Below, piece after piece: positions 1 to 64,000 of a DNA stretch of 64,000 nucleotides; position 1 is the first letter of the stretch; every line of letters begins with the position of its first letter. The stretch comes from Clostridiales bacterium (GTDB lineage: Bacteria > Bacillota > Clostridia > Christensenellales > Aristaeellaceae), in assembly GCA_015056145.1 (NCBI GenBank), contig SVGY01000007.1:1-64000 (forward strand). The letters run 5' to 3'. The notes under the pieces were generated by a model. It made no database searches. It was not told the DNA's origin and saw only the letters and a list, made by a program, of their open reading frames with translations. Made by a program: the position numbers and the translations under genes.

Positions 1-1
1 G

Positions 2-613
2 GAAGATGATCCTATGGCGAGAAAGCTGATGGAGATCTTTATCAGCACAAGCCCCAATTACCACCTGCTGCCCTCGCTGGACAGTGCAGCCATGGCAGAG
101 CTTTACTGCATGACCAACCGGGTGGATATGATCCTGATGGATGTATGCACCGCCATGGATGCCAACGGTATCGAGGTGGCGGAAAAACTGAAGCAGCTCT
201 ATCCGCAAACCAAGATCATCATCATCACCAGTCAGCCGGAGTACAGCTACATTGCCCACGCCCGAAAGATCGGGGTGGACAGCTTCTGGTACAAGGAACC
301 TACCGCCGAGGCGTTGCTCAAGATCATGGATCGTACCATGGCAGGGGAATCCATCTACCCGGATTCCGCACCCATCACCCGTCTTGGTGCGGCCCTCAGC
401 AACGATTTTACAGAGCGGGAGCTGGAGGTGCTCAGGGAACTGGTAAGCGGCAAGACTGACGCTGCCATTGCCGAGACCCTTTGTCTTTCCGTTACCCGGG
501 TCAAGCAGCACATTCTCCGTATCCGGGAAAAGACCCAGTTTGCCAACCGTACAGAACTGGCGGTCCGAGCCAGGGAGAGCGGGCTGGTGATCGGGGAGTA
601 CCGGGGGGAATGA
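2..613 (+). CDS. Response regulator, receiver + LuxR-type HTH (5' end outside window)
   Basis: Two-component response regulator that should act as a phosphorylation-controlled transcription factor. The reading frame is open to the left edge and reads E-D-D-P just before the first ATG at 14. That is the acidic pocket of a receiver domain, so the true start lies outside the window. The phosphoacceptor Asp is in the ILMDV segment and the conserved Lys in the WYKEP segment. A LuxR/NarL helix-turn-helix follows (TERELEVLRELVSGKTDAAI, then LSVTRVKQHI). A histidine kinase partner is not visible. A strong terminator follows immediately. Family assignment is secure; targets are unknown. Confidence 0.9.
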   Translation, partial: EDDPMARKLMEIFISTSPNYHLLPSLDSAAMAELYCMTNRVDMILMDVCTAMDANGIEVAEKLKQLYPQTKIIIITSQPEYSYIAHARKIGVDSFWYKEPTAEALLKIMDRTMAGESIYPDSAPITRLGAALSNDFTERELEVLRELVSGKTDAAIAETLCLSVTRVKQHILRIREKTQFANRTELAVRARESGLVIGEYRGE

Positions 614-655
614 AACAAAGAACGCTGTGCTATGGTGCACAGCGCTCTTTGTTTT
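614..655 (+). terminator. Rho-independent terminator of the response regulator gene
   Basis: Near-perfect inverted repeat (AAAGAACGCTGTGC against GCACAGCGCTCTTT) around a short loop, followed by TTTT. It starts directly after the stop codon. Confidence 0.85.
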
Positions 656-670
656 ACAGGGACCCGATAT

Positions 671-850
671 ATATAGAAAGCGGGATGCCAGCACAATGAT
701 GGCATCCCGCTTTTTGTTATTCGCCTCTTCGTCTGGGGGTGATCGCCCTGATCTCCTCTTCTGTGAAGAAAACAAATAATCCGAACCCTTTTCCGATGAG
801 GAATAAGTGGTTCGGATTATTTGCTGTTGGTGCGGGAAACAGGACTTGAA
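671..850. repeat. Left ~180-bp direct repeat, ending in a tRNA-Leu 3' fragment (putative att site)
   Basis: This block recurs at 5170-5349 with about 8-9 mismatches. It holds a hairpin (677-715) and a second inverted repeat, AATAATCCGAAC/GTTCGGATTATT. Its last 23 bases (828-850) equal the CCA end, acceptor strand and part of the T arm of tRNA-Leu(CAG). After 850 the two copies diverge abruptly. The simplest reading is a left attachment-site copy of an element integrated at tRNA-Leu. That reading is inference; no integrase is present. Confidence 0.75.
677..715. terminator. Hairpin terminator inside the left repeat
   Basis: Inverted repeat AAAGCGGGATGCCA / TGGCATCCCGCTTT with a T-run. The same hairpin, slightly diverged, is at 5176-5214 in the right repeat. 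Confidence 0.65.
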
Positions 851-999
851 TTCAATGTCGTTCAGCAACTACACCATATATTGTACAACGTGGTTTTTGC
901 AAAGTGCAATATATGGTGTTTTTGTATCATCCTGTACAACACAGTAAAGCTGTTTCAGAAGCTGTAAAGGGTATTTTGAAGGGTGGAAATCATCGATAA
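851..999. other. Non-coding stretch with a 13-bp perfect inverted repeat
   Basis: No gene is visible. ACACCATATATTG (871-883) and CAATATATGGTGT (907-919) form a perfect inverted repeat followed by TTTTTG. TGTACAAC occurs inside the loop and again near 933. It may be a terminator or an end structure of the island. Confidence 0.4.
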
Positions 1000-1794
1000 T
1001 TATGTATCGTTCTCGTTTGTTGCAATAATATCAAAAGCATCTAAATACTTTAGTGGTGCTATGCGACGTGCCCGATAAATAATAGAATCCATCCGATATG
1101 GTGCGGAAGCAATAGCCTTTGCAACATCAGGAAAAAATATTGTCAGATTTGTTCCGCCGGGTACAAATGAGCTGTTAAAAGCGATACCATCAAATCCGAG
1201 TGTTTTGACATATTCAGCAATAAATTGTGTAGGTATATAATCAACTGCATCCTTGCAAGGTCTGGAAAAAGCATGAATAATCTGATTGATCTTTGCTTGT
1301 TCCTCGGTCATTTCATCAGAGTATGTAACATGCGTAAAATCGGCCAATTTTATATCCTTGAGCAACTGAATTTTAGCCACGCTGATATGGTCAAATATTC
1401 TCGGTCGGGTTTCTCCGATTGCTGTTATAATTTCTTTTGCAGCATAAAGATATACGATACGTTCAGGATTTGCACGTCCCGCAGAAACGACAACTGCTGG
1501 AGGAACATATGAATTTTTTTCATCGTACCCTTCAAATGCGCCCCACTCTTCATTGTGAATAAATTTAACAATGCCTGTATTTTCTGCATCTTGCTTATCA
1601 TAATCAATAACTCTGGCACGATACAGAATTGTCCCACTGCCTAGGTGAGCAACATGTGTGTGTAGATAATCCCGTAAAAACAGAAGCAAGGGATGACTTG
1701 GATGAAACCGATTGTGGTATATGACTTCATCTGCAAAAGATGACCAAAACTGTGATGCAACTTTATCGATACGATCTCGTTCATTATAGTCCAC
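1000..1794 (-). CDS. RES-domain protein (putative NAD+-degrading toxin)
   Basis: The protein has about 264 residues. The N-terminal ~60 residues resemble the HEPN-like RES N-terminal module. The RES core follows: TILYRAR, then GRANPERIVYLYAA, then IPTQFIAEYVKTLGFDGIAF. RES proteins are toxins that consume NAD+, usually held in check by an Xre-type antitoxin. I chose the GTG start at 1794 because AAAGGAG lies 9 bases upstream; an ATG at 1815 is in frame but sits upstream of that site. No dedicated antitoxin is adjacent. Upstream is only a WYL-regulator remnant, so this may be an orphan toxin or a defence effector. Codon use is AT-rich compared with the core genes. Confidence 0.75.
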   Translation of the reverse strand: MDYNERDRIDKVASQFWSSFADEVIYHNRFHPSHPLLLFLRDYLHTHVAHLGSGTILYRARVIDYDKQDAENTGIVKFIHNEEWGAFEGYDEKNSYVPPAVVVSAGRANPERIVYLYAAKEIITAIGETRPRIFDHISVAKIQLLKDIKLADFTHVTYSDEMTEEQAKINQIIHAFSRPCKDAVDYIPTQFIAEYVKTLGFDGIAFNSSFVPGGTNLTIFFPDVAKAIASAPYRMDSIIYRARRIAPLKYLDAFDIIATNENDT

Positions 1795-1820
1795 ATATCT
1801 CATCTCCTTTCGCATTTCTT

Positions 1821-1961
1821 CTATAATTTCAAGTTGGCAAAGCTTGTAGCTATTCCCTGATGAGACAGGTGCCTTTCAAAATCCTCTCTGGCAATGCCGT
1901 GATCAATATCGGTGTGCCTTTTAAGAATTTCCTTCATATACACCAATCGCAATTTTACATA
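1821..1961 (-). pseudogene. Remnant of a WYL-family regulator (N-terminal HTH only)
   Basis: On the minus strand an open frame reads KLRLVYMKEILKRHTDIDHG and continues for about 25 more residues to a stop at 1821-1823. This resembles the start of the winged helix in WYL-domain regulators (K-L-x-L-x-Y-x-x-x-I-L-x-x-x-T-D-x-D-H). The remainder is missing. A good ribosome binding site (GGAGG) precedes an ATG that is followed at once by TAA, so the start region is also damaged. Assignment is by pattern recognition over a short stretch. Confidence 0.45.
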
Positions 1962-2002
1962 TGTTTATCCTCCGATTTCTGATTATCAATTACTGATATA
2001 AC

Positions 2003-2032
2003 ATTATAGCACAATTTCACTTGTCACAACAA
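2003..2032 (-). promoter_or_regulatory. Putative leftward promoter for the RES region
   Basis: Minus-strand TTGTTG, 18-base spacer, TATAAT. Its -35 overlaps the -35 of the rightward methyltransferase promoter, so the two may compete. Confidence 0.45.
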
Positions 2033-2049
2033 GTTCCACATGATATAAT
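2021..2049 (+). promoter_or_regulatory. Promoter of the DNA methyltransferase gene
   Basis: TTGTCA (2021-2026), exact 17-base spacer, TATAAT (2044-2049). A GGAGG ribosome binding site and the ATG at 2085 follow. Confidence 0.75.
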
Positions 2050-2084
2050 TAATTTGGATATTGATGTTCACATGGAGGATTGCT

Positions 2085-3362
2085 ATGAATCGAAATGCAA
2101 TCAGCCTTTTTTCATCGTCTGGCATTGGTGATTTAGGGCTTCATGCAAACGGTATAAATACCGTTATCGCTTGTGAGCTTTTGAGCGAACGCATGAATCT
2201 TTTTAGTCATAATAATTCGAACACAAAGTGTTTCTGCGGTGATATTTGGGCTTTGAAGGATGAAATCGTCGAATACTACAATAATCAATTCGATGAGCCA
2301 CCGTTCCTTATTTTGGCAACGCCCCCCTGTCAGGGGATGTCTTCAAATGGAATGGGCAAAATGTTGAGCGATTACCGAAAAGGTTTGCGTCCGAAAATGG
2401 ATGAACGAAACCGCTTAATAATGCCTGCTGTTGATATCGTGATTGAATTGCGTCCGGAATGGGTAATCTTTGAGAATGTTGCCAACATGGAAAATACCAT
2501 GATTCTGGATGACGAAGGAAAACTTGTCAAAATTCTTGATTATGTACACGGCAAAGTCGAACATGAGTATATCATGTGTCATGAGGTTATTGACTGTGTT
2601 GATTACGGAGTTCCCCAGCATCGGCGTCGTTTACTAACAATTCTTACGCGAACAGAAGCAGGTAAGAGATATTACAACCAACATAAAACACTCTTGCCGC
2701 TGGCATCACACAGCAAAGAAATGTCTTTGTTCACAGAAGAATGGGTGACTGTTCGCAAAGCAATTGGTCAGTTTCCACCATTGAGGGCAGAAAAGGGCAA
2801 GAATGCATGCAAAGCATTTCATCCGCTGCATAGGGTTCCTTTGCTGGATGATAAGAAACTATTCTGGATGGATAACACACCCGAAGGTGCTACAGCATTT
2901 AATAATCAGTGTATCAACCCTTCTTGCATGTATCAAGGGAACAGCAATCATGGTGCCCGCCATAACAAGGACGGAATCAATCAATCCCTGACTGACACCC
3001 CTTTGTATTGTCAAAAATGCGGTGCACTTCTTCCTCGTCCCTATGTCGAAGACAAGGATGGCACTCGGCGTTTGATGAAGGGTTTTGTTAGTGCATATAA
3101 GCGCATGTGTTGGGATGAACCTGCAAGCACGCTTACACAAAATTTCCAATATGCTTGTTCTGACAACAAAGTACATCCGGATCAAAGCCGTGTTCTTTCT
3201 CTTTATGAAGCGCTTGTTCTGCAAACAATTGCGCAATATGAGTACTCGTTTGTTGTCGACGGAAAAACGGTTTCTGACGGTCTTATCAGAGATACTATCG
3301 GAGAAAGCGTTCCCCCTCTTGTAATTGATAAGGTTGTAAAAAACATACTCTCAATTCAATAA
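2085..3362 (+). CDS. DNA (cytosine-5-)-methyltransferase of a type II R-M system
   Basis: The protein (425 aa) transfers a methyl group from S-adenosylmethionine to cytosine and would protect host DNA from the neighbouring nuclease. Motif I is ISLFSSSGIGDLGLHANG. The catalytic Cys82 lies in ATPPCQGMSS, the ENV motif in FENVANM, and motif VIII in PQHRRRLL. The target-recognition region contains C-x4-C (CINPSC) and C-x2-C (CQKC) about 60 residues apart, which looks like an inserted zinc ribbon. GGAGG lies upstream of the ATG at 2085; an earlier in-frame ATG at 2061 is poorly placed. It converges on the restriction gene. The target sequence cannot be read from this. Confidence 0.92.
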   Translation: MNRNAISLFSSSGIGDLGLHANGINTVIACELLSERMNLFSHNNSNTKCFCGDIWALKDEIVEYYNNQFDEPPFLILATPPCQGMSSNGMGKMLSDYRKGLRPKMDERNRLIMPAVDIVIELRPEWVIFENVANMENTMILDDEGKLVKILDYVHGKVEHEYIMCHEVIDCVDYGVPQHRRRLLTILTRTEAGKRYYNQHKTLLPLASHSKEMSLFTEEWVTVRKAIGQFPPLRAEKGKNACKAFHPLHRVPLLDDKKLFWMDNTPEGATAFNNQCINPSCMYQGNSNHGARHNKDGINQSLTDTPLYCQKCGALLPRPYVEDKDGTRRLMKGFVSAYKRMCWDEPASTLTQNFQYACSDNKVHPDQSRVLSLYEALVLQTIAQYEYSFVVDGKTVSDGLIRDTIGESVPPLVIDKVVKNILSIQ

Positions 3363-3406
3363 AGCTAAAGACACATGCGCTGCAAATGCACATGTGCCTC
3401 ATTTTT

Positions 3407-4183
3407 TTATCGACGGATTCTTCCAATCCATTTTGCTCGGCTAAATGCAGTTAGATATGCGTCGTCATCAATAACCGCAATCCAGCCCTTACACATTTTT
3501 GTTACGCCACCTGTATTCATGATCGAAACGCTAGTGGTTCGTCCTCCACCATCTTTAGGTTGCACAATCTTGCCCCAGTCATCCTCGGTCAGATCATTAC
3601 GATAGAAGCATGCCGCAATCGCAGGGACTTCATTAATGAAATCCCAGAAAACCGCAAGAAGATTATTCGTTTCTCTATGGTGTGCTTTCCAATCGAACGA
3701 ATTCATGAGAAAAATGCGTTGTTCACCGATCAACGGCTTGGCGCGGACGCTTGCTGATGGTGTGCTTCCACATGTTGCCTTTACCTCGATACCGCCATAA
3801 CGATAGGGGCTGAATAACGCTTTATCACGCGGATAGCGTTTCCCGTCCCGATCTTCGTAGAGCGTACGGAAATAACGCAGGCGTTCAGGGGTATCAATTG
3901 CCAACAAATCAGGATAACCATCCTGATGCAGATTTGAGGTCAAATTCCCATCAGAAAAACGCATAATACTTTTTGCAAAGTATTCGCCAACAATACCGCT
4001 TAGGTTGCGCATTCCAAGGGCTTCAAAAATGTTTATGTCAAACTCCTGTGTCTGTTCATGTAGTGCATAAAGTGCATTGTTGCAGAAATTGATTGCCTCA
4101 ACAACAGCTTCGTTCGTTATCATGATACGCCCGTCATAAACGACATGATTATGAGGGTTGACAAGATAATCAAATTCATTCAT
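3407..4183 (-). CDS. Type II restriction endonuclease, PD-(D/E)XK fold
   Basis: The protein (258 aa) is the likely partner nuclease of the convergent methyltransferase. A PD-(D/E)XK signature is visible: Pro91-Asp92 in GYPDLLAID and Glu133-Val-Lys135 in GGIEVKATCG. The spacing is typical of restriction enzymes. The ATG at 4183 is preceded by GAGGAGG and overlaps the end of the upstream HTH gene, so C protein and nuclease are translationally coupled. I do not recognise the specificity family. Function is inferred from the motif plus the C-protein/methyltransferase context. Confidence 0.8.
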   Translation of the reverse strand: MNEFDYLVNPHNHVVYDGRIMITNEAVVEAINFCNNALYALHEQTQEFDINIFEALGMRNLSGIVGEYFAKSIMRFSDGNLTSNLHQDGYPDLLAIDTPERLRYFRTLYEDRDGKRYPRDKALFSPYRYGGIEVKATCGSTPSASVRAKPLIGEQRIFLMNSFDWKAHHRETNNLLAVFWDFINEVPAIAACFYRNDLTEDDWGKIVQPKDGGGRTTSVSIMNTGGVTKMCKGWIAVIDDDAYLTAFSRAKWIGRIRR

Positions 4184-4400
4184 TTGTATCGTCCTCCTCA
4201 ATTAATAACAGATAGGGTTTAATGCCTAACGCATCAGATATGCGCTGGATGTTCTCTAAAGAAATGCTACGCCTATAGCACTCAACTGCGCTGATATAGG
4301 TTCGATGAAGTCCGCACATTTCTGCAAAACGCTCCTGAGATATGCCTTGCAAGGTGCGATACTTGCGTACATTGGAACCGAAGACCTTCACAATATCCAT
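4176..4400 (-). CDS. R-M controller (C) protein, XRE-type HTH
   Basis: Small HTH protein of 74 aa (VFGSNVRKYRTLQGISQERF, then RTYISAVECYRRSISLENIQ). Size and sequence fit C proteins that first activate and then repress the C-R operon, delaying the nuclease until DNA is methylated. It overlaps the nuclease start by 8 bases. Paired C-box sequences lie directly upstream at 4430-4461. The ATG at 4400 is the first plausible start; its ribosome binding site is weak (GGGTGAT), as is common for C genes. Confidence 0.85.
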   Translation of the reverse strand: MDIVKVFGSNVRKYRTLQGISQERFAEMCGLHRTYISAVECYRRSISLENIQRISDALGIKPYLLLIEEDDTNE

Positions 4401-4424
4401 ACAATCACCCAATAATATGTTCGC

Positions 4425-4461
4425 ATTATGGATACAATAAGTCTACAGACAATAAGTCACA
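4425..4461 (-). promoter_or_regulatory. C-box operator and -10 of the C-R operon
   Basis: On the minus strand two boxes, GACTTATTGTC and GACTTATTGTA, are separated by TGTA and preceded by ATGT. This is close to the known C-box type (ATGTGACTTATAGTC...). CATAAT (4425-4430) can serve as -10, about 25 bases before the C gene ATG. The boxes overlap the end of the neighbouring phage gene. Confidence 0.7.
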
Positions 4462-4778
4462 TGCATCTGTTGCCGCTTACAGTAGAGCGCAATATCCCCT
4501 TTATACCCCTCAAACATGTCCACGCTCGTAATATTCCACAAAACGCCGTTGTAGCGTATCACATGCGCAGTCGTGACATCATTTCGCCAGTTGGTCGTGA
4601 ACAGCACTTCTTCCTGCATGTGTTCAGCGTTGGCGGTGTGATACTCCCTGCCGGACAGATGGCGGAAGTATGCCCACACAGGCGGGCAGATCGATTCCAG
4701 CGTTTCGACTGCATAGCCGTTTTCGTTGATGACCGACTGCACCGCCAGTATTTCGATTTTCTTGTCTTTCAGCTTCAT
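4443..4778 (-). CDS. Phage head-closure / head-tail adaptor-like protein
   Basis: The protein (111 aa) resembles short phage head-tail joining proteins of the SPP1 gp16-like type: N-terminal KDKKIEILAVQSVINENGYA, central VWAYFRHLSGREY, and a C-terminal half ending in DIALYCKRQQMHVTYCL. Its start overlaps the end of the terminase remnant, as in a phage structural operon. No portal, capsid or tail genes remain, so it is probably a relic. Its 3' end holds the C-box operator of the R-M system. Confidence 0.55.
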   Translation of the reverse strand: MKLKDKKIEILAVQSVINENGYAVETLESICPPVWAYFRHLSGREYHTANAEHMQEEVLFTTNWRNDVTTAHVIRYNGVLWNITSVDMFEGYKGDIALYCKRQQMHVTYCL

Positions 4779-5107
4779 CAGATCGCCCCCGTAAATTCAT
4801 TGTAGTGTTCATACAGGCCCACATAGCAGTCCAGCAGCGCCGCCGTGCCGTCAATGCGCTGTTTCGGCGACTGGTTCTTCACGGGCACGATGTTTCCGTT
4901 GCGGTCGGTCTGTATGCCCGTGTTAGTCAGACACCATTTCAGAATGGGAATGTTGTCATAGTTCACCCGGTGGGTCTGCAAGTCTGTGCACGGCATCGGT
5001 ATCGTCAGGGACAGCGTTTTTGCGCCCTGTATGCAGCACACCATGGTGAATTCCTGCATCTGCATTTCCTCCATAAAATACCAGACGGAATAACTATCAT
5101 AACTCAC
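4778..5107 (-). pseudogene. Phage terminase large subunit, C-terminal remnant
   Basis: About the last 85 residues look like the nuclease-domain end of a phage TerL: IQGAKTLSL, then HRVNYDNIPILKWCLTNTGI, then QRIDGTAALLDCYVGLYEH. The ATPase domain and most of the nuclease domain are missing. An ATG exists at 5107, but a complete terminase is 450-600 aa, so this is a truncated gene. The cut is only ~60 bases inside the right repeat of the island, consistent with deletion of a prophage interior. Confidence 0.65.
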
Positions 5108-5169
5108 CTATGCCGATAACCGTTTATTTTCCTTCACTATCTTTGCGTCGCATCGGAATAGCAATCACA

Positions 5170-5349
5170 ATATACAAAGCGAGATGCCAGCACAATGATG
5201 GCATCCCGTTTTTTGCTATTCTCCCCTTCGTCTGGGGGTAATCGCCCTGATCTCTTCTTCTGTGAAGAAAACAAATAATCCGAACCCTTTTCCGATCAGG
5301 AATAAGTGGTTCGGATTATTTGCTGTTGGTGCGGGAAACAGGACTTGAA
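5170..5349. repeat. Right ~180-bp direct repeat, overlapping the intact tRNA-Leu 3' end (putative att site)
   Basis: Partner of 671-850. It continues into the intact tRNA-Leu(CAG) gene. The tRNA-side half is almost identical between copies, while mismatches concentrate in the distal half. Confidence 0.75.
5275..5326 (-). terminator. Terminator of the tRNA operon
   Basis: Perfect 12-bp inverted repeat AATAATCCGAAC / GTTCGGATTATT downstream of tRNA-Leu, followed on the minus strand by a T-rich run. It is duplicated at 776-821. Confidence 0.65.
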
Positions 5350-5413
5350 CCTGCAAGTTCGTACGAACACATGAACCTGAATCATGCGCGTCTGCCAATT
5401 CCGCCATTCCCGC
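5327..5413 (-). tRNA. tRNA-Leu (anticodon CAG)
   Basis: Acceptor GCGGGAA/TTCCCGC, long class II variable arm, anticodon loop TTCAGGT between CATGA and TCATG, and an encoded CCA. Last gene of the operon. Its 3' 23 bases are duplicated at 828-850, marking it as an integration site. Confidence 0.95.
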
Positions 5414-5444
5414 ATTTGCCTTCTCGACGGATAAGAAGGACTTT

Positions 5445-5529
<85 letters not shown>

Positions 5530-5553
5530 ATGTTTCAAGGCAAAGCCTTGAGT

Positions 5554-5629
5554 TGGAGCCGGCGAAGGGACTTGAACCCCCAACCTGCTGATTACAAATC
5601 AGCTGCTCTGCCAATTGAGCTACACCGGC
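5554..5629 (-). tRNA. tRNA-Thr (anticodon TGT)
   Basis: Acceptor GCCGGTG/CGCCGGC, anticodon loop TTTGTAA in a GCTGA/TCAGC stem, GGTTCAAGTCC T-arm, encoded CCA. Confidence 0.95.
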
Positions 5630-5648
5630 AATTGCCCAGGCAGAGTAA

Positions 5649-5725
5649 TGGCGACCAAGAAGGGGCTCGAACCCTCGACCTCCAGCGTGACAGGCTGGCA
5701 TTCTAACCAACTGAACTACTTGGCC
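5649..5725 (-). tRNA. tRNA-Asp (anticodon GTC)
   Basis: Acceptor GGCCAAG/CTTGGTC, anticodon loop CTGTCAC in a CCAGC/GCTGG stem, encoded CCA. Confidence 0.95.
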
Positions 5726-5732
5726 ATACTGC

Positions 5733-5809
<77 letters not shown>

Positions 5810-5827
5810 TAACGATTGGGGGGAAGA

Positions 5828-5902
5828 TGGTGACTCCTAGGGGATTCGAACCCCTGTAGCCGCCGTGAAAGGGCGGTGTCTTAACCACTTGACCAAGGAG
5901 CC
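5828..5902 (-). tRNA. tRNA-Glu (anticodon TTC)
   Basis: Acceptor GGCTCCT/AGGAGTC, anticodon loop CTTTCAC in a CCGCC/GGCGG stem, encoded CCA. Confidence 0.95.
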
Positions 5903-5920
5903 ACATGTGAGTGAGAAATC

Positions 5921-5997
5921 TGGTCGGGGTGAAGGGATTCGAACCCCCGGCCCCATGCTCCCAAAGCACGTGCGCTACCAGACTGCGCTACACCCCG
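5921..5997 (-). tRNA. tRNA-Pro (anticodon TGG)
   Basis: Acceptor CGGGGTG/CACCCCG, anticodon loop TTTGGGA, encoded CCA. First gene of the seven-tRNA operon. Confidence 0.95.
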
Positions 5998-6029
5998 TCG
6001 ATGAAGTGCCCACACAGGCGACGGTGATT

Positions 6030-6058
6030 ATTGTACTCATAATCCGTTTTTTTGTCAA
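6030..6058 (-). promoter_or_regulatory. Promoter of the tRNA operon
   Basis: Minus-strand TTGACA, exact 17-base spacer, TACAAT, about 33 bases before tRNA-Pro. No other promoter is seen within the cluster. Confidence 0.85.
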
Positions 6059-6319
6059 GGGGTTTTTTGAAAAAAATTTCGAGAATTTTGACCGGGTTAA
6101 AAATCGTAGAAAATTGAAAGGATTCCGACGTTTGTAAGCTGAAAAATCCATGAGGAACAGAGAAAAGGGAAAATCGTCCGAAATATGGTTGCGTTTTTTC
6201 ATGTGGAAAGCACAAGGAAAAAAGAAAAAAACAGTGGAAAAAAGGAGGATAACATGTGGAAAATGTTACAGAACCATTACGTTGTGGGCAGGACAGCGTC
6301 CCTATCCCTGGACGAACAG
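6059..6319. other. AT-rich intergenic region, no gene seen
   Basis: Purine-rich stretch between the tRNA operon and the nrdD promoter. Short open frames here have no domain features or convincing ribosome binding sites. Confidence 0.5.
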
Positions 6320-6368
6320 TAACAATATTTAGTATTGACTAAGAGGGGAAGACACAATATAATGGTGT
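6320..6368 (+). promoter_or_regulatory. nrdD promoter with two putative NrdR boxes
   Basis: TTGACT (6335-6340), 17-base spacer, TATAAT (6358-6363). AACAATATTTAGTATTG (6320-6336) overlaps the -35 and ACACAATATAATGGTGT (6352-6368) overlaps the -10. Both resemble the NrdR box. Their centres are 32 bases apart, about three helical turns, as in known NrdR box pairs. Confidence 0.6.
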
Positions 6369-6441
6369 AGGTCAAATAACATGTCGAATGTTGTCATGCA
6401 AAAAATGACGGAACTGTAAAAGAAAAAGGAGCCAGGGTATC

Positions 6442-8757
6442 ATGATCACTTCCATCAAAAAAAGGGATGGCCGCGTAACTCCCTTCGATCAGGCAAAAAT
6501 CGAACAGGCTATTTCTCACTGCTTCATGGCCACAGGCAGCCAGAAGAGCGAAGAAACAGCACACGAGCTAGCCAACATCGTGGTGGCTCAGCTGGAGAAC
6601 AACGAATCCATCCCTTCCGTACCTACCGTTGAGCAGGTACAGGATGTGGTGGAGAAAGTGCTCATTGAGCGGGGCTTTGTCCGCTCTGCAAAGGCCTATA
6701 TTCTGTACCGTGCGGAGCGCAGCCGTGTGCGCGAAATGAGCACCCGGCTCATGAAAACCTTCGAGGATATTGCCTCCAAGGATGCCATCGACAGCGATAT
6801 CAAGCGTGAAAACGCCAACATCAATGGCGATACCGCCATGGGCGCTATGCTGAAGTTCGGCAGCGAAGGCTCCAAGCAGTACTATGAAATGAACGTGTTG
6901 GATCCCCGTTTTTCCCAGGCTCACCGGGAAGGCGAGATCCACATTCACGATCTGGACTTCTACACCCTTACCACCACCTGCTGCCAGATCGACCTGCTGG
7001 ATCTGTTCAAAAACGGTTTTTCCACCGGACACGGCGTCCTCAGAGAGCCTAACGATATTTACAGCTACTCCGCCCTGGCCTGCATTGCCATTCAGGCCAA
7101 CCAGAACGACCAGCACGGCGGCCAGAGCATTGTAAACTTTGATTACGGCATGGCTCCCGGCGTAAAGAAGACCTACCGCAAGCGCTTCCGTGACAACCTG
7201 TCCCGGGCGCTGGAACTGCTGGCTGGCCTTGAAGATGCCCAGGCACAGGCCCAGCGGATCACCGAGGAAATGGGCGAGGATGTAACTCTCGGAGCCACTC
7301 CTGAAGCGGATCGCCGCCTGATGGCGCTGGTGGGCGAACTGATGCCCCGCAGCCCCGAAAGCGAACTGACCCGTATTGTGGATTTTGTCCGTGAGCATGC
7401 TGAGAAGGAAACCGAAAAGGCCACCTATCAGGCCATGGAAGCCCTGATCCACAACCTGAATACCATGAACAGCCGTGCCGGCGCACAGGTGCCCTTCTCC
7501 TCCATCAACTATGGCATGGATACCTCTCCCGAGGGCCGCATGGTCATGCGCAATGTGCTGCTTGCAACGGAAGCCGGTCTGGGCAACGGCGAAACGCCCA
7601 TTTTCCCCATCCAGATCTTCCGCGTGAAGGAAGGCGTCAGCTTTAACCCCGGCGATCCCAACTACGACCTGTACCGTCTGGCCATCCGCACCAGTGCCAA
7701 GCGTCTGTTCCCCAACTTCAGCTTCATCGATGCTCCCTTCAACAAGAAATATTATGTGGAAGGCCGTCCTGAAACCGAAATCGCCTACATGGGCTGCCGT
7801 ACCCGTGTTATCGGCAACGTGCACGATCCGGAACGGGAAATCTGCCCCCGCCGTGGTAACCTCAGCTTCACTTCCATCAACCTGCCCCGTATTGCCATCA
7901 AGGCAAAGGGTGATATCGGCTGGTTCTTTGAGGAGCTGGAACGCCTGCTGAACCTGGTGCACGACCAGCTGCTGGAACGCCTGGAGATTATCTCCAACAA
8001 GAAGGTTTACAACTTCCCCTTCCTGATGGGCGAAGGCGTGTGGATCGATTCTGAAAAGCTGAACTGGAACGACACCGTGCGGGAAGTGCTCAAGCACGGC
8101 ACCCTGTCCATCGGTTTCATCGGCCTGGCAGAGGCATTGGTGGCTTTGCGTGGCGAGCACCACGGCAAGGATCCCAACAGCCAGAATCTCGGCCTTGAAA
8201 TCGTTGGCTTTATCCGTAAATACTGCGATGACTGCAGCCAGCGTGAAAAGCTGAACTTCACCTGCCTGGGCACCCCTGCCGAAGGCCTCAGTGGCCGCTT
8301 TGTTCGCATTGACCGTGAAAAGTACGGCAGCATCCCCGGTGTTACCGACCGGGAATACTACACCAACTCTTTCCATGTACCGGTGTACTATCCCATCAGC
8401 GCTTTTGAAAAGATTGCCCTGGAGGCCCCCTATCATGCGCTGACCAATGCCGGTCACATCAGCTACATCGAAATGGATGGCGATCCCAGCAAGAATCTGG
8501 ACGCCTTTGAAAAGGTCGTTCGCTACATGCACGATCAGGGCATCGGCTACGGCTCCATCAACCACCCCGTTGACCGTGACCCGCTGTGCGGCTACAACGG
8601 CATCATCGGCGATACCTGCCCCAAGTGCGGCCGCACCGAGGAAGGACATGCCTTTGAACGCATCCGCCGCATCACTGGATACCTGGTGGGCAATCTCGAT
8701 CGCTTCAACAATGCAAAGCGTGCCGAGGAATCCCAGCGTGTGAAGCACGGCATCTGA
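6442..8757 (+). CDS. nrdD: Anaerobic ribonucleoside-triphosphate reductase (class III)
   Basis: The protein (771 aa) makes deoxyribonucleotides from ribonucleoside triphosphates without oxygen, using a glycyl radical. An N-terminal ATP-cone (residues ~2-95, starting TSIKKRDGRVTPFDQAKIEQ) is the allosteric domain. The C-terminus has the Cys-rich zinc site (DPLCGYNGIIGDTCPKCGRT) and the glycyl-radical loop RITGYLVG, with the radical Gly near residue 746. AAAAGGAG precedes the ATG. The activating enzyme gene nrdG is not next to it, which is unusual; it must lie elsewhere. The paired NrdR-like boxes suggest repression when dNTPs are plentiful. Confidence 0.97.
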   Translation: MITSIKKRDGRVTPFDQAKIEQAISHCFMATGSQKSEETAHELANIVVAQLENNESIPSVPTVEQVQDVVEKVLIERGFVRSAKAYILYRAERSRVREMSTRLMKTFEDIASKDAIDSDIKRENANINGDTAMGAMLKFGSEGSKQYYEMNVLDPRFSQAHREGEIHIHDLDFYTLTTTCCQIDLLDLFKNGFSTGHGVLREPNDIYSYSALACIAIQANQNDQHGGQSIVNFDYGMAPGVKKTYRKRFRDNLSRALELLAGLEDAQAQAQRITEEMGEDVTLGATPEADRRLMALVGELMPRSPESELTRIVDFVREHAEKETEKATYQAMEALIHNLNTMNSRAGAQVPFSSINYGMDTSPEGRMVMRNVLLATEAGLGNGETPIFPIQIFRVKEGVSFNPGDPNYDLYRLAIRTSAKRLFPNFSFIDAPFNKKYYVEGRPETEIAYMGCRTRVIGNVHDPEREICPRRGNLSFTSINLPRIAIKAKGDIGWFFEELERLLNLVHDQLLERLEIISNKKVYNFPFLMGEGVWIDSEKLNWNDTVREVLKHGTLSIGFIGLAEALVALRGEHHGKDPNSQNLGLEIVGFIRKYCDDCSQREKLNFTCLGTPAEGLSGRFVRIDREKYGSIPGVTDREYYTNSFHVPVYYPISAFEKIALEAPYHALTNAGHISYIEMDGDPSKNLDAFEKVVRYMHDQGIGYGSINHPVDRDPLCGYNGIIGDTCPKCGRTEEGHAFERIRRITGYLVGNLDRFNNAKRAEESQRVKHGI

Positions 8758-8775
8758 TAATCATTACCACAAGTG

Positions 8776-8834
8776 AAAACGCCTCTTTCCGTACAGAATG
8801 CTCAAGGAAGCATTGAGGGAAAGAGGCGTTTTTT
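8776..8834 (+). terminator. nrdD terminator, overlapping the spoIVB translation start region
   Basis: AAACGCCTCTTTCC pairs with GGAAAGAGGCGTTT, followed by a T-run that ends directly at the spoIVB ATG. The loop is long (~26 bases) with a smaller inner hairpin. Confidence 0.8.
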
Positions 8835-10091
8835 ATGGGAAGAAAACCGGGCCGGTGGAAACGGCTGACGGGCTGGATTATCAGCCTGATGATGGTGGGC
8901 AGCTTCTACACGCCCCAGGCGGAGGCGCTGAGGCAGCTGCCACAACAGATGGTAATAGCGGCAGGCCAGGAAGCTGCGCTGGAACTGCCCTTTCCGCTGA
9001 CGGCCCGCAGGACGGAACCTGACAGGACTGCGGCATCGGATATAGGGGAGAAACTGTCCGGAACCGGCGGGGAGGAGACAACCCTTACCGTAAGCCTTTT
9101 TGGTCTGCTGCCCCTGAAAAAGGTAAACGTGGATATACGGGAGGATCTCCGTCTTTATCCGGGCGGCATGGCGGTTGGTGTGGCACTAAAGACGCAGGGC
9201 GTGCTTGTGGTAGGCACCAGCGATCTGACAAATGCTTACAGTCCGGCCCGTTTGGCAGGGGTGAAGGCAGGAGATATCATCACCGAAGTGAACGGCAAAC
9301 CGGTGACCAGCACCGGAGAATTGACGGAACTGGTATCCAGGCAGGGCAGCAAGGCACTGCTCCTTACTGTTCAGCGGGGCCAGAATCAGTTGCAGCTGAC
9401 GCTGGAACCACAGAAGGACGGGGCCACCGGTTCCTACCGAATCGGCGCATGGGTACGGGATTCCACCGCTGGCGTGGGCACCATGTCCTTTTACGGGGAG
9501 GTGGAGGAAGGCCAGGGGATCCGTTACGGGGCGCTGGGCCATGCCATCACAGATGCAGACACCCAGCAGGTGCTGACGGTATCCGACGGAGAGGTCATGA
9601 AGGCGGAAGTGGTGGACGTGCGCAAGGGGCAGGCAGGTTTGCCCGGCGAACTGAAGGGCAGCTTTTTGCAGGAGCACGCCGTAATGGGCAACATCCGGCT
9701 GAACAACCAATACGGCATCTACGGCGTCCTGCAGGATGTGCCGGAACATCCCCTGTACCCGGAAGGCCTGCCCATTGGCAGGAAGGACGCCGTTCACACC
9801 GGAAAAGCCACCATTCTGTGTACCGTGGATACCTCCGGCATGAAGGAATACGAAATCGAGATCGTGGAAGTGGCAAGGCAGAGCGAACCGGCCCAGCGCA
9901 GCATGATCCTCCGGGTGACGGACGAAAGGCTGCTGCAAAAAACCGGCGGCATCGTTCAGGGCATGAGCGGCAGCCCAATTTTGCAGGATGGCAGGATCAT
10001 CGGGGCGGTGACGCATGTGTTCGTAAATGACCCCACCATGGGCTACGGCTTGTTCGTTGAATGGATGATCGGGGAGAGCGGGAAAATATGA
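8835..10091 (+). CDS. spoIVB: SpoIVB sporulation signalling serine protease
   Basis: The protein (418 aa) is secreted from the forespore into the intermembrane space, where it activates pro-sigma-K processing. An N-terminal membrane/signal segment spans residues ~10-32. A PDZ domain follows (~105-185, with LAGVKAGDIITEVNGKPVTS), then the S55 peptidase domain. The triad is visible: His236 in GALGHAITD, Asp363 in RVTDE and Ser378 in GMSGSPI. These numbers match those I recall for Bacillus subtilis SpoIVB. The only visible ribosome binding site (AAAGAGG) lies in the right arm of the nrdD terminator. The 164-bp repeat element sits just downstream. Confidence 0.95.
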   Translation: MGRKPGRWKRLTGWIISLMMVGSFYTPQAEALRQLPQQMVIAAGQEAALELPFPLTARRTEPDRTAASDIGEKLSGTGGEETTLTVSLFGLLPLKKVNVDIREDLRLYPGGMAVGVALKTQGVLVVGTSDLTNAYSPARLAGVKAGDIITEVNGKPVTSTGELTELVSRQGSKALLLTVQRGQNQLQLTLEPQKDGATGSYRIGAWVRDSTAGVGTMSFYGEVEEGQGIRYGALGHAITDADTQQVLTVSDGEVMKAEVVDVRKGQAGLPGELKGSFLQEHAVMGNIRLNNQYGIYGVLQDVPEHPLYPEGLPIGRKDAVHTGKATILCTVDTSGMKEYEIEIVEVARQSEPAQRSMILRVTDERLLQKTGGIVQGMSGSPILQDGRIIGAVTHVFVNDPTMGYGLFVEWMIGESGKI

Positions 10092-10093
10092 AC

Positions 10094-10111
10094 GGAGGCC
10101 GAAAGGCCTCT
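10094..10111 (+). terminator. First copy of the duplicated spoIVB terminator hairpin
   Basis: GGAGGCCGAAAGGCCTCT: a 6-bp stem with a GAAA loop, three bases after the stop codon. The same 18 bases recur at 10276-10293, where they carry the T-run. Confidence 0.7.
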
Positions 10112-10275
10112 CTGGCTGTCAAAAAATGCGCAGGGTGCAGGGGGATCATCCCCCTGCCGGGTGTGGGCAGAGCCCACATTCCTTGTGCCGCAGCACTTTC
10201 AAGAAAGCACAGCGAGCACCGAAGGTGCAAGATTTGCGGCTTTGACTGACAAGAATGAGTTTTTTCGACAAGCTG
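10112..10275 (+). mobile_element. 164-bp interspersed repeat element, copy 1 (MITE-like, RNA-structured)
   Basis: The element starts CTGGCTGTCAAAAAA and ends TTTTTTCGACAAGCTG, which gives imperfect terminal inverted repeats. The second copy (59831-59994, opposite orientation) differs at 2 of 164 positions. Both copies are flanked by a perfect duplication of the local terminator hairpin. Internal palindromes are a 21-base perfect one at 10137-10157, TGTGGGCAGAGCCCACA at 10162-10178 and GCACCGAAGGTGC. GCCGCA and TGCGGC can close a larger stem. Short frames inside are not convincing genes. I infer a non-autonomous mobile or structured-RNA element. Confidence 0.75.
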
Positions 10276-10299
10276 GGAGGCCGAAAGGCCTCTTTTTTG
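10276..10299 (+). terminator. Second copy of the spoIVB terminator hairpin with T-run
   Basis: Same 18-base hairpin sequence as 10094-10111, here followed by TTTTTT. This is likely the original terminator tail, separated from the first hairpin by the inserted element. Confidence 0.8.
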
Positions 10300-10433
10300 T
10301 GTGCAGAATGTGATATGATGAACTAAATTACGTTTCGTCTTTAGAAAAAATATGTTAGAATGGATTTTGTCATTATAATAAATTCTGATGAAGAAACCAT
10401 GTTCCTAATGCAAGAAATGTATGAGGAGGAGAA

Positions 10434-11072
10434 ATGATGAAACGATTTGCCATATTAGTTTTTGTGCTAGCGTTATTGTTCGTTGAAAATATTTGCGCAG
10501 AAGAGATTGATTATGGTTTTTATTTGCCGGACGGATACAGCATTAAAAAAAGCCCCAAGATTGATTATGCATCATTAACAGATGATCCGGATGCTTTGCT
10601 GGTGATGGAAACGGTTCATGATTGGTATTTAAAGGATACATGGCGAAAAAAACATTTTGACAGACAAGAACTAGTTCTGTTTGTATCACCCTATATATTT
10701 CAAAAAACTGAGAGCGAGAATAGCAAAGAAATTTTTTGCGTTTGTACAATAGATGAATATGGCTTGGTGCAAGATAGCAATGGAAACGAATACTTTATTT
10801 CTGGATATAGTAGATTTTATGCCTTTGATTTGTTGTATGTGCGTAACGAGAACAATTGGGAAATAGAAAGAATACGGCTACCTGAAAGTCAAGAAGAACT
10901 TTTGCAAGGCTTCGGTGTTGGAACTCAAGGCGTTAATGGCGTATCAGATGGAATGATTTTCACTTTGTCCGAAGCGAATTACAATGACTATATAAAGGAA
11001 AATATTGTGCGTTATTTAAATGAAAACGGATTGATGGATGTATCAATTGTTGAGTTTGATTACTTCGAATAA
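10434..11072 (+). CDS. Secreted protein of unknown function
   Basis: The protein (212 aa) starts with a signal peptide (MMKRFAILVFVLALLFVENI, cleavage near CAEE). GAGGAGAA precedes the start. The mature part is acidic and aromatic-rich, with no motif I recognise. Base composition is much more AT-rich than the neighbours, suggesting transfer. It lies next to Rhs-repeat remnants, so an extracytoplasmic immunity or accessory role is possible but unproven. Confidence 0.6.
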   Translation: MMKRFAILVFVLALLFVENICAEEIDYGFYLPDGYSIKKSPKIDYASLTDDPDALLVMETVHDWYLKDTWRKKHFDRQELVLFVSPYIFQKTESENSKEIFCVCTIDEYGLVQDSNGNEYFISGYSRFYAFDLLYVRNENNWEIERIRLPESQEELLQGFGVGTQGVNGVSDGMIFTLSEANYNDYIKENIVRYLNENGLMDVSIVEFDYFE

Positions 11073-11188
11073 GGCGACATTGTGGACGCACAATAGTAGG
11101 CTTCGCACTTTACAATATGGGCACATCAGGACGGCACAGGCAATGAAAGCCGCAGCACCTTGATTACAGCGAAGTCCTGTTCGGCGTA
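11073..11188. other. Non-coding or decayed stretch before the Rhs fragment
   Basis: Contains a small inverted repeat (ATTGTG/CACAAT) and short broken frames. No intact gene. Confidence 0.4.
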
Positions 11189-11632
11189 GTGGATGTCGTC
11201 GTTATCATCCAGACCTTCCAGAACAGCTACAATGAAATCGGACAGGTAACAACTGTAAAAAACGGCGAAGGAACAATCACATACCAGTACAACCAGCAGG
11301 GACATCTTATCTCCGTGACGAATGTGAACGGTGACGTAGTTTTCTATACCTATGATGAATACGACAATAAAACCTCCATGACATACCCGGACGGCCGTAA
11401 TGATGCAGATGTATTCCTAGAAATAAAAAATAACCCAATAGAATTCAGACTTTTTGATTTGGTTTATTTGAATTATGAAGATGATGATGCTCATGTTATG
11501 CTTATTACAGGTTTTGATGAAAAGGGCGAACCGCTTCTGTCTGGAAATACAAATGACCGGATTGCTCTCCCGTTTGAGGATGCGGTAAAAACATATGACG
11601 ATGTCAGAATTGTTCGAATAAATATGCCATGA
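11189..11632 (+). pseudogene. Rhs/YD-repeat fragment fused to an amidase-like C-terminal tip
   Basis: The frame encodes 147 aa. Residues ~12-70 are YD repeats (YNEIGQVTTVKNGEGTITYQ, TYDEYDNKTSMTYPDGR). Then the sequence switches to LFDLVYLNYEDDDAHVMLIT plus about 45 residues, resembling the end of Amidase_6-type cell-wall hydrolase domains. There is no secretion signal, no shell region and no complete catalytic domain. It looks like the end of a polymorphic toxin whose body is lost, or an orphan toxin cassette. The repeat DNA recurs at 12879-12990. Confidence 0.6.
11220..11332 (+). repeat. Rhs core direct repeat, copy 1
   Basis: About 110 bases, nearly identical (one visible mismatch) to 12879-12990. 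It encodes the YD-repeat segment and brackets the intervening cassette. Confidence 0.85.
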
Positions 11633-11650
11633 AGATGAAGGAGAAACAAA

Positions 11651-12700
11651 ATGAAAATGTCTTTTGTGCACATAATTTTCTTGATATTACTTGTTGTATG
11701 GTACGCTTTTTTGCCATCAACAAGTCAGGCCGATGAAGAATGGTTTTGGTGTGTTGACTCGTGGCGCACTATGCCTGTGAAGACAAGCTTTTTTCAAAGG
11801 TTTGACTATTATCCAGAAATGGATGAAGTTATTGCTGAAAAGGCAAAAAATTCGGAATATCAGCTCGTGTGGTTGTTGGGATGGATTGTCGTTCCAGAAG
11901 CATGGTGTGATAATGATTTCTTTTTTTGCTCGTTTAATTGGTCGAATGCTTCGGTACCATACTATCTTAATACGATCCCTTATATTCAGGAGTGTAAAGA
12001 TGGGACTAAAAAAGAAGGGATGATGTGGCTCAGAATGGCTATGCAGTTGTGTATCCCTTCAGAAGTTGAAGAAGAAGATGCTATTGAACATTGTTTTATG
12101 CAGTTAAAACCTCAACTGCAACTATATATAGACAATAATCCGTTAGTAGGAGCTGAACCCGTTGCTCCTTCCGTTGCAGCTGAAGCATTCTTTTTGAAAT
12201 GGGAAGGCGAGGAGTATTTGCTTAGAAAGCCTTGTGAAATGAAACCAAATGATTTTTCATTATTCCAGCAAAATGAAAACCAATCTCCATCTTTGGTTCT
12301 TCTTGGAATGGAAAAAAGCAAGGAAGAAACTAATCCCTTTCTTCCAGACTATAGTCCGTGGACTATTTCCTTTGAGATCAGTTCTTCATCAGAACAGAAA
12401 CAATATAAATGGTTACATGTTTCTTCATATGCAGTAGATCAGTTCGGGCTTTTTAATACTAAGAATTTCTATTTTTTTGAAGAAGGCGATAGAAAGACAT
12501 TGACTAATAAGATCGACTTGACCACGACTGCCTTAGATCCCAGAACAAAGAGTCAAGATATTTTAGAAAGGGCTCGTAGAGAACAGGTTAAGATATTGGT
12601 TTTTTCGGAACCTCTTATGATACAAAACGGATATTTTGGAACGTTTGCAACAGTATACGATGGAATCTACGATTTTCCACTTGAATATGCTGCTGACTAA
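11651..12700 (+). CDS. Secreted or anchored protein of unknown function (possible immunity protein)
   Basis: The protein (349 aa) has an N-terminal signal or membrane segment (VHIIFLILLVVWYAFLPS). It is rich in Trp, Phe, Tyr, Asp and Glu, with no catalytic motif I recognise. GAAGGAG precedes the start, 18 bases after the Rhs-amidase fragment. That gene order (toxin tip then next gene) is the usual toxin-immunity order, and an exported immunity protein would suit a cell-wall amidase toxin. Function is inference only. It is AT-rich like 10434-11072. Confidence 0.55.
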   Translation: MKMSFVHIIFLILLVVWYAFLPSTSQADEEWFWCVDSWRTMPVKTSFFQRFDYYPEMDEVIAEKAKNSEYQLVWLLGWIVVPEAWCDNDFFFCSFNWSNASVPYYLNTIPYIQECKDGTKKEGMMWLRMAMQLCIPSEVEEEDAIEHCFMQLKPQLQLYIDNNPLVGAEPVAPSVAAEAFFLKWEGEEYLLRKPCEMKPNDFSLFQQNENQSPSLVLLGMEKSKEETNPFLPDYSPWTISFEISSSSEQKQYKWLHVSSYAVDQFGLFNTKNFYFFEEGDRKTLTNKIDLTTTALDPRTKSQDILERARREQVKILVFSEPLMIQNGYFGTFATVYDGIYDFPLEYAAD

Positions 12701-12708
12701 ATGATATC

Positions 12709-13056
12709 ATGGTGAGCTTATCTTTGGAAGACGCTCTAGGCAATGCCGTAACCTACACCTACACACCCGAAGGCTGGCTCAGCTCCGTCACCAAGGCAGA
12801 CGGCACCGTCATGACCTTTGAGTATGACAAAACCGGCAACCTGCTCGCCCAGAACACCGGCGAAAACCAGGGCATAGAAAACAGCTACAACGAAATCGGA
12901 CAGGTAACAACTGTAAAAAACGGCGAAGGAACAATCACATACCAGTACAACCAGCAGGGACATCTTATCTCCGTGACGAATGTGAACGGCTCACCAGTTA
13001 GCCTCAATCCGGGCCGCCTCAGGGGCGCAGTGTACCGTGTACCGTTTTTCCCTTAA
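12709..13056 (+). pseudogene. Rhs/YD-repeat fragment
   Basis: The frame encodes 115 aa of Rhs core repeats (DALGNAVTYTYTPEGWLSSV, then MTFEYDKTGNLLAQN), then the same segment as in the first fragment, then an unrelated tail. It has no signal, no shell and no toxin. Its base composition is GC-richer than the genes it brackets. It is best read as a displaced piece of a large Rhs/wall-associated protein gene. Confidence 0.7.
12879..12990 (+). repeat. Rhs core direct repeat, copy 2
   Basis: Partner of 11220-11332. Confidence 0.85.
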
Positions 13057-13064
13057 ACACACGC

Positions 13065-13101
13065 AAAAAAGACACATGGAAAAATCCAGGTGTCTTTTTT
13101 G
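13065..13101. terminator. Bidirectional terminator
   Basis: AAAAAGACACATGG / CCAGGTGTCTTTTT around a short loop, between the Rhs remnant and the SGNH hydrolase gene, with A- and T-runs on both sides. Confidence 0.8.
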
Positions 13102-13120
13102 ATTATTTACATGATTGTCA

Positions 13121-14071
13121 TTAAAACCCGGCTTTCCGGATCGCATCCACCAGATTTCTGCCGTACAGTTCCATTCCGAGGCAGTTTGGATGCAGATTGT
13201 CCAGAAAATACTCCGGCAGATGCGGCACCAGCGTGAAGCCGTCCACAACGGTTACGTTGGAGTACTGCCCGGCGATCTTCTTCACATTTTCGCAGAAACG
13301 CACAAGCACATCATGCTCTTCGGGCCGATCGCCACGCCAAAGGGGGGTGACGCAGAGCACCGGCGTATCGCCGTAGACATTCTTAAGGCATTGGTAATAT
13401 TCTTCCACTGCCTCCATGGTTTCGCTGCCGAACTGATTGGTACCCATGGCGATGATGATTTTGTCCGGCTGGTAGCCCTCCATGGCGGTCATGGTATTCT
13501 TGTCGTACACATAGCCTCCGATACCCTGATTGAGGATATTGTAGTTCAGCAGGCGGTTGGCGACGCTCACATAGGTATGGGAGGAGCGCAGCGGGCCGTA
13601 ACCCTGGGTGATGGAATCGCCGATCCAGAGCACCTTCTCGCCCTTGACAGCGGGCGTGTAATCTGCGTTGATTTCAAAGTTCCGCACCAGAACGGTGGCA
13701 TCTGCAGGCAGATAAATGATGATCTGCTTTTCGCCCTCTTCCATGTCAAAGGAAAGTGTGCCTTCCTCGGCAATTTCCTTCACATAGTGAATGGTGTGGG
13801 CAAGTCCGTTCACATACAGCTCCACCGTATCCTCCGAACCCTTCCAGATGAATTTGTAGCCGAAAGAGATCCTGGTGGCGGTGGTGGTAAGTTCAAGGGT
13901 TTTTGCGCTGGTGGCAAAGCTTCTGTCGTACCAGAAGGTAACGGGGGAATTGCGGAAATAGTCCATCTGTTTTTCGTCGTACTGATAGGCTTGCAGATAG
14001 CCGTCCGGGGTTTCTTCAAAGCGGAGAGCGCCGAAGTAGATGGATTTGAGCTGATCGTTGGTAAGAAGCAT
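13121..14071 (-). CDS. SGNH/GDSL-type hydrolase (esterase)
   Basis: The protein (316 aa) has an N-terminal beta-rich part (~1-150) that may be a substrate-binding jelly-roll, as in two-domain carbohydrate esterases. The SGNH domain follows. Block I is LWIGDSITQGYG (Ser nucleophile), the Gly is in NQGIGG, the Asn in IAMGTNQFG, and the Asp/His pair in DNLHPN. It probably removes acyl groups from carbohydrates; the substrate is unknown. AAGGAGG lies 7 bases before the ATG at 14071. No signal peptide is seen, so it is probably cytoplasmic. Confidence 0.85.
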   Translation of the reverse strand: MLLTNDQLKSIYFGALRFEETPDGYLQAYQYDEKQMDYFRNSPVTFWYDRSFATSAKTLELTTTATRISFGYKFIWKGSEDTVELYVNGLAHTIHYVKEIAEEGTLSFDMEEGEKQIIIYLPADATVLVRNFEINADYTPAVKGEKVLWIGDSITQGYGPLRSSHTYVSVANRLLNYNILNQGIGGYVYDKNTMTAMEGYQPDKIIIAMGTNQFGSETMEAVEEYYQCLKNVYGDTPVLCVTPLWRGDRPEEHDVLVRFCENVKKIAGQYSNVTVVDGFTLVPHLPEYFLDNLHPNCLGMELYGRNLVDAIRKAGF

Positions 14072-14345
14072 GGGGTGGCCTCCTTGCGTTAACGTATGCA
14101 GCCAGTATATCGTTTTTTTGGAGGAAAGGCAATCGCCAAATGGAGGCGGATTTGTGGACATTGTACGTCATCATCACAACTCATTTCCCTGGGGAACGCC
14201 CCGTGCCTTCAACTGAACATGCATCGAAAAAACTTTTCATGTGTAAACAAAGGATAAACCGGCGATAAGTAGCAAAACCACAGTGCCCTGTGCTATACTG
14301 TTCAGGACATCTGCAAATGTCAACGATTTTTCCCGGAGGTATACC

Positions 14346-16145
14346 ATGCTGCTCACCGCAGAAAATATCCAAAAAAATTACGGCATGAAGCAACTGCTGG
14401 ATGGGGTGACGCTCTATCTGAATGCAGGCGAACGCATTGGCCTGATCGGCGTTAACGGCACCGGAAAGAGCACTTTTCTGAAAATCCTCGCAGGCATTGA
14501 GGATCCTGATTCAGGCCGGCTGACCCGGGATCCCAACGTGCAGATTTCCTATTTGCCGCAGGTTCCGGTGATGGATGACAACCTGACCGTTTTGGAACAG
14601 GTTTTTGCGGGGCACCCAGCGGAGTTCCGTCATCTGAACGAATACGAAGCCAAAGCCACGCTCAGCAAGCTGGGCATCGTCGATTTCGAGCAGAAGATCG
14701 GGCAGCTCTCCGGCGGGCAGCGCAAGCGTGTGGCGCTGGCCACGGTTTTTGTGCATCCTGCGGATGTGCTGATTCTGGACGAACCCACCAACCATCTTGA
14801 CGCAGAAATGGTCACCTGGCTGGAGGAGAAACTGTCCAAATTCACCGGCGGTCTTGTTATGATCACCCACGACCGTTATTTTCTCGAAAACGTGGTGACT
14901 CGCATTGCAGAATTGTCCTTTGGCAAAATGTATTTTTACGATGCAAACTATTCTAAATATCTGGAATTGAAAGCCCAGCGGCTGGAAATGGATCAGGCAT
15001 CCGAACGCAAGCGCCAGGCCCTTCTGAGAAGGGAAACTGAATGGATCATGCGAGGCTGCCGTGCTCGTTCCACCAAAAGCACGGAGCGCATCGCCCGCTA
15101 TGAGGCCCTGAAAGCACAGGAAGCGCCACAAACCGGCAGCACGGTTTCCATCACCTCCGCCGCTTCTCGGCTGGGACGCAAAACCGTTGAGCTGGATCAT
15201 GTTTCCAAGGCGTACGCTGGTCGTACCATCATCCGGGATTTTTCCTACACTCTGCTCAGGGATGACCGGGTAGGCATCATTGGCCGCAACGGCGCAGGCA
15301 AGTCCACCCTGCTGAATATGATCTCCGGTGAACTTTTGCCCGATAGCGGAACGGTTGATTTTGGCGGAACCGTACGCATTGGCTACTTCACGCAGGAAGG
15401 ACGGGAGCTGAATCCCAACCAGCGTCCCTATGACTACATCCATGAGGTGGCTTCCGAGGTTCACACCAAGGAAGGCCGCATTTCTGCCACGCAAATGATG
15501 GAGCGGTTCCTCTTCCCCTCCGACCTGCAGTTTTCCACCATAGGCCGGCTCTCCGGCGGTGAACGGCGCCGCCTGTACCTGCTGGGCATCTTGATGAGTG
15601 CGCCCAACATTCTTTTGCTGGATGAGCCTACCAACGACCTGGACGTGGAAACGCTGACCATCCTGGAGGATTATCTCTCCGAGTTCCCGGGGGCGGTGGT
15701 CGCTGTTTCTCACGACCGCTATTTTCTTGACAAGATTGCCACATCCATTCTGGAAGTGCAGGGTGACGGAACCGTACGCCGCACCATGGGCGGCTATTCC
15801 GACTGGCTGCTTCTTCGGGAAATGGACGAAAAACCGCCGGTTCCCAAGGAGCACCGTGAATCACGGGAAAAACGCACCGATCGTCCCCAGAAGCTGAAGT
15901 TTTCCTTCAAGGAGCAGCGGGAGTACGATACCATCGATCAGGATATTGCCGATCTGGAAGCACGCATTTCAGACTGTGATGCACAAATCAGTAAGAACGC
16001 CAGTGATTATGTCCGCTTGCAGGAGCTCATGGAGGAAAAAGCCGCACTGGAGGCTCAGCTGGAAGAGAAGACGGAGCGCTGGGTTTATTTGTACGATCTC
16101 GCTGAACGTATTGCCGAGCAGGAGACTAAGAAGGGGGGAGCGTAG
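14346..16145 (+). CDS. ABC-F family ATPase (Uup/EttA-like, ribosome-associated)
   Basis: Soluble protein (599 aa) with two ABC domains and no membrane segments. Domain 1 has GVNGTGKST, LSGGQRKRVALA and ILDEPTNHLD. Domain 2 has GRNGAGKST, LSGGERRRLYLL and LLDEPTNDLD. A charged linker lies between them, and a C-terminal coiled coil (~515-590, KFSFKEQREYDTIDQDIADL) is as in Uup-type proteins. ABC-F proteins act on the ribosome in translation or antibiotic protection; the subtype is not certain. CCGGAGG precedes the ATG at 14346. Confidence 0.9.
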   Translation: MLLTAENIQKNYGMKQLLDGVTLYLNAGERIGLIGVNGTGKSTFLKILAGIEDPDSGRLTRDPNVQISYLPQVPVMDDNLTVLEQVFAGHPAEFRHLNEYEAKATLSKLGIVDFEQKIGQLSGGQRKRVALATVFVHPADVLILDEPTNHLDAEMVTWLEEKLSKFTGGLVMITHDRYFLENVVTRIAELSFGKMYFYDANYSKYLELKAQRLEMDQASERKRQALLRRETEWIMRGCRARSTKSTERIARYEALKAQEAPQTGSTVSITSAASRLGRKTVELDHVSKAYAGRTIIRDFSYTLLRDDRVGIIGRNGAGKSTLLNMISGELLPDSGTVDFGGTVRIGYFTQEGRELNPNQRPYDYIHEVASEVHTKEGRISATQMMERFLFPSDLQFSTIGRLSGGERRRLYLLGILMSAPNILLLDEPTNDLDVETLTILEDYLSEFPGAVVAVSHDRYFLDKIATSILEVQGDGTVRRTMGGYSDWLLLREMDEKPPVPKEHRESREKRTDRPQKLKFSFKEQREYDTIDQDIADLEARISDCDAQISKNASDYVRLQELMEEKAALEAQLEEKTERWVYLYDLAERIAEQETKKGGA

Positions 16146-16446
16146 AGAACTCCTTGCTGTCAATTGACAGTTTCGGGCCCCTGGATACCACTCGTCTGTT
16201 TGTAAAGCCATATTACAGGGAATACAAAACTCCACTGGAAATATACGAGGCAAAATGCATTAGGGTTTTCGACAAACGCTATAGGTTAAATCACCTATAA
16301 CATGTTATTCTCGTGGGAACATCCAAAAGATACAGGCCCTCAACCCCTGCTCTTCCGTAAAGAAGGGCAGGTTTTTTGCGGACGACGGGTAATGATTTGT
16401 TATAAATGAAGACAAAAAAGAAAGCATTTGTGTAATGGCGATAAAG
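16146..16446. other. Intergenic region with two palindromes and a terminator
   Basis: CTGTCAATTGACAG at 16154-16167 is a perfect palindrome. TATAGGTTAAATCACCTATA at 16280-16299 has 7-base arms. The terminator is annotated separately. I see no gene and no cyclic-di-GMP riboswitch motif. Confidence 0.5.
16345..16377 (+). terminator. Terminator after the ABC-F gene
   Basis: CTGCTCTTC / GAAGGGCAG hairpin followed by GTTTTTT. Confidence 0.65.
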
Positions 16447-16475
16447 TTGACGCAACTTGCGGAGGGTGCTATAAT
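16447..16475 (+). promoter_or_regulatory. Promoter of the EAL/GGDEF gene
   Basis: TTGACG, exact 17-base spacer, TATAAT; about 88 bases before the start codon. Confidence 0.75.
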
Positions 16476-16562
16476 TTATCTGAATGCACAAAATGAACGA
16501 TATATAGTCCGGCTGAGGCATCATAATCATACGTCCCAAGCGGCAGAAAAGCGGGGTTGTAT

Positions 16563-19500
16563 ATGAAAGAGCAAAAGCAAACGGCACCCAGAAAAAAAGA
16601 AAATATGCGGAGGAACAAAAATACGACGGTTGGGAACAATGCGTCGCTGCCCAGCTTGCAGAATTTTTTCCGCATCACCCAGAAGGTGCTCGAGGAACAG
16701 CCTGGGAAGCAATTTGTCATTATCCATTGGGATATTGACAGTTTTAAGGTGTTCAATAATCTTTACGGCACCGAGTCTGGAGATAAACTGCTCAGCGAGA
16801 TCGCCCGGCGGTGCGCACTGCTGAAAAAGCAGAATCCGCATGTGATCAGCTATGGTTACATGGGCGCTGACCATTTCCTTTTGTGCTGGGATGGCGAGCA
16901 TTTTGAACCGGAAGAAGCGTGGAAAACCATCAGCGCAATGGTGCAGGCCTCCTTCCCGGAATTCACTTTTTCCGTAAAGTGTGGCCTGAGAAAGCTGGAC
17001 AGCAATATGGAAGTGAGCGCTGCCTGCGAGCAGGCGCTGCTTGCGTTGCGTTCCATCAAGGGTAGCTATGATGTGAATTTCGTCTGGTACGACGAAAAAA
17101 TGCTGGAAATCCGTCTCAAGGAGATCGAAATCACTTCCACAATGAAGGCTGCCCTGAAACGGGGCGATTTTGTGCCTTATTTCCAACCTCAGTATAATCA
17201 CCTTACCGGCGAAATGATCGGCATGGAGGCTCTGGCACGCTGGATTCATCCGGAAAAAGGCCTGCTTTCGCCTGCAGTTTTTATTCCCGTTTTTGAACGC
17301 ACCGGCTTTATTTTCGAGATGGATAAATGTATCTGGGAAAAGGCCTGCGCCTGCCTGCGCCGCTGGATGGATGCCGGGCTAAATCCGCCGCCCCTGTCGG
17401 TGAATGTGTCCCGCAAATCCCTGTATCATCCCGGGTTTATTCCCAGCTTGAACAGGGTGGTGGAACGATATCGTATCGACACGGATATGCTCCATTTGGA
17501 AATAACAGAATCTGCCTATATGGAAAACAAAGAGCAGCTGCTCAGTATCATCGCAAGGCTTCATGACCTTGGTTTCCGGGTGGAAATGGACGATTTCGGA
17601 AGCGGTTTTTCTTCCCTGAATTTTTTGAAGGACGTTCCGGTGGATCTGATCAAACTGGATACGGAATTCCTTTCCATGAAAAACGGCAACCGGGGCAAGG
17701 GCGGCAACATCCTCAGCTCCGTTATCCGCCTGGCCCATGGCATCAATCTGGATATAATCGCCGAGGGCGTGGAGGATAAGCATCAGGCCGATCTGCTCAA
17801 GAGCCTGGGCTGTATGGACATGCAGGGCTATTATTTTGCCCGCCCCATGACGGAAGCCCAGCTTACGGACCTGCTTAGTACAGGGCAGGTGGCCAGCCGT
17901 AAAACAGAACCCGAGGACAAGGGTGTGGATATGGCGGTGGATTTTCTGGACGATACCACCCAGAGCGCCCTTTTGTTCAACAGCTTTGTGGGCGGCGCGG
18001 CTATACTGGAATACCGGGGCGATACTGCCGCCATACTGCGCATGAACGACAAATTTTTCGATGTGCTGGGCGTAGGCGCAGAGGAATACCGGGAACAGCA
18101 ATTGAGGGTAATGGAATCCTTCACCCCGGAGACCAGAGCCGCCTACAGAGAAATGCTGGAAAGCGCCATCCGTACCGGCGATGAGGCGGAGTGCGAAAGC
18201 TGCTCCCTGAACCTGTGCTCCAATAAGGGGCCGGTATGGATCCATAACCGGGTGCGATTCCTGGCCCGGAAAGTGGACAGCTATCTGTTCTACCTGGCGG
18301 TGGAAAACATCACCCACAAAAAGAAGCTGGAGGAAAATAACCGCCAGTTGATCCGTCAGCTGGATGAAAAAATGCAGATGCAGGCCAAAATGCTGGATAA
18401 TATTCCTGCGGCGGTGGCGCTTTTCCGTATCCGGGAGGGCAGGATGGTCTGCGATCATCTGAGCCGGGGCGCAAGGGAATTGCTGGCCTTTGGCGCAGAT
18501 GCACGGGATGATATGGACGTCCTCCGCCACATGGAGCGGATGACCATGCAGGGTACTCAGGAGCTTGACCGGGAGATAAAAAGGACCCTGGAGGGCAACC
18601 CCATTCCCATCAACCATGACCTTTGTATCCGCACTGCGGAGGGCCAGGAACACTGGCTTAACCTGAGCGCTGCGCCTCATTATGACGAGGACGGCCAGCT
18701 TTGCTATTTCGGCATCTATACCGATGTGACCGAGCGCAAACGCAGCGAGATTATGCGCCGGCTCAGGGAAGCAGAGTACCGCAGCGTGGTGCGCCTGTGC
18801 CGCAAGGTTATCTGCCGCTACAGCCTGAAGAACGGAAGCATCTCCATGATGGAGGAATCCGCAAAGCTGATGGGCCTGCCTCCCTGCGTGGAAAACGGCC
18901 CAGAAGCCTTTGTTGCAAACGGAAATATTCTTGAGGAATCCCAGCAGGAATGGCGGGACGTTTTCGCAGCGATCAACGCCGGGCAGGAGAAGGGACACCT
19001 GGAAGAGCTGGGTATGCGTTACCACGACGGCAGCGTGCATTGGTACACCATGCAGTATACCTGCGTGCGGGTGGATAACGAGCGGCTGGATAATGTAACC
19101 CTGGCTTTTGAAGATATTACCGAAGAGCATCTGAAGGAGCGGGAGAAGACCTTTGAATATGCAGCCATGTTTAAAGCGCTGCACCGTGTCTATCCCATGA
19201 CCATTGCCTGCAACCTTACCCAGAACAGCTTCTATGTGCTGGAAAACGAGAACTACATCCATCACAATATGGGCCGCAGCGGAGCGAGGGGCAACTTTGA
19301 CGACTTGATCGTCCGAGGGCTGGACAGCCTTCCGCTGGAGGAACGCAAACAGTTTATGCAGACTTTCGGCAGAGAGGGCCTGCTGAACCGATTTGCAGCC
19401 GGCGAGGATACCATCGAGCTGGAACACCACCAGTACGATGATCAGGGCAAGCTGCACTGGGTGAAAACCACGGTGCTTCGGATCGATAACCCCAATAACG

Positions 19501-21776
19501 ACGATATTCTGGAACTGACCATGGGCCAATGCATCGACAGCCGCAAAGCGGATGAAGAACGGCTCAAGGAAGAACTGAACGCAGCTTCCACCATACTGAC
19601 CATCAGCGAAAAAGAGGCGGAGGTGCGTGTGGCTCTGTCCAGGCGTGGCCGTTCCATCTGCCGCTATGACTGGAATGGAAGGGTGCTGACCCTGCCCAGG
19701 GAATATGCGGGGCAGCATGGCTTCCCCCAAAGCTTTACCATGAAGGACACCAGGAGCGATGTGGCCGTGAAGCGTGCAAAGCAGCGTGTGGGGCTGTACC
19801 TCGGCCTGCGCAAGGCGCTTCTTCGGGGAGATATCACCGGTCAGGAGGAAATATCCTACCTGAACGACGAAGGCCGGGAATGCTGGGAAAAGGCTGAGTT
19901 CATCACCCTCTTTGATGCGGAGCGAAATCCTGTGCGTTCGCTCATCGCCCTTGAGGATACCACCGCCGAGCATCAGAGGAAAGAAACCAGCGAAGAGATT
20001 CCTTTCAGTGTACACATCCTGCGCCTGGTGGCAGAGCATTCCGGACGACTGGTGTACTATCTGGATCTGGAAAGCGGTACCATCCGGGCCCTGGATAAGG
20101 AAGAATGCAGGAAAGTAGGCTTGCCTGCCAGCATGAAGACCAACGCCACCTTCCTTTACCGCCGCATTTCCGTGGCAAGCGGCGATACGGTGGATGCCAT
20201 GGTGGAGAAGATACGCCAGGGCGTGCCCCGGGGCGAAATGAAAGCTCAGATCCGGAGAAGGGATAATCGGCAGCAATGGTTCGATATCCACTATTCCACC
20301 ATCTGGAATGACCAAAGCAATGTTATAGGCGCCATCATCTCCCTTCTGGATGTGACCCAGCTGCACCGGCAGGAAATTGCCTACGAGCGCTATCAGCTTG
20401 CCATGGATGAAGCACGGCAGCAGGGCATGTTCTACCTTGAGGTGGATCTGACCTCCGACCAGGTGGATCATGCAGGCGGAAGCCTTCTGGGCGATTCGGA
20501 AAAGGAGTGGCTGAACCACAAGAATTATTCCCATGTGCTGGAAATGCTGATACGGGATCTGTTTACCGACGAAAACCGGGAACAGGCAAGAAGAACTTTC
20601 GCCAGAGAAAACCTTCTGGGCATATTTGGCCAGGAGAGCCTTCCGGAAAACGACTGGCAGGTTATCTTCCCGACAAAGAAGGTGCGGCACTGGCTGCGCA
20701 TTGCGGTGGAGCTGCTGCAGGATTCCTTTACGGGTCACATCCGTGCATTTATCACCATGAATGACGTAACGGCGGAAAAAGAAGCCTTCCTGCAGGTACA
20801 GCGCCGTGCGGAGCTGGATGGACTTACTGGCGCATACAACCGTGCGTCGGTGGAGGCCATGGTGAACAAGTCTCTCCAGGAAAACAACGAAGGCCTGGCA
20901 GCGTTGATTTTGCTGGATCTGGACGACCTGAAGGTTATCAATGACCGCTACGGACACCAGCAGGGAGACTATGTGCTGCGCAAAATTTCCGAAATTATGA
21001 TGGAACACTTTGATTCCACCGATCTGGTGGGACGTGTGGGCGGCGACGAGTTTGTTGCATTCCTGCCCCGTGTGGCCAGCGAAGCGGTGCTGCGGCGTTC
21101 CATCCAGTCGCTGATGGATAAATTCCTTCATATCAACCTGGGCGAAAACGATGAGTATCAGGTACATTGCAGCGCCGGCTGCGCCATGGCTTTGCCCGGC
21201 AAGGAAGATTTCGGCAGCCTGTACCGCAACGCCGACCTTGCCCTGTACCACATCAAACGCAATGGCAAGAACGACTACGTCCTCTTCACCCCGGAGATGC
21301 TGGAGGAAGGCTTCCAGTATCATGGCCACCGGGAAGTAACGCTGAAGGATAAGCGGCTGTTCTCCACCGAGGAGCTGAGTTCCTTCCTGAGCATGATTGC
21401 GGAATTGTATCCCATGGTGCTTTCCATGAATTTGAGCCGCAATACTCTCTACCTTATGGAAGCAAGGCAGTTTATCAATTCCTCTCTGCCTAAATACGGA
21501 TCGCTCAGCGATTTCCTGAATTCCTACCGCAAAACCGTGAAGGAGGAAAACTGGGTAAATGTGACGGAGGGCGAAAACCCCCGTGCCCAGCTGATGAACG
21601 CTTACCGCCAGGGCAAGAGGCGGCTTGCATTCCTGGACCAGCAGGAGGACGACGCAGGTCGGCTGCGCCGGGTGGAAACCAACCTGCTGATGTACGAAAA
21701 CAGCAAAGGGGAAATCTGCGGGTTTGCTCTGATGCGTCCTCTGGATGAACCGGAACAGAAAAACGGAAGGGAATAA
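16563..21776 (+). CDS. Giant EAL / multi-PAS / GGDEF cyclic-di-GMP protein
   Basis: The protein has 1737 aa. A degenerate N-terminal GGDEF-like domain (~30-180) has YMGADHF where GGDEF should be. A full EAL phosphodiesterase domain (~195-440) follows, with MEALARW, VNVSRKS, LEITESA, DDFGSGFSS and AEGVED. About five PAS-like sensor modules come next (~450-1420). A canonical diguanylate cyclase is at ~1425-1590 (LDLDDLKVINDRYG, GRVGGDEF near 1493). The last 120 residues repeat a motif found mid-protein (LYPMVLSMNLSRNTLYLME against VYPMTIACNLTQNSFYVLE). It has no transmembrane segments, so it is a cytoplasmic sensor. It could both make and degrade cyclic-di-GMP. Confidence 0.92.
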   Translation: MKEQKQTAPRKKENMRRNKNTTVGNNASLPSLQNFFRITQKVLEEQPGKQFVIIHWDIDSFKVFNNLYGTESGDKLLSEIARRCALLKKQNPHVISYGYMGADHFLLCWDGEHFEPEEAWKTISAMVQASFPEFTFSVKCGLRKLDSNMEVSAACEQALLALRSIKGSYDVNFVWYDEKMLEIRLKEIEITSTMKAALKRGDFVPYFQPQYNHLTGEMIGMEALARWIHPEKGLLSPAVFIPVFERTGFIFEMDKCIWEKACACLRRWMDAGLNPPPLSVNVSRKSLYHPGFIPSLNRVVERYRIDTDMLHLEITESAYMENKEQLLSIIARLHDLGFRVEMDDFGSGFSSLNFLKDVPVDLIKLDTEFLSMKNGNRGKGGNILSSVIRLAHGINLDIIAEGVEDKHQADLLKSLGCMDMQGYYFARPMTEAQLTDLLSTGQVASRKTEPEDKGVDMAVDFLDDTTQSALLFNSFVGGAAILEYRGDTAAILRMNDKFFDVLGVGAEEYREQQLRVMESFTPETRAAYREMLESAIRTGDEAECESCSLNLCSNKGPVWIHNRVRFLARKVDSYLFYLAVENITHKKKLEENNRQLIRQLDEKMQMQAKMLDNIPAAVALFRIREGRMVCDHLSRGARELLAFGADARDDMDVLRHMERMTMQGTQELDREIKRTLEGNPIPINHDLCIRTAEGQEHWLNLSAAPHYDEDGQLCYFGIYTDVTERKRSEIMRRLREAEYRSVVRLCRKVICRYSLKNGSISMMEESAKLMGLPPCVENGPEAFVANGNILEESQQEWRDVFAAINAGQEKGHLEELGMRYHDGSVHWYTMQYTCVRVDNERLDNVTLAFEDITEEHLKEREKTFEYAAMFKALHRVYPMTIACNLTQNSFYVLENENYIHHNMGRSGARGNFDDLIVRGLDSLPLEERKQFMQTFGREGLLNRFAAGEDTIELEHHQYDDQGKLHWVKTTVLRIDNPNNDDILELTMGQCIDSRKADEERLKEELNAASTILTISEKEAEVRVALSRRGRSICRYDWNGRVLTLPREYAGQHGFPQSFTMKDTRSDVAVKRAKQRVGLYLGLRKALLRGDITGQEEISYLNDEGRECWEKAEFITLFDAERNPVRSLIALEDTTAEHQRKETSEEIPFSVHILRLVAEHSGRLVYYLDLESGTIRALDKEECRKVGLPASMKTNATFLYRRISVASGDTVDAMVEKIRQGVPRGEMKAQIRRRDNRQQWFDIHYSTIWNDQSNVIGAIISLLDVTQLHRQEIAYERYQLAMDEARQQGMFYLEVDLTSDQVDHAGGSLLGDSEKEWLNHKNYSHVLEMLIRDLFTDENREQARRTFARENLLGIFGQESLPENDWQVIFPTKKVRHWLRIAVELLQDSFTGHIRAFITMNDVTAEKEAFLQVQRRAELDGLTGAYNRASVEAMVNKSLQENNEGLAALILLDLDDLKVINDRYGHQQGDYVLRKISEIMMEHFDSTDLVGRVGGDEFVAFLPRVASEAVLRRSIQSLMDKFLHINLGENDEYQVHCSAGCAMALPGKEDFGSLYRNADLALYHIKRNGKNDYVLFTPEMLEEGFQYHGHREVTLKDKRLFSTEELSSFLSMIAELYPMVLSMNLSRNTLYLMEARQFINSSLPKYGSLSDFLNSYRKTVKEENWVNVTEGENPRAQLMNAYRQGKRRLAFLDQQEDDAGRLRRVETNLLMYENSKGEICGFALMRPLDEPEQKNGRE

Positions 21777-21781
21777 AGTAT

Positions 21782-22513
21782 ATGAACCAGATCATTCAGT
21801 CTCTTTTGGACAGGAAGTCCGTCCGTGTGTTTGAAGAAAAATCCATCCCGGAGGAGGAGAAAAAGCTGATCCTCCGTGCGGCCATGGAGGCACCCACCGC
21901 CGGGAACCAGCAGCTGTATACCATTTTGGATATTACGGACCAGAGCCTCAAGGATAAGCTGGTGGACAGCTGCGATCATCAACCCTTCATCGGCAAGGCT
22001 CCCATGGTGCTGATTTTCTGCGCTGATGTGCAGAAATGGCTGGATGCCTTTGAAGAGGCTGGCTCTGAACCTCGCAAGCCCGGCGCAGGCGACCTGCTGC
22101 TTGCCATTGAGGATACCATGATCGCTGCTCAGAACGCAGTCGTAGCTGCGGAAAGCCTGGGGATCGGTTCCTGCTATATCGGCGATATTCTGGAAAATAA
22201 GGAGTTCCATCAGGAACTGTTCCATCTGCCCCGGTATGTGCTGCCCATCGGCATGCTGGTGTTTGGCTACCCCACCCAGCAGCAGAAGGAGCGCCAGAAG
22301 CCACAGCGCTGCGCCCTGGAGGATGTTGTTCAGGAGAATGTATACCGTCGCCGCAACGGCGAAGAACTGCGCCGCATGTTTGACCATCGGGTGGGGCAGC
22401 AGGGCTTTGACCAGTGGATGCTTGCCTTCTGCAACCGTAAGTACAACTCCGATTTCTCCCGGGAAATGAGCCGTTCTGCCGCCGCCTATGTGGAGGAATG
22501 GCTGAAGGATTAA
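21782..22513 (+). CDS. Nitroreductase-family FMN oxidoreductase
   Basis: The protein (243 aa) has the NfsA/FRP-like fold signature: DRKSVRVFEEKSIPEEE at the N-terminus, AAMEAPTAGNQQ for FMN binding, AIEDTMIAAQNAVVAAESLG, and GSCYIGDI in the core. It probably reduces nitro or quinone compounds with NAD(P)H; the substrate is unknown. It starts six bases after the EAL/GGDEF stop codon, so the two are likely co-transcribed. A terminator follows. Confidence 0.85.
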   Translation: MNQIIQSLLDRKSVRVFEEKSIPEEEKKLILRAAMEAPTAGNQQLYTILDITDQSLKDKLVDSCDHQPFIGKAPMVLIFCADVQKWLDAFEEAGSEPRKPGAGDLLLAIEDTMIAAQNAVVAAESLGIGSCYIGDILENKEFHQELFHLPRYVLPIGMLVFGYPTQQQKERQKPQRCALEDVVQENVYRRRNGEELRRMFDHRVGQQGFDQWMLAFCNRKYNSDFSREMSRSAAAYVEEWLKD

Positions 22514-22547
22514 GAGAACCGGATGTTTGCAAAAAACGAATAAAAAC

Positions 22548-22586
22548 AAAACCCAGCGCCGGAGATTGAGCCGGACGCTGGGTTTG
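22548..22586. terminator. Terminator after the nitroreductase gene
   Basis: AAAACCCAGCG..CCGG / CCGG.CGCTGGGTTTG with a loop of about 8 bases; weak T-run. Confidence 0.65.
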
Positions 22587-22659
22587 TTGTTCAGGGAAAT
22601 TTGTTCGGGAGCGTTTTTTGTGGATGGCTTTTGCTTGCGAAAGGTATGCCAGGGAAATA

Positions 22660-24534
22660 TTACTTTTCCAGAACCAAGGCAAAGCCGCCGTTTACGCTCA
22701 GGGGAATGGTGATGCTGTCGCCCTTCTTCACCTTGAAGGTGCTGATTTTCATGGCGTGCATGTCATGCTGGTGATGTGCGGGTCGCTGGCTCATGTTCTC
22801 CAGTGCTGTCACCATAGCCGCATCGGGAGCAGGCAGGGCGCCTTCCGCCACATCAAAGGGCCGCTCGTCGCTGAGATCATCGGCGTACAGGGTGGCGGAA
22901 TACTCTGCGCCTTCCTCGAGGAAATCGAAGGTGAGAGCACTGTTGCGGGGCCGCCGTGCACAGATTCCGGCTACATACCACTCATCTGCCTTTCTGCGGG
23001 CCATGGTTACAAAGGAGCCGGGCCAGGCTTCCAGCACCCGGGTTTCATCCCAGGCGGCAGGTACCTTGCTCAGGAAGGGCCTTGCGGGATGGTTCAGCAC
23101 CACTTCCGCTCCTTCGCCGATATGCAGGATGTAGCTGGTGAAAATGACGGTCAGCGCCGTCTGGTGGGCATCGGTGGTGCCGGTAAGGTAGGTGTTGTAG
23201 CATACCGGGGTGTAGTCCATGGGGCCCATGGCGTTGCGGGTGAAAGGCAGCGTGCAGTTGTGGGCTGCATCAGGGCCGCCGGGCAGGAATGTGGAGAAGT
23301 TTTGCAGGTATTCGCCGCCCATAACCGCTTCCCGGGTCATCACATGGGGCCATGTGCGGCTTTCGCCTGCGGGTTTCATGCAGCCGTGGAAATTCAGCAT
23401 CAGCTTATGCTTGGCGGCGATTTCAGCCAGATAGTCATACTGCTTTACCCGGTGTGCGCCATCGCTTTCAAAGAAGTCGATCTTTACGCCTACTACACCC
23501 CAGCTTGCCCACAGGCTCAGCTTTTCTTCGGCGATTTCCGGCGAGCGGATGGCGGCGCTGTGCTCCCAGATCCAGATCTTTACGCCTTTGGATTCGGCGT
23601 ATTTTACCAGGTCGGGGATATCCACCGTGCCGGGCCAGCCGCCATCGGCCAGATAGTAATCAAAGCCCATAGCGGCTGCATAATCCACATATTCTTTGCA
23701 GCGTTTGGGATCCTTGGTGGAATCGTTTTCCGTCATCCAGCTCCAGGCGGAAGTGCCGGGGCGGATAAAGGAAGGATCCTCCACAATGGAGGGCGGGTTC
23801 AGGTTTTCCAGAGTGTTGGAGGTGGCGATATCGTTCAGATCGCCGCAGAGCACCACACGCCAGGGGGTCTTCAGCGGCAGGACGGTTTCCGTGGGGCCCA
23901 GTTGGTCGGGAGCCTGACGGAGCATCAGCGTCATGGGCGCATCGGCGGAGGAGCAGAGGGTGCTGCTGCCATAATCGCCGAATACGGCGGCCTCTGCATA
24001 GAGGGCCCAAAGCCCTGCGCCGCAATCCACCAGAACGGGGAAGGCCAGATTGTTCTGAGCCATGTCGCAGGCAGGGATGGGGTGATAGTGATCCTCGTAG
24101 GAGAAAACGTACTTCATTCCATATACCTGTCCGGCGGTTTTTGGAATGGCAAAGCCGGTATTTTCACGGGTTACGGCACATTTTCCTTCGCCCTCCACCA
24201 GCAATCGCAGGGCTGCGCCGTCGTCATAGGCTCGGGCTTCCACGGTGAGTACGCCCTCTGCGTTCTTCCATTGAAGGGTCAGCGTGTTGGCATGGTTGCG
24301 GCAGGAGCTTTTCTTGAAGGCGGGAATCTGATAGGTTTCATCGATGATTCCCCGGTTTTCCCCGGCAAAGGAAAAGCCGTCCACAAGGCTGCGATGCTCA
24401 AGGATGATCCCCAGCGGAGAATCCTCCGTGATGACAACGCCGTTCTTTTGAACATTCCAGAAGAGTTTGCCCTCTTTCAGGGCGATTTGAAGCTGCACAT
24501 GACCGCTGGGCGAGTGCACAGAAAAACGGGACAT
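22660..24534 (-). CDS. Glycoside hydrolase family 97 (alpha-galactosidase/alpha-glucosidase)
   Basis: The protein (624 aa) has an N-terminal super-beta-sandwich (MSRFSVHSPSGHVQLQIALK onward), a (beta/alpha)8 core and a C-terminal beta domain. Core motifs are YYLADGGWPG, KIWIWEHS, VVGVKIDFFESDG, NFHGCMKPAG and REAVMGGEYLQN. Asp353 in VKIDFFESD is at the place of the nucleophile of retaining GH97 enzymes, which suggests an alpha-galactosidase-like mechanism. Glu in MGGEY is the likely acid/base. No signal peptide is seen from the ATG at 24534 (GGGAGG, 8-base gap). GH97 is best known from Bacteroidetes. Confidence 0.88.
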   Translation of the reverse strand: MSRFSVHSPSGHVQLQIALKEGKLFWNVQKNGVVITEDSPLGIILEHRSLVDGFSFAGENRGIIDETYQIPAFKKSSCRNHANTLTLQWKNAEGVLTVEARAYDDGAALRLLVEGEGKCAVTRENTGFAIPKTAGQVYGMKYVFSYEDHYHPIPACDMAQNNLAFPVLVDCGAGLWALYAEAAVFGDYGSSTLCSSADAPMTLMLRQAPDQLGPTETVLPLKTPWRVVLCGDLNDIATSNTLENLNPPSIVEDPSFIRPGTSAWSWMTENDSTKDPKRCKEYVDYAAAMGFDYYLADGGWPGTVDIPDLVKYAESKGVKIWIWEHSAAIRSPEIAEEKLSLWASWGVVGVKIDFFESDGAHRVKQYDYLAEIAAKHKLMLNFHGCMKPAGESRTWPHVMTREAVMGGEYLQNFSTFLPGGPDAAHNCTLPFTRNAMGPMDYTPVCYNTYLTGTTDAHQTALTVIFTSYILHIGEGAEVVLNHPARPFLSKVPAAWDETRVLEAWPGSFVTMARRKADEWYVAGICARRPRNSALTFDFLEEGAEYSATLYADDLSDERPFDVAEGALPAPDAAMVTALENMSQRPAHHQHDMHAMKISTFKVKKGDSITIPLSVNGGFALVLEK

Positions 24535-24781
24535 ATTCCGGGCCTCCCTTTGTGGTTTTTGTTGATGTGGGTATAGAGTAGCATATTTTGCCAAAGAAGA
24601 CAACGGCACCGGATGAAAATGCCCTGAAAAAACCATAGCGCAGTATACGCCATGGATGTAATGCAGAAAAAATACTGATTTTGTGCCTTTATATTACCAT
24701 ATTTTGAGGAATTATTCAAGTCTTGTAATGTTTGCAGCGTGGGTGTATTAAGAATTGTAAGCAAAAAGGAGGTCATGATTT

Positions 24782-25141
24782 ATGGAAGGAAAAACAGCTG
24801 GAATGATGCGGCGCTTCAGGGAACTGGGAGGGGAGGAAAGGTATCGGCAATTCAGAAAACAGCTGGCCAATGAGATAAACGCTCTGGAGATTCCGGGCGT
24901 GCCTGAAGTGGATATCCTGGAAGAGATGCAGGGGAGCGACATTCCCCGGGAATATGCACTGTGCTGCGGAGAAAAGTACAGCCTGCTTAGAAAAGACGGG
25001 GAATATTTCGGGGCCCGTGTAACGGGCGGTTTCGATGGAATGAGCCAGTATTTGCTCCTGGCGGGGATGGATTTCCTTCTGGTGGCAGAGCTTGGCCCGG
25101 CGGGCACGCTTCCTGAACTGATGCTGTGGAAAAGACGCTGA
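24782..25141 (+). CDS. Conserved-looking small protein, unknown function
   Basis: Cytoplasmic protein of 119 aa with an excellent ribosome binding site (AAAGGAGG). The N-terminal half is helical and charged (MMRRFRELGGEERYRQFRKQ). The C-terminal half is hydrophobic and ends in LMLWKRR. No motif recognised. Confidence 0.65.
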   Translation: MEGKTAGMMRRFRELGGEERYRQFRKQLANEINALEIPGVPEVDILEEMQGSDIPREYALCCGEKYSLLRKDGEYFGARVTGGFDGMSQYLLLAGMDFLLVAELGPAGTLPELMLWKRR

Positions 25142-25150
25142 ACAGAAAGA

Positions 25151-25181
25151 TGCCCCGGGAATGCTGACAATTCCCGGGGCA
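25151..25181. terminator. Hairpin between convergent genes
   Basis: GCCCCGGGAAT / ATTCCCGGGGC with a short loop between the 119-aa gene and deoD. There is no strong T-run, so termination strength is uncertain. Confidence 0.5.
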
Positions 25182-25193
25182 AGATCACGCTGA

Positions 25194-25910
25194 TCAATCC
25201 TCCACCCGGAGGGCCACTTCCAGCGCCACCTCGATCATATTGCGCAGAGTGGTCTGGCGTTCTTCGGGACTCATGCAGCGGCTGTCGTCGCCGATGATGT
25301 CCGATACGGTAAGGATACCCAGCGCACGTTTGTGGGCATAGGCGGCGTTCATGTACAGGGCGGAGCACTCCATTTCCACGCCCAGCACGCCCATGGAAAG
25401 CCATTTGTCAAAGGCCTCCGGATTGGCACGGTAGAAGCAGTCGCTGGCAAGGATGTTGCCCACACGCACGTTCAGCTTCTTTTCTTCGGCCACCTTGTCC
25501 GCCAGTTTCAAAAGGCCGTAATCGCAGATGGGGGCGAAGGTTCCGGGCAGATTGTACTGGGCAGCATAGTTGCTGTCGGTGCAGGCGCCCTGGGCGAAGA
25601 TCACGTCGCCCAGCTGCAGCGTGGTATCCAGGCCGCCGATAGAGCCTACCCGGATGATATTATCCACATCGTAGAAATTGAAAAGCTCGTAGGTGTAAAT
25701 GCCAATGGACGGAATGCCCATGCCGTGGCCCATGACGGATACCTTCTTGCCCTTGTAGGTGCCGGTGTAGCCCAGCATGCCCCGGGTCTCGTTGAAGCAT
25801 ACAGCATCGGTAAGGAAGTTTTCTGCGATCCATTTGGCCCTGAGCGGGTCGCCGGGCATCAGGACGGTTTTTGCGATCTGGCCCTTTTCGGCGGTGTTGT
25901 GTGGCGTCAT
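25194..25910 (-). CDS. deoD: Purine-nucleoside phosphorylase, DeoD type
   Basis: The protein (238 aa) is the full length for the hexameric family. It splits purine (deoxy)ribonucleosides with phosphate into base and sugar-1-phosphate for salvage. Motifs: VLMPGDPLRAKWIAE, RGMLGYTGTYKG, VMGHGMGIPSIGIYTYEL, RVGSIGG, VLGVEMECSALY and LTVSDII. GGAGG precedes the start. It is divergent from purR across a region with PurBox-like sites, so purine control is plausible. Confidence 0.95.
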   Translation of the reverse strand: MTPHNTAEKGQIAKTVLMPGDPLRAKWIAENFLTDAVCFNETRGMLGYTGTYKGKKVSVMGHGMGIPSIGIYTYELFNFYDVDNIIRVGSIGGLDTTLQLGDVIFAQGACTDSNYAAQYNLPGTFAPICDYGLLKLADKVAEEKKLNVRVGNILASDCFYRANPEAFDKWLSMGVLGVEMECSALYMNAAYAHKRALGILTVSDIIGDDSRCMSPEERQTTLRNMIEVALEVALRVED

Positions 25911-26000
25911 GATTGATCCCTCCTGTATATATGTGCCGGAGCAGCCGGCCTTTGTTTCATGCCTATATCATAGCAGGAAAAAGGGAAAAAATCCATGGGT

Positions 26001-26047
26001 ATTTTTCCGAACGTTCGTTACAATTTTTCGTGGTAATATTCGACATA
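26001..26047. promoter_or_regulatory. Putative PurR box pair between deoD and purR
   Basis: TTTTTCCGAACGTT (from 26003) matches the PurBox core. An inverted, weaker site (CGAATATT on the minus strand, 26042-26035) lies with its centre about 30 bases away, as in known PurR operators. Autoregulation of purR is likely; an effect on deoD is possible. Confidence 0.5.
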
Positions 26048-26099
26048 ATGTGGTATACTATAAAAGTTCATGATTCAAGATTGCAAGGAGGCGAGCGCC

Positions 26100-26933
26100 A
26101 TGGACAAGATCAAACGCAATGAGCGCATGGCGGCGCTGACCAAATGGCTTACGGAATCCCCCAACAGGATCTTTACCCTGTCCCATTTCTGTGAGCAGTT
26201 TGGTTCGGCCAAATCCACCCTCAGCGAGGATATCGATATCCTGCGCAGAACCTTTGAAACCTTCGGCCTTGGCAAGCTGGAAACCGTTACCGGTGCAGCG
26301 GGCGGGGTACGCTATCGCCCTTCCATCAGCCCGGAGGATACAGTCGCTTTTCTCAGCGGGCTGGCCGGGGAGCTTTCCACCCCCAGCCGCTTTCTGCCCG
26401 GCGGATTTCTGTATCTGGGCGATATACTGAGCATGCATGATATCGTTACCAAAATGGGAACCATTATTGCAGAGCAGTTTTATGATGCAGAGCCGGATTT
26501 TGTCCTCACCATGGAAACCAAAGGCATCCCGGTGGCGCTGATGGCGTCCCATGCGCTGGGCGTGCCGCTGGTTATCGCCCGGCATTCCAGCAAGGTGTAC
26601 GAAGGCTCTGCAGTGCATATCAACTATGTTTCCGGCACCGACAAGCACATCGATACCATGAGCCTGAGCCGCCGTGCGGTGAAGCCTGGGCAGAAGGCCC
26701 TTATTGTGGATGATTTTGTGAAGGCCGGCGGCACCGCCAAGGGTATGTGCGACCTGATGACGGAGTTTGAGGTGGAAGTGGTGGGCACTGCCTTTGTGGT
26801 GGCCACGGAAAATCCGGTGAAAAAGTGCATCAGCGGAGAGAAAGCCTTGCTGACCATGAATGTGGATGCGGATGATCCGGGCACCCTCAGCCTGAGACCT
26901 TCGGACTGGGTAATGGAAATGGTGGATAAATAA
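26100..26933 (+). CDS. purR: Pur operon repressor
   Basis: The protein (277 aa) has an N-terminal winged helix (residues ~5-75, including LSHFCEQFGSAKSTLSEDID). A phosphoribosyltransferase-like domain carries the PRPP-binding loop ALIVDDFVKAGGTAKGM (~200-216). It represses purine synthesis genes and is released by PRPP. AAGGAGG lies 8 bases before the ATG at 26100. It is followed by the GlmU-like gene, the order common in Firmicutes. Confidence 0.95.
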   Translation: MDKIKRNERMAALTKWLTESPNRIFTLSHFCEQFGSAKSTLSEDIDILRRTFETFGLGKLETVTGAAGGVRYRPSISPEDTVAFLSGLAGELSTPSRFLPGGFLYLGDILSMHDIVTKMGTIIAEQFYDAEPDFVLTMETKGIPVALMASHALGVPLVIARHSSKVYEGSAVHINYVSGTDKHIDTMSLSRRAVKPGQKALIVDDFVKAGGTAKGMCDLMTEFEVEVVGTAFVVATENPVKKCISGEKALLTMNVDADDPGTLSLRPSDWVMEMVDK

Positions 26934-26967
26934 GCCTGTTGCACAAGCGTATAAAGGAGTGTAGGCA

Positions 26968-28092
26968 ATGAAGTATGCATGGATTACCGAGGCGGGCAAG
27001 TTTGCCCACAGCATGAACCTGCTGGGAAAGCCCTGCCGTTATTATGTGGAGAAAACCCTGAAAAACATCGGCTTTGATCTGATGGAAACCCCTGCTTCTT
27101 TTGAGGTGAAGGGAGCGGACATGGTGGTTGCCATCCGGGAGGATGCAGTGTGCATGGACGGCGAGTTTCTGACTGACCTGTTGACGGAAGCAGACGCCAT
27201 CCCCTTCCTTGTGCCGGATCTGGAAGAGGGAAAGCCCCTGGCTTTCCTGATGAACGGCAATGTGTTCAACAAGCTGATCAAGGGCAAGGATGCATTGCCC
27301 GCACTGGATTGCCTGATGGAGGATGTGAAGAAGGCTGGATTCTCTGTCCATACCATGGGCGAGGATGAGGTGGATCTGGAGTGTATGCCGATCACCGATG
27401 GCAACACATATCAGTTTGCTTTCACCGCCGTCAATGATGAAAACATCGGCCGTCACATGGAAAACGGCGTGGTGTTCCTTAATGCAGACAACACCATCGT
27501 AGAACCCGATGTGGAAATCGGTGAGGGCACCATCGTTTATCCCGGCAATATCCTGCAGGGCAATACCCGCATTGGTCAGGGCTGCACCCTCTACCCCAAC
27601 AACCGCATGAACAATGCGGTGGTGGGCGACTATGTGACCGTGGAAAGCAGCATTCTGCTGGATTGCTCCGTGGGCGAGCGCACCACAGTGGGTCCTTACG
27701 CTTATCTGCGGCCCAAGGCCAATATCGGCAACGGCTGCCGTATTGGCGATTTTGTGGAGATCAAGAATTCCAACATTGATGACGGCACCAAGGTGAGCCA
27801 TCTGGCCTATGTGGGCGACAGCGACCTGGGCAAGGGCATCAACGTCAGCTGCGGTGTTGTGTTCAGCAATTACGACGGAAAGACCAAGAACCGCTGCGTA
27901 GTGGAGGATAATGCGTTCCTTGGCTGCAACTGTAACCTGGTGGCCCCGGTGCATGTGGGAAGGAATGCGTATCTGGCAGCAGGTTCCACTGTAGTGGAAA
28001 ATGTGCCGGAAGATGCACTGCTGATCGCCAGGGCCCGGGGAACCATCAAGGATGGCTGGGTCAAGCGGCGCAAGGAAGCTGGAAAGCTTTGA
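26968..28092 (+). CDS. GlmU-like N-acetyltransferase lacking a recognisable pyrophosphorylase domain
   Basis: The protein (374 aa) is shorter than bifunctional GlmU (~450). Residues ~150-370 form the left-handed beta-helix acetyltransferase of GlmU: RPKANIGNGCRIGDFVEIKN, SHLAYVGDSDLG with the catalytic His, and CGVVFSNYDGKTK. Residues 1-150 do not contain the LAAGxGTRM nucleotide-binding loop; they read YAWITEAGKFAHSMNLLGKP and resemble a worn nucleotidyltransferase. It should acetylate glucosamine-1-phosphate for cell-wall synthesis. A separate uridylyltransferase would be needed. It follows purR and precedes pth, as glmU does in Firmicutes. Confidence 0.8.
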   Translation: MKYAWITEAGKFAHSMNLLGKPCRYYVEKTLKNIGFDLMETPASFEVKGADMVVAIREDAVCMDGEFLTDLLTEADAIPFLVPDLEEGKPLAFLMNGNVFNKLIKGKDALPALDCLMEDVKKAGFSVHTMGEDEVDLECMPITDGNTYQFAFTAVNDENIGRHMENGVVFLNADNTIVEPDVEIGEGTIVYPGNILQGNTRIGQGCTLYPNNRMNNAVVGDYVTVESSILLDCSVGERTTVGPYAYLRPKANIGNGCRIGDFVEIKNSNIDDGTKVSHLAYVGDSDLGKGINVSCGVVFSNYDGKTKNRCVVEDNAFLGCNCNLVAPVHVGRNAYLAAGSTVVENVPEDALLIARARGTIKDGWVKRRKEAGKL

Positions 28093-28101
28093 TTTTTGAA
28101 G

Positions 28102-28133
28102 ACCTGCTGCACGGGTGTGCGGCAGGTTTTTTG
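28102..28133 (+). terminator. Terminator after the GlmU-like gene
   Basis: ACCTGCTGCAC / GTGCGGCAGGT around GGGT, followed by TTTTTT. Confidence 0.85.
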
Positions 28134-28320
28134 ATATATGCGTTTTGTAAGGCCGCTGGCATGTGGAGGGCGGGTTGGCTGTTGCTGTGTTTGCCCGGCA
28201 ACTTGCATCCCGCCGCATTTCATGCTACAATAGCAAAGCTTCAGCGGGGGTGGCCTTGAGCCATCTCCGCCAAACGTGTTTTCCATGAAATTGTCGCTAT
28301 TTCCCGAAAGGAGAGGCATT

Positions 28321-29001
28321 ATGTACTTGATTGTTGGGCTTGGCAACCCGGGGCAGCAGTATGCCCATACCCGCCACAACGTGGGCTTTGACGTGATGGA
28401 AAAGCTGGCCGGAAAGCTGCAAGTGACCATTGGCCGGGAAAAGGATTATTCCACCATCGGGGAAACCTTTTTTGCAGGGCAGAAGGTGATTCTGGCGCTT
28501 CCGCAGACCTATATGAACCTTAGCGGCCTTGCGGTAAAGGAATTGATGGATTACTACAAGATCCCCCCGGAAAACCTTTGCGTGATCTATGATGATATCG
28601 ACCTTGCCCAGGGGGCGCTGCGCATCCGGGCATCCGGCAGCGCAGGCACCCATAACGGCATGCGTTCCATCGTGGGTGAGACCGGGCTGGAGGATTTTCC
28701 CCGTATCCGGGTGGGCGTGGGTCAGCGCGCACTGGGCTGGCAGCTGGCAGATTGGGTGCTGAGCCGCTATCAGACCCCCGAGGAACAGGAAGCAGCCGAC
28801 AAAGCCTATGATCTTGCGGCTGATGCAGTGCTGGAATATATCCAGAACGGTATTCAGAGCGCTATGACCAAGTACAATACGAAGAAGCCCAAAAAGGAAA
28901 AACCGAAAAAGCAGGAGGAAAGGCCGGCGGCGGATGAGACAAAGCAGCCGGAGGAAACCGCAGCGGCGGAGACGGATGCCCCTCAGACCCCTGCTCCCTG
29001 A
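28321..29001 (+). CDS. pth: Peptidyl-tRNA hydrolase
   Basis: The protein (226 aa) frees tRNA from stalled peptidyl-tRNA. Motifs: LIVGLGNPGQQYAHTRHNVG (catalytic His), PQTYMNLSG, VIYDDIDLAQGALRIR and GSAGTHNGMRSI. The usual ~185-residue enzyme is followed by a ~40-residue tail rich in Lys, Glu, Pro and Ala, which is unusual. AAAGGAGAGG precedes the ATG at 28321. It is followed 46 bases later by mfd, a conserved pair. Confidence 0.96.
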   Translation: MYLIVGLGNPGQQYAHTRHNVGFDVMEKLAGKLQVTIGREKDYSTIGETFFAGQKVILALPQTYMNLSGLAVKELMDYYKIPPENLCVIYDDIDLAQGALRIRASGSAGTHNGMRSIVGETGLEDFPRIRVGVGQRALGWQLADWVLSRYQTPEEQEAADKAYDLAADAVLEYIQNGIQSAMTKYNTKKPKKEKPKKQEERPAADETKQPEETAAAETDAPQTPAP

Positions 29002-29047
29002 AATCATCCGTGCTTTATGACCATGAAATGAAGAAAAGGAGTCATCC

Positions 29048-32000
29048 ATGAACGAAGGTCTTTTCAGCGCCTACGAAAGCCAGGAGGAATGGAAAAAACT
29101 GCTCAGCCTCGTCAACGCCCCGGGCTGCACCGCTCTTTCCGATGTTGCGGAAGGGGAACGGCCCTTTTTGGCTGCTGCCCTGAACCGCCGTACCGGACGG
29201 CCGGTGGTGTTGGTTTGCCCCACGGAACTGGCTGCTCAGCGTTACGCTCAGGATATTTTCCGGCTTACAGGCCGGGAGTGCGGAGTGTTGCCGCCACGGG
29301 ATATCCAGTTCAGCCGTGCCGCTTCCAGCCGGGAGAGTACATGGCAGCGCATCCGCACCCTTGACCGGCTGTGCAGCCGGGATGTGGGCATTTTGTGCCT
29401 GAGTCTGGAAAGCCTGCTGGACCGGTGCGTCAGCCCGAAACGCTTTCGGGAAAGCTGTTTGGAGCTGTCCGAAGGACTGTCGCTTTCGCCGGAAGAGCTG
29501 ATGGAAAGGCTGATGATGAGCGGCTATGAGCGGGTCAGCATGGTGGAAGGCTGCGGTCAGTGCGCTATGCGTGGCTCCATTGTGGATGTGTTTCCGCCCA
29601 ACGAGACACATGCCCTCAGAATCGAATATTTCGATATTGAGATCGACTCTATCCGCCGGTTTGACCCCATCAGTCAGCGCAGCATCGACCGGGTGAAGAG
29701 CGCCTGCCTGGCGCCCGCCACGGAGTGCCTCATCACCGACCGGGAGCAGGCAGCAGAACGCCTCCGGGAGGCCATTGAGGAGGGCTGTGCCGCAAATGCT
29801 CCGGAAGAAACGTTTTCCCTTCTGCCCGAACTCAGCCAGATTCCCGCAGGGGAAGAAGACGACGAGCTGCTTCCTTCGCTGGAAAGCTTCTTTGTTACAC
29901 TGGATGCTATGGAACTGGCAGAGGATATGCTCAATGGCAAGGTGGCACCTCAGCCCGAAGACGCAGCGCCTGCAAAAACCATTAAGGAAAGCCGCAGCAC
30001 AGCGGAATACAAGCGCCATCTGGATGACGTGGACAGGGTGCTGGCAGGTCATACCATCCGAACGGCTCCCATGTGGATGAATGTGCTTTGCGAAGAAACC
30101 GTCACCGCTCTTGAGTATCTGGATCGGCCCATTGTGCTGTGCGAGCGGCCGGATCAGTATGCGGGCATCCTCAAAACCCTGACGGAAGAATTCAACGAAA
30201 CCTTTGAAGAAGCACGTCTCAGGGGTGATGCTTTCCAAAAACAGCTGGAGCTGCGCTTTGATTATGACAGCCTGCTGGCGGACTGGCAGCAGCGCCCCGC
30301 CGTTATCCTCACCGACCTGATGAAGGGCATGGGGCGAATGAAGCCCACGGAGGTCATTACATTCGGCTCCAAAACGCCCATGCCTTACCAGAACCAGATT
30401 GGGGCGCTGTGCAAGGATATCGCCCAGTGGAAGGAGCAGAACTGCGCCATCATCCTGCTGACCGGCGGTGAAAACCGTGGCCAGCGCCTTAAGCGTGCGC
30501 TGGAGGAAAATGGCATTGCTTCCGTATATTGCGATACGCTGGACGGCAATATCATCCTCCGGGAAGTGATTTTGCTGCCGGTAAGCTATTCCAAGGGTTT
30601 TTTGCATCCGGAGGCGCATCTGTGCGTTGTCAGCGATACGGATATCTTCGGCTCTGCATACCATCGTGCCAAGAAAAAACAGAATGCTGGCGAGCGCATC
30701 GCCAGCTTTACCGACCTGAAAACCGGCGACTATGTGGTGCACGAGCTTCACGGCGTGGGTATATATCAGGGCGTAATGCAAATGACGGACTCCGGCGTGA
30801 AGCGGGATTATCTGGTAATCCACTACGCTGGCAACGATAAGCTCTATGTGCCTGCAGATCAGTTTGACCGGGTGCAGAAGTTCATTGGCGCAGAGCATAC
30901 GCTGCCCAAGCTGAACCGCATCGGAGGCGGCGAGTGGGAACGCCAGAAGAGCAAAGTGAAGGCGGGACTTAAGAAGCTGGCCTTTGACCTGGTGGAACTC
31001 TACGCCCGCCGGGCCAAAACACCCGGCTATGCCTTCAGCCCGGACAACCCCTGGCGGCAGGAATTTGAAGATGCCTTCCCTTACGAGCTTACCGCCGATC
31101 AGGCTCAATCCATCGCCCAGATCGAGGCGGATATGGAAAGCCCTCACAACATGGACCGCCTGCTTTGTGGCGACGTGGGCTATGGCAAAACCGAGGTGGC
31201 TCTCCGGGCGGCATTCAAGGCCGTGGTGGAAGGCAAGCAGGTGGCCATCCTGGCCCCGACTACCATTTTGGTGCAGCAGCACTTTAATACCATCAAGAAA
31301 CGCTTTTCCGGTTTCCCTGCAAGGATGGATATGCTCTGCCGCTTCCGCACCGCCGCCGAACAGAAAAAAATCCTGGAAGAACTCAAAGAGGGCGAGCTGG
31401 ATATCATTATCGGCACCCATCGCTTGCTGGGCAAGGATGTGAAATTCAAGGATCTTGGCCTGCTTATTGTGGACGAGGAGCAGCGTTTTGGCGTCAGCCA
31501 CAAGGAAAGCATCAAGAACATGAAGGAAAAGGTGGACGTGCTTACCCTTTCCGCCACGCCCATTCCCCGTACCCTGCACATGAGCATGGTGGGCATCCGT
31601 GATATGAGCCTCTTGGAAACGCCGCCGGAAGAACGCCTGCCGGTAAAAACCTATGTGATGGAGTACAATGACGGCATCATCCGTGAGGCCATCCGCCGGG
31701 AGATGCAGCGCAACGGACAGGTGTACTTCCTCTACAACCGGGTGCGTTCCATCGAGCAGATGCGTCAGCGGCTTAAGGCCCTTGTACCGGAAGCCCGCAT
31801 CGGTATAGCCCATGGGCAGATGAGGGAAAATGCGCTGGAGGATGTAATGCTGGACTTCTACGCCGGGGCATATGATGTGCTGCTGTGTACCACCATTGTG
31901 GAAAGCGGCCTGGACGTGCCCGAGGCCAACACCCTCATTGTGTTTGATGCAGATCATTTCGGCCTGAGCCAGCTGTACCAGATCCGTGGCCGGGTAGGCC

Positions 32001-32773
32001 GGAGCAATCGCCAAGCCTACGCTTACTTTACGCTGCGTGCCAACAAGACCCTCAACGAAACCGCTCAGAAGCGCCTCAATGCCATTCAGGAATTTACCGA
32101 GTTTGGAGCAGGTTACCGCATCGCTATGCGAGACCTGGAGATCCGTGGCGCCGGCGATGTGCTGGGGCCTCAGCAGAGTGGCCATCTCAGCGCAGTGGGC
32201 TATGATATGTATGTCAAGCTCATCGAACAGGTCGTGGGTGAGGCCCGGGGCGTGGAACAGGTTCCCGAGCTGGATACACGGGTGGAGCTGCATATTGATG
32301 CGTATCTCCCGGAGGAATATGTGGATAACGAGCAACTGCGTGTGGAGGTGTACAAGCGCATCGCCATGGTATCCGACGAGGAAAGCCGCATGGCCATCGA
32401 GGATGAGCTTATCGACCGCTTTGGCGATATTCCACGCCCGGTGGAAAACCTCATCCGCATTGCGCAGCTCAGGGGCGCAACCCGCAAGCTGGGCGTGAGC
32501 CACCTGTTTTTGCGGCCTGACGGCTTGCATTTCAGACTGGATGAGAAGCATATGCCGGAGCTAAATCTGCTCTTTGAGGCTGTATCCCGTACAGACGAGC
32601 GGTTCCGGTTCGATATGGGGAAAGCCCCGGGGCTGGTGTTGGCGCAGCGGGGCTTCACTGCAGAAAATGCCCTTAAGGAAGCCATTCCCCTGATGGAAAA
32701 GGTGCTGGAAGAAATACAGACCCTCAGCAAAGAGAAAACCCCGTCCGGAAATGAAGACGCTGTGAAGAAATGA
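29048..32773 (+). CDS. mfd: Transcription-repair coupling factor
   Basis: The protein (1241 aa) displaces stalled RNA polymerase and recruits UvrA. An N-terminal UvrB-like region has LPPRDIQFSRAASSRESTWQ. The RNA-polymerase-interacting CarD-like domain is near 556-615 (LKTGDYVVHELHGVGIYQGV). The translocase has Walker A GDVGYGKTEVALR near 707, the DEEQ box near 808 (IVDEEQRFGV), SATPIPRT and QIRGRVGRS. A C-terminal TRCF domain follows. AAAAGGAG precedes the ATG. The gene is complete. Confidence 0.97.
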   Translation: MNEGLFSAYESQEEWKKLLSLVNAPGCTALSDVAEGERPFLAAALNRRTGRPVVLVCPTELAAQRYAQDIFRLTGRECGVLPPRDIQFSRAASSRESTWQRIRTLDRLCSRDVGILCLSLESLLDRCVSPKRFRESCLELSEGLSLSPEELMERLMMSGYERVSMVEGCGQCAMRGSIVDVFPPNETHALRIEYFDIEIDSIRRFDPISQRSIDRVKSACLAPATECLITDREQAAERLREAIEEGCAANAPEETFSLLPELSQIPAGEEDDELLPSLESFFVTLDAMELAEDMLNGKVAPQPEDAAPAKTIKESRSTAEYKRHLDDVDRVLAGHTIRTAPMWMNVLCEETVTALEYLDRPIVLCERPDQYAGILKTLTEEFNETFEEARLRGDAFQKQLELRFDYDSLLADWQQRPAVILTDLMKGMGRMKPTEVITFGSKTPMPYQNQIGALCKDIAQWKEQNCAIILLTGGENRGQRLKRALEENGIASVYCDTLDGNIILREVILLPVSYSKGFLHPEAHLCVVSDTDIFGSAYHRAKKKQNAGERIASFTDLKTGDYVVHELHGVGIYQGVMQMTDSGVKRDYLVIHYAGNDKLYVPADQFDRVQKFIGAEHTLPKLNRIGGGEWERQKSKVKAGLKKLAFDLVELYARRAKTPGYAFSPDNPWRQEFEDAFPYELTADQAQSIAQIEADMESPHNMDRLLCGDVGYGKTEVALRAAFKAVVEGKQVAILAPTTILVQQHFNTIKKRFSGFPARMDMLCRFRTAAEQKKILEELKEGELDIIIGTHRLLGKDVKFKDLGLLIVDEEQRFGVSHKESIKNMKEKVDVLTLSATPIPRTLHMSMVGIRDMSLLETPPEERLPVKTYVMEYNDGIIREAIRREMQRNGQVYFLYNRVRSIEQMRQRLKALVPEARIGIAHGQMRENALEDVMLDFYAGAYDVLLCTTIVESGLDVPEANTLIVFDADHFGLSQLYQIRGRVGRSNRQAYAYFTLRANKTLNETAQKRLNAIQEFTEFGAGYRIAMRDLEIRGAGDVLGPQQSGHLSAVGYDMYVKLIEQVVGEARGVEQVPELDTRVELHIDAYLPEEYVDNEQLRVEVYKRIAMVSDEESRMAIEDELIDRFGDIPRPVENLIRIAQLRGATRKLGVSHLFLRPDGLHFRLDEKHMPELNLLFEAVSRTDERFRFDMGKAPGLVLAQRGFTAENALKEAIPLMEKVLEEIQTLSKEKTPSGNEDAVKK

Positions 32774-32793
32774 TGAATTCCAGAAGGTTGCGC

Positions 32794-32822
32794 TTGTGTT
32801 TCCTGGGAAAATACTGTAAAAT
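32794..32822 (+). promoter_or_regulatory. Putative promoter of the 121-aa gene
   Basis: TTGTGT, 17-base spacer, TAAAAT, about 60 bases before the start. Confidence 0.5.
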
Positions 32823-32882
32823 AACAAGTATGAAATATGCGATGGACATGTTTCATGATCAGAACAATGGGAGGAAAGAAAA

Positions 32883-33248
32883 ATGAGCCTTATCAATACC
32901 ATTAAGAATCTTTTTGGGGGCAACCTGGAAGGCAAGATCGGCGACCTGCTGACTGGCCTCATTGACAAGATCAAGCCCCTGATCGCCGAGGGCAAGATTG
33001 GCGATCTGCTCAAGGGCGCCGTAGAGAATTTTGGCGACCTGGGACAGAAGCTCAAGGACATTCTGGCTAAGATCACCGGCGCTTCCAAGGAAGAAAAGGC
33101 CGACCTGATCGCTGAGAAGAATAATATCATTGCCGACGTAAAAACCCGGGGTATGGCTGTGGTGGAAGCAGCCGGTGAGGAAGAGAATCTGCCCGATACC
33201 GTAAAGCAGATGGCGGGCAAGGTAAGCAAACTGCTGGGCAAGCTGTAA
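32883..33248 (+). CDS. Small repetitive amphipathic protein, unknown function
   Basis: The protein (121 aa) contains a repeated unit, EGKIGDLLTGLIDKIKPLIA then EGKIGDLLKGAVENFGDLG, followed by a Lys/Glu-rich helix and a C-terminal amphipathic helix. It has no signal peptide, no Cys and no known motif. GGGAGGAAAG precedes the ATG, and it has its own promoter and terminator, so it is expressed alone. Confidence 0.65.
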   Translation: MSLINTIKNLFGGNLEGKIGDLLTGLIDKIKPLIAEGKIGDLLKGAVENFGDLGQKLKDILAKITGASKEEKADLIAEKNNIIADVKTRGMAVVEAAGEEENLPDTVKQMAGKVSKLLGKL

Positions 33249-33279
33249 TCTTTTTCCTGTACCATCACCATACTGAAAT

Positions 33280-33306
33280 GGCCCCGGTGAATGCCGGGGT
33301 CTTTTT
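33280..33306 (+). terminator. Terminator after the 121-aa gene
   Basis: GGCCCCGG / CCGGGGTC hairpin followed by TTTTT. Confidence 0.8.
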
Positions 33307-33345
33307 GTATCTTTATCTGAACGAAAACCGAAAGGAGAGAGGAAT

Positions 33346-34047
33346 ATGAAAATAGGTATCCTGTGCGCAGGGGATACGGAGGTGGCTCCTTTTCTGCCGT
33401 TGATTGAAGAAAGCACCATAACGGAGAAGGCCATGCTGAAATTCTATGAGGGCAGAATTGGCGGAGTGGAAACCGTTGTGCTGTTTTCCGGCGTGTGTAA
33501 GGTGAATGCAGCCATCGCTGCCCAGATCATGCTGGATACATTTCATGTGGATGCCATTATCAATGCGGGTACCGCCGGGGGGATGCATCCGGAGGTGAAG
33601 ATATTCGACACCGTTATTTCCACGGAGGCAGTGTATCATGATGTGGATGAAGGGATCCTGACGGAGTTTCATCCCTGGATGGACAGCGTGTATTTCAGGG
33701 CTGATGAAAAGCTTCTGGAACTGTCACACAGGGCTGCTGATAGACTGCGGATGGAAGGAGATATCTGGTGGGGCCGTATGGCTACCGGAGAAGCCTTTGT
33801 TTCCGACGAGGCCAGAAAAGCCATCAATGAGAAGTATTCGCCCCTGTCCGTGGACATGGAAACCGCTGCCATTGCCCATGTGTGCTATGTGAACCGTAAG
33901 CCCTTCATAGCTGTCAGATGCATTACGGATAACGCAGACCACGACGGCGCTCAATGCTTTGAAAGAAACTGCGAAAAGGCTTCTGCCATCGCAAAAGACG
34001 TGACCCTGGCAATGCTCAGCGAACTGGCGGGCATGGCGCAGTGCTGA
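33346..34047 (+). CDS. mtnN: 5'-methylthioadenosine/S-adenosylhomocysteine nucleosidase
   Basis: The protein (233 aa) cleaves adenine from methylthioadenosine or S-adenosylhomocysteine, removing inhibitory by-products of methylation and polyamine synthesis. Motifs: MKIGILCAGDTEVAPFLPLI, SGVCKVNAAIAAQ, INAGTAGGMHPEVKIFDTV, SVDMETAAIAHVCY and RCITDNAD, with the catalytic Asp in the last. AAAGGAGAG lies before the ATG. Confidence 0.93.
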   Translation: MKIGILCAGDTEVAPFLPLIEESTITEKAMLKFYEGRIGGVETVVLFSGVCKVNAAIAAQIMLDTFHVDAIINAGTAGGMHPEVKIFDTVISTEAVYHDVDEGILTEFHPWMDSVYFRADEKLLELSHRAADRLRMEGDIWWGRMATGEAFVSDEARKAINEKYSPLSVDMETAAIAHVCYVNRKPFIAVRCITDNADHDGAQCFERNCEKASAIAKDVTLAMLSELAGMAQC

Positions 34048-34062
34048 AGATGCCGCAGGGTG

Positions 34063-34109
34063 TACTCTTTCCTTCCTTTGGGGCAGGAAAGAGGATTTCT
34101 TGCGGTTTT
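34063..34109 (+). terminator. Terminator after mtnN
   Basis: CTCTTTCCT / AGGAAAGAG hairpin, nested in GCCGCA..TGCGGTTTT pairing at the base. Confidence 0.55.
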
Positions 34110-34111
34110 CC

Positions 34112-34141
34112 TTGACATTCCTCCCTTCTACAGTGCATAAT
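34112..34141 (+). promoter_or_regulatory. Promoter of tRNA-Leu(TAA)
   Basis: TTGACA, 18-base spacer, CATAAT, ending 10 bases before the tRNA. Confidence 0.7.
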
Positions 34142-34151
34142 AAAGAAACCT

Positions 34152-34236
34152 GCTGAAATGGCGGAATGGCAGACGCCGGAGACTTAAAATCTCCCGCCCT
34201 ATGGGCGTGCGGGTTCGAGTCCCGCTTTCAGCACCA
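34152..34236 (+). tRNA. tRNA-Leu (anticodon TAA)
   Basis: Acceptor GCTGAAA/TTTCAGC, anticodon loop CTTAAAA in a GGAGA/TCTCC stem, long variable arm (CGCCCTATGGGCG), encoded CCA. Stands alone. Confidence 0.95.
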
Positions 34237-34292
34237 GCGCAGCAATCCCGTCGAGGCATCGGCGGGATTTTGCGTATTTTCAGGAGGGCTGC

Positions 34293-35336
34293 ATGGATTT
34301 TTGTTTTGCCTTTGCGGATAAAAGGGAAATACCCGCATTGCTTCCATCCCTGTATGATATGTACTGGGACAACATGACGGCAAGCCTTCCCGATCAGCGT
34401 TTTTCGGAGCAAGACAAAGCTCAGTGGCTCAGCCGGGTCGGTCGGGCGCTTACAGCAGGCAGACGCCAGCTCGTGCTCATGAGCCATTCGGGAAGGCTGG
34501 CAGGTTTCTTTTGGTACTATGTAAAGGATCATTCCCTCATGATGGAAGAGATTCAGATCCGCAGGGAATATCAAGGCAAAGGGCTGTTTCGTTGCTTTTT
34601 CCGGTGGTTGCTTTTGCAGCTTCCGGATAATATCCGCTGGGTGGAGGCCTATGCCCACAGGAACAATCACAAATCCCGGCGCATTCTGGAGTATCTGGGC
34701 CTGCGGGAAGATGAGGGCGGATTCGGGGAGGAATATGTGCATTATCAAGGCCGCTATGCCCTGCTGGCAGAGCGGATCGCCCAAAAAGAAGGAGAGAGAG
34801 GGAAAATGGAACGAATTTTTCTTACGGAACCTGCGCCGCAGTATGCGGAGGATATCTGGCAGCTGCGGCAGGAAATACTGGACTGCCCCGACGAAGACCA
34901 GTTTGCAGGATGCGGAAACCTGGCGGAGTGCAAGTCGGCCCAGGAATGGATTGATACGGTGCGCCTGGGCAGCGACGCCGCTACCTGCCCGGAAGGACGC
35001 GTACCCTCCAATATTTATCTGGCCATCCGGGAACGGGATGGACGCATCGTGGGGGTGGCAGATCTCCGGCATCATATTGATCATCCCATTCTTGGCACCT
35101 GGGGCGGCCATACTGGCTATTATGTGCGGCCCACCGAACGGCGCAAGGGATATGCCACGGAAATACTGAGACTTAATCTGGAAAAGTTCCGGCAGAGAGG
35201 GATTCGCCGGGTGATGATCACCTGCAGCGTTGATAATGCCGCCAGCGAGAAAGTGATCCTTGCCAATGGCGGCGTGTTTGAAAAGAAAGTGCCCGGGGAT
35301 GGCACCATCATCAAGCGGTATTGGGTGACACTGTGA
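34293..35336 (+). CDS. Fused double GNAT acetyltransferase
   Basis: The protein (347 aa) holds two GNAT domains. The first (~1-165) has the acetyl-CoA loop IRREYQGKGLFRCFFR and NNHKSRRILEYLGL. The second (~172-347, from MERIFLTEPAPQYAEDIWQL) has YVRPTERRKGYATEILRLNL and NAASEKVILANGG. GGAGAGAGAGGGAAA precedes the ATG at 34806, so the second domain could also be made separately. Substrates are unknown. AGGAGG precedes the first ATG. Confidence 0.85.
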   Translation: MDFCFAFADKREIPALLPSLYDMYWDNMTASLPDQRFSEQDKAQWLSRVGRALTAGRRQLVLMSHSGRLAGFFWYYVKDHSLMMEEIQIRREYQGKGLFRCFFRWLLLQLPDNIRWVEAYAHRNNHKSRRILEYLGLREDEGGFGEEYVHYQGRYALLAERIAQKEGERGKMERIFLTEPAPQYAEDIWQLRQEILDCPDEDQFAGCGNLAECKSAQEWIDTVRLGSDAATCPEGRVPSNIYLAIRERDGRIVGVADLRHHIDHPILGTWGGHTGYYVRPTERRKGYATEILRLNLEKFRQRGIRRVMITCSVDNAASEKVILANGGVFEKKVPGDGTIIKRYWVTL

Positions 35337-35391
35337 TGGACAGGCTGGCAAGAGCAGGCTTGATTTTGCCTCTGCCGGAAAGGAAATGAAG

Positions 35392-36192
35392 ATGAATCAG
35401 ACATATTTGCCTGCGTCGTTGAAGATTTTGGTGCAGGGACATGAATGCACCCGTGATGCAGTAGGCCTTTCCGGGTCGGAAGTGTGGCTGTATGAAGACA
35501 GGGTGCTGAAGATCCGCCCGGAATCAAGGGAATCCGTTACGGAGCACAGGATGCTCTGCTGGTTGGAGGGCAGGCTGCCCGCACCCCGGTGCCTGTACCA
35601 CAGCGTGGAAGACAGCAAGGATTACCTGCTGATGAGCCGCATTCCGGGCAAAATGGTGTGCGATGAGGAATATATGCGGCAGGAAAATGGCCGGAGGGCC
35701 GTGGCTATGATGGCAGAAGGGCTGAAACGGCTTTGGCAGGTGGATGTGGAGCAATGCCCCTGCCAGCAACGGCTGCCCCAAACGCTGTCTGTGGCAGAGG
35801 AACGCATCCGTAGTGGCCAGGTATCCGTGGAGGATGCCACGCCTGGAGTTTTTGGCCCAGGCGGATTTGAAAATCCCTGGGCATTGCTCGCCTGGCTCCG
35901 GGAAAATCAGCCGGAGGAAGAATTGGTTTTTTCTCACGGCGATTATTGCCTGCCCAATATGTTCTTTGAGCAAGGAAAGCTTTCCGGCTATATCGACCTT
36001 GGCAATGCCGGCGTGGCCGACCGCTGGGAAGATATCACCATGGCGCACCGCAGCCTCCGGAACAACTTTGGCGGAGTGTTTGGCGGCAAGGTATACGAGG
36101 GCTTTGATCCGGACTGGCTCTTTGAGGCGTTGGGCATGCCGAAGGATGAAAAGAAATTCCGGTACTACGATCTGCTCCATGAATTGTATTGA
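35392..36192 (+). CDS. APH(3')-like phosphotransferase
   Basis: The protein (266 aa) belongs to the aminoglycoside phosphotransferase/protein-kinase-like fold. The ATP-site Lys is in DRVLKIRPESRESVTEHRML. The catalytic loop is HGDYCLPN (His182, Asp184, Asn189) and the metal-binding Asp202 lies in GYIDLGNAGVADRWEDI. The C-terminus (KKFRYYDLLHELY) matches APH(3') enzymes. It may phosphorylate aminoglycosides, or be a housekeeping relative; no mobile element is attached. The ATG at 35392 is better spaced from GGAAAGG than the one at 35386. Confidence 0.82.
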   Translation: MNQTYLPASLKILVQGHECTRDAVGLSGSEVWLYEDRVLKIRPESRESVTEHRMLCWLEGRLPAPRCLYHSVEDSKDYLLMSRIPGKMVCDEEYMRQENGRRAVAMMAEGLKRLWQVDVEQCPCQQRLPQTLSVAEERIRSGQVSVEDATPGVFGPGGFENPWALLAWLRENQPEEELVFSHGDYCLPNMFFEQGKLSGYIDLGNAGVADRWEDITMAHRSLRNNFGGVFGGKVYEGFDPDWLFEALGMPKDEKKFRYYDLLHELY

Positions 36193-36263
36193 CGCAGAAA
36201 TGCAGTTTAGATATTCTGACGAACAATAATCAGAAATAGGCCGGAACCGAAGGAGGGAATTCT

Positions 36264-36707
36264 GTGCGCAATAGAAGTATGGCTTTGGTTGTGCGGGAAG
36301 ACCGAATCCTGATGATAAAAACCCGTCGGTTCAACAGATGGGAACTTCCCGGCGGTGGAATGGAGACGGGTGAAACTGCGGAGGAAGCTGCCCTGAGGGA
36401 ACTGAAAGAAGAGTGCGGTTTGGAAGGTACGGTTATCCGGCCATTAAACACACTGCATTGCAAGGATGGCAGCAGGGAATTTGTATTCCTGGTCGATGTC
36501 TCACGGGAACAGGAAGCGGTAGCAGGAACGGACCCGGAGATTCCTGAAGGCGAAAAACAATCGATTGAAAAGGCGGACTGGAAAAAGCTTGATGAACTCA
36601 GCGAAAAAGACAGGGCCTTTTTATGGGCCTATGGATTGCTGGAAGTAGATGGTTATCTTGAACATGTATTAAGCTGGGGAGACGAAATAAGCTATCCGCA
36701 CGGTTAG
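36264..36707 (+). CDS. Nudix hydrolase
   Basis: The protein (147 aa) cleaves nucleoside-diphosphate-linked compounds. The Nudix box is complete: G-x5-E-x7-REL-KEE-CGL, running from GGMETGETAEEAALRELKEE. The start is a GTG 7 bases after AAGGAGG; the next ATG would lose part of the first strand. Substrate unknown. Two terminators follow. Confidence 0.88.
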   Translation: MRNRSMALVVREDRILMIKTRRFNRWELPGGGMETGETAEEAALRELKEECGLEGTVIRPLNTLHCKDGSREFVFLVDVSREQEAVAGTDPEIPEGEKQSIEKADWKKLDELSEKDRAFLWAYGLLEVDGYLEHVLSWGDEISYPHG

Positions 36708-36736
36708 GCGGGTTGGTCTGCGCCTGTGCAAAACAT

Positions 36737-36774
36737 GAAAAGCCGGCCTGTGTTCAGTCACAGACCGGCTTAAC
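36737..36774. terminator. Bidirectional terminator between the Nudix gene and murG
   Basis: AAAGCCGG.CTGTG / CACAG.CCGGCTT with a loop of about 6 bases. Confidence 0.75.
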
Positions 36775-36787
36775 TGTTTTTCTTTCA

Positions 36788-36810
36788 TGCCGGGATAAAC
36801 CGGCGTTTTT
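36788..36810 (+). terminator. Second terminator, abutting the murG stop codon
   Basis: GCCGG GATAAA CCGGC followed by GTTTTTTT, reading rightward into the end of convergent murG. Confidence 0.7.
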
Positions 36811-37878
36811 TTATTTCTGCACTTCTTCGATAAGGGCAAGCACTGCATCGGTGCCGTCCTTGACGGGGTAATCCTCAAGAGCTTTCAGCAGAACCTGCTT
36901 TTCTTCCAGCAGCTTGAGCAGGGCGTCCCGCAGGGTTTCGGGGGTCATGTTCTCCTGGAACAGAACCCGGGCAAGGCCTTGCTTCTGGTAGCTCTTGGCG
37001 TTTTCGATCTGGTCGCCACGGCTGGCCCCGAGGGGATAGGGCACCAGCAGCATGGGCTTGTGCAGGGCCAGAAGCTCGCTGAGGGTGTTGCTGCCTGCGC
37101 GGCTCAGCACAATATCCGCCACCGCCAGCGCATCCGGCATTTCAGCAGAGAGGAATTCCTTTTGGCAGTAACCTTTGGTATCCATCAGGCTTTCGTCCAG
37201 ATTGCCCTTGCCGCACAGATGCAGCACATCCATATGGGGCAGGAGTTCCGGAAGGGCCTTGCGCAGGGCGGCGTTGACGCTTTGTGCGCCAAGGCTGCCG
37301 CCGGTCATGGTAAGAACGGGCTTGGACCCGTCAAAGCCGGCAAGGGCAAGGCCTGCGGCACGGCTGCCCTGAAACAGCTCCGGGCGAAGAGGCGTGCCGG
37401 TGAATACGCCTTTTTTGCCAAGGGTTTCGGCGCATTCGGGGAAGGTGGTGGCCACCTTTTTTGCAAATTTGGAGGAGATGCGGTTGGCCAGGCCGGGAGT
37501 CAGGTCACTTTCGTGGCATACGGCAGGCACACGGCACAGCCATGCGCCGATAACCACCGGCACGCTGACAAATCCGCCTTTGGAAAACAACACGTCCGGC
37601 TTCAGTTTGCGCATCAGGTTCATGCTCTGAAATGCGCCGTAGATGACCCGGAAGGGATCGGTGAAGTTCTGCAGACTGAAATAACGGCGCAGTTTGCCAC
37701 TTTTTACGCAATGGTAGGTTATGCCCGGAATGGCAGAGATCATTTGATGCTCAATGCCGTTTTCCGTGCCGATGTAATGGATTTCATATCCAGCTTCCTT
37801 CAGCCGGGGGATGAGGCTCAGGTGAGGGGTGACGTGACCGGCTGTACCGCCGCCGGTCAATACGATGCGCTTTGCCAT
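36811..37878 (-). CDS. murG: UDP-GlcNAc:lipid I N-acetylglucosaminyltransferase
   Basis: The protein (355 aa) makes lipid II at the cytoplasmic membrane face. Motifs: IVLTGGGTAGHVTPHLSLIP (glycine-rich loop), DVLFSKGGFVSVPVVIGAWL, HESDLTPGLANR, TGGSLGAQSVNAALRKALP, and VLSRAGSNTLSELLALHKPM for UDP-GlcNAc binding. It is full length. It lies next to sigE-spoIIGA rather than inside a dcw cluster in this window. Confidence 0.97.
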   Translation of the reverse strand: MAKRIVLTGGGTAGHVTPHLSLIPRLKEAGYEIHYIGTENGIEHQMISAIPGITYHCVKSGKLRRYFSLQNFTDPFRVIYGAFQSMNLMRKLKPDVLFSKGGFVSVPVVIGAWLCRVPAVCHESDLTPGLANRISSKFAKKVATTFPECAETLGKKGVFTGTPLRPELFQGSRAAGLALAGFDGSKPVLTMTGGSLGAQSVNAALRKALPELLPHMDVLHLCGKGNLDESLMDTKGYCQKEFLSAEMPDALAVADIVLSRAGSNTLSELLALHKPMLLVPYPLGASRGDQIENAKSYQKQGLARVLFQENMTPETLRDALLKLLEEKQVLLKALEDYPVKDGTDAVLALIEEVQK

Positions 37879-37968
37879 AGGGCTACCTCCGATGATGGTG
37901 GACGCAGCCGAACTGCGCCCTTATACCGGATAGTATACCATACCCGGACGGATTATGCGATACCCCTT

Positions 37969-38682
37969 TCAGCCAATGCGCTTCAGTTCCAGGTTGAGGC
38001 GGCTCAGAATGCGTTTTTCCAGCCGTGAAATATAGCTTTGAGAGATGCCCAGCAGATCCGCCACTTCCTTCTGGGTGCGTTCCCGTTGGCCTCCCAGCCC
38101 AAAACGCAGCATGATGATTTGCTTTTCCCGGGGATTCAGGTGGCTCAGGGCATCACGAAGAATATCCCTTTCGATTTCCTTGTCCAGATTGACGGAAACG
38201 GTGTCGGGACGGGTGCCCAGCACGTCGCTCAGCAGCAGTTCGTTGCCGTCCCAGTCGGTTTTCAGGGGCTCGTCCAGGCTCACCTCCATGCGCAGCTTGC
38301 TGGATTTGCGCAGGAACATGAGAATTTCGTTTTCGATGCAGCGGCTGGCATAGGTGGCCATCTTGATTTTTTTGTCCGCATCAAAGGTACCCACAGCCTT
38401 GATGAGCCCGATGGTGCCGATGGAAATGAGATCTTCCAGAGGAATGCCAGTGTTTTCAAAGCGTCGGGAGATGAACACCACCAGCCGCAGATTATGCTCG
38501 ATGAGGGTGGAGCGTGCTTCCTCGTCGTTGTTTTTCAGCCGACGGGTCAGGGCACGTTCTTGCTCAATATCCAGCGGCGGGGGAAGGGGATCGGGCCCGC
38601 CGATGTAAAACAGTTCCTGGGGAAAAAGCCGCATCAGCAGCCGCCTGAAGGCATGCTGGAAAGAGTCCGGGGATGATTTCAT
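37969..38682 (-). CDS. sigE: RNA polymerase sporulation sigma factor E
   Basis: Early mother-cell sigma factor (237 aa), made as an inactive pro-protein and cut by SpoIIGA. The N-terminal ~30 residues are the pro-sequence; the hallmark [14 protein letters not shown] follows. Region 2 has [20 protein letters not shown] and [15 protein letters not shown]. Region 4 has [20 protein letters not shown]. The ATG at 38682 follows GAAGGGAG; an in-frame ATG further up (38721) overlaps the spoIIGA stop. It lies 35 bases after spoIIGA, the standard operon order. Confidence 0.96.
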
Positions 38683-38717
38683 ATTGGCAACACTCCCTTC
38701 ATTGGTTTGGCGATGGT

Positions 38718-39518
38718 TCAAAGGGGAATTCCTGCGCAGTCAGGCGGAGCTTCTCCCGCAAAGCCTGTCAGCACGCCGGATGGAACAAGAGCTTGAAATC
38801 CGCTGTAGTCCGGGCCTGCAACGGCCACCATAACCCTGACGGAGGTCTTTTTGCCGTCCGCATACAGGCAGCATTTTTCCGGGCGGAACAGGGGCATCAG
38901 GCATCCGCCGGCGGCAGTGCGCACTTTCAGCAGCCGGAAACCTTCGGGCAGCTGCTGGCGCTGGTACCATAATATCAACCTGGGCTCCATGCGGGCAGCA
39001 GCCCCGAGGGGAGCCACAATGACCCGCAGCCCCGTAACGGGGTCCCGGAGAAGATTGCCGCTGTCCAGCATGGCAGGCAGGACCAGATTTTTGTTTTTCC
39101 AGCAAAGTTCCAACTGGCGCAGGTTTTCCCCCTGCAGAGGCGTAAGCCTGATCAGCAGCCACAAAAGCAGCTGTGTTCCGAGGGAAAGAAGAAGCGTCCA
39201 CGGGACTCCCGGGCTGAAGCGTATAAAAAGGGCGGCGGTGCCTGCGGACAGGGCAAGGCTGGCCGCAGCCATGGCCAGCATGCGCAGATGCTTCTTCACG
39301 CCGCCCCTGCCGTAGCATAGCCGAAGCTGAGCAGAGGGCGCCATCAGCCAGAGGGGCGAAGGAAAGAGACAGAATCCCAGAGAGCAAAATCCACCTAACA
39401 GCGAGGCCGTCAGCAGCCGCAGGGGGGAGGGGGTGGAAACGCCTGCCATTTTTCCGCCCAGAAGTAAGGCACACAGGCAAAAGCAACTGTTCACAATGAT
39501 GAATGCTTCTCCCTGCAA
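38718..39518 (-). CDS. spoIIGA: Sigma-E processing peptidase SpoIIGA
   Basis: Membrane aspartic protease (266 aa) that activates pro-sigma-E at the sporulation septum. About five hydrophobic segments occupy the first ~145 residues. The cytoplasmic protease domain follows, with the catalytic Asp152 in [19 protein letters not shown] chose the TTG start at 39518 because GGGAGGTGG lies just before it and the protein then begins at the first membrane segment. Upstream in-frame ATG codons would overlap the Spo0A-type promoter. B. subtilis SpoIIGA is somewhat longer (~309 aa). Confidence 0.9.
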
Positions 39519-39557
39519 GGTTTTCCACCTCCCAGCCCACTCTCTCAACCGGTTTTG

Positions 39558-39614
39558 AGTATACCTGTTTTCGGCGGGGAGAAGTGTCGAAAAGGGCTGC
39601 AAAGGATGCCGAAA
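39558..39614 (-). promoter_or_regulatory. spoIIG-type Spo0A-dependent promoter
   Basis: On the minus strand TATACT (39558-39563) is the -10. TTCGAC lies 22 bases upstream as a -35-like element, inside an exact 0A box (TGTCGAA on plus, 39585-39591). A second, one-mismatch box (TGCCGAA) is at 39608-39614. The 22-base spacing and 0A boxes at the -35 copy the layout known for B. subtilis spoIIG. Confidence 0.65.
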
Positions 39615-39687
39615 AGTGCTGCTTCTGCGCCTGATGAAAATGTATTCGGTTGTCCACATTTCTATTCCTGAAACAAAAAAGGCAGCC

Positions 39688-40224
39688 TCAGCGCTTGCCG
39701 AAGCTGTCCTTGAACCAATTTTGCAGTTTTACATTCAGCTTTTTGCTTTCCCGCTGGGCGATGGCCGCATCCAGCGCAAGGGAACGGTACTCCCGATTGT
39801 CCGGGCTGTGCCGGATGGCCCTGCGGAAGGAAATCTCGGCTTCTTCATAACGCCGGAGGCCCATGAGGATTTTGCCGTTGAGGATGAACCAGCCTTCGTC
39901 CTGAGCGTCTGCCCGGTTCAGCTGCCGGAGGGCGCTTTCCAGGTTGCCCTGATCCAACAACCGTTGGGCAAAATGCTTTGCCTCTTCCTGAGAGATCATG
40001 TTAAAGCCCACCTTGTGCTGGGAGAGGATCTTCAGGGCTTCCTCGTAGGCGAGGTTCAGCCGGATCAGCTCCTCCTGGGCTTTGCTGCGTTTCTCCTCGT
40101 CGGAGAACTGGTCGGGATGACATTCCTTGACCCTGAGCCGGTAAGCGGACCGTACCGCTTCCGCATCTGCGCCGGGTCCGACGCCCAGCACTTCAAAAGG
40201 ACTGTGTCCGTACAGGTTCGCCAC
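39688..40224 (-). CDS. J-domain (DnaJ-like) protein with TPR-like region
   Basis: The protein (178 aa) has an N-terminal J domain (residues ~6-65) containing SPFEVLGVGPGADAEAVRSA and the essential HPD in KECHPDQF. It therefore should stimulate a DnaK-type Hsp70. Residues ~80-150 look like TPR helices (AKHFAQRLLDQGNLESALRQ, then MGLRRYEEAEISFRRAI). It lacks the Gly/Phe and zinc regions of true DnaJ. The start is uncertain: the GTG at 40224 lies within GGGGAGGTGG, so a downstream CTG could be used instead. Transcribed with murA. Confidence 0.85.
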   Translation of the reverse strand: MANLYGHSPFEVLGVGPGADAEAVRSAYRLRVKECHPDQFSDEEKRSKAQEELIRLNLAYEEALKILSQHKVGFNMISQEEAKHFAQRLLDQGNLESALRQLNRADAQDEGWFILNGKILMGLRRYEEAEISFRRAIRHSPDNREYRSLALDAAIAQRESKKLNVKLQNWFKDSFGKR

Positions 40225-40251
40225 CTCCCCTATGCGAAAATGGGGTTTATG

Positions 40252-41517
40252 TCAAAGCTTTTCCCGGCGGATATCTGCGCCCAGGGAGCGCAGCTTTTCC
40301 TCGATGCGCTCGTATCCACGATCGATAAAAGAGGTCTCGTAGATTTCCGTAACGCCTTTTGCCATAAGGCCTGCTACTACCAGCGCAGCGCCGGCACGCA
40401 GGTCGGTAACGGTAACAGGTGCGCCGTACATTTCCTCCACGCCCTCGATAAGCACGGTGCGGTCCATCAGCTTGATTTTTGCGCCCATGCGCCGCAATTC
40501 GTCCAGGTGTTTAAACCGCTGCTCAAAGATGGTCTCGCTGACGGTGGAGGTACCATTTGCCATGCACAGAAGGGCTGTCATGGGCTGCTGCAGGTCGGTG
40601 GGGAAACCAGGATAAACCTGGGTTTTGACGTTTACGGCACGCTGTACGGTTTGGGGTTGGATACGGATGCTGTCGTCGTTTTCCGTCACTTTGATGCCCA
40701 TTTCCAAAAGCTTGGCGGTAAGGGCCTCCATGTGGGTGGGAATGCAGCCGCGGATGGTTACATCGCCACGGGTTGCAGCGGCGGCGATCATCAGTGTACC
40801 GGTTTCGATCTGGTCGGGAATGACGGTGTAGGTGCAGCCATGCAGCTCTTTTACGCCACGGACGCGGATAACATCCGTGCCGGCGCCTTTTACCTTGGCG
40901 CCCATGCTGTTAAGGAAGTTTGCCAGGTCCACGATGTGGGGTTCCTTGGCGGCGTTGTAAATAACGGTGGTACCCTCTGCACGGGCGGCCGCCAGCATCA
41001 CGTTGATGGTTCCGCCAACGGTGACCATATCAAAAAACACGTCATTGCCGGTGAGCCGCTCGGTTTTGGCGTACACTACGCCGCCCCGGTCGTCAATCTG
41101 GCAACCCAGCGCCTGAAAACCTTTCAGATGCTGGTCGATAGGCCGGGATGCAAAATCGCACCCACCAGGATAGGCCACTTCAGCCTTGCCGCAGCGGCCC
41201 AGCAAAGCGCCCAGCAGATAGTAGCTGGCACGGAGCCGGCGGGTCTGGGAATAATCCACCTGATATCCCGTGGAGCCGGAAGCGTCGATGGTCATGTGGC
41301 TGCCGGCAACGTAATCAACCTTTGCACCCAGCAGGCGGAGAATGTCCACCAGCGCATGTACATCCGCAATGTCGGGCAGATTCTCTATGGTGCAGGGCTC
41401 ATTGCAAAGGAGCGCTGCAGGAATGACAGCAACAGCGGTGTTTTTACCGCCGCTTACCGTGATTTCACCCATGAGAGGGATGCCGCCTGTGATGAGCATT
41501 TTGTCTTTATGTGCCAT
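40252..41517 (-). CDS. murA: UDP-N-acetylglucosamine 1-carboxyvinyltransferase
   Basis: The protein (421 aa) transfers enolpyruvate to UDP-GlcNAc, the first step to muramic acid. Motifs: VSGGKNTAVAVIPAALL, RRLRASYYLLGALLGRCGKA and PGGCDFASRPIDQHL. The active-site Cys120 is present, which predicts fosfomycin sensitivity. The ATG at 41517 lies ~23 bases after the Shine-Dalgarno-like GAGGTGAGG, and a small hairpin (GGCC/GGCC, 41524-41538) sits between them and may bring them together. Confidence 0.95.
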   Translation of the reverse strand: MAHKDKMLITGGIPLMGEITVSGGKNTAVAVIPAALLCNEPCTIENLPDIADVHALVDILRLLGAKVDYVAGSHMTIDASGSTGYQVDYSQTRRLRASYYLLGALLGRCGKAEVAYPGGCDFASRPIDQHLKGFQALGCQIDDRGGVVYAKTERLTGNDVFFDMVTVGGTINVMLAAARAEGTTVIYNAAKEPHIVDLANFLNSMGAKVKGAGTDVIRVRGVKELHGCTYTVIPDQIETGTLMIAAAATRGDVTIRGCIPTHMEALTAKLLEMGIKVTENDDSIRIQPQTVQRAVNVKTQVYPGFPTDLQQPMTALLCMANGTSTVSETIFEQRFKHLDELRRMGAKIKLMDRTVLIEGVEEMYGAPVTVTDLRAGAALVVAGLMAKGVTEIYETSFIDRGYERIEEKLRSLGADIRREKL

Positions 41518-41753
41518 AAAACCGGCCTGCGTAAGGCCGTCCTCACCTCGTTTCAAAGCGTTGGGGGCAAAAGCCCGTCCATTGCAACATAGAAACCTCA
41601 AGTTATTATACACTTTTTTTCATATGTTGGCAAGCAGAGGAAGGCAAGCCCTCAGAACAGAGTGAAGCGGCTTTGCTTTTTCTTTCGTCATGTGCTATAC
41701 TGCTTAAGACTGACCCCTTCGGAATGGAAAATAAGCTAAGGGAGGCCTTTCCA

Positions 41754-42404
41754 TTGAGCGATATTATCAAGGCGATCATTGTAGCCGTTGCGGCATACCT
41801 GCTGGGATGCATTTCCACAGGTACCATCATTTCCAACAAGAAAGGCGTGAATATCCGCAACGCCGGCAGCAAGAATACGGGTGCAAGCAATGTGCTGCGG
41901 GTGCTTGGCGTGAAGGCGGGTATTGTTACTTTCCTTGGAGATTTTTTCAAGGCAGCCCTTGCATGCCTTATCGGCCAGCTGTTGCTGCCCCGGGCTTTCG
42001 GCGTGGACGGCTTTGGCCGTATTCTCGCAGGCCTGTTTGTGATTTTGGGCCATAACTGGCCGGTGTTTTTCGGATTCAAGGGCGGCAAGGGCGTGGCCTG
42101 CTCCACCGCCGTGCTGGTGTGCGTGGATTTTTTTCCCGGCCTGATTGCCATCGTTCTTTGCGTGCTGGTTATCTGGCTTACCCGGTTTATCAGCCTTGGC
42201 AGCATGGTGATGCTCACTGTGTTTATGATCCTGACGCTGGTACTGCATTGGGGTCAATGGGTGCTGTGCACTTTCAGCGTGATCATCTGGGCGCTGTGCG
42301 TATGGCGTCACCGTGCCAATATCCAGCGGTTGTTGGCAGGCACGGAGAACAAAATCGGAAACAGGGTTGCGCCGGCAGAAGAAACAAAAGGAAATAAAGA
42401 TTGA
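41754..42404 (+). CDS. plsY: Acyl-phosphate glycerol-3-phosphate acyltransferase
   Basis: Membrane enzyme (216 aa) starting phospholipid synthesis. Motifs: LLGCISTGTIISNKK, IRNAGSKNTGASNVLRVLG, GHNWPVFFGFKGGKGVACST and several transmembrane helices. The start is TTG at 41754, 8 bases after GGGAGG. The longer frame from 41673 adds residues without a ribosome binding site. The C-terminal ~25 residues are a charged tail. Confidence 0.93.
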   Translation: MSDIIKAIIVAVAAYLLGCISTGTIISNKKGVNIRNAGSKNTGASNVLRVLGVKAGIVTFLGDFFKAALACLIGQLLLPRAFGVDGFGRILAGLFVILGHNWPVFFGFKGGKGVACSTAVLVCVDFFPGLIAIVLCVLVIWLTRFISLGSMVMLTVFMILTLVLHWGQWVLCTFSVIIWALCVWRHRANIQRLLAGTENKIGNRVAPAEETKGNKD

Positions 42405-42423
42405 TTTTTTTGGAAACGGGTAC

Positions 42424-42452
42424 TTGACAAGGTTCGATTTTGGTAGTAATAT
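42424..42452 (+). promoter_or_regulatory. Promoter of the feo operon
   Basis: TTGACA, exact 17-base spacer, TAATAT, with the first palindromic operator starting 7 bases downstream. Confidence 0.8.
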
Positions 42453-42458
42453 CTTAGC

Positions 42459-42476
42459 GGTTAGTAAATACTAACC
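42459..42476. promoter_or_regulatory. Iron-regulator operator, box 1 (GTTAG-N6-CTAAC)
   Basis: GGTTAGTAAATACTAACC, a perfect palindrome at the expected transcript start. It is followed by TTTTTTT, so it could also act as a terminator hairpin. Confidence 0.6.
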
Positions 42477-42492
42477 GTTTTTTTGAAGGAAG

Positions 42493-42510
42493 TGTTAGTC
42501 TCAGCTAACA
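42493..42510. promoter_or_regulatory. Iron-regulator operator, box 2 (GTTAG-N6-CTAAC)
   Basis: TGTTAGTCTCAGCTAACA in the feoA leader; same half-sites and spacing as box 1. Confidence 0.6.
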
Positions 42511-42548
42511 ATTCCTTCTGATGAAGTCTGCGATAAGGAGAGGCTGGA

Positions 42549-42767
42549 ATGATTATGGATCTGCGTACTGTTGAAGAAGGCAAGGAGTACATTATCCGTG
42601 AAATCGCAACGGATGACGAGGAGCTTAATTCGTTTTTGTTTTCGTTGGGATGCTACAGTGGCGAGCCCATCACTGTAATCAGCAGAAAACGTCGTGGCTG
42701 CGTGATCGCCGTCAAGGACGGACGCTATTCTATTGATGATCAGCTGGCAGAAGCCATCGTGGTGTAA
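42549..42767 (+). CDS. feoA: Ferrous iron transport protein A
   Basis: Small SH3-like protein (72 aa) that assists FeoB on the cytoplasmic side. The core reads FSLGCYSGEPITVISRKRRG then VAVKDGRYSIDDQLAEAIVV in FeoA fashion. AAGGAGAGG precedes the ATG. First gene of the feo operon. Confidence 0.9.
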   Translation: MIMDLRTVEEGKEYIIREIATDDEELNSFLFSLGCYSGEPITVISRKRRGCVIAVKDGRYSIDDQLAEAIVV

Positions 42768-42779
42768 AGTTAACGCCGC

Positions 42780-42803
42780 AGACGGCCAACAGGCCGTTTT
42801 CTT
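42780..42803 (+). terminator. Hairpin between feoA and feoB (possible attenuator)
   Basis: GACGGCC AACA GGCCGT followed by TTTTC; would lower feoB relative to feoA. Confidence 0.5.
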
Positions 42804-42812
42804 TTCCAATGA

Positions 42813-42830
42813 GGTTAGATGATGCTAACT
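42813..42830. promoter_or_regulatory. Iron-regulator operator, box 3 (GTTAG-N6-CTAAC)
   Basis: GGTTAGATGATGCTAACT between feoA and feoB. Third occurrence of the same palindrome. Confidence 0.55.
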
Positions 42831-42880
42831 GCCGAAGGCTGAGGCTGAAGGCGTGTGCATAGAGGTAAGGAGGATATTTC

Positions 42881-44893
42881 ATGAGAATTGCTTTGACTGG
42901 TAATCCCAACAGCGGCAAAACAACCATGTACAATGCGTTGACAGGCCGCAATGAACGGGTTGGCAACTGGGCCGGCGTTACCGTTGAAAAGAAGGAATTT
43001 CCCATCAAGAAAGCCTACACCGATGGGCGTGAAGATGTTGTTGCCGTCGATTTGCCCGGCGCATACTCCATGTCTCCCTTCACTTCCGAGGAAAGCATCA
43101 CTTCCCGGTATGTGCAGGACGAAAATCCTGATGTGATTGTGAACATTGTGGATGCAACCAATCTCAGCCGCAGCCTTTTCTTTACAACGCAGCTGCTGGA
43201 ATTGGGCGTACCCGTTGTGGTAGCCCTGAACAAGGCCGATGTGAACGAAAAGAAGCAGACGGAAATCAAAGTAAGTTCTTTGAGTGGGAAACTGGGTTGC
43301 CCTGTGGTGGAAACCACTTCCACCACAGGCGAAGGCCTGAAGGAAATTGTTGGTGAAGCCATGGCTGCAGCTGGCAAGGAACAAGCCGCTCCCTATACGC
43401 AGGGCGATATTGATCTGACCAGTAAAGCTGCCGTGGAAGCTGCCGACCGTCAGCGCTTCCAGTTCGTAAACGGTGTGGTGAGCGAGGTGGAAACCCGCAA
43501 AGTCCTCACCAGAGACAAGAACGTTCAGGACAACATCGACGCCGTGCTGACGCACCCTGTTCTGGGACTTGTCATCTTTGCGGCAGTAATGTTCCTTGTG
43601 TTCCACATTTCCCAGTCCGATGGACCGCTGGGCCTTGGTGTATGGCTGGCCGACACTCTTGTAGGCTGGATTGAAACCTTTCAGGGCTGGGTTGGCGGCC
43701 TGATGGCAGATGCGCATCCCCTGCTGTATGCGCTGGTCGTGGATGGCGTGATCGGCGGCGTTGGTGCCGTTGTTGGGTTCCTGCCGCTGGTTATGGTAAT
43801 GTACTTTCTCATTGCGCTGCTGGAAGACTGTGGCTATATGGCCCGTGCCTCGGTTGTGCTTGATCCCATCTTTAAGAAAGTAGGCCTTTCCGGTAAGTCG
43901 GTTATTCCCTTTGTGATCGGTACCGGATGCGCTATTCCGGGCGTTATGGCCTGCCGAACCATTCGCAATGAACGTGAACGCCGTGCCACGGCCATGCTGA
44001 CTCCCTTCATGCCCTGCGGCGCAAAGCTGCCGGTAATTGCTCTGTTTGCAGGCGCTTTCTTTGAAGATGCCAGCTGGGTTGGTACGCTGATGTATTTCGT
44101 AGGTATCTTGCTGATTTTCCTTGGCGCATTGCTCATTAACCTTATTACCGGTCATAAGAACCGCAAGTCCTTCTTCATCATTGAGCTGCCTGAATACAAA
44201 TGGCCCAGCCTGAAGCGGGCTTTCGTATCCATGTGCAGCCGTGGCTGGGCTTATATCGTCAAAGCCGCCACCATTATCCTTCTTTGCAACACTGCTGTGC
44301 AGATCATGCAGTCTTTCACCTGGAGCTTCCAGGTGGCCGAAACGGCAGAGAGCTCTATTCTGGCATCCATTGCCCATCCGTTTGCCTATGTGCTGCTGCC
44401 CATCGTGGGTGTGCTTAGCTGGCAGCTGGCAGCAGCGGCGGTGACAGGCTTCATTGCCAAGGAGAATGTTGTGGGAACGCTGGCTGTGTGCTTCGTTGGC
44501 CTTGAGAACCTTATCGATACCGAAGAACTGGCCCTGATGGAGGGCGCCGGTGCGGAGGTTGCTACCGTGTTTGCCATTACCAAAGTCGCCGCCCTGGCCT
44601 ATCTGATGTTTAACCTTTATACTCCTCCCTGCTTTGCAGCCATCGGTGCCATGAATTCTGAAATGAAGGATAAAAAGTGGCTGTGGGGCGGCATCGGGTT
44701 CCAGCTGTGCACTGGCTTTACGCTGGGCTATCTGGTGTATCAGATCGGTACTTTGATTACCACCGGTTCCGTGGGTGCAGGTTTCCTGCCCGGCTTGATT
44801 GCCGTGCTGGCTATTGCTGCGGTGATCGTAAACATTATTGTAAAGACCAACCAGAACCTCAAGAAGGAATACGAGCTGAAGGCTCAAGCCTGA
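42881..44893 (+). CDS. feoB: Ferrous iron transporter B
   Basis: GTP-driven Fe(II) importer of the inner membrane (670 aa). The N-terminal G domain has GNPNSGKTTMYN, DLPGAYSMSP and ALNKADV. Gate motifs and about 8-10 membrane helices follow, including IGTGCAIPGVMACRTI and LTPFMPCGAKLPV. AAGGAGG lies before the ATG. Confidence 0.97.
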   Translation: MRIALTGNPNSGKTTMYNALTGRNERVGNWAGVTVEKKEFPIKKAYTDGREDVVAVDLPGAYSMSPFTSEESITSRYVQDENPDVIVNIVDATNLSRSLFFTTQLLELGVPVVVALNKADVNEKKQTEIKVSSLSGKLGCPVVETTSTTGEGLKEIVGEAMAAAGKEQAAPYTQGDIDLTSKAAVEAADRQRFQFVNGVVSEVETRKVLTRDKNVQDNIDAVLTHPVLGLVIFAAVMFLVFHISQSDGPLGLGVWLADTLVGWIETFQGWVGGLMADAHPLLYALVVDGVIGGVGAVVGFLPLVMVMYFLIALLEDCGYMARASVVLDPIFKKVGLSGKSVIPFVIGTGCAIPGVMACRTIRNERERRATAMLTPFMPCGAKLPVIALFAGAFFEDASWVGTLMYFVGILLIFLGALLINLITGHKNRKSFFIIELPEYKWPSLKRAFVSMCSRGWAYIVKAATIILLCNTAVQIMQSFTWSFQVAETAESSILASIAHPFAYVLLPIVGVLSWQLAAAAVTGFIAKENVVGTLAVCFVGLENLIDTEELALMEGAGAEVATVFAITKVAALAYLMFNLYTPPCFAAIGAMNSEMKDKKWLWGGIGFQLCTGFTLGYLVYQIGTLITTGSVGAGFLPGLIAVLAIAAVIVNIIVKTNQNLKKEYELKAQA

Positions 44894-44932
44894 AGAAAGA
44901 ATTCGCCATATTTTTGCGAGGAGTGAAACAAG

Positions 44933-45082
44933 ATGACAAATGCGATCGTGATTCTGGTGCTGCTGGCCGTGCTTGGCTCCGCTGCCGCCTATCTTGTTAA
45001 GGCAAAGAAAAGCGGCGTAAAGTGTATCGGCTGCCCCGATGGCTGCAAGGGTTGCAAGGGCGGTTGCTCCTGCAATCAATGA
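44933..45082 (+). CDS. FeoB-associated Cys-rich membrane protein
   Basis: The protein (49 aa) has one N-terminal membrane helix (NAIVILVLLAVLGSAAAYLV), then a Lys-rich turn and five Cys in C-x2-C-x3-C-x2-C-x3-C order (CIGCPDGCKGCKGGCSC). This is the layout of the small FeoB-associated family. GAGGAGTG precedes the ATG, 40 bases after feoB. It may handle iron at the FeoB exit. Confidence 0.85.
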   Translation: MTNAIVILVLLAVLGSAAAYLVKAKKSGVKCIGCPDGCKGCKGGCSCNQ

Positions 45083-45090
45083 TGCGGACA

Positions 45091-45134
45091 AACAAACCCG
45101 TTTCCCGGAAACTCTCCTGGGAAACGGGTTTGTT
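45091..45134 (+). terminator. Terminator of the feo operon
   Basis: Long stem AACAAACCCGTTTCCC / GGGAAACGGGTTTGTT with a short loop. Confidence 0.85.
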
Positions 45135-45152
45135 ATATTTGCCGGGCGAAGA

Positions 45153-46709
45153 TCACTCAGCAGGATTGTCACCAATGGAATCGGTGACGCTGACTGTCAC
45201 CTTGCGGTCGTAGCAGGCGAAAACCGCATTGATGTGGTCTTGCGGCAGACGGGGCGTCAGCAGGCTGACCACAGGCACGATGATCAGTCCGGCCAGCATG
45301 CAGAAAACGCCGGCGTTGATGGGGGACTGAAGCAGCGTGGGGAAAAGATCCCTGAAGAAGATGTTGCCAAGCATGATCACCGTGGAGAAAAGGAAGCTGA
45401 ACCAAACGGAGGCGGGAGTGGCTCTATTCCAGTACAGGCCGTAGAGGAAGGGGGCAAGGAATGCGCCGGCCAGAGCGCCCCAGCTTACGCCCATCAGCTG
45501 GGCGATAAAGGTAACGTTGGATTTGTACTGGATCAGCGCCAGCACCACGGAAATCAGGATGAACACCACAATGAGGGCACGCATGGTAAGCAGCTGTTTC
45601 TTTTCGTCCATATCCTTCACAACGGTTCCCTTGATGAAGTCCAGGGTGAGGGTGGAGGAGGATGTCAGCACCAGGGAGGAAAGGGTGGACATGGAAGCAG
45701 AAAGCACCAGTACCACCACCACTGCGATCAGGAAAGGAGAAAGCCCGGAAAGCATAGTGGGAATAATGGCATCGTAGGTTTGGGTGGCTACGTCCACCTG
45801 ATCGGCGTAGAGCCGGCCAAAGCCGCCAAGGAAGTAACATCCGCCTGCCACTACGGCAGCGAACAGCGTGGAAATAACCATGCCTTTGTTGATGGAGTTT
45901 TCGCTCTTGATGGCATAGAACTTCTGCACCATCTGGGGGAGGCCCCAGGTGCCCAGCGAGGTGAGCAGGACCACACCCAGCAAATTGATAGGATCGGGCC
46001 CAAAGAAGGAAGCAAAGATGCCGGGCGTTTCGGAAACGGAGGGGTCGGATACCTGTCCCAGCTTGTTGAGGGCCTCCATAAAGCCGCCCTGAATATTCAG
46101 CACGGCGGCAATCACTGCCACAATGCCCACCAGCATAATGATTCCCTGAATGAAATCGTTGATGGCGGTGGCCATATATCCTCCGGCGATGACGTAAATG
46201 GCGGTAAGGATAGCCATGGCGATAACGCATACGCTGTAATCGATGTTGAACGCCATGCCGAAAAGACGGCTGAGGCCATTGTAGAGGGAAGCGGTGTAGG
46301 GGATCAGGAAAATGAAGATGATGGCAGAAGCTGCGATTTTCAGGGAAGGACGGTTATAGCGCCGCTCAAAGAACTGCGGCATGGTGGAACTGTCCAGATG
46401 CTGGGTCATGATCCGGGTGCGTCTGCCAAGACAGGCCCACGCCATCAGGGAGCCCAGAAGGGCATTGCCGATGCCGGCCCATGTGGCGGCGATGCCATAC
46501 TTCCAGCCGAACTGGCCAGCATATCCCACAAAAACCACCGCAGAGAAATAGGATGTACCATAGGCAAAGGCGGTAAGCCAAGGCCCTACGCTGCGACCGC
46601 CCAGAACGAAACCGTTCACGTCTGTGGCATGCTTGCGGCAGTAGAGGCCGATGCCGATAGTCATCCCGAAGAAGAGTGCCAGCATTGCAATTTTGATAAA
46701 GAGATCCAT
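45153..46709 (-). CDS. Sodium:solute symporter (SSS family)
   Basis: The protein (518 aa) has about 13 membrane helices. SSS hallmarks: DVNGFVLGGRSVGPWLTAFA, SYFSAVVFVGYAGQFGWKYG, VIAGGYMATAINDFIQGIIM, GTWGLPQMVQKFYAIKSE and LSASMSTLSSLVLTSSSTL. This is closest to PutP-like transporters for proline or other carboxylates; the substrate is not readable from sequence. Transcribed leftward alone. Confidence 0.88.
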   Translation of the reverse strand: MDLFIKIAMLALFFGMTIGIGLYCRKHATDVNGFVLGGRSVGPWLTAFAYGTSYFSAVVFVGYAGQFGWKYGIAATWAGIGNALLGSLMAWACLGRRTRIMTQHLDSSTMPQFFERRYNRPSLKIAASAIIFIFLIPYTASLYNGLSRLFGMAFNIDYSVCVIAMAILTAIYVIAGGYMATAINDFIQGIIMLVGIVAVIAAVLNIQGGFMEALNKLGQVSDPSVSETPGIFASFFGPDPINLLGVVLLTSLGTWGLPQMVQKFYAIKSENSINKGMVISTLFAAVVAGGCYFLGGFGRLYADQVDVATQTYDAIIPTMLSGLSPFLIAVVVVLVLSASMSTLSSLVLTSSSTLTLDFIKGTVVKDMDEKKQLLTMRALIVVFILISVVLALIQYKSNVTFIAQLMGVSWGALAGAFLAPFLYGLYWNRATPASVWFSFLFSTVIMLGNIFFRDLFPTLLQSPINAGVFCMLAGLIIVPVVSLLTPRLPQDHINAVFACYDRKVTVSVTDSIGDNPAE

Positions 46710-46821
46710 GGAAAAAAACTCCTTCCGTACTTCAGAAACTACATGGGGCGATTATAGCATACGCAGCAAGAACTGCCAAGGAAGGACAACGATTGTTTCC
46801 AAAAGAGAACAATTGTGCATA

Positions 46822-46846
46822 AAAATGCAGCCCCGGAGGGCTGCAT
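46822..46846 (-). terminator. Terminator after the membrane XRE regulator gene
   Basis: ATGCAGCCC / GGGCTGCAT with a T-run on the minus strand. Confidence 0.75.
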
Positions 46847-46848
46847 AA

Positions 46849-47511
46849 TCATGGATGGTCAATTTCTTCCATTTCGCAGGGAATATTGTTTTCCAGGCAA
46901 TAATCATGGATGGCGACGGTGTATTCGCCTGCATGGCCATAGTAGCCGTCGGCCTGAAAGGTCTCATCGAACCAGGGGCTGCCTTCCGCAGAAAGAATGG
47001 TCTGATTTCCGTCGCTGAGGATGGTGTAGCTTTGTACGACTCCATCCACGGTGCAGGTGATTTTTGTGGTGGTGAGCCGGGCTTCTTCTGCGGCTTTCTG
47101 GAAGGTAAGCAGCTTGCTGGCAAGGGTCACCAGCAGAATGATCACCGCCAAACCAATCAGCAGGCCCAGAAGAATTTTTTTGATCAGCTGGAGGGCTCGC
47201 TTGCGGTTTCGGGCCTGCATGGCGAGGTTTTCATTGAGAATGGCCAGCTGATTTGCGATTTCGGAGGTGTTGGGCTCTTCGGCAGGTTCGGTTTTTTCCC
47301 CGGCTGCATCGGGACTGCTGGTTTTGCTAAGCAGTTCGCCGGGAGATACCTCCAGTACTTCTGCCAGCTTTTCCAGCATTTCGGCATCGGGTACGGACAA
47401 GCCTTTTTCCCATTTGGATACGGTCTGTCGTACCACGTTGAGCTGCAACGCCAGCGTTTCCTGTGAATAACCTTTTTGCTTGCGGTAGTTTTTGATGTTT
47501 TCACCAATCAT
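46849..47511 (-). CDS. Membrane-anchored XRE-family regulator
   Basis: The protein (220 aa) has an N-terminal HTH (IGENIKNYRKQKGYSQETLA, VVRQTVSKWEKGLSVPDAEM), an acidic linker, one transmembrane helix (~115-140, LLGLLIGLAVIILLVTLAS) and an ~80-residue exported C-terminal part rich in Tyr, Thr and Asp. It may sense something outside the cell. GGAGG lies before the ATG at 47511. No partner gene is obvious; MATE and symporter genes flank it. Confidence 0.82.
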   Translation of the reverse strand: MIGENIKNYRKQKGYSQETLALQLNVVRQTVSKWEKGLSVPDAEMLEKLAEVLEVSPGELLSKTSSPDAAGEKTEPAEEPNTSEIANQLAILNENLAMQARNRKRALQLIKKILLGLLIGLAVIILLVTLASKLLTFQKAAEEARLTTTKITCTVDGVVQSYTILSDGNQTILSAEGSPWFDETFQADGYYGHAGEYTVAIHDYCLENNIPCEMEEIDHP

Positions 47512-47620
47512 TGAGGGGGACCTCCTTGCTGTGTATTCGTTGCCATCATAGCCACTGCTCCTGCCGTTGCGCAAGCAACGCAAAGTAACATGGCTGGAAA
47601 ATGTTGTTCGGTAAGAAAAA

Positions 47621-48997
47621 TCAGCAATCGGAGAGCGGCGGGGCCATTTCCTTCAGGGCTTTTTTAAACTGGAAGGAGAACAGGATGGCGGTGAAAATAA
47701 CGGCCAGAATATCCGCCACAGGTTCTGCCATAAACACGCCGGTGGTGGGATTGGCTACAAGATGAGGCATGATGTAGATCAGGGGAATCAGCAGCACAAA
47801 CTTGCGCATCACGGCTACAATGATGGAGTTGACCGCCTTGCCCAGAGAGGTGAAAGCCATCTGGCAAGCAATCTGTATGCCGAAAATGCCAATGCCGCCA
47901 AGGTAAATCCTCAGCATGGGAGAGGCGAAACGAATCAGCTCTTCATCGGGGGTAAAGATTCCCACAAAAACATGGGGGATCAGGGTGATAACACCCCACA
48001 GCAGCAGGGAGTAGGTAAGGCAGGTGATCAGCAGCAGCCGGAAGGCTTTTTTGACACGGGCCTCATTTTTTGCGCCGTAGTTGTAGCTGAGGATGGGCTG
48101 CGCTCCCTGGGCCACGCCCTGCATGGGCAGCATGGCAAACTGCATTACGCTGCTCAGAATGGTCATGGTTCCCACGGCAATATCGCCGCCATAGCGTAAA
48201 AGGGACGAATTGAAGCAAACGGAAATAACGCTTTCACTTGCCTGCATCACAAAGGCCGCCGCACCCAGGGCAATACAGGGGAGGATGATCCGGGCCTGAA
48301 GGCGCAGGTTTTCCCTGCGGATTTTCAGCAGGGTCTTTTTGCCTGAAAGGAAGGCCAGAATCCACAGACAGGAGATAAACTGAGAAAGTATGGTAGCAAG
48401 GGCAGCGCCCTCCACACCCATGCCAAGGACGAAAATAAAGACAGGATCCAGCACGATATTGCTCACTGCGCCGATCACCACGGACATCATGGCTACAGAG
48501 GTAAAACCCTGAGCGGTGATGAACGTGTTCATGCCCAGCGTAAGCTGAACAAACAGGGTGCCCATTGCATAGATATTCATGTAATCTGTAGCGTAGCCGA
48601 TGGTGTTTTCGCTGGCACCGAAGGCGAGAAGAAGGTCCTCGTTCCATATCAGCAGCACGGCGGTGATCGCCAGGGAAACGATCAGCTGCAGGCTGAAGCA
48701 GTTTCCCAGCGTCTTTTCGGCAGAGGCATTGTCCTGCCTGCCCATAAAGATGGAGGCCCGGGGTGCGCCTCCGGAGCTGACCAGCGCCGCAAAGGCGGCC
48801 ACCAGCATGATCAGCGGCATGCACACGCCAACGCCCGTGAGGGCAAGGCTTCCGTCGCCGGGCATGTGGCCGATGTAGATTCTGTCCACGATGTTGTAGA
48901 GCATGTTGATAAGCTGCGCCACCACGGTGGGGATGGACAGCCGGACAAGCAGTTTTCCAATGGGCTGGGTGCCCAGAAACTCGTTTTTGTTATTCAT
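47621..48997 (-). CDS. MATE-family efflux transporter
   Basis: The protein (458 aa) has 12 predicted helices and the MATE pattern: FLGTQPIGKLLVRLSIPTVV, YNIVDRIYIGHMPG, GGAPRASIFMGRQDNASAEK, and in the second half YNYGAKNEARVKKAFR. It exports cationic drugs or metabolites using an ion gradient. The ATG at 48997 follows AAAGGA. Confidence 0.9.
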   Translation of the reverse strand: MNNKNEFLGTQPIGKLLVRLSIPTVVAQLINMLYNIVDRIYIGHMPGDGSLALTGVGVCMPLIMLVAAFAALVSSGGAPRASIFMGRQDNASAEKTLGNCFSLQLIVSLAITAVLLIWNEDLLLAFGASENTIGYATDYMNIYAMGTLFVQLTLGMNTFITAQGFTSVAMMSVVIGAVSNIVLDPVFIFVLGMGVEGAALATILSQFISCLWILAFLSGKKTLLKIRRENLRLQARIILPCIALGAAAFVMQASESVISVCFNSSLLRYGGDIAVGTMTILSSVMQFAMLPMQGVAQGAQPILSYNYGAKNEARVKKAFRLLLITCLTYSLLLWGVITLIPHVFVGIFTPDEELIRFASPMLRIYLGGIGIFGIQIACQMAFTSLGKAVNSIIVAVMRKFVLLIPLIYIMPHLVANPTTGVFMAEPVADILAVIFTAILFSFQFKKALKEMAPPLSDC

Positions 48998-49029
48998 GGA
49001 GCTTTGGTCCTTTCCTGATGGATGCAAAT

Positions 49030-49063
49030 AAAAAACCGGCAGGGAACAGAGCCCTGCCGGTGA
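49030..49063 (-). terminator. Terminator of the DegV gene
   Basis: CCGGCAGGG / CCCTGCCGG followed on the minus strand by TTTTTTATTT. Confidence 0.85.
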
Positions 49064-49077
49064 TGGGATTCGGATGC

Positions 49078-49929
49078 TTATTCGCCGGCGATGAACAGAA
49101 CACCCAGCGTGCCGGGGCCGCAGTGGCTGGAAATAACGCCGCCGGCCCGGGTGACCAGGATCTCGTCAAAACGGGCAAGACCTTCCAGATAGGTGCGCAC
49201 GGACTGGATCACTTCCTCGTCGCAGCCGGAGTGGGTAATAAAGACCCGGTCCGTCTTCGCCTTGAGCAGATCAGCCTCCATATCCTCCGCATAGTGGAGG
49301 ATGATGCGGTTCATTTTGCCCCGGTATTTTTTGTCGGGGGACATCTTGCCGCCGCTGACCACGATTCTGGGGTGCAGCTTCAGGGCACCGCCAAGGAGTG
49401 CCGCCATGCCGGAGCAGCGGCCGCCACGGTGCAGATAGGTAAGCGTATCCACAACGAAGCTGGCCCGTACCAGGGGCTTCAGCTCTTCGATACGGGAAGT
49501 GACCTCAGCGGCGGTTTTGCCTTCCTGGGCCATGACTGCTGCTTCGATAACCTGCAGACCAACGCCGGTGGAAAGATTGGCGGAATCGATGATGGTGATG
49601 CGATCCTCTGCCTTGAGGGACTTTGCAGCCAGACGCATGGAGTTGATGGAACTGGACATGCTTTCGGAAATGGCAAAGCAGATCACTTCGTCGCCGTTGT
49701 CGATGTAGGTTTTGAAGAAGGACGCAGCCTGTTCCACAGAGCAGGCGGAGGTCTTGGGGGTGGTGTTGTGCTCATCGGACCAGGCATAGATTTCGTCAGG
49801 GCCGATATCCTTTCCATCCTGGAAGGATTCTTCGCCAAGAACGATGTTCAGGGGCAAAATGCCGATATCGTAGCGATCCAGAAGTTCCCTGGAAAGGTCA
49901 CAGGTGCTGTCAGACACGATTTTAAGCAT
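49078..49929 (-). CDS. DegV-family fatty-acid-binding protein
   Basis: The protein (283 aa) binds a fatty acid for FakA-dependent phosphorylation in related systems. Signature: KIVSDSTCDLSRELLDRYDI, TSACSVEQAASFFK, VICFAISESMSSSINSMRLA, STGVGLQVIEAAVMAQEG and YLHRGGRCSG. The ATG at 49929 follows AAAGGAG. The upstream in-frame extension lacks a ribosome binding site. FakA is not in the window. Confidence 0.9.
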   Translation of the reverse strand: MLKIVSDSTCDLSRELLDRYDIGILPLNIVLGEESFQDGKDIGPDEIYAWSDEHNTTPKTSACSVEQAASFFKTYIDNGDEVICFAISESMSSSINSMRLAAKSLKAEDRITIIDSANLSTGVGLQVIEAAVMAQEGKTAAEVTSRIEELKPLVRASFVVDTLTYLHRGGRCSGMAALLGGALKLHPRIVVSGGKMSPDKKYRGKMNRIILHYAEDMEADLLKAKTDRVFITHSGCDEEVIQSVRTYLEGLARFDEILVTRAGGVISSHCGPGTLGVLFIAGE

Positions 49930-50132
49930 AACGGTTCTCCTTTGCAGATGGTCGCTGTAGGCAGGGATACACAGGAAACAGTATACCGGATAAAGATAAA
50001 CCGAAAAGAAACAGGATAATGAATGAAGAGAGAAACTCTTCCCGCAGCATCCCAACCATACTATTATGATGCAAATCGACAAGAAAATCAAGTGTCAGAA
50101 ATAATTTGACAGCCCATTTCCTGCAAAGGAAA

Positions 50133-50171
50133 AGCACCCTGGCAAATGGAATTGGCATTTTTCAGGGTGCA
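50133..50171 (-). terminator. Terminator overlapping the sigma-factor stop codon
   Basis: GCACCCTG / CAGGGTGC hairpin whose 5' arm contains the last codons of the sigma gene, followed by TTTTCC on the minus strand. Confidence 0.6.
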
Positions 50172-50686
50172 GAGTAGAGATTTTTCAGTTGGGCTTTGCC
50201 GTAGGCAATGCGGTGCCGCACGGAGCGGGTGCTGATTTTCAGTATCCGGGCGATTTGTCCGGTGCTGTATCCGTACACATAGGCCAGAAGCAGGGGCTTA
50301 CGGTATCTTTCTTCGATGGAAGCAAGGAGGTTTTCCAGCAGCCAGCGGTTCATGCTCAGCTCGCTGACATCCAGCGGCTGTACAGGGACAGGCGGAGGCA
50401 GCTCTTTCAGGATGGCCCTCTGATTGCTGCGCTGACGCAAGAAGTACAGGCATTCGTTGAGAAGAATCCGGTTGAACCAGGAAGTGCAGGCGTATGGCGT
50501 GCGCAGGCGTTCAATTTGGTTCCAGGCCTTCAGACAGGCAGTCTGCATTATATCCTGCGCATCGGAAAGGCTGCCAAGAAGGTTGCGGGCACGAAGGAGA
50601 TAAAAGTCGTAATGCTCTGCAAACAACTTGTGGAGCATGTCCAGGCTCTCCGGGTTGGCCTGTGGGCGGGGATGAACCTTCTGCAT
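50162..50686 (-). CDS. ECF-like RNA polymerase sigma factor
   Basis: The protein (174 aa) has sigma region 2 (RNLLGSLSDAQDIMQTACLK, SWFNRILLNECLYFLRQ) and region 4 (IEERYRKPLLLAYVYGYSTG, then QIARILKISTRSVRHRIAYG). A Pro-rich linker lies between. No anti-sigma gene is adjacent, which is unusual for the class. GGAAGGAGG precedes the ATG. Confidence 0.88.
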   Translation of the reverse strand: MQKVHPRPQANPESLDMLHKLFAEHYDFYLLRARNLLGSLSDAQDIMQTACLKAWNQIERLRTPYACTSWFNRILLNECLYFLRQRSNQRAILKELPPPVPVQPLDVSELSMNRWLLENLLASIEERYRKPLLLAYVYGYSTGQIARILKISTRSVRHRIAYGKAQLKNLYSAP

Positions 50687-50785
50687 AAAAAGCCTCCTTC
50701 CTCATTACATGACATTCTTCGACATAAATGAGTACAAGAAGCAGGAAAACATTACAATCTATCTGGGGCAATTTCTTAAAATATC

Positions 50786-50820
50786 CAAAAAAGCCTGCAG
50801 AAGCAATACTTCTGCAGGCG
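50786..50820 (-). terminator. Terminator of the cyclophilin gene
   Basis: GCCTGCAGAAG / CTTCTGCAGGC around a 5-base loop, with TTTTTT on the minus strand. Confidence 0.85.
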
Positions 50821-50836
50821 TGAAACAGCAGGTTTT

Positions 50837-51421
50837 CTATTCGGGCTTTTCGATACGGGTGATTTGCAGGATCACCGGCTGAGTTCCCGGAAGCACGGTG
50901 CCGTTCCGGTCGATGACGATGGTGTTTGCGCAGATGGCATCCACCACTTCAATGCCGGAAACAACCTTGCCGAAGGCGGCATACTGGCCGTCCAGATGAG
51001 GCGCATCCTGATGCATGATGAAGAACTGAGAACTGGCGCTGTCAGGATTGGCGGAGCGAGCCATGGACAGCACACCCCGAACATGGGCAATATCGTTCTT
51101 AACGCCGTTGGCAGCAAACTCGCCCTTGATGGTTTCTTCGGAACCACCCATGCCGTTGCCCAGCGGGTCGCCTCCCTGAATCATGAAACCGCTGATGATG
51201 CGATGGAAGGTGAGATTGTTGTAAAAACCGGAATCCACCAGCTTGAGAAAGTTTTCCACGGTGATGGGAGCTACGTCAGGGTAAAGCTCCGCCACGATGG
51301 AGCCATAATCCTGGATATCGATCTGGATATAGACGGGTTCAGCCTTGCTGCAGGCGGTGGTGAAGGTCAGCATGGAAACCAGCAGCAGGACAGTTAACAG
51401 ACGACGGGAAAGGTTTTTCAT
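50837..51421 (-). CDS. Cyclophilin-type peptidyl-prolyl isomerase, lipoprotein
   Basis: The protein (194 aa) has a signal peptide with lipobox (LTFTTAC, Cys24), so it is tethered outside the membrane to help fold exported proteins. The cyclophilin core shows ELYPDVAPITVENFLKLVDS, LTFHRIISGFMIQGGDPLGN, GVLSMARSANPDSASSQFFI and LDGQYAAFGKVVSG. GGAGG precedes the start. Its start lies 28 bases beyond the end of the CHAP-like gene upstream, so co-transcription is likely. Confidence 0.93.
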   Translation of the reverse strand: MKNLSRRLLTVLLLVSMLTFTTACSKAEPVYIQIDIQDYGSIVAELYPDVAPITVENFLKLVDSGFYNNLTFHRIISGFMIQGGDPLGNGMGGSEETIKGEFAANGVKNDIAHVRGVLSMARSANPDSASSQFFIMHQDAPHLDGQYAAFGKVVSGIEVVDAICANTIVIDRNGTVLPGTQPVILQITRIEKPE

Positions 51422-51448
51422 GAAAATACCTCCGGTTTGTGGATTGTC

Positions 51449-52252
51449 TTACTCGGCGGGGGCGGGAGTGGGGGTGGTGAGGTCGGCAGCCTCATCGCCG
51501 GGAATCCAGGGCATGAGGAAGCAATTGACATAGAAATTGCACTTTTTGCCGCCTACCTTGGCCGTGGGGATAACGTAGTTGAAGCAGTCGCTTTCTTCCC
51601 GGTTGCGGTCGGCTTCGGGAATCTCGAAAAGGTTCTCTTCGGGATTTTCCGCAAGGCTGTCGTAATCGTGAACGTACATCTTCACCCGGTCGGACATGTT
51701 GCCCTCAATGGTGGTGATGCGGTAGCGGCCGTTGCCCAGTTCCTGAACATCGTACACCAGACCCACATGAATGGTGAGATTGTAGGAGCAGCCGTACACC
51801 AGCAGATAGCCGGGCTGGGGAATTTTGGTGGAACGGTTCATGATCTGGTAGCCACGCAGCAGCTTGCCAACGCTGGCTTCCTTAACATGCATGATTCCCT
51901 GGGCAGGATACATGCGGTCTTCGCTTTCTTTGGCCTTATCCTTGAAAAACTCCAGCTCCTCCATGGGCACGCCGCATTCCAGCATACACCAGGTAATGAA
52001 GCCGCCGCACCAGCCAAAGCCAACGCCCTTGCCACGCCATTCGGTATATTTGTTTACTTCTTTCAGGGTAGCGCCGTCCAGCTCTTCCCACTGGGCATAG
52101 GCCAGGTTGAGCACATTCTGAATCATTTCAGGGGGCTGAACGGGCTGGGCGGAAATATCCACCGGGGGAGGGGTGGGGGTAGCATCGGCGGCAAAGGCCG
52201 TGGGGATAACAAGGCAAAGCATCAATGCGATGGAAAGAATCCGTTTCAGCAT
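51449..52252 (-). CDS. Secreted CHAP-like cysteine hydrolase
   Basis: The protein (267 aa) has a signal peptide (LKRILSIALMLCLVIPTAFA), a Pro/Thr-rich linker and a domain with GKGVGFGWCGGFITWCMLEC (likely nucleophile Cys) and later LTIHVGLVYDVQELGNGRY (likely His). This is the pattern of CHAP/NlpC-P60 peptidoglycan hydrolases. The C-terminal Thr/Pro tail is short. The substrate is inferred. AAAGGAG lies before the ATG at 52252. Confidence 0.75.
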   Translation of the reverse strand: MLKRILSIALMLCLVIPTAFAADATPTPPPVDISAQPVQPPEMIQNVLNLAYAQWEELDGATLKEVNKYTEWRGKGVGFGWCGGFITWCMLECGVPMEELEFFKDKAKESEDRMYPAQGIMHVKEASVGKLLRGYQIMNRSTKIPQPGYLLVYGCSYNLTIHVGLVYDVQELGNGRYRITTIEGNMSDRVKMYVHDYDSLAENPEENLFEIPEADRNREESDCFNYVIPTAKVGGKKCNFYVNCFLMPWIPGDEAADLTTPTPAPAE

Positions 52253-52361
52253 GGGGATTACTCCTTTCGTAGGGTGAAATACACTTTGTTTATCATAACA
52301 CTTTCCGATGAAAATGGAAAGTTCCCTGCAAAGATTTGTTAAAGCTGTAAATAGAACCGGC

Positions 52362-52412
52362 ACGGAAAAAAGGATCCGCCCGGGCTGCATGCTTGCAGTT
52401 TCCGGGCGGAGC
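52362..52412 (-). terminator. Terminator of the 43-aa Asn/Gln-rich gene
   Basis: TCCGCCCGG / CCGGGCGGA with a TTTTTT run on the minus strand. Confidence 0.75.
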
Positions 52413-52417
52413 GAGGG

Positions 52418-52549
52418 TTACTTGCTGCTGCATCCATCGGGCTGGCAGTTCTGGCCGTTGTTTGTAACGGAGCCATTCTGCCGGCTGTTTTTAGCGTTGC
52501 TGTCCGTGGTCTGCTTGTTCTGGGTCTGCCTGTTGGTCTTATCCACCAT
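52418..52549 (-). CDS. 43-residue Asn/Gln-rich small protein
   Basis: Minus-strand frame starting MVDKTNRQTQNKQTTDSNAK and ending CQPDGCSSK. A near-ideal ribosome binding site (GGGGAGGTGATC) precedes the ATG, and a strong terminator follows the stop. Composition is Asn, Gln, Ser, Thr and Lys with two Cys near the end and almost no large hydrophobic residue. This is reminiscent of small spore proteins such as gamma-type SASP, but with no clear homology. It is too short for default gene callers. Confidence 0.7.
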   Translation of the reverse strand: MVDKTNRQTQNKQTTDSNAKNSRQNGSVTNNGQNCQPDGCSSK

Positions 52550-52701
52550 GCGATCACCTCCCCGCAGAAGGATATTCTTCCCGGCGGCAGGGAAAGAATG
52601 CTGGAAACGTCATCCTGCATTGCAAATGGCCGCCGGGAGGGATATAATGTTGGAAGCGGCGAAGAAATGCGTACGCAACCAAATGGAAATGAGGCACGAC
52701 C

Positions 52702-53535
52702 ATGAATGTAAAAATCGTTACTCTGGTGGAAAATACGGCCTTCAACCCGGAACTGAGCCCCAAGCACGGCCTCAGCTTTTATGTGGAAACGCCCCGGCAT
52801 AAGCTGCTTTTTGATGTGGGGCCCAACGAATTTTTCTACGAAAATGCAAAAAAACTGGGCATCGATCTTTCTGAGGTGGATACGGTGATCCTCTCCCATG
52901 GCCATTATGACCACGGCGGCGGATTGGAAACCTTCTTTGCCGTCAACGACCATGCAAAGGTGTATATCCGCAAGTCCGCCTTTGTACCGCATTACAGCCA
53001 ATCGACCGATTTTCAGAGGTATATTGGTCTTGAAAAAGATATGATGGAGAACGGGCGCTTCCTTTTTACGGAGGACGTGACGGAAATCGACGAAGAGCTT
53101 TTCCTGTTTTCCGCAGTGGAACCGTCGGAGGTGCCCTCCCAGTCCAACAGCGCCCTTAAGATGGAAAAGGATGGTCAGATTGTACAGGACGATTTTGCCC
53201 ACGAGCAGAATCTGATCCTGACAGCGGGCAAGGAAAAGATACTGATGGCTGGCTGCTCTCATGCCGGCATCGGGCGGATTCAGTCAAAGGCAGCGGGTTT
53301 CATTGGCAGGGCCCCGGACCGGGTCATCGGCGGGTTCCATCTTTACAACCCCTCTGCGATGAAATACGAAAGCGATCAGGTGATCGACGAAACGGTGCAG
53401 GAGCTCCTGCCCACCAGCAGCCGTTATTACACCTGCCACTGCACGGGCCAGAAGGCCTTTGACCGCATGAAGGAACAATTGGGCGACCGGCTCCAATACA
53501 TGGGTACCGGTTCTGTGCTTTTGATCGGAGAATAA
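52702..53535 (+). CDS. Metallo-beta-lactamase-fold hydrolase
   Basis: The protein (277 aa) has the metal motif H-x-H-x-D-H in ILSHGHYDHGGGLE. Further ligands are likely in AGCSHAGIG and GGFHLYN. The family resembles the MBL proteins typified by 7,8-dihydropterin-6-methyl-4-(beta-D-ribofuranosyl)-aminobenzene-5'-phosphate synthase-like enzymes (NPELSPKHGLSFYVET near the N-terminus). The substrate is unknown. GAGG lies before the ATG. Confidence 0.85.
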   Translation: MNVKIVTLVENTAFNPELSPKHGLSFYVETPRHKLLFDVGPNEFFYENAKKLGIDLSEVDTVILSHGHYDHGGGLETFFAVNDHAKVYIRKSAFVPHYSQSTDFQRYIGLEKDMMENGRFLFTEDVTEIDEELFLFSAVEPSEVPSQSNSALKMEKDGQIVQDDFAHEQNLILTAGKEKILMAGCSHAGIGRIQSKAAGFIGRAPDRVIGGFHLYNPSAMKYESDQVIDETVQELLPTSSRYYTCHCTGQKAFDRMKEQLGDRLQYMGTGSVLLIGE

Positions 53536-53544
53536 ATGTGCATA

Positions 53545-53584
53545 AAAAACCGGAGAATGAGTTGGCTCATTCTCCGGTTTTTCT
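53545..53584. terminator. Bidirectional terminator between the MBL and GNAT genes
   Basis: AAACCGGAGAATGAG / CTCATTCTCCGGTTT around a 4-base loop. It includes the GNAT stop codon. Confidence 0.85.
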
Positions 53585-54031
53585 TGTATCCAGCAGCATG
53601 TTCCTGGTAAGGCTCACAAAGCCGCTTTTTTCATACAGGGGCCTGCCCATATCCGAAGCGCTGAGCATGATTACTCCATAGCCACGTTCTCCGGCCTTCC
53701 GGATAAGCCGGTTCAGCATTTCCCGGGCCACACCCTGCCGCCGGTGGGATGGTTCCACATACATACTGGTAATGTAAGCGTTTTTCCCTTCCGGGTTGAA
53801 GGTGGAAGGTACGGAATCGTAATAGAAGATGACTCCTGTGCCGATGCATACGCCCCGGAACTCCGCAAGGATCGCATCGCATTGCCCTGCGGAAAGGGCA
53901 CGTTCAAAGTAAGAATGGCAGTTTTCTTTGATGACGGCATAGTTTTCTTCTGTTCCGCTGAGGTTCATAAACCGAAGTCGCATGGAAACCAACAGGTTGA
54001 CATCTTCGGCGGCGGCAAAGCGATACTCCAT
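53567..54031 (-). CDS. GNAT-family acetyltransferase
   Basis: The protein (154 aa) has the acetyl-CoA-binding segment TSMYVEPSHRRQGVAREMLN and the C-terminal MGRPLYEKSGFVSLTRNM. The substrate is unknown. The start is preceded by GGGAG-like bases. It converges on the MBL gene. Confidence 0.85.
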   Translation of the reverse strand: MEYRFAAAEDVNLLVSMRLRFMNLSGTEENYAVIKENCHSYFERALSAGQCDAILAEFRGVCIGTGVIFYYDSVPSTFNPEGKNAYITSMYVEPSHRRQGVAREMLNRLIRKAGERGYGVIMLSASDMGRPLYEKSGFVSLTRNMLLDTRKTGE

Positions 54032-54225
54032 GACGAGGGCTCCTTTCGGGAGGGATTGCTATACTTTTTCGGATTCATTATACCCTAACCCCGGGGGATG
54101 CTCAACAGGCGCTACCTTAGCCGGGAACAAAAGAAAGAATATGCACGTTTTGCATGCCTGATGTGAGCACAAATGATGTAATCTTGCAATGGAATGGCCG
54201 AAGAAGCAATTGTTTTTTTGTTGAA
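54032..54225. other. Intergenic region upstream of the arg operon control site
   Basis: No gene is convincing. AT-rich towards the right, leading into the argC promoter. Confidence 0.5.
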
Positions 54226-54292
54226 CATAATGTGTAAATATTCAGAAAATGTGAATAAACCTATTGACAGCCTCTTCCGAATATGGTAATTT
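54226..54292 (+). promoter_or_regulatory. argC promoter with putative ArgR boxes
   Basis: TTGACA (54264-54269), 17-base spacer, TAATTT (54287-54292). Upstream, TGTGTAAATATTCAGA and ATGTGAATAAACCTAT resemble tandem ARG boxes (TGAATAAAAATTCA type). Confidence 0.5.
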
Positions 54293-54359
54293 GCCAAGGT
54301 AACATTCCGATTCTGTTTTCAGAAAGGCGCAGAGAGCGCCGAAAGGGAGGCTGACAGCC

Positions 54360-55289
54360 ATGGCAAAGGTATTCATCGACGGCAGCGCAGGCACCACGGG
54401 CCTTGAGATCCATCAGCGGCTGAAGGAGAGGAGCGATATTCAGCTTCTTCAGATCTCTGAAGAATTGCGAAAGGATCCCGCCGAGCGCAAGCGACTGATG
54501 AACGAAGCAGACGTGGTTTTCCTCTGCCTGCCCGATCAGGCAGCCATCGAGGCCGCAGCGCTGGTGGATAACCCCGACACCTGCATCATCGATGCATCCA
54601 CGGCCCACCGCACCAATCCGGAATGGACTTACGGCTTTGCGGAGCTGGGGCTTGAGGAAGAGATTGCAAAGGCAAAACGCATCGCAAATCCCGGCTGCCA
54701 CGCCACCGGATTTATCAGCATTGTATATCCGCTGGTGAAAAGCGGGCTTCTGGACAAGGATGCACTGCTTACCTGTGTCAGCCTTACGGGCTATACCGGC
54801 GGCGGCAAGAAGATGATCGCTGATTACGAAGCGGAGGATAAGCCTGCCCAGCTGTGCAGCCCCGCACTGTATGCCGTGGGCCAGAGCCACAAGCATCTGC
54901 CGGAAATGATGAAGGTATGCGGTATAGAGAACGCTCCGGTATTCTGCCCCGTGGTGGATGATTATGCAAGGGGCATGGCAACGACTGTGATGCTGCACAA
55001 AGGCCAGCTCGCAAGGGAAGCATCCCTTCAGGATATCTGGCAGACCCTTGCGGATTTCTACAAGGGCCGCAAACTGGTTGCCGTTCGGGAAAAGGATGCG
55101 CCTGCAGGCAGCATCTATGCCAATACCCGGGCTGGGCTGGATTCCCTCGAGATCATCGTAAACGGCAACGACGACCGCATCACCATCACCGCACTGTTTG
55201 ACAACCTGGGCAAGGGCGCATCCGGCGCCGCCATCCAGAACATGAATATCGCCCTTGGTGTGGAGGAAACCACCGGGCTGAATGTATAA
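54360..55289 (+). CDS. argC: N-acetyl-gamma-glutamyl-phosphate reductase (type 2)
   Basis: The protein (309 aa) is the shorter AGPR-2 form. It reduces N-acetylglutamyl phosphate with NADPH. Motifs: VFIDGSAGTTGLEIHQRL for dinucleotide binding, ADVVFLCLPDQAA, IDASTAHR, and the active-site Cys in RIANPGCHATGFI. GGGAGG precedes the ATG. First gene of argCJBD. Confidence 0.95.
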   Translation: MAKVFIDGSAGTTGLEIHQRLKERSDIQLLQISEELRKDPAERKRLMNEADVVFLCLPDQAAIEAAALVDNPDTCIIDASTAHRTNPEWTYGFAELGLEEEIAKAKRIANPGCHATGFISIVYPLVKSGLLDKDALLTCVSLTGYTGGGKKMIADYEAEDKPAQLCSPALYAVGQSHKHLPEMMKVCGIENAPVFCPVVDDYARGMATTVMLHKGQLAREASLQDIWQTLADFYKGRKLVAVREKDAPAGSIYANTRAGLDSLEIIVNGNDDRITITALFDNLGKGASGAAIQNMNIALGVEETTGLNV

Positions 55290-55302
55290 GGGGGAGCCAA
55301 TA

Positions 55303-56526
55303 ATGAAAATGATCTCTGGCGGCGTTTGTGCCGCACAAGGCTTCAGCGCCGGCGGCATCCATATGGGCGTCAAGACCCATGCCACCTGGAAGAAAGACGT
55401 GGCGCTGATCGTGTCCGACTGCACCTGTTCCGCTGCGGCGGTGTATACCAAAAACAAGGTGAAGGCAGCCCATATCTATGTGGACATGGATCACCTGAGC
55501 AACGGCACTGCACGGGCTGCTGTTATCAACAGCGGCAACGCCAATGCCTGCGCCCCTCACGGCGAGGAGAACGCCATCCGCATGTGTGCCGCCGTGGCCA
55601 AAGAAGTAGGTTGCGATGTGAAGGACGTTGTGGCTGCTTCCACCGGCGTTATTGGCCAGACGCTGAATATCGCCGCCATCGAGGCAGGTATGCCGGAATT
55701 GTATAAATCCCTTTCTGCGGGGGAAGACGGCTCCGATGCAGCGGCCCATGCCATTATGACCACGGATACCGTCATTAAGGAGGCGGCAGTGGAGACCACT
55801 GTGGGCGGAAAAACCGTGCGCATGGGCGGCATTGCCAAGGGCAGCGGAATGATCCATCCCAATATGGGCACCATGCTCTGCTTCCTGACCACCGACTGCG
55901 CCATTTCCCCTGCGATGATCAAGGAAGCCCTGCTGGAGACGGTAAACGTCAGCTTCAACCGTATCAGTGTGGATGGAGATACCTCCACCAATGATACCTG
56001 CTGCGTCATGGCCAACGGTATGGCCGGCAACGCCATCATCACGGAAAAGAACGCTGACTATGCTGCCCTTGTGCAGGCCCTCCGGGAACTGTGCATCAAG
56101 CTGGCGATTGCCATGGCGGCTGACGGCGAGGGCGCTAAGCACCTTATCACCTGCACCGTGAATAACGCAGAGACTGAAGCCAAGGCAGAGACCATCTCCA
56201 AGGCCGTTATCTGCTCCACCCTTACCAAAGCGGCCATCTTTGGCTGCGATGCCAACTGGGGCCGTGTGCTCTGCGCCATGGGCTATTCCGGCGAGGATTT
56301 TGATCCCACGAAGGTGTCTGTCTGGTTTGAAAGCAAGGCCGGCAGCATTCTGGTGTGCAAGGATGGCGAAGGCCTGGAGTTCGACGAGGATCTCGCCAAG
56401 GCCATTCTTACCGAGCATGATGTGGTGATCCGCATCGATCTTGGCGAGGGCAGCGAAAGCTGTACTTGCTGGGGTTGCGATATTACCTATGACTACATCA
56501 AGATCAACGGAGATTACAGAACATGA
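55303..56526 (+). CDS. argJ: Bifunctional glutamate N-acetyltransferase / amino-acid acetyltransferase
   Basis: The protein (407 aa) recycles acetyl from acetylornithine to glutamate. It is made as a precursor that self-cleaves before a Thr; the site is in AKGSGMIHPNMGTMLCFLTT. Other motifs: ARAAVINSGNANAC, AASTGVIGQ, SFNRISVDGDTSTNDT and CDANWGRVLCAMGYSG. GGGGGAG precedes the ATG at 55303. An upstream in-frame ATG (55282) lies inside argC. Confidence 0.96.
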   Translation: MKMISGGVCAAQGFSAGGIHMGVKTHATWKKDVALIVSDCTCSAAAVYTKNKVKAAHIYVDMDHLSNGTARAAVINSGNANACAPHGEENAIRMCAAVAKEVGCDVKDVVAASTGVIGQTLNIAAIEAGMPELYKSLSAGEDGSDAAAHAIMTTDTVIKEAAVETTVGGKTVRMGGIAKGSGMIHPNMGTMLCFLTTDCAISPAMIKEALLETVNVSFNRISVDGDTSTNDTCCVMANGMAGNAIITEKNADYAALVQALRELCIKLAIAMAADGEGAKHLITCTVNNAETEAKAETISKAVICSTLTKAAIFGCDANWGRVLCAMGYSGEDFDPTKVSVWFESKAGSILVCKDGEGLEFDEDLAKAILTEHDVVIRIDLGEGSESCTCWGCDITYDYIKINGDYRT

Positions 56527-57392
56527 AAGATCATTTCACCAATGCGCAGCGGGCCGAGGTATTGACCCAGGCGCTGCCCTATATTCAGAAATATAACGGA
56601 AAAGTGGTCGTCATCAAATACGGCGGCAATGCCATGATCGATGAGCAGCTTAAGCAGCAGGTCATGGAGGATATTGTGCTCCTGTGGCTTATCGGCATCA
56701 AGGTGGTTCTGGTGCACGGCGGAGGCCCTGAAATTACTGAACTGATGCAGAAGCTTGGCAAAAAGAGCGAGTTTGTGGATGGTCTCCGGGTGACCGATAA
56801 GGAGACTGTGGATATTGTCCAGATGGTGCTGGCAGGCAAGGTGAACAAAACCCTCGTGGCCCTTTTGGAAAAGCACGGCGGCAATGCCATGGGTATTTCC
56901 GGCATGGACGGCAAGCTGATCCAGGCTACCATGAAGGATCCCAAGCTGGGCTATGTGGGCAAGATCACCAAGGTGAATATCCAGCCCATTGCAGATCTTC
57001 TGGAAAAAGGCTACATCCCCGTGGTTTCCACCCTTGGCTATGACAAGGAAGGCAACATTTACAACATCAACGGCGATACCGCTGCCGCCTGGATTGCCGG
57101 CGCACTGGGCGCAAAGCGCCTGATCATGATGACGGACGTGGCTGGCATCCTGCGGGATAAGGAAGATCCGGATTCTTTGATTCCTTCTATTTCTATCCCG
57201 GAAGCAGAAAAACTGTTTGAGGAAAAGGTCATTGCCGGCGGAATGATCCCCAAGGTGCAGTGCTGCATCGAGGCCATCAACGCAGGCGTGCAGAAGGTGA
57301 TCATCATGGATGGCCGGGTACCTCATTCCATCCTCATGGAGCTGCTTACAGACGAGGGCGCAGGCACCATGGTTACGGGAGGCGACAAGTAA
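56523..57392 (+). CDS. argB: Acetylglutamate kinase
   Basis: The protein (289 aa) phosphorylates N-acetylglutamate. Motifs: VVVIKYGGNAM, VVLVHGGGPEITELMQKLGK, FVDGLRVTDKET, YNINGDTAAAWIAGAL and MMTDVAGIL. Its ATG overlaps the argJ stop codon (ATGA), so translation is coupled. Confidence 0.97.
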   Translation: MKDHFTNAQRAEVLTQALPYIQKYNGKVVVIKYGGNAMIDEQLKQQVMEDIVLLWLIGIKVVLVHGGGPEITELMQKLGKKSEFVDGLRVTDKETVDIVQMVLAGKVNKTLVALLEKHGGNAMGISGMDGKLIQATMKDPKLGYVGKITKVNIQPIADLLEKGYIPVVSTLGYDKEGNIYNINGDTAAAWIAGALGAKRLIMMTDVAGILRDKEDPDSLIPSISIPEAEKLFEEKVIAGGMIPKVQCCIEAINAGVQKVIIMDGRVPHSILMELLTDEGAGTMVTGGDK

Positions 57393-58564
57393 TGAGCAGC
57401 CTGAAAGAACAGGACAAAGCATACGTTGCAGGTACATATGCCAGGTTTCCGGTAGAGATCCATTCCGGCAAGGGTTCCATTGTAAAGGATGAAACCGGTA
57501 AGGAATATATCGATATGGGCAGTGGTATCGGCGTAACAGCCTTCGGCATTGCAGATGATGCATGGCAGCAGGCCGTTGTGCAGCAGCTTGGCAAGGTGCA
57601 GCATATGTCCAATTTGTACTATACCTCGCCCTGTGCGGAACTGGCGCAGCTTCTCTGCCAGCGCACCGGCATGAAGAAGGTGTTTTTTGCCAACTCCGGT
57701 GCGGAAGCCAACGAGTGCGCCATAAAAGTGGCAAGAAAGTACGCAGCCCAGAAGAAGGGCCCGGAATATTCCACCATTATTACCCTGAAAAACAGCTTCC
57801 ACGGGCGGACCCTTACCACACTGGCCGCCACGGGACAGGAGCATTACCACGAACTGTTCCAGCCCCTGACCCCCGGCTTTGTGCATTGCGAAGCAGGTGA
57901 TCTCGCCGGGCTGGAAGCGCTGGTAAAGGAATACAAGGTGGCAGGCCTCCTCATGGAGGTGATCCAGGGCGAGGGCGGCGTGATTGCGCTGGATCCCGAT
58001 TTTGTAAAGGGCGCAGCAAAGCTGGCGCAGGAGTACGATTTCCTCCTGATGGTGGACGAGGTGCAGACGGGCAACGGCCGCACCGGTAAGCTCTATGGTT
58101 ACATGAACTACGGCATCCAGCCTGATGTGGTCACTACCGCCAAGGGTCTGGGCGGTGGACTGCCCATCGGTGCGGCCATTTTGGGAGAAAAGGCGCAGGA
58201 TGTACTGGGATTCGGTGACCATGGTTCCACCTACGGCGGCAACCCTGTATGCTGTGCTGGCGCTATCAGCGTTTTGAGCCGCATGGATGACGCTTTCCTT
58301 GCGGAAGTGGAAGCAAAGGGCAAGTGGATTTTTGAGACGCTTAAAGGTGCAAAGGGTATTTTGTCCGTCAGCGGCATGGGTCTGATGGTGGGCATTGAAA
58401 CCGTGGGCAATGCGGGCGAAATCGTTCGTGAATGCCTTAATAAGGGCGTATTGTGCCTGACTGCCAAGACTAAGGTGCGCCTGCTGCCTGCCCTGAACAT
58501 CCCTATGGATGTGCTGAAGAAGGCCGTGGAGATGGTGAAGGAAGTTTGCGCCGCGAAGGCGTGA
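57392..58564 (+). CDS. argD: Acetylornithine aminotransferase
   Basis: PLP enzyme (390 aa) converting acetylglutamate semialdehyde to acetylornithine. Motifs: FFANSGAEANECAIKVARKY, NSFHGRTLTTLAATGQ, LMVDEVQTGNGRTGKLYGY, the PLP Lys in TTAKGLGGGLPIGA, and HGSTYGGNPVCC. It starts by a one-base overlap with argB (TAATG). Last gene of the operon; argF/carAB are not here. Confidence 0.96.
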   Translation: MSSLKEQDKAYVAGTYARFPVEIHSGKGSIVKDETGKEYIDMGSGIGVTAFGIADDAWQQAVVQQLGKVQHMSNLYYTSPCAELAQLLCQRTGMKKVFFANSGAEANECAIKVARKYAAQKKGPEYSTIITLKNSFHGRTLTTLAATGQEHYHELFQPLTPGFVHCEAGDLAGLEALVKEYKVAGLLMEVIQGEGGVIALDPDFVKGAAKLAQEYDFLLMVDEVQTGNGRTGKLYGYMNYGIQPDVVTTAKGLGGGLPIGAAILGEKAQDVLGFGDHGSTYGGNPVCCAGAISVLSRMDDAFLAEVEAKGKWIFETLKGAKGILSVSGMGLMVGIETVGNAGEIVRECLNKGVLCLTAKTKVRLLPALNIPMDVLKKAVEMVKEVCAAKA

Positions 58565-58572
58565 CGTGTATA

Positions 58573-58607
58573 AAAAGGCCATCCGGTTTTTGCCGGATGG
58601 CCTTTGC
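58573..58607. terminator. Terminator of the arg operon
   Basis: AAGGCCATCCGG / CCGGATGGCCTT with a TTTTTG loop; flanked by A and T runs, so probably bidirectional. Confidence 0.85.
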
Positions 58608-58621
58608 CTGTTGAGTGTTTT

Positions 58622-59020
58622 TTAGTTGCTTCCCCAATATCCGGTGGATTTGGGCTGACGAATGCGGCTTACTTCCTGAACACGGACGGTACCCAGGCCA
58701 GTGATGCTTACCTGATACTTTTTTCCGGGAGTAACTTCCACCTTCGGTTTGCCGAAGCAGCCGCTCATTTTGACGGTGACGGTCATGGGTTCCTTGCATT
58801 CAAAGGAAATGGTGTCGCCCTGACGGCATTCGGCCAGCGTGTTCCCATATGCATCGAAAACAGCGCATTTGTTGTTGAAAATCTGACCGGACACGCAGTC
58901 AAAGCCCATTTCAACCATGTATGCATCGGCGGGTGCTGCGATGGGATTGCCGCATCTGGGGCAAGCGACTGCCTTGTCGGATACTTCGGTACCGCATTCG
59001 GGACAATTGATAAGAGCCAT
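58622..59020 (-). CDS. Zinc-ribbon protein of unknown function
   Basis: The protein (132 aa) has an N-terminal zinc ribbon with two CxxC pairs (LINCPECGTEVSDKAVACPR). A ~90-residue beta-rich domain follows (QGDTISFECKEPMTVTVKMS, VEVTPGKKYQVSITGLG). It has no membrane segment. The role is unknown. GAAAGAGAGG precedes the ATG. Confidence 0.75.
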   Translation of the reverse strand: MALINCPECGTEVSDKAVACPRCGNPIAAPADAYMVEMGFDCVSGQIFNNKCAVFDAYGNTLAECRQGDTISFECKEPMTVTVKMSGCFGKPKVEVTPGKKYQVSITGLGTVRVQEVSRIRQPKSTGYWGSN

Positions 59021-59197
59021 AGAAAGTACCTCTCTTTCGTAAATGGGTGTTTTTTTGTGTACAGTTAGCGTACTCGATTGCGTATATTATAAACCCGGCA
59101 CAACGGAAATGTCAACAGAAATTTCGCAGCTGAGTAACGTGGGCCGGTACATCCATTCTGGCGCTTTTCTGGGAAATATGGTAGACTGAATATATCA

Positions 59198-59773
59198 ATG
59201 AATAACACTGTCCCGAAAGGATTGAAGATTTTGCTTTTTTATCATGTGATATCGGACAAACCCAAGGCTTTGGGAGAATGTTTCCGGGTGGATGAAGAAC
59301 ATCCCAACGGTGTGTATGAACGGGTACAGGCTCAGATGGAAAACGTGCGGGACATTTATGCAAATCCCGAAAAATATAAGGATACTGAGTTGACACACAG
59401 CGTGGATGTGGCCCTGAGGGAACTGGCGCTGGAAAAAGTGCGGAAAGAAAGGTATCCGCAGTATCCTTCCCGCATGGCGGCGCTGTATGTATCAGGCACC
59501 TGCAAGGAAGCTGAGCAGTGGGCGGAGTATTTTGCAGGGCTGGGGCGGCCCACCTATGCTGTGGCAAAAATAGAAGTGGATGGAAAAGTTTTTTGCGGCG
59601 ATGCCTACAAATGCTTTGATGGCGGGGTTTCCGAGGAGGAGAACCTCCGTCAGGCGGAGATATACTGGCAAAACAACGAAAACGAAGACGGTTCGCCGCC
59701 CATTGTGGAAATACTGGTGGATGGTAATATCCGGATCGTTGAAATAATGAAGGAAATCAATGCCAATATCTGA
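59198..59773 (+). CDS. DUF2441-like protein
   Basis: The protein (191 aa) is cytoplasmic. The N-terminus (ILLFYHVISDKPKALGECFR, VDEEHPNGVYERVQ) resembles DUF2441 proteins, an uncharacterised family; I recognise it from memory only. There is an acidic middle and a YAVAKIEVDGKVFCGDAY segment. The ribosome binding site is weak. Confidence 0.55.
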   Translation: MNNTVPKGLKILLFYHVISDKPKALGECFRVDEEHPNGVYERVQAQMENVRDIYANPEKYKDTELTHSVDVALRELALEKVRKERYPQYPSRMAALYVSGTCKEAEQWAEYFAGLGRPTYAVAKIEVDGKVFCGDAYKCFDGGVSEEENLRQAEIYWQNNENEDGSPPIVEILVDGNIRIVEIMKEINANI

Positions 59774-59799
59774 AAAGGCGTTTTCTTCGGAAATAAAAA

Positions 59800-59830
59800 A
59801 CCGCTGCATGGCGCAAAACCATGCAGCGGT
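59800..59830. terminator. First copy of a duplicated 31-base terminator hairpin
   Basis: The arms ACCGCTGCATGG and CCATGCAGCGGT form a perfect 12-bp stem. The identical 31 bases recur at 59995-60025. Lies between convergent genes. Confidence 0.75.
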
Positions 59831-59994
59831 CAGCTTGTCGAAAAACCTCATTCTTGTCAGTCAAAGCCGCAAATCTTGCACCTTTGGTGCTCGCTGTGCT
59901 TTCTTGAAAGTGCTGCGGCACAAGGAATGTGGGCTCTGCCCACACCCGGCAGGGGGATGATCCCCCTGCACCCTGCGCATTTTTTGACAGCCAG
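59831..59994 (-). mobile_element. 164-bp interspersed repeat element, copy 2
   Basis: Reverse-complement copy of 10112-10275 with only two mismatches. It is bounded on both sides by the same 31-base hairpin. In copy 1 the flanking duplication is a different 18-base hairpin, so only the 164 bases are shared between sites. Confidence 0.75.
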
Positions 59995-60030
59995 ACCGCT
60001 GCATGGCGCAAAACCATGCAGCGGTTTTTC
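59995..60030. terminator. Second copy of the duplicated terminator hairpin
   Basis: The 31-base hairpin again, followed by TTTTC. On the minus strand it terminates the DUF3048 gene. Confidence 0.75.
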
Positions 60031-60069
60031 TATGGGAACTGCGGCTAAGGTGTCAGCCCCGGTTCTGGC

Positions 60070-61284
60070 TTAGTTCAGGCCTTCCTGAGTGTAGCCGATG
60101 AGGCCCTCCACAGGGAAGTGGGCGATGTAGGTGCGGCCACGGGTCAGAACCAGCTCGTTGCCCTTGTCATCGAAGAATACGGTGGGGGAAGTTTCGCTTT
60201 CCCGTACCCAGTAGCCGGGAATGTAGCGGCCGCCGATGAAGATATCGGCATTGCCCTTGCCCACAGCCTGCATTACGGGCATGATCTTGTTGCCGTGTGC
60301 GTATTCGTAGGTAACACGCTGGATGATAACGTTGGAGAAGCTCATCTGCTCCATGTCATCCTCGTTGCGGTCCGCATCCATGTAGGTCATGTAGGGCACG
60401 GGGCCGCTGTAGCGCAGGTAGAGGTTGTCGTTCTCGTCGTAGTACAGGTGGGAGATCCATTCCTCATGGCCCCAGTCCATATGGATACCGTATGCGGTTT
60501 CATAGCCGCCGTCCAGATAGGCGCAGGTATCGGAGAACAGGAAGGGATGGGGTTCGGCGACGGTGGTTTCGGGAATGGTGTTGCGCAGGCCGATGACGTC
60601 GATATTTACGTTGTCGGCAGAGCTGATGCCGCTGATGCGGTACCAGAAATCGTTGTATTTGTTGGTGCCGGCCAGGTCGAACACAACGCCCTTCTCGGTG
60701 GCGCCAAGACGCTTGAACTCGGCGTGGATGTTGTTATCGTCCACTTCGGGACCGCCGTGGAATACAAGGCCGCCCATCCACTCTTCACGAAGCAGAACGT
60801 GGCCGATACGGGCGGAACGAACCGGGCCCAGGGTCTGGGGTTCGTCGTCGGCAAAGCTGTCGCTGATGACGAAGGTGATACGGGTCTGGCCGGTGCGGTA
60901 GAGGATGCCTTCGTAAACGATATCCGCATACTGGCCGCCCCAGGGAGCACGTTCGCCAACGCCGGCGGTAACGGTTTTCTTGGTCTTGCCGGTATCGGGA
61001 TCTTCATACTTTGTGGCGTAGCTGGGGTTGCTGATCTGCACCAGCATGGGCAGGTAAAGCAGCCCGTCCTTCAGGGGCTGGCCGGTGGTGGTGCTTTCGC
61101 CGGGAATAACGGGGTTCACTGCCAGATCCGCTTCGTTATAGGGAACTTCACGATCGGGAGTGTTCTGCAGGGTGGTCATGTTTTCAACTTCCATGGTGTA
61201 CTTTGCGCCCCTGTCATCGGCCAGAGCAGAGACCATGGAGGTCAGCATGGCGGCGATCAGCAGAACGGAAAGGAATTTCTTCAT
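60070..61284 (-). CDS. Secreted DUF3048 (YerB-like) protein
   Basis: The protein (404 aa) has a signal peptide (KKFLSVLLIAAMLTSMVSAL) and a DUF3048-type body with ADIVYEGILYRTGQTRITFV and the family hallmark TLGPVRSARIGHVLL. The C-terminal domain carries FIGGRYIPGYWVRESETSPT and LTRGRTYIAHFP. The family is related to bacillary YerB, an envelope lipoprotein of unclear function; here no lipobox Cys is seen. AAGGAGG precedes the ATG at 61284. The frame stays open upstream by chance for another ~700 codons. Confidence 0.85.
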   Translation of the reverse strand: MKKFLSVLLIAAMLTSMVSALADDRGAKYTMEVENMTTLQNTPDREVPYNEADLAVNPVIPGESTTTGQPLKDGLLYLPMLVQISNPSYATKYEDPDTGKTKKTVTAGVGERAPWGGQYADIVYEGILYRTGQTRITFVISDSFADDEPQTLGPVRSARIGHVLLREEWMGGLVFHGGPEVDDNNIHAEFKRLGATEKGVVFDLAGTNKYNDFWYRISGISSADNVNIDVIGLRNTIPETTVAEPHPFLFSDTCAYLDGGYETAYGIHMDWGHEEWISHLYYDENDNLYLRYSGPVPYMTYMDADRNEDDMEQMSFSNVIIQRVTYEYAHGNKIMPVMQAVGKGNADIFIGGRYIPGYWVRESETSPTVFFDDKGNELVLTRGRTYIAHFPVEGLIGYTQEGLN

Positions 61285-61344
61285 GGGATTGCCTCCTTCG
61301 GTATGCGCCCGGGCGGGCACACTTGAGTGTACAAAGATAAAAAA

Positions 61345-61373
61345 ATTATAGCATCTGCCCCGGAACGTGTCAA
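61345..61373 (-). promoter_or_regulatory. Consensus promoter of the DUF3048 gene
   Basis: Minus-strand TTGACA, exact 17-base spacer, TATAAT: a perfect match to the sigma-A consensus. Confidence 0.85.
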
Positions 61374-61458
61374 TGAAATAAGTACCCCACCGGCAGGGGG
61401 GAAAGAAAGTTTTTACATTGACCAAAAGGGCAAACTGTGGGTCTTCTGCCTGTTTTGC

Positions 61459-61487
61459 TTGACTTTGGACGGGAAACAGGGCATAAT
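61459..61487 (+). promoter_or_regulatory. Putative promoter of the DUF512 gene
   Basis: TTGACT, 17-base spacer, CATAAT, about 55 bases before the ATG at 61543. Confidence 0.6.
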
Positions 61488-61542
61488 GACAACGGCCTTT
61501 TTTATTTCTGGAAAGGCAAAACAAGGCAGAGGAGGGGGTACC

Positions 61543-62859
61543 ATGCATCATTTGATCACCGGTGTGGAACCGGATTCTGCTGCGCTCAGAGCAGGTTTTT
61601 GTGCAGGCGACCTCCTTGTAAATATCGACGGGCGGGAAATCATCGACGAGATTGATTATCAGGCTTTTATTGCATCGGCCCGGCTCACTGCGGAAATCCT
61701 CCGGGACGGAAAGCCTATGCGCATCCGGGTGCGCAAGGAGGAATATGAACCGCTGGGCCTTCATTTTGGCGAAAGCATGACCCTCTCGCCCCGTACCTGC
61801 CGCAACAAGTGCGTGTTCTGCTTCATCGACCAGATGCCGCCGAAGCTGCGAGAAACCTTGTATGTAAAGGATGACGACTGGCGCTATTCCCTCATGATGG
61901 GCAATTTTGTGACCCTGACCAATGTGGACGAAGCGGAGTTTCAGCGGATCATCGACCGTCACGCTTCGCCGCTGTACATCAGCGTGCACGCCACAGAGCC
62001 GGAACTGCGCTGCCGCATGATGAACAACCGCTTTGCAGGCAATATTATGGAAAGGTTGACACGGCTGAAGGAGGCGGGCATCCGCTTCCATTGCCAGATC
62101 GTGGTCTGCCCGGGCTGGAACGACGGGGAAATGCTGATGAAGACCCTGCGGGATCTGCGCTCGCTGGCACCTGCCGCCCAGACGGTGGCCATGGTGCCGG
62201 TGGGACTGACGAAATTCCGGGATGGCCTTGCTCCGCTCCGGCCCTTTACCGGGGAAGAGGCCCGGCAGCTTTTGCAGATGATCGTTCCCTTTCAGGAAGA
62301 ATGCCGCCGGGAACTGGGAACTACGTTTGCCTTCCCCAGCGACGAGTTTTTCTGCCTGGCAGGGGAAGAGATTCCGCCGGAAGAATGGTATGAGGATTTT
62401 CCCCAGATCGAAAACGGCGTGGGTCTGCTCCGCCGTATGGAAACGGAAATGGAGGATGCAGCCGCCTTCGACGATGAAGCGCCCTTCGCAGGAAGCTGCA
62501 AATGGGTGCTGCCTACCGGTGTAAGCGCAGCCCCTCACCTGAGACGGCTTATCGACCGCTTTGCGCCCCAGGGTGTCAAGGTGAAGGTACTGCCGGTACA
62601 GAACCGCTTTTTTGGCCAGACCGTTACCGTCACGGGGCTGCTTACCGGCGGGGATATCCTTGCGGCCCTGAAGGAGGCAGACCTGGGCGATGCGGAGGAG
62701 ATCCTCCTGTGCAAAGTGACCCTGCGCCACGAAGGCGACCTGTTCCTGGACGATATGTCCATCGATGAATTCCGGGAGAAAGCCCCGCTGCCGGTTCGCC
62801 TTGCAGATTGCGACGGGCAGGCACTGTACGATATTTTGAATGGTAGAAGCGGCGTTTGA
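61543..62859 (+). CDS. DUF512 radical-SAM-like iron-sulfur protein
   Basis: The protein (438 aa) has an N-terminal PDZ-like domain (LITGVEPDSAALRAGFCAGD, VNIDGREIIDEIDY). An iron-sulfur Cys motif C-x3-C-x2-C is at 86/90/93 (PRTCRNKCVFCFIDQMP). A TIM-barrel-like region and a C-terminal DUF512 domain follow (FFGQTVTVTGLLTGGDIL). The reaction is unknown. GGAGGGGG lies before the ATG at 61543. It is followed 21 bases later by der, an arrangement common in Clostridia. Confidence 0.9.
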   Translation: MHHLITGVEPDSAALRAGFCAGDLLVNIDGREIIDEIDYQAFIASARLTAEILRDGKPMRIRVRKEEYEPLGLHFGESMTLSPRTCRNKCVFCFIDQMPPKLRETLYVKDDDWRYSLMMGNFVTLTNVDEAEFQRIIDRHASPLYISVHATEPELRCRMMNNRFAGNIMERLTRLKEAGIRFHCQIVVCPGWNDGEMLMKTLRDLRSLAPAAQTVAMVPVGLTKFRDGLAPLRPFTGEEARQLLQMIVPFQEECRRELGTTFAFPSDEFFCLAGEEIPPEEWYEDFPQIENGVGLLRRMETEMEDAAAFDDEAPFAGSCKWVLPTGVSAAPHLRRLIDRFAPQGVKVKVLPVQNRFFGQTVTVTGLLTGGDILAALKEADLGDAEEILLCKVTLRHEGDLFLDDMSIDEFREKAPLPVRLADCDGQALYDILNGRSGV

Positions 62860-62880
62860 CCGACCGCAAAGGAGGAAATT

Positions 62881-64000
62881 ATGGCAAAGCCCCTTGTAGC
62901 CATTGTTGGACGGCCCAACGTTGGCAAATCCACTTTCTTTAATAAAATGGCCGGACGGCGTATTTCCATCGTGGAGGATATTCCCGGCGTGACCCGTGAC
63001 CGTGTGTACTGCGACGTGGAGTGGATGGGCCGCCGCTTCAGCATGGTGGACACAGGCGGCCTTGATATGCGCAGCGAGGATGTGCTGCTGAGCCAGATGC
63101 GCCGCCAGGCGGAGATCGCCATGGATACCGCTGATGTGATCTGCTTTTTCTGCGACGGGCGTACCGGCCTTACCCCGGATGATGAGGACATCTGCAACTA
63201 TCTGCGCAAGACCCACAAGCCGTTGATTCTTGTGGTGAACAAGATGGATCATGCCGGCCTGAACGATCAGCTGTACGAATACTACAATCTTGGCCTTGGC
63301 GAGCCTATGGCCATCAGCTCCACCAACATGCTGGGCCTTGGCGACCTGCTGGAAGCCATCGTCAACCAGCTGCCTCCGCCCGATGAGGATGAGCAGGAGG
63401 AAGAGGAGCATGTGATCCAGCTGGCGCTGGTAGGACGACCCAACGTGGGAAAGAGCTCCCTGTCCAACAAGCTGCTGGGTCAGGAGCGCACCATGGTCAG
63501 CGATATTCCCGGCACTACCCGTGATGCCATTGATACGCTGTTCGTGGATGAAGACGGCACCCGTTTCAATATCATCGATACCGCCGGCATGCGCAAGAAG
63601 AAAGCGGTGGAGGATGAAACGCTGGAGAGATACTCAGTACTGCGTTCCATTGCCGCCATTGATCGATGCGATGTGGCGCTGCTGCTCATTGATGCCCAGG
63701 TGGGCGTAACGGAGCAGGATACCAAGGTGGCAGGACTGATTCTCAATTCCGGCAAGGCTGTCATTGTGGTGGTGAACAAGTGGGACGCCATCGAGAAGGA
63801 CACCAACACCATGGAGAAAATGCGCAAAAAGATCCTGGAAGACCTGAAGTTCATGAGCTATGCTCCGGTACTGTTCCTTTCCGCACTGACGGGCCAGAGG
63901 GTCAATCAGGTGCTGGGCGCAGTGAAGGAAGCCTATGCACAGTATTCCAAGCGCATCCCTACCGGCGTGCTCAACGAGGCCCTGGCCGATGCCCAGATCA
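62881..64000 (+). CDS. der: GTPase Der (EngA), 3' end outside window
   Basis: First 373 codons of the double-GTPase needed for 50S ribosome assembly. G domain 1 has VAIVGRPNVGKSTFFNKM, DIPGVTRDRVY, DTGG and NKMD. G domain 2 has LALVGRPNVGKSSLSNKLLG, SDIPGTTRDAID, DTAGMRKK and NKWD. An acidic linker (PPPDEDEQEEEEHVIQ) joins them. The C-terminal KH domain is only beginning at the right edge. AAAGGAGG precedes the ATG. Confidence 0.97.
   Translation, partial: MAKPLVAIVGRPNVGKSTFFNKMAGRRISIVEDIPGVTRDRVYCDVEWMGRRFSMVDTGGLDMRSEDVLLSQMRRQAEIAMDTADVICFFCDGRTGLTPDDEDICNYLRKTHKPLILVVNKMDHAGLNDQLYEYYNLGLGEPMAISSTNMLGLGDLLEAIVNQLPPPDEDEQEEEEHVIQLALVGRPNVGKSSLSNKLLGQERTMVSDIPGTTRDAIDTLFVDEDGTRFNIIDTAGMRKKKAVEDETLERYSVLRSIAAIDRCDVALLLIDAQVGVTEQDTKVAGLILNSGKAVIVVVNKWDAIEKDTNTMEKMRKKILEDLKFMSYAPVLFLSALTGQRVNQVLGAVKEAYAQYSKRIPTGVLNEALADAQI

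Follow-up and report, generated by a model that had tools for sequence, protein, structure and literature searches.

A 164-bp MITE between duplicated terminator hairpins in a Clostridiales genome and its probable link to IS1182-clade transposases

The spoIVB terminator and the two element copies of the window

The window (the whole stretch of 64,000 nucleotides analysed here) carries two copies of a 164-bp element, the first of them inserted at the terminator of the gene coding for the SpoIVB peptidase (Table 1). The 18-bp hairpin sequence GGAGGCCGAAAGGCCTCT precedes this copy and is repeated exactly behind it; the T-run follows the second occurrence only, and the first is followed by CTGGCTGTC. 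This agrees with the initial annotation, as does the recurrence of the 164 bases, given there with two differences and found here at 98.78% identity (2 of 164 positions differing). Copy 2 also lies between perfect hairpin duplications, 31 bp long, which were absent from that annotation. Read from the outside inwards, the element ends in CTGGCTGTC-AAAAAA and CAGCTTGTCGAAAAAC. The terminal inverted repeats, described earlier as imperfect, are real, and copies from sister species display better ones (e.g., CAGACTGTCGACAAA, CAGATTGTCGACAAAG and CAGACTGCTGAAAAAA).

Table 1. Coordinates of the features at the two element copies of the window
Feature	Position	Strand	Evidence or remark
SpoIVB peptidase gene, whose terminator was the target of the insertion	8835..10091	+	TIGR02860, 438.9 bits (cut-off 305); open reading frame
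Left hairpin copy (target duplication, 18 bp)	10094..10111	+	without T-run
164-bp MITE, copy 1	10112..10275	+	
Left terminal inverted repeat of copy 1	10112..10126	+	CTGGCTGTCAAAAAA; compare CAGGCTGTCAAAAAA at other copies
Right terminal inverted repeat of copy 1	10261..10275	-	CAGCTTGTCGAAAAA, read outside-in
Right hairpin copy of the duplicated terminator	10276..10293	+	
T-run of the original terminator	10294..10298	+	now adjoins the right hairpin copy only
Hairpin duplication, one side of copy 2	59800..59830	.	31 bp
164-bp MITE, copy 2	59831..59994	-	
Hairpin duplication, other side of copy 2	59995..60025	.	31 bp

No empty counterpart was found for the two sites of the window; the 15 spoIVB loci from sister species were without the element, and their downstream regions were not syntenic. 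A single hairpin followed spoIVB at some of these loci (e.g., L147 and L149), with different downstream genes that make the comparison a weak one. The comparison covered only the downstream stretch printed for each locus, and the match ended before the end of the gene at L151, L152 and L156.

Copies, target hairpins and empty sites in the genome and its relatives

The assembly from which the window comes (2.77 Mb in 31 contigs, 94% complete) contained many further copies. At least 48 matches were obtained in a first search, in which 40 of 75 candidates were scored, and searches with end patterns added more. A BLAST census returned 74 hits, one of them a spurious match of 21 bp, which leaves about 73 copies; 59 of the 74 hits were at least 97% identical to copy 1. 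Among the 73 copies, four were array copies with identical 25-base flanks, which were merged, and ten had truncated or diverged ends, so that 59 distinct two-ended copies, with ends set at the inverted repeats, entered the flank analysis. A locus-specific, hairpin-forming direct repeat abutted both ends in 52 of these 59 copies (18 to 39 bp, mean 27 bp, at most 10% mismatches). The dyad axis of the hairpin coincided with the exact centre of the repeat in 45 of the 52 copies and was half a base off in two more. It thus lay within one base of the centre in 47 of 52 copies, compared with 4% of 2000 random segments from the same loci, the five remaining copies (L031, the third copy of L035, L037, L041 and L078) being counted as misses although a hairpin is visible there by eye and was misplaced by the axis routine.

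These elements are short and non-coding, with terminal inverted repeats of about 15 bp, dispersed copies and a target duplication, as expected of MITEs, and they form a real MITE family that looks recently active. The initial annotation had proposed a small mobile element, non-autonomous and with the terminator stem-loop as its target duplication, and had named many copies with locus-specific duplicated hairpins as the support to look for; the number of copies with inverted-repeat ends and the abutting hairpin repeats bear out all three points in this genome.

T-rich stretches were found to the right of the right repeat in 30 of the 52 copies and A-rich stretches to the left of the left repeat in 29 (both in 14, neither in 7), which indicates that most targets are intrinsic terminators, entered in either orientation without bias. 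Where the duplication was exactly centred (45 sites), its edges corresponded to the step from an A-tract to a GC-rich stem. Adenine accounted for 56 to 78% in the two bases outside the edge and G+C for 80 to 82% at the fourth and fifth base inside, while the A/T run inside the edge measured 0 to 3 nt on each side in 44 of the 45 sites. Complementarity extended at least 2 nt past the duplication in 32 of the 52 sites (one of the 32 having a misplaced axis), and the outer end of the palindrome therefore does not by itself define the cut.

Seven of the 59 two-ended copies were without a scoreable repeat. Three of them (L036, L041 and L042) harbored the same hairpin twice by eye, the two occurrences differing by a small indel or by additional mismatches; one kept a partial repeat (L089), one had lost it (L083), and two formed the recombinant array L090. 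Arrays of the form hairpin-element-hairpin-element were observed at L032, L033, L035, L041, L043, L084 and L086.

The two-copy array L090 (C8:178290-178643) contains three different hairpins, the middle one being that of the distant L041 array on the same contig (C8:155926-156468), a pattern suggestive of either recombined MITE copies or a faulty assembly close to the end of the contig. In the four-copy array L086 (C22:81021-81738), the T-run that follows the hairpin is part of some inter-element repeats, and this array therefore probably grew by unequal exchange rather than by repeated insertion. A truncated copy (L080, C2:15920-16018) lost its right part between a short repeat of the element and the flanking hairpin, and is likely a deletion scar. 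Solo right ends in this genome were considered as belonging to a longer autonomous element and rejected, as they proved to be truncated or diverged copies. An end-like site at C8:86948 was an old copy, 83% identical.

Of 300 family genomes, 54 had matches to the element at an E-value of 0.001 or better; the genus accounts for 13 of the 54 (own genome included), and the listed matches outside the genus covered mainly the interior hairpin core. A hairpin was duplicated around an element of 160 to 166 bp (271 bp in one case) in 18 of 30 fetched loci (seven sister species), and in 17 of these 18 the axis was at most one base off centre. Ten of the 30 loci, all of them partial matches, had no repeat, and two gave chance repeats. 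The one long copy (L238) exceeded the usual distance between hairpin repeats by about 107 bp. Such a MITE was also carried by one viral contig; exact empty-site patterns of this MITE and of an insertion sequence (IS) on a viral contig each gave 0 hits in viral contigs. A scan of named genomes with the core returned a single MAG, Clostridiales bacterium SIG359, own genome possibly lying outside the scan.

Two sister-species genomes, G126 and G191, displayed 93% identity over 3.2 kb around one common insertion (L234 and L227). When G191 was searched with the flanks of five filled G126 loci, three were found and two (L220 and L248) gave no match; at all three, the element was absent and one hairpin was in place. 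The first empty site has one GGCCCGGCCCCTACAAGGGGCGGGGCC, and G126 has the element between two similar hairpins (L249/L250, flanks 96% and 76% identical). The second has one GGGAGAGCCCGCAGGCCCTCCC (L241/L251, flanks 94% and 85% identical), and the third one CGCCCCTGGCGAAAGCCAGGGGC, which equals the hairpin that is doubled in G126 (L247/L252, left flank 93% identical), the genomes differing beside the hairpin on the right. As the letters of the hairpin differ between the two genomes at the first two sites, the empty sites are orthologous rather than identical. Empty sites with one hairpin, which the initial annotation had also predicted, were thus present both here and among IS1182 relatives on plasmids, described below.

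A common fold of the element interior, obtained from 22 aligned elements, encompassed 38 pairs, with 99.5% of cells paired and compensatory changes at 12 pairs. Double-change cells amounted to 80, compared with 24.8 in shuffles and 0 to 17 in slid controls. Two measures spoke against the fold: its number of pairs with double changes was reached by 73 of 500 shuffles, and its further pair types (24) were fewer than those of shuffles (28). RNA of the whole site, including both hairpins, folded better than its shuffles (z -5.6). The interior fold is conserved, and our guess is that it acts as a transcribed 3'-end structure or as a feature of mobility.

An Rfam search over positions 9500-11000 (E up to 1) gave no match except RF02937, Clostridiales-2 RNA, which was rejected with 24.2 bits against a gathering threshold of 58.6. 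The core GGGTGCAGGGGGATCATCCCCCTGCC...GGGCAGAGCCC, or variants of it, was also encountered in other genera of the family (L056-L072, e.g., L070 at 1501-1540), where neither MITE ends nor flanking repeats could be recognised. The interior of the MITE may derive from an older repeat family or have a function in common with it.

Ends and target duplications of IS1182 elements

Members of the IS1182 family have long direct repeats, and ISfinder lists such repeats for members; the family was examined here because of these repeats. The transposase model NF033551 of NCBIfam (curated cut-off 270 bits) matched 7 of 17 genomes of the genus (3 over the cut-off) and 145 of 300 genomes of the family, with full-length transposases over the cut-off at L109 (467 bits), L117 (427), L122 (410) and L176 (478). 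The own assembly gave 0 hits with this model, and no autonomous partner was found in it; such a partner is therefore assumed to have been lost, left unassembled or supplied from outside.

Repeats around IS1182 genes were sought without using the element ends. Hairpin repeats of 20 to 40 bp were present at 8 of 31 loci, and others were obtained at 8 loci in viral contigs (26 of 37 loci examined) and, on plasmids, at 7 of 8 and then 1 of 2 loci. Overall, 24 of 67 IS1182 loci displayed a hairpin duplication, and in all 24, which had been selected for having a repeat and not for its centring, the repeat was perfect and the dyad exactly central. These 24 elements came from MAGs of the family, viral contigs and plasmids of Bacillus, Alkalihalophilus, Lactococcus, Enterococcus, Rhizobium, Klebsiella and Staphylococcus. 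The other 43 loci yielded no perfect hairpin repeat abutting the element.

A weight matrix built from MITE ends only (15 of them) was applied to 8 IS1182 elements; of their 16 ends, 15 ranked in the best four positions and the remaining one 11th, with 7388 to 8646 positions per locus. Fourteen of these 16 end positions had been set by the repeats alone; for L121 (right end) and L122 (left end, one-base position), where the edge of the repeat is blurred, the end sequence was used. The terminal inverted repeats and the target pattern of the MITE both match those of the IS1182 family, and in the sister species G208 a hairpin-duplicating IS1182 element occurs beside such MITEs. An IS from the same genus (L094, 2603 bp, ends CAGACTGTCAAAGAAG) lies between 40-bp hairpin repeats.

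Within positions 1369-4053 of L094, a second end-like sequence was noticed at 2901 and another adjoins the outer hairpin at 4053, perhaps as nested insertions. Loci marked by the matrix with a hairpin on one side only or with two different hairpins (L110, L111, L114, L115, L118-L120 and L123) were read as contig ends, recombination or MAG chimerism and counted as misses, as was L167, where a perfect 19-bp palindrome surrounds a longer, double unit.

In a tree of 64 transposases (midpoint root, with a long-branch warning), all 23 rows that had both a hairpin repeat and a usable reading frame fell inside one clade of 39 rows (98/97 support), and the 25 rows outside this clade had no abutting repeat. 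Sixteen rows of the clade were negative, partly owing to contig ends or unlike hairpins on the two sides, and the repeat label is consequently not a clean one (11 changes on the tree). Outside the clade, L134 harbors a 44-bp hairpin twice (609-652 and 3139-3182), 2530 bp apart, with half a hairpin (1317-1330) at the left edge of the IS. This pattern goes beyond the simple picture and perhaps reflects a different handling of the target, nearer to that of IS1272.

Plasmids of Bacillus provided filled and empty sites for two of these IS, with the hairpin present once when the site was empty and exactly twice when it was filled. The B. pumilus plasmid pBP-T2 carries its IS in AAGGTCCTAAGTATTTCTTTAGGACCTT, a hairpin that occurs once in pBP-33-3 (flanks identical at 300 and 297 of 300 positions) and once in pBP-MRL1, there with one more T in the T-run. 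The lengths of pBP-T2 (8008 bp) and pBP-33-3 (6432 bp) differ by 1576, that is 1548 + 28. In the B. subtilis 2RL2-3 plasmid, the IS is inserted in ACAGCAATTAAATTGCTGT, a sequence found once in five other plasmids; of the seven plasmids with the 2RL2-3 flank, five are empty and two carry the IS. The target palindrome in pBP-T2 (L201, 2110-2180) runs about 16 bp past each edge of the 28-bp duplication, so that the relevant part of any cruciform involved would be its GC-rich core alone. For three IS on viral contigs, the left flanks had no usable relative in the phage collection.

Origin of the hairpin duplication and comparison with known systems

At the level of sequence, the copies, their locus-specific and dyad-centred hairpin duplications with characteristic edges, the IS1182-like ends and duplications, and the empty sites with one hairpin are established. 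From these we infer that the element is very probably a MITE moved in trans, now or formerly, by a DDE transposase from a clade of the IS1182 family. DDE transposons are commonly described as producing a short target duplication of a length typical of the family. A length of 18 to 40 bp with the dyad at the centre, in the MITE copies and the IS copies alike (45 of 52 and 24 of 24), points instead to recognition of DNA shape.

Other origins have to be weighed against this one. Another transposase with similar ends could move the element, the likeness to IS1182 being one of appearance only; the own assembly is without an IS1182 gene and the similarity of the ends spans only about 15 bp, yet IS1182 ends come out at the top among thousands of positions, IS1182 elements share the same, unusual target behaviour and G208 has such an IS beside such MITEs, all of which renders this reading unlikely. 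Insertion beside a hairpin in the manner of group IIC introns, with the hairpin duplicated later by replication slippage or template switching, would suit the tandem arrays in which some copies stand (L084 and L086), and hairpins do provoke slippage. We regard it as very unlikely, since the duplication is already complete and exact in plasmid pairs whose flanks are identical at 297 to 300 of 300 positions and its edges are symmetric about the dyad.

Arrays of hairpins and elements such as L041 and L035 resemble arrays of spacers and repeats, as would be expected if a Cas1-type integrase inserted a unit and duplicated the hairpin as its repeat. Such CRISPR-like integration is nevertheless highly improbable for one constant insert with terminal inverted repeats that occupies many unrelated hairpins and whose ends are common to DDE transposons. 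The strongly folded interior with its compensatory changes and the weak match to an Rfam sRNA family would accord with reverse transcription of a structured RNA at hairpins carrying a nick, the target duplications varying as they do in target-primed reverse transcription; set against the exact ends, the same terminal inverted repeats as in DNA transposons and the IS1182 transposases encoded by IS relatives with the same target pattern, an RNA-mediated insertion is hardly credible.

If an IS1182-clade transposase acts in trans, it would recognise the hairpin as a structure, either a cruciform or its four-way junction, and the two 3' ends of the element would be joined to the 5' feet of the hairpin, one on each strand. 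A four-way junction would bring both transfer sites together at any hairpin length, and the single-stranded hairpin left on either side would be filled in, yielding two hairpin copies. With transfer to opposite strands at the hairpin feet, the duplication length would follow the hairpin rather than a fixed stagger, from which a duplication that is variable yet dyad-centred is hard to obtain. Each side would retain the hairpin and each outer side its A-run or T-run, so that a complete terminator would persist in each direction that had one. With the terminator regenerated, insertions probably do very little harm, and the high copy number probably follows from this, which suggests a route to abundance for a mobile element that leaves terminators standing.

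A wider reading seems to us evenly balanced between true and false: that a large subgroup of IS1182, from clostridia to rhizobia, selects its targets by their secondary structure in DNA and makes symmetric cuts at the base of a cruciform, the duplication length being set by the target hairpin and not by the enzyme, that MITEs thereby live in regenerated terminators, and that the interior fold is functional and not a leftover. The IS on Bacillus plasmids, with both empty and filled sites, offer ready material for the question whether cruciforms are the real target in the cell.

Group IIC introns insert at terminator hairpins by an RNA-based route and, to our knowledge, make no hairpin duplication. 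An origin as such an intron was rejected, given that 164 bp leave no room for a reverse transcriptase gene and that intron features are lacking. YPAL repeats of Yersinia, reportedly described by De Gregorio in 2006, are said to lie near stop codons with target duplications that overlap terminators, and would resemble the MITE in these respects. A model length of 168 is listed for YPAL (PMC2267715). MITEs of Methanosarcina acetivorans with the IS1182 member ISMac2 as partner, of 160 and 169 bp and in 14 and 7 copies, are alike in partner and size; their direct repeats are 4 and 0 bp, if the last columns of the table stand for inverted and then direct repeats, and the part of that paper available to us describes no hairpin duplication (PMC3852290).

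Hairpin targeting itself has precedents. Palindrome targeting by some IS1182 members is attributed to Siguier et al. 2015 in two papers on IS1272 (PMC4923244, PMC5678879). According to these papers, IS1272 and TnSha1 of staphylococci have an IS1182-family DDE transposase and target hairpins or terminators by structure, without sequence specificity, and IS1272 deletes or replaces the hairpin with no target duplication (PMC4923244, PMC5678879). Hairpin targeting is therefore common to IS1272 and the MITE, but the MITE duplicates the hairpin that IS1272 deletes; at the MITE sites, the hairpin was retained and doubled rather than replaced. Duplication of the whole stem-loop was drawn by Wan et al., 2017, as a hypothetical IS1272 pathway only (Fig 13 b; PMC5678879), and the present elements supply natural examples of it. 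A literature search, with most subscription journals outside its scope, returned no paper recognisable as a description of hairpin-duplicating IS1182 elements or of such MITEs.

The closest likeness is to IS1182 insertion sequences, including ISBspe1 as named in RefSeq, which have the ends, the type of target and the hairpin duplication of the MITE; an ISBspe1-type IS on Alkalihalophilus pBpOF4-01 duplicates a 20-bp palindrome and has the ends CAGGCTGTTGAGAAAG. Compared with them, the MITE is non-coding, short and far more numerous in its genome, at about 73 copies of 164 bp. The initial annotation knew of no standard family with such behaviour. This view gives way in so far as the ends and behaviour are those of the IS1182 clade and hairpin targeting is published, and it stands in that the hairpin is duplicated and not deleted as by IS1272 (PMC4923244, PMC5678879). 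What is surprising is not the targeting of hairpins itself but their exact, dyad-centred duplication across an IS1182 clade and its MITEs.
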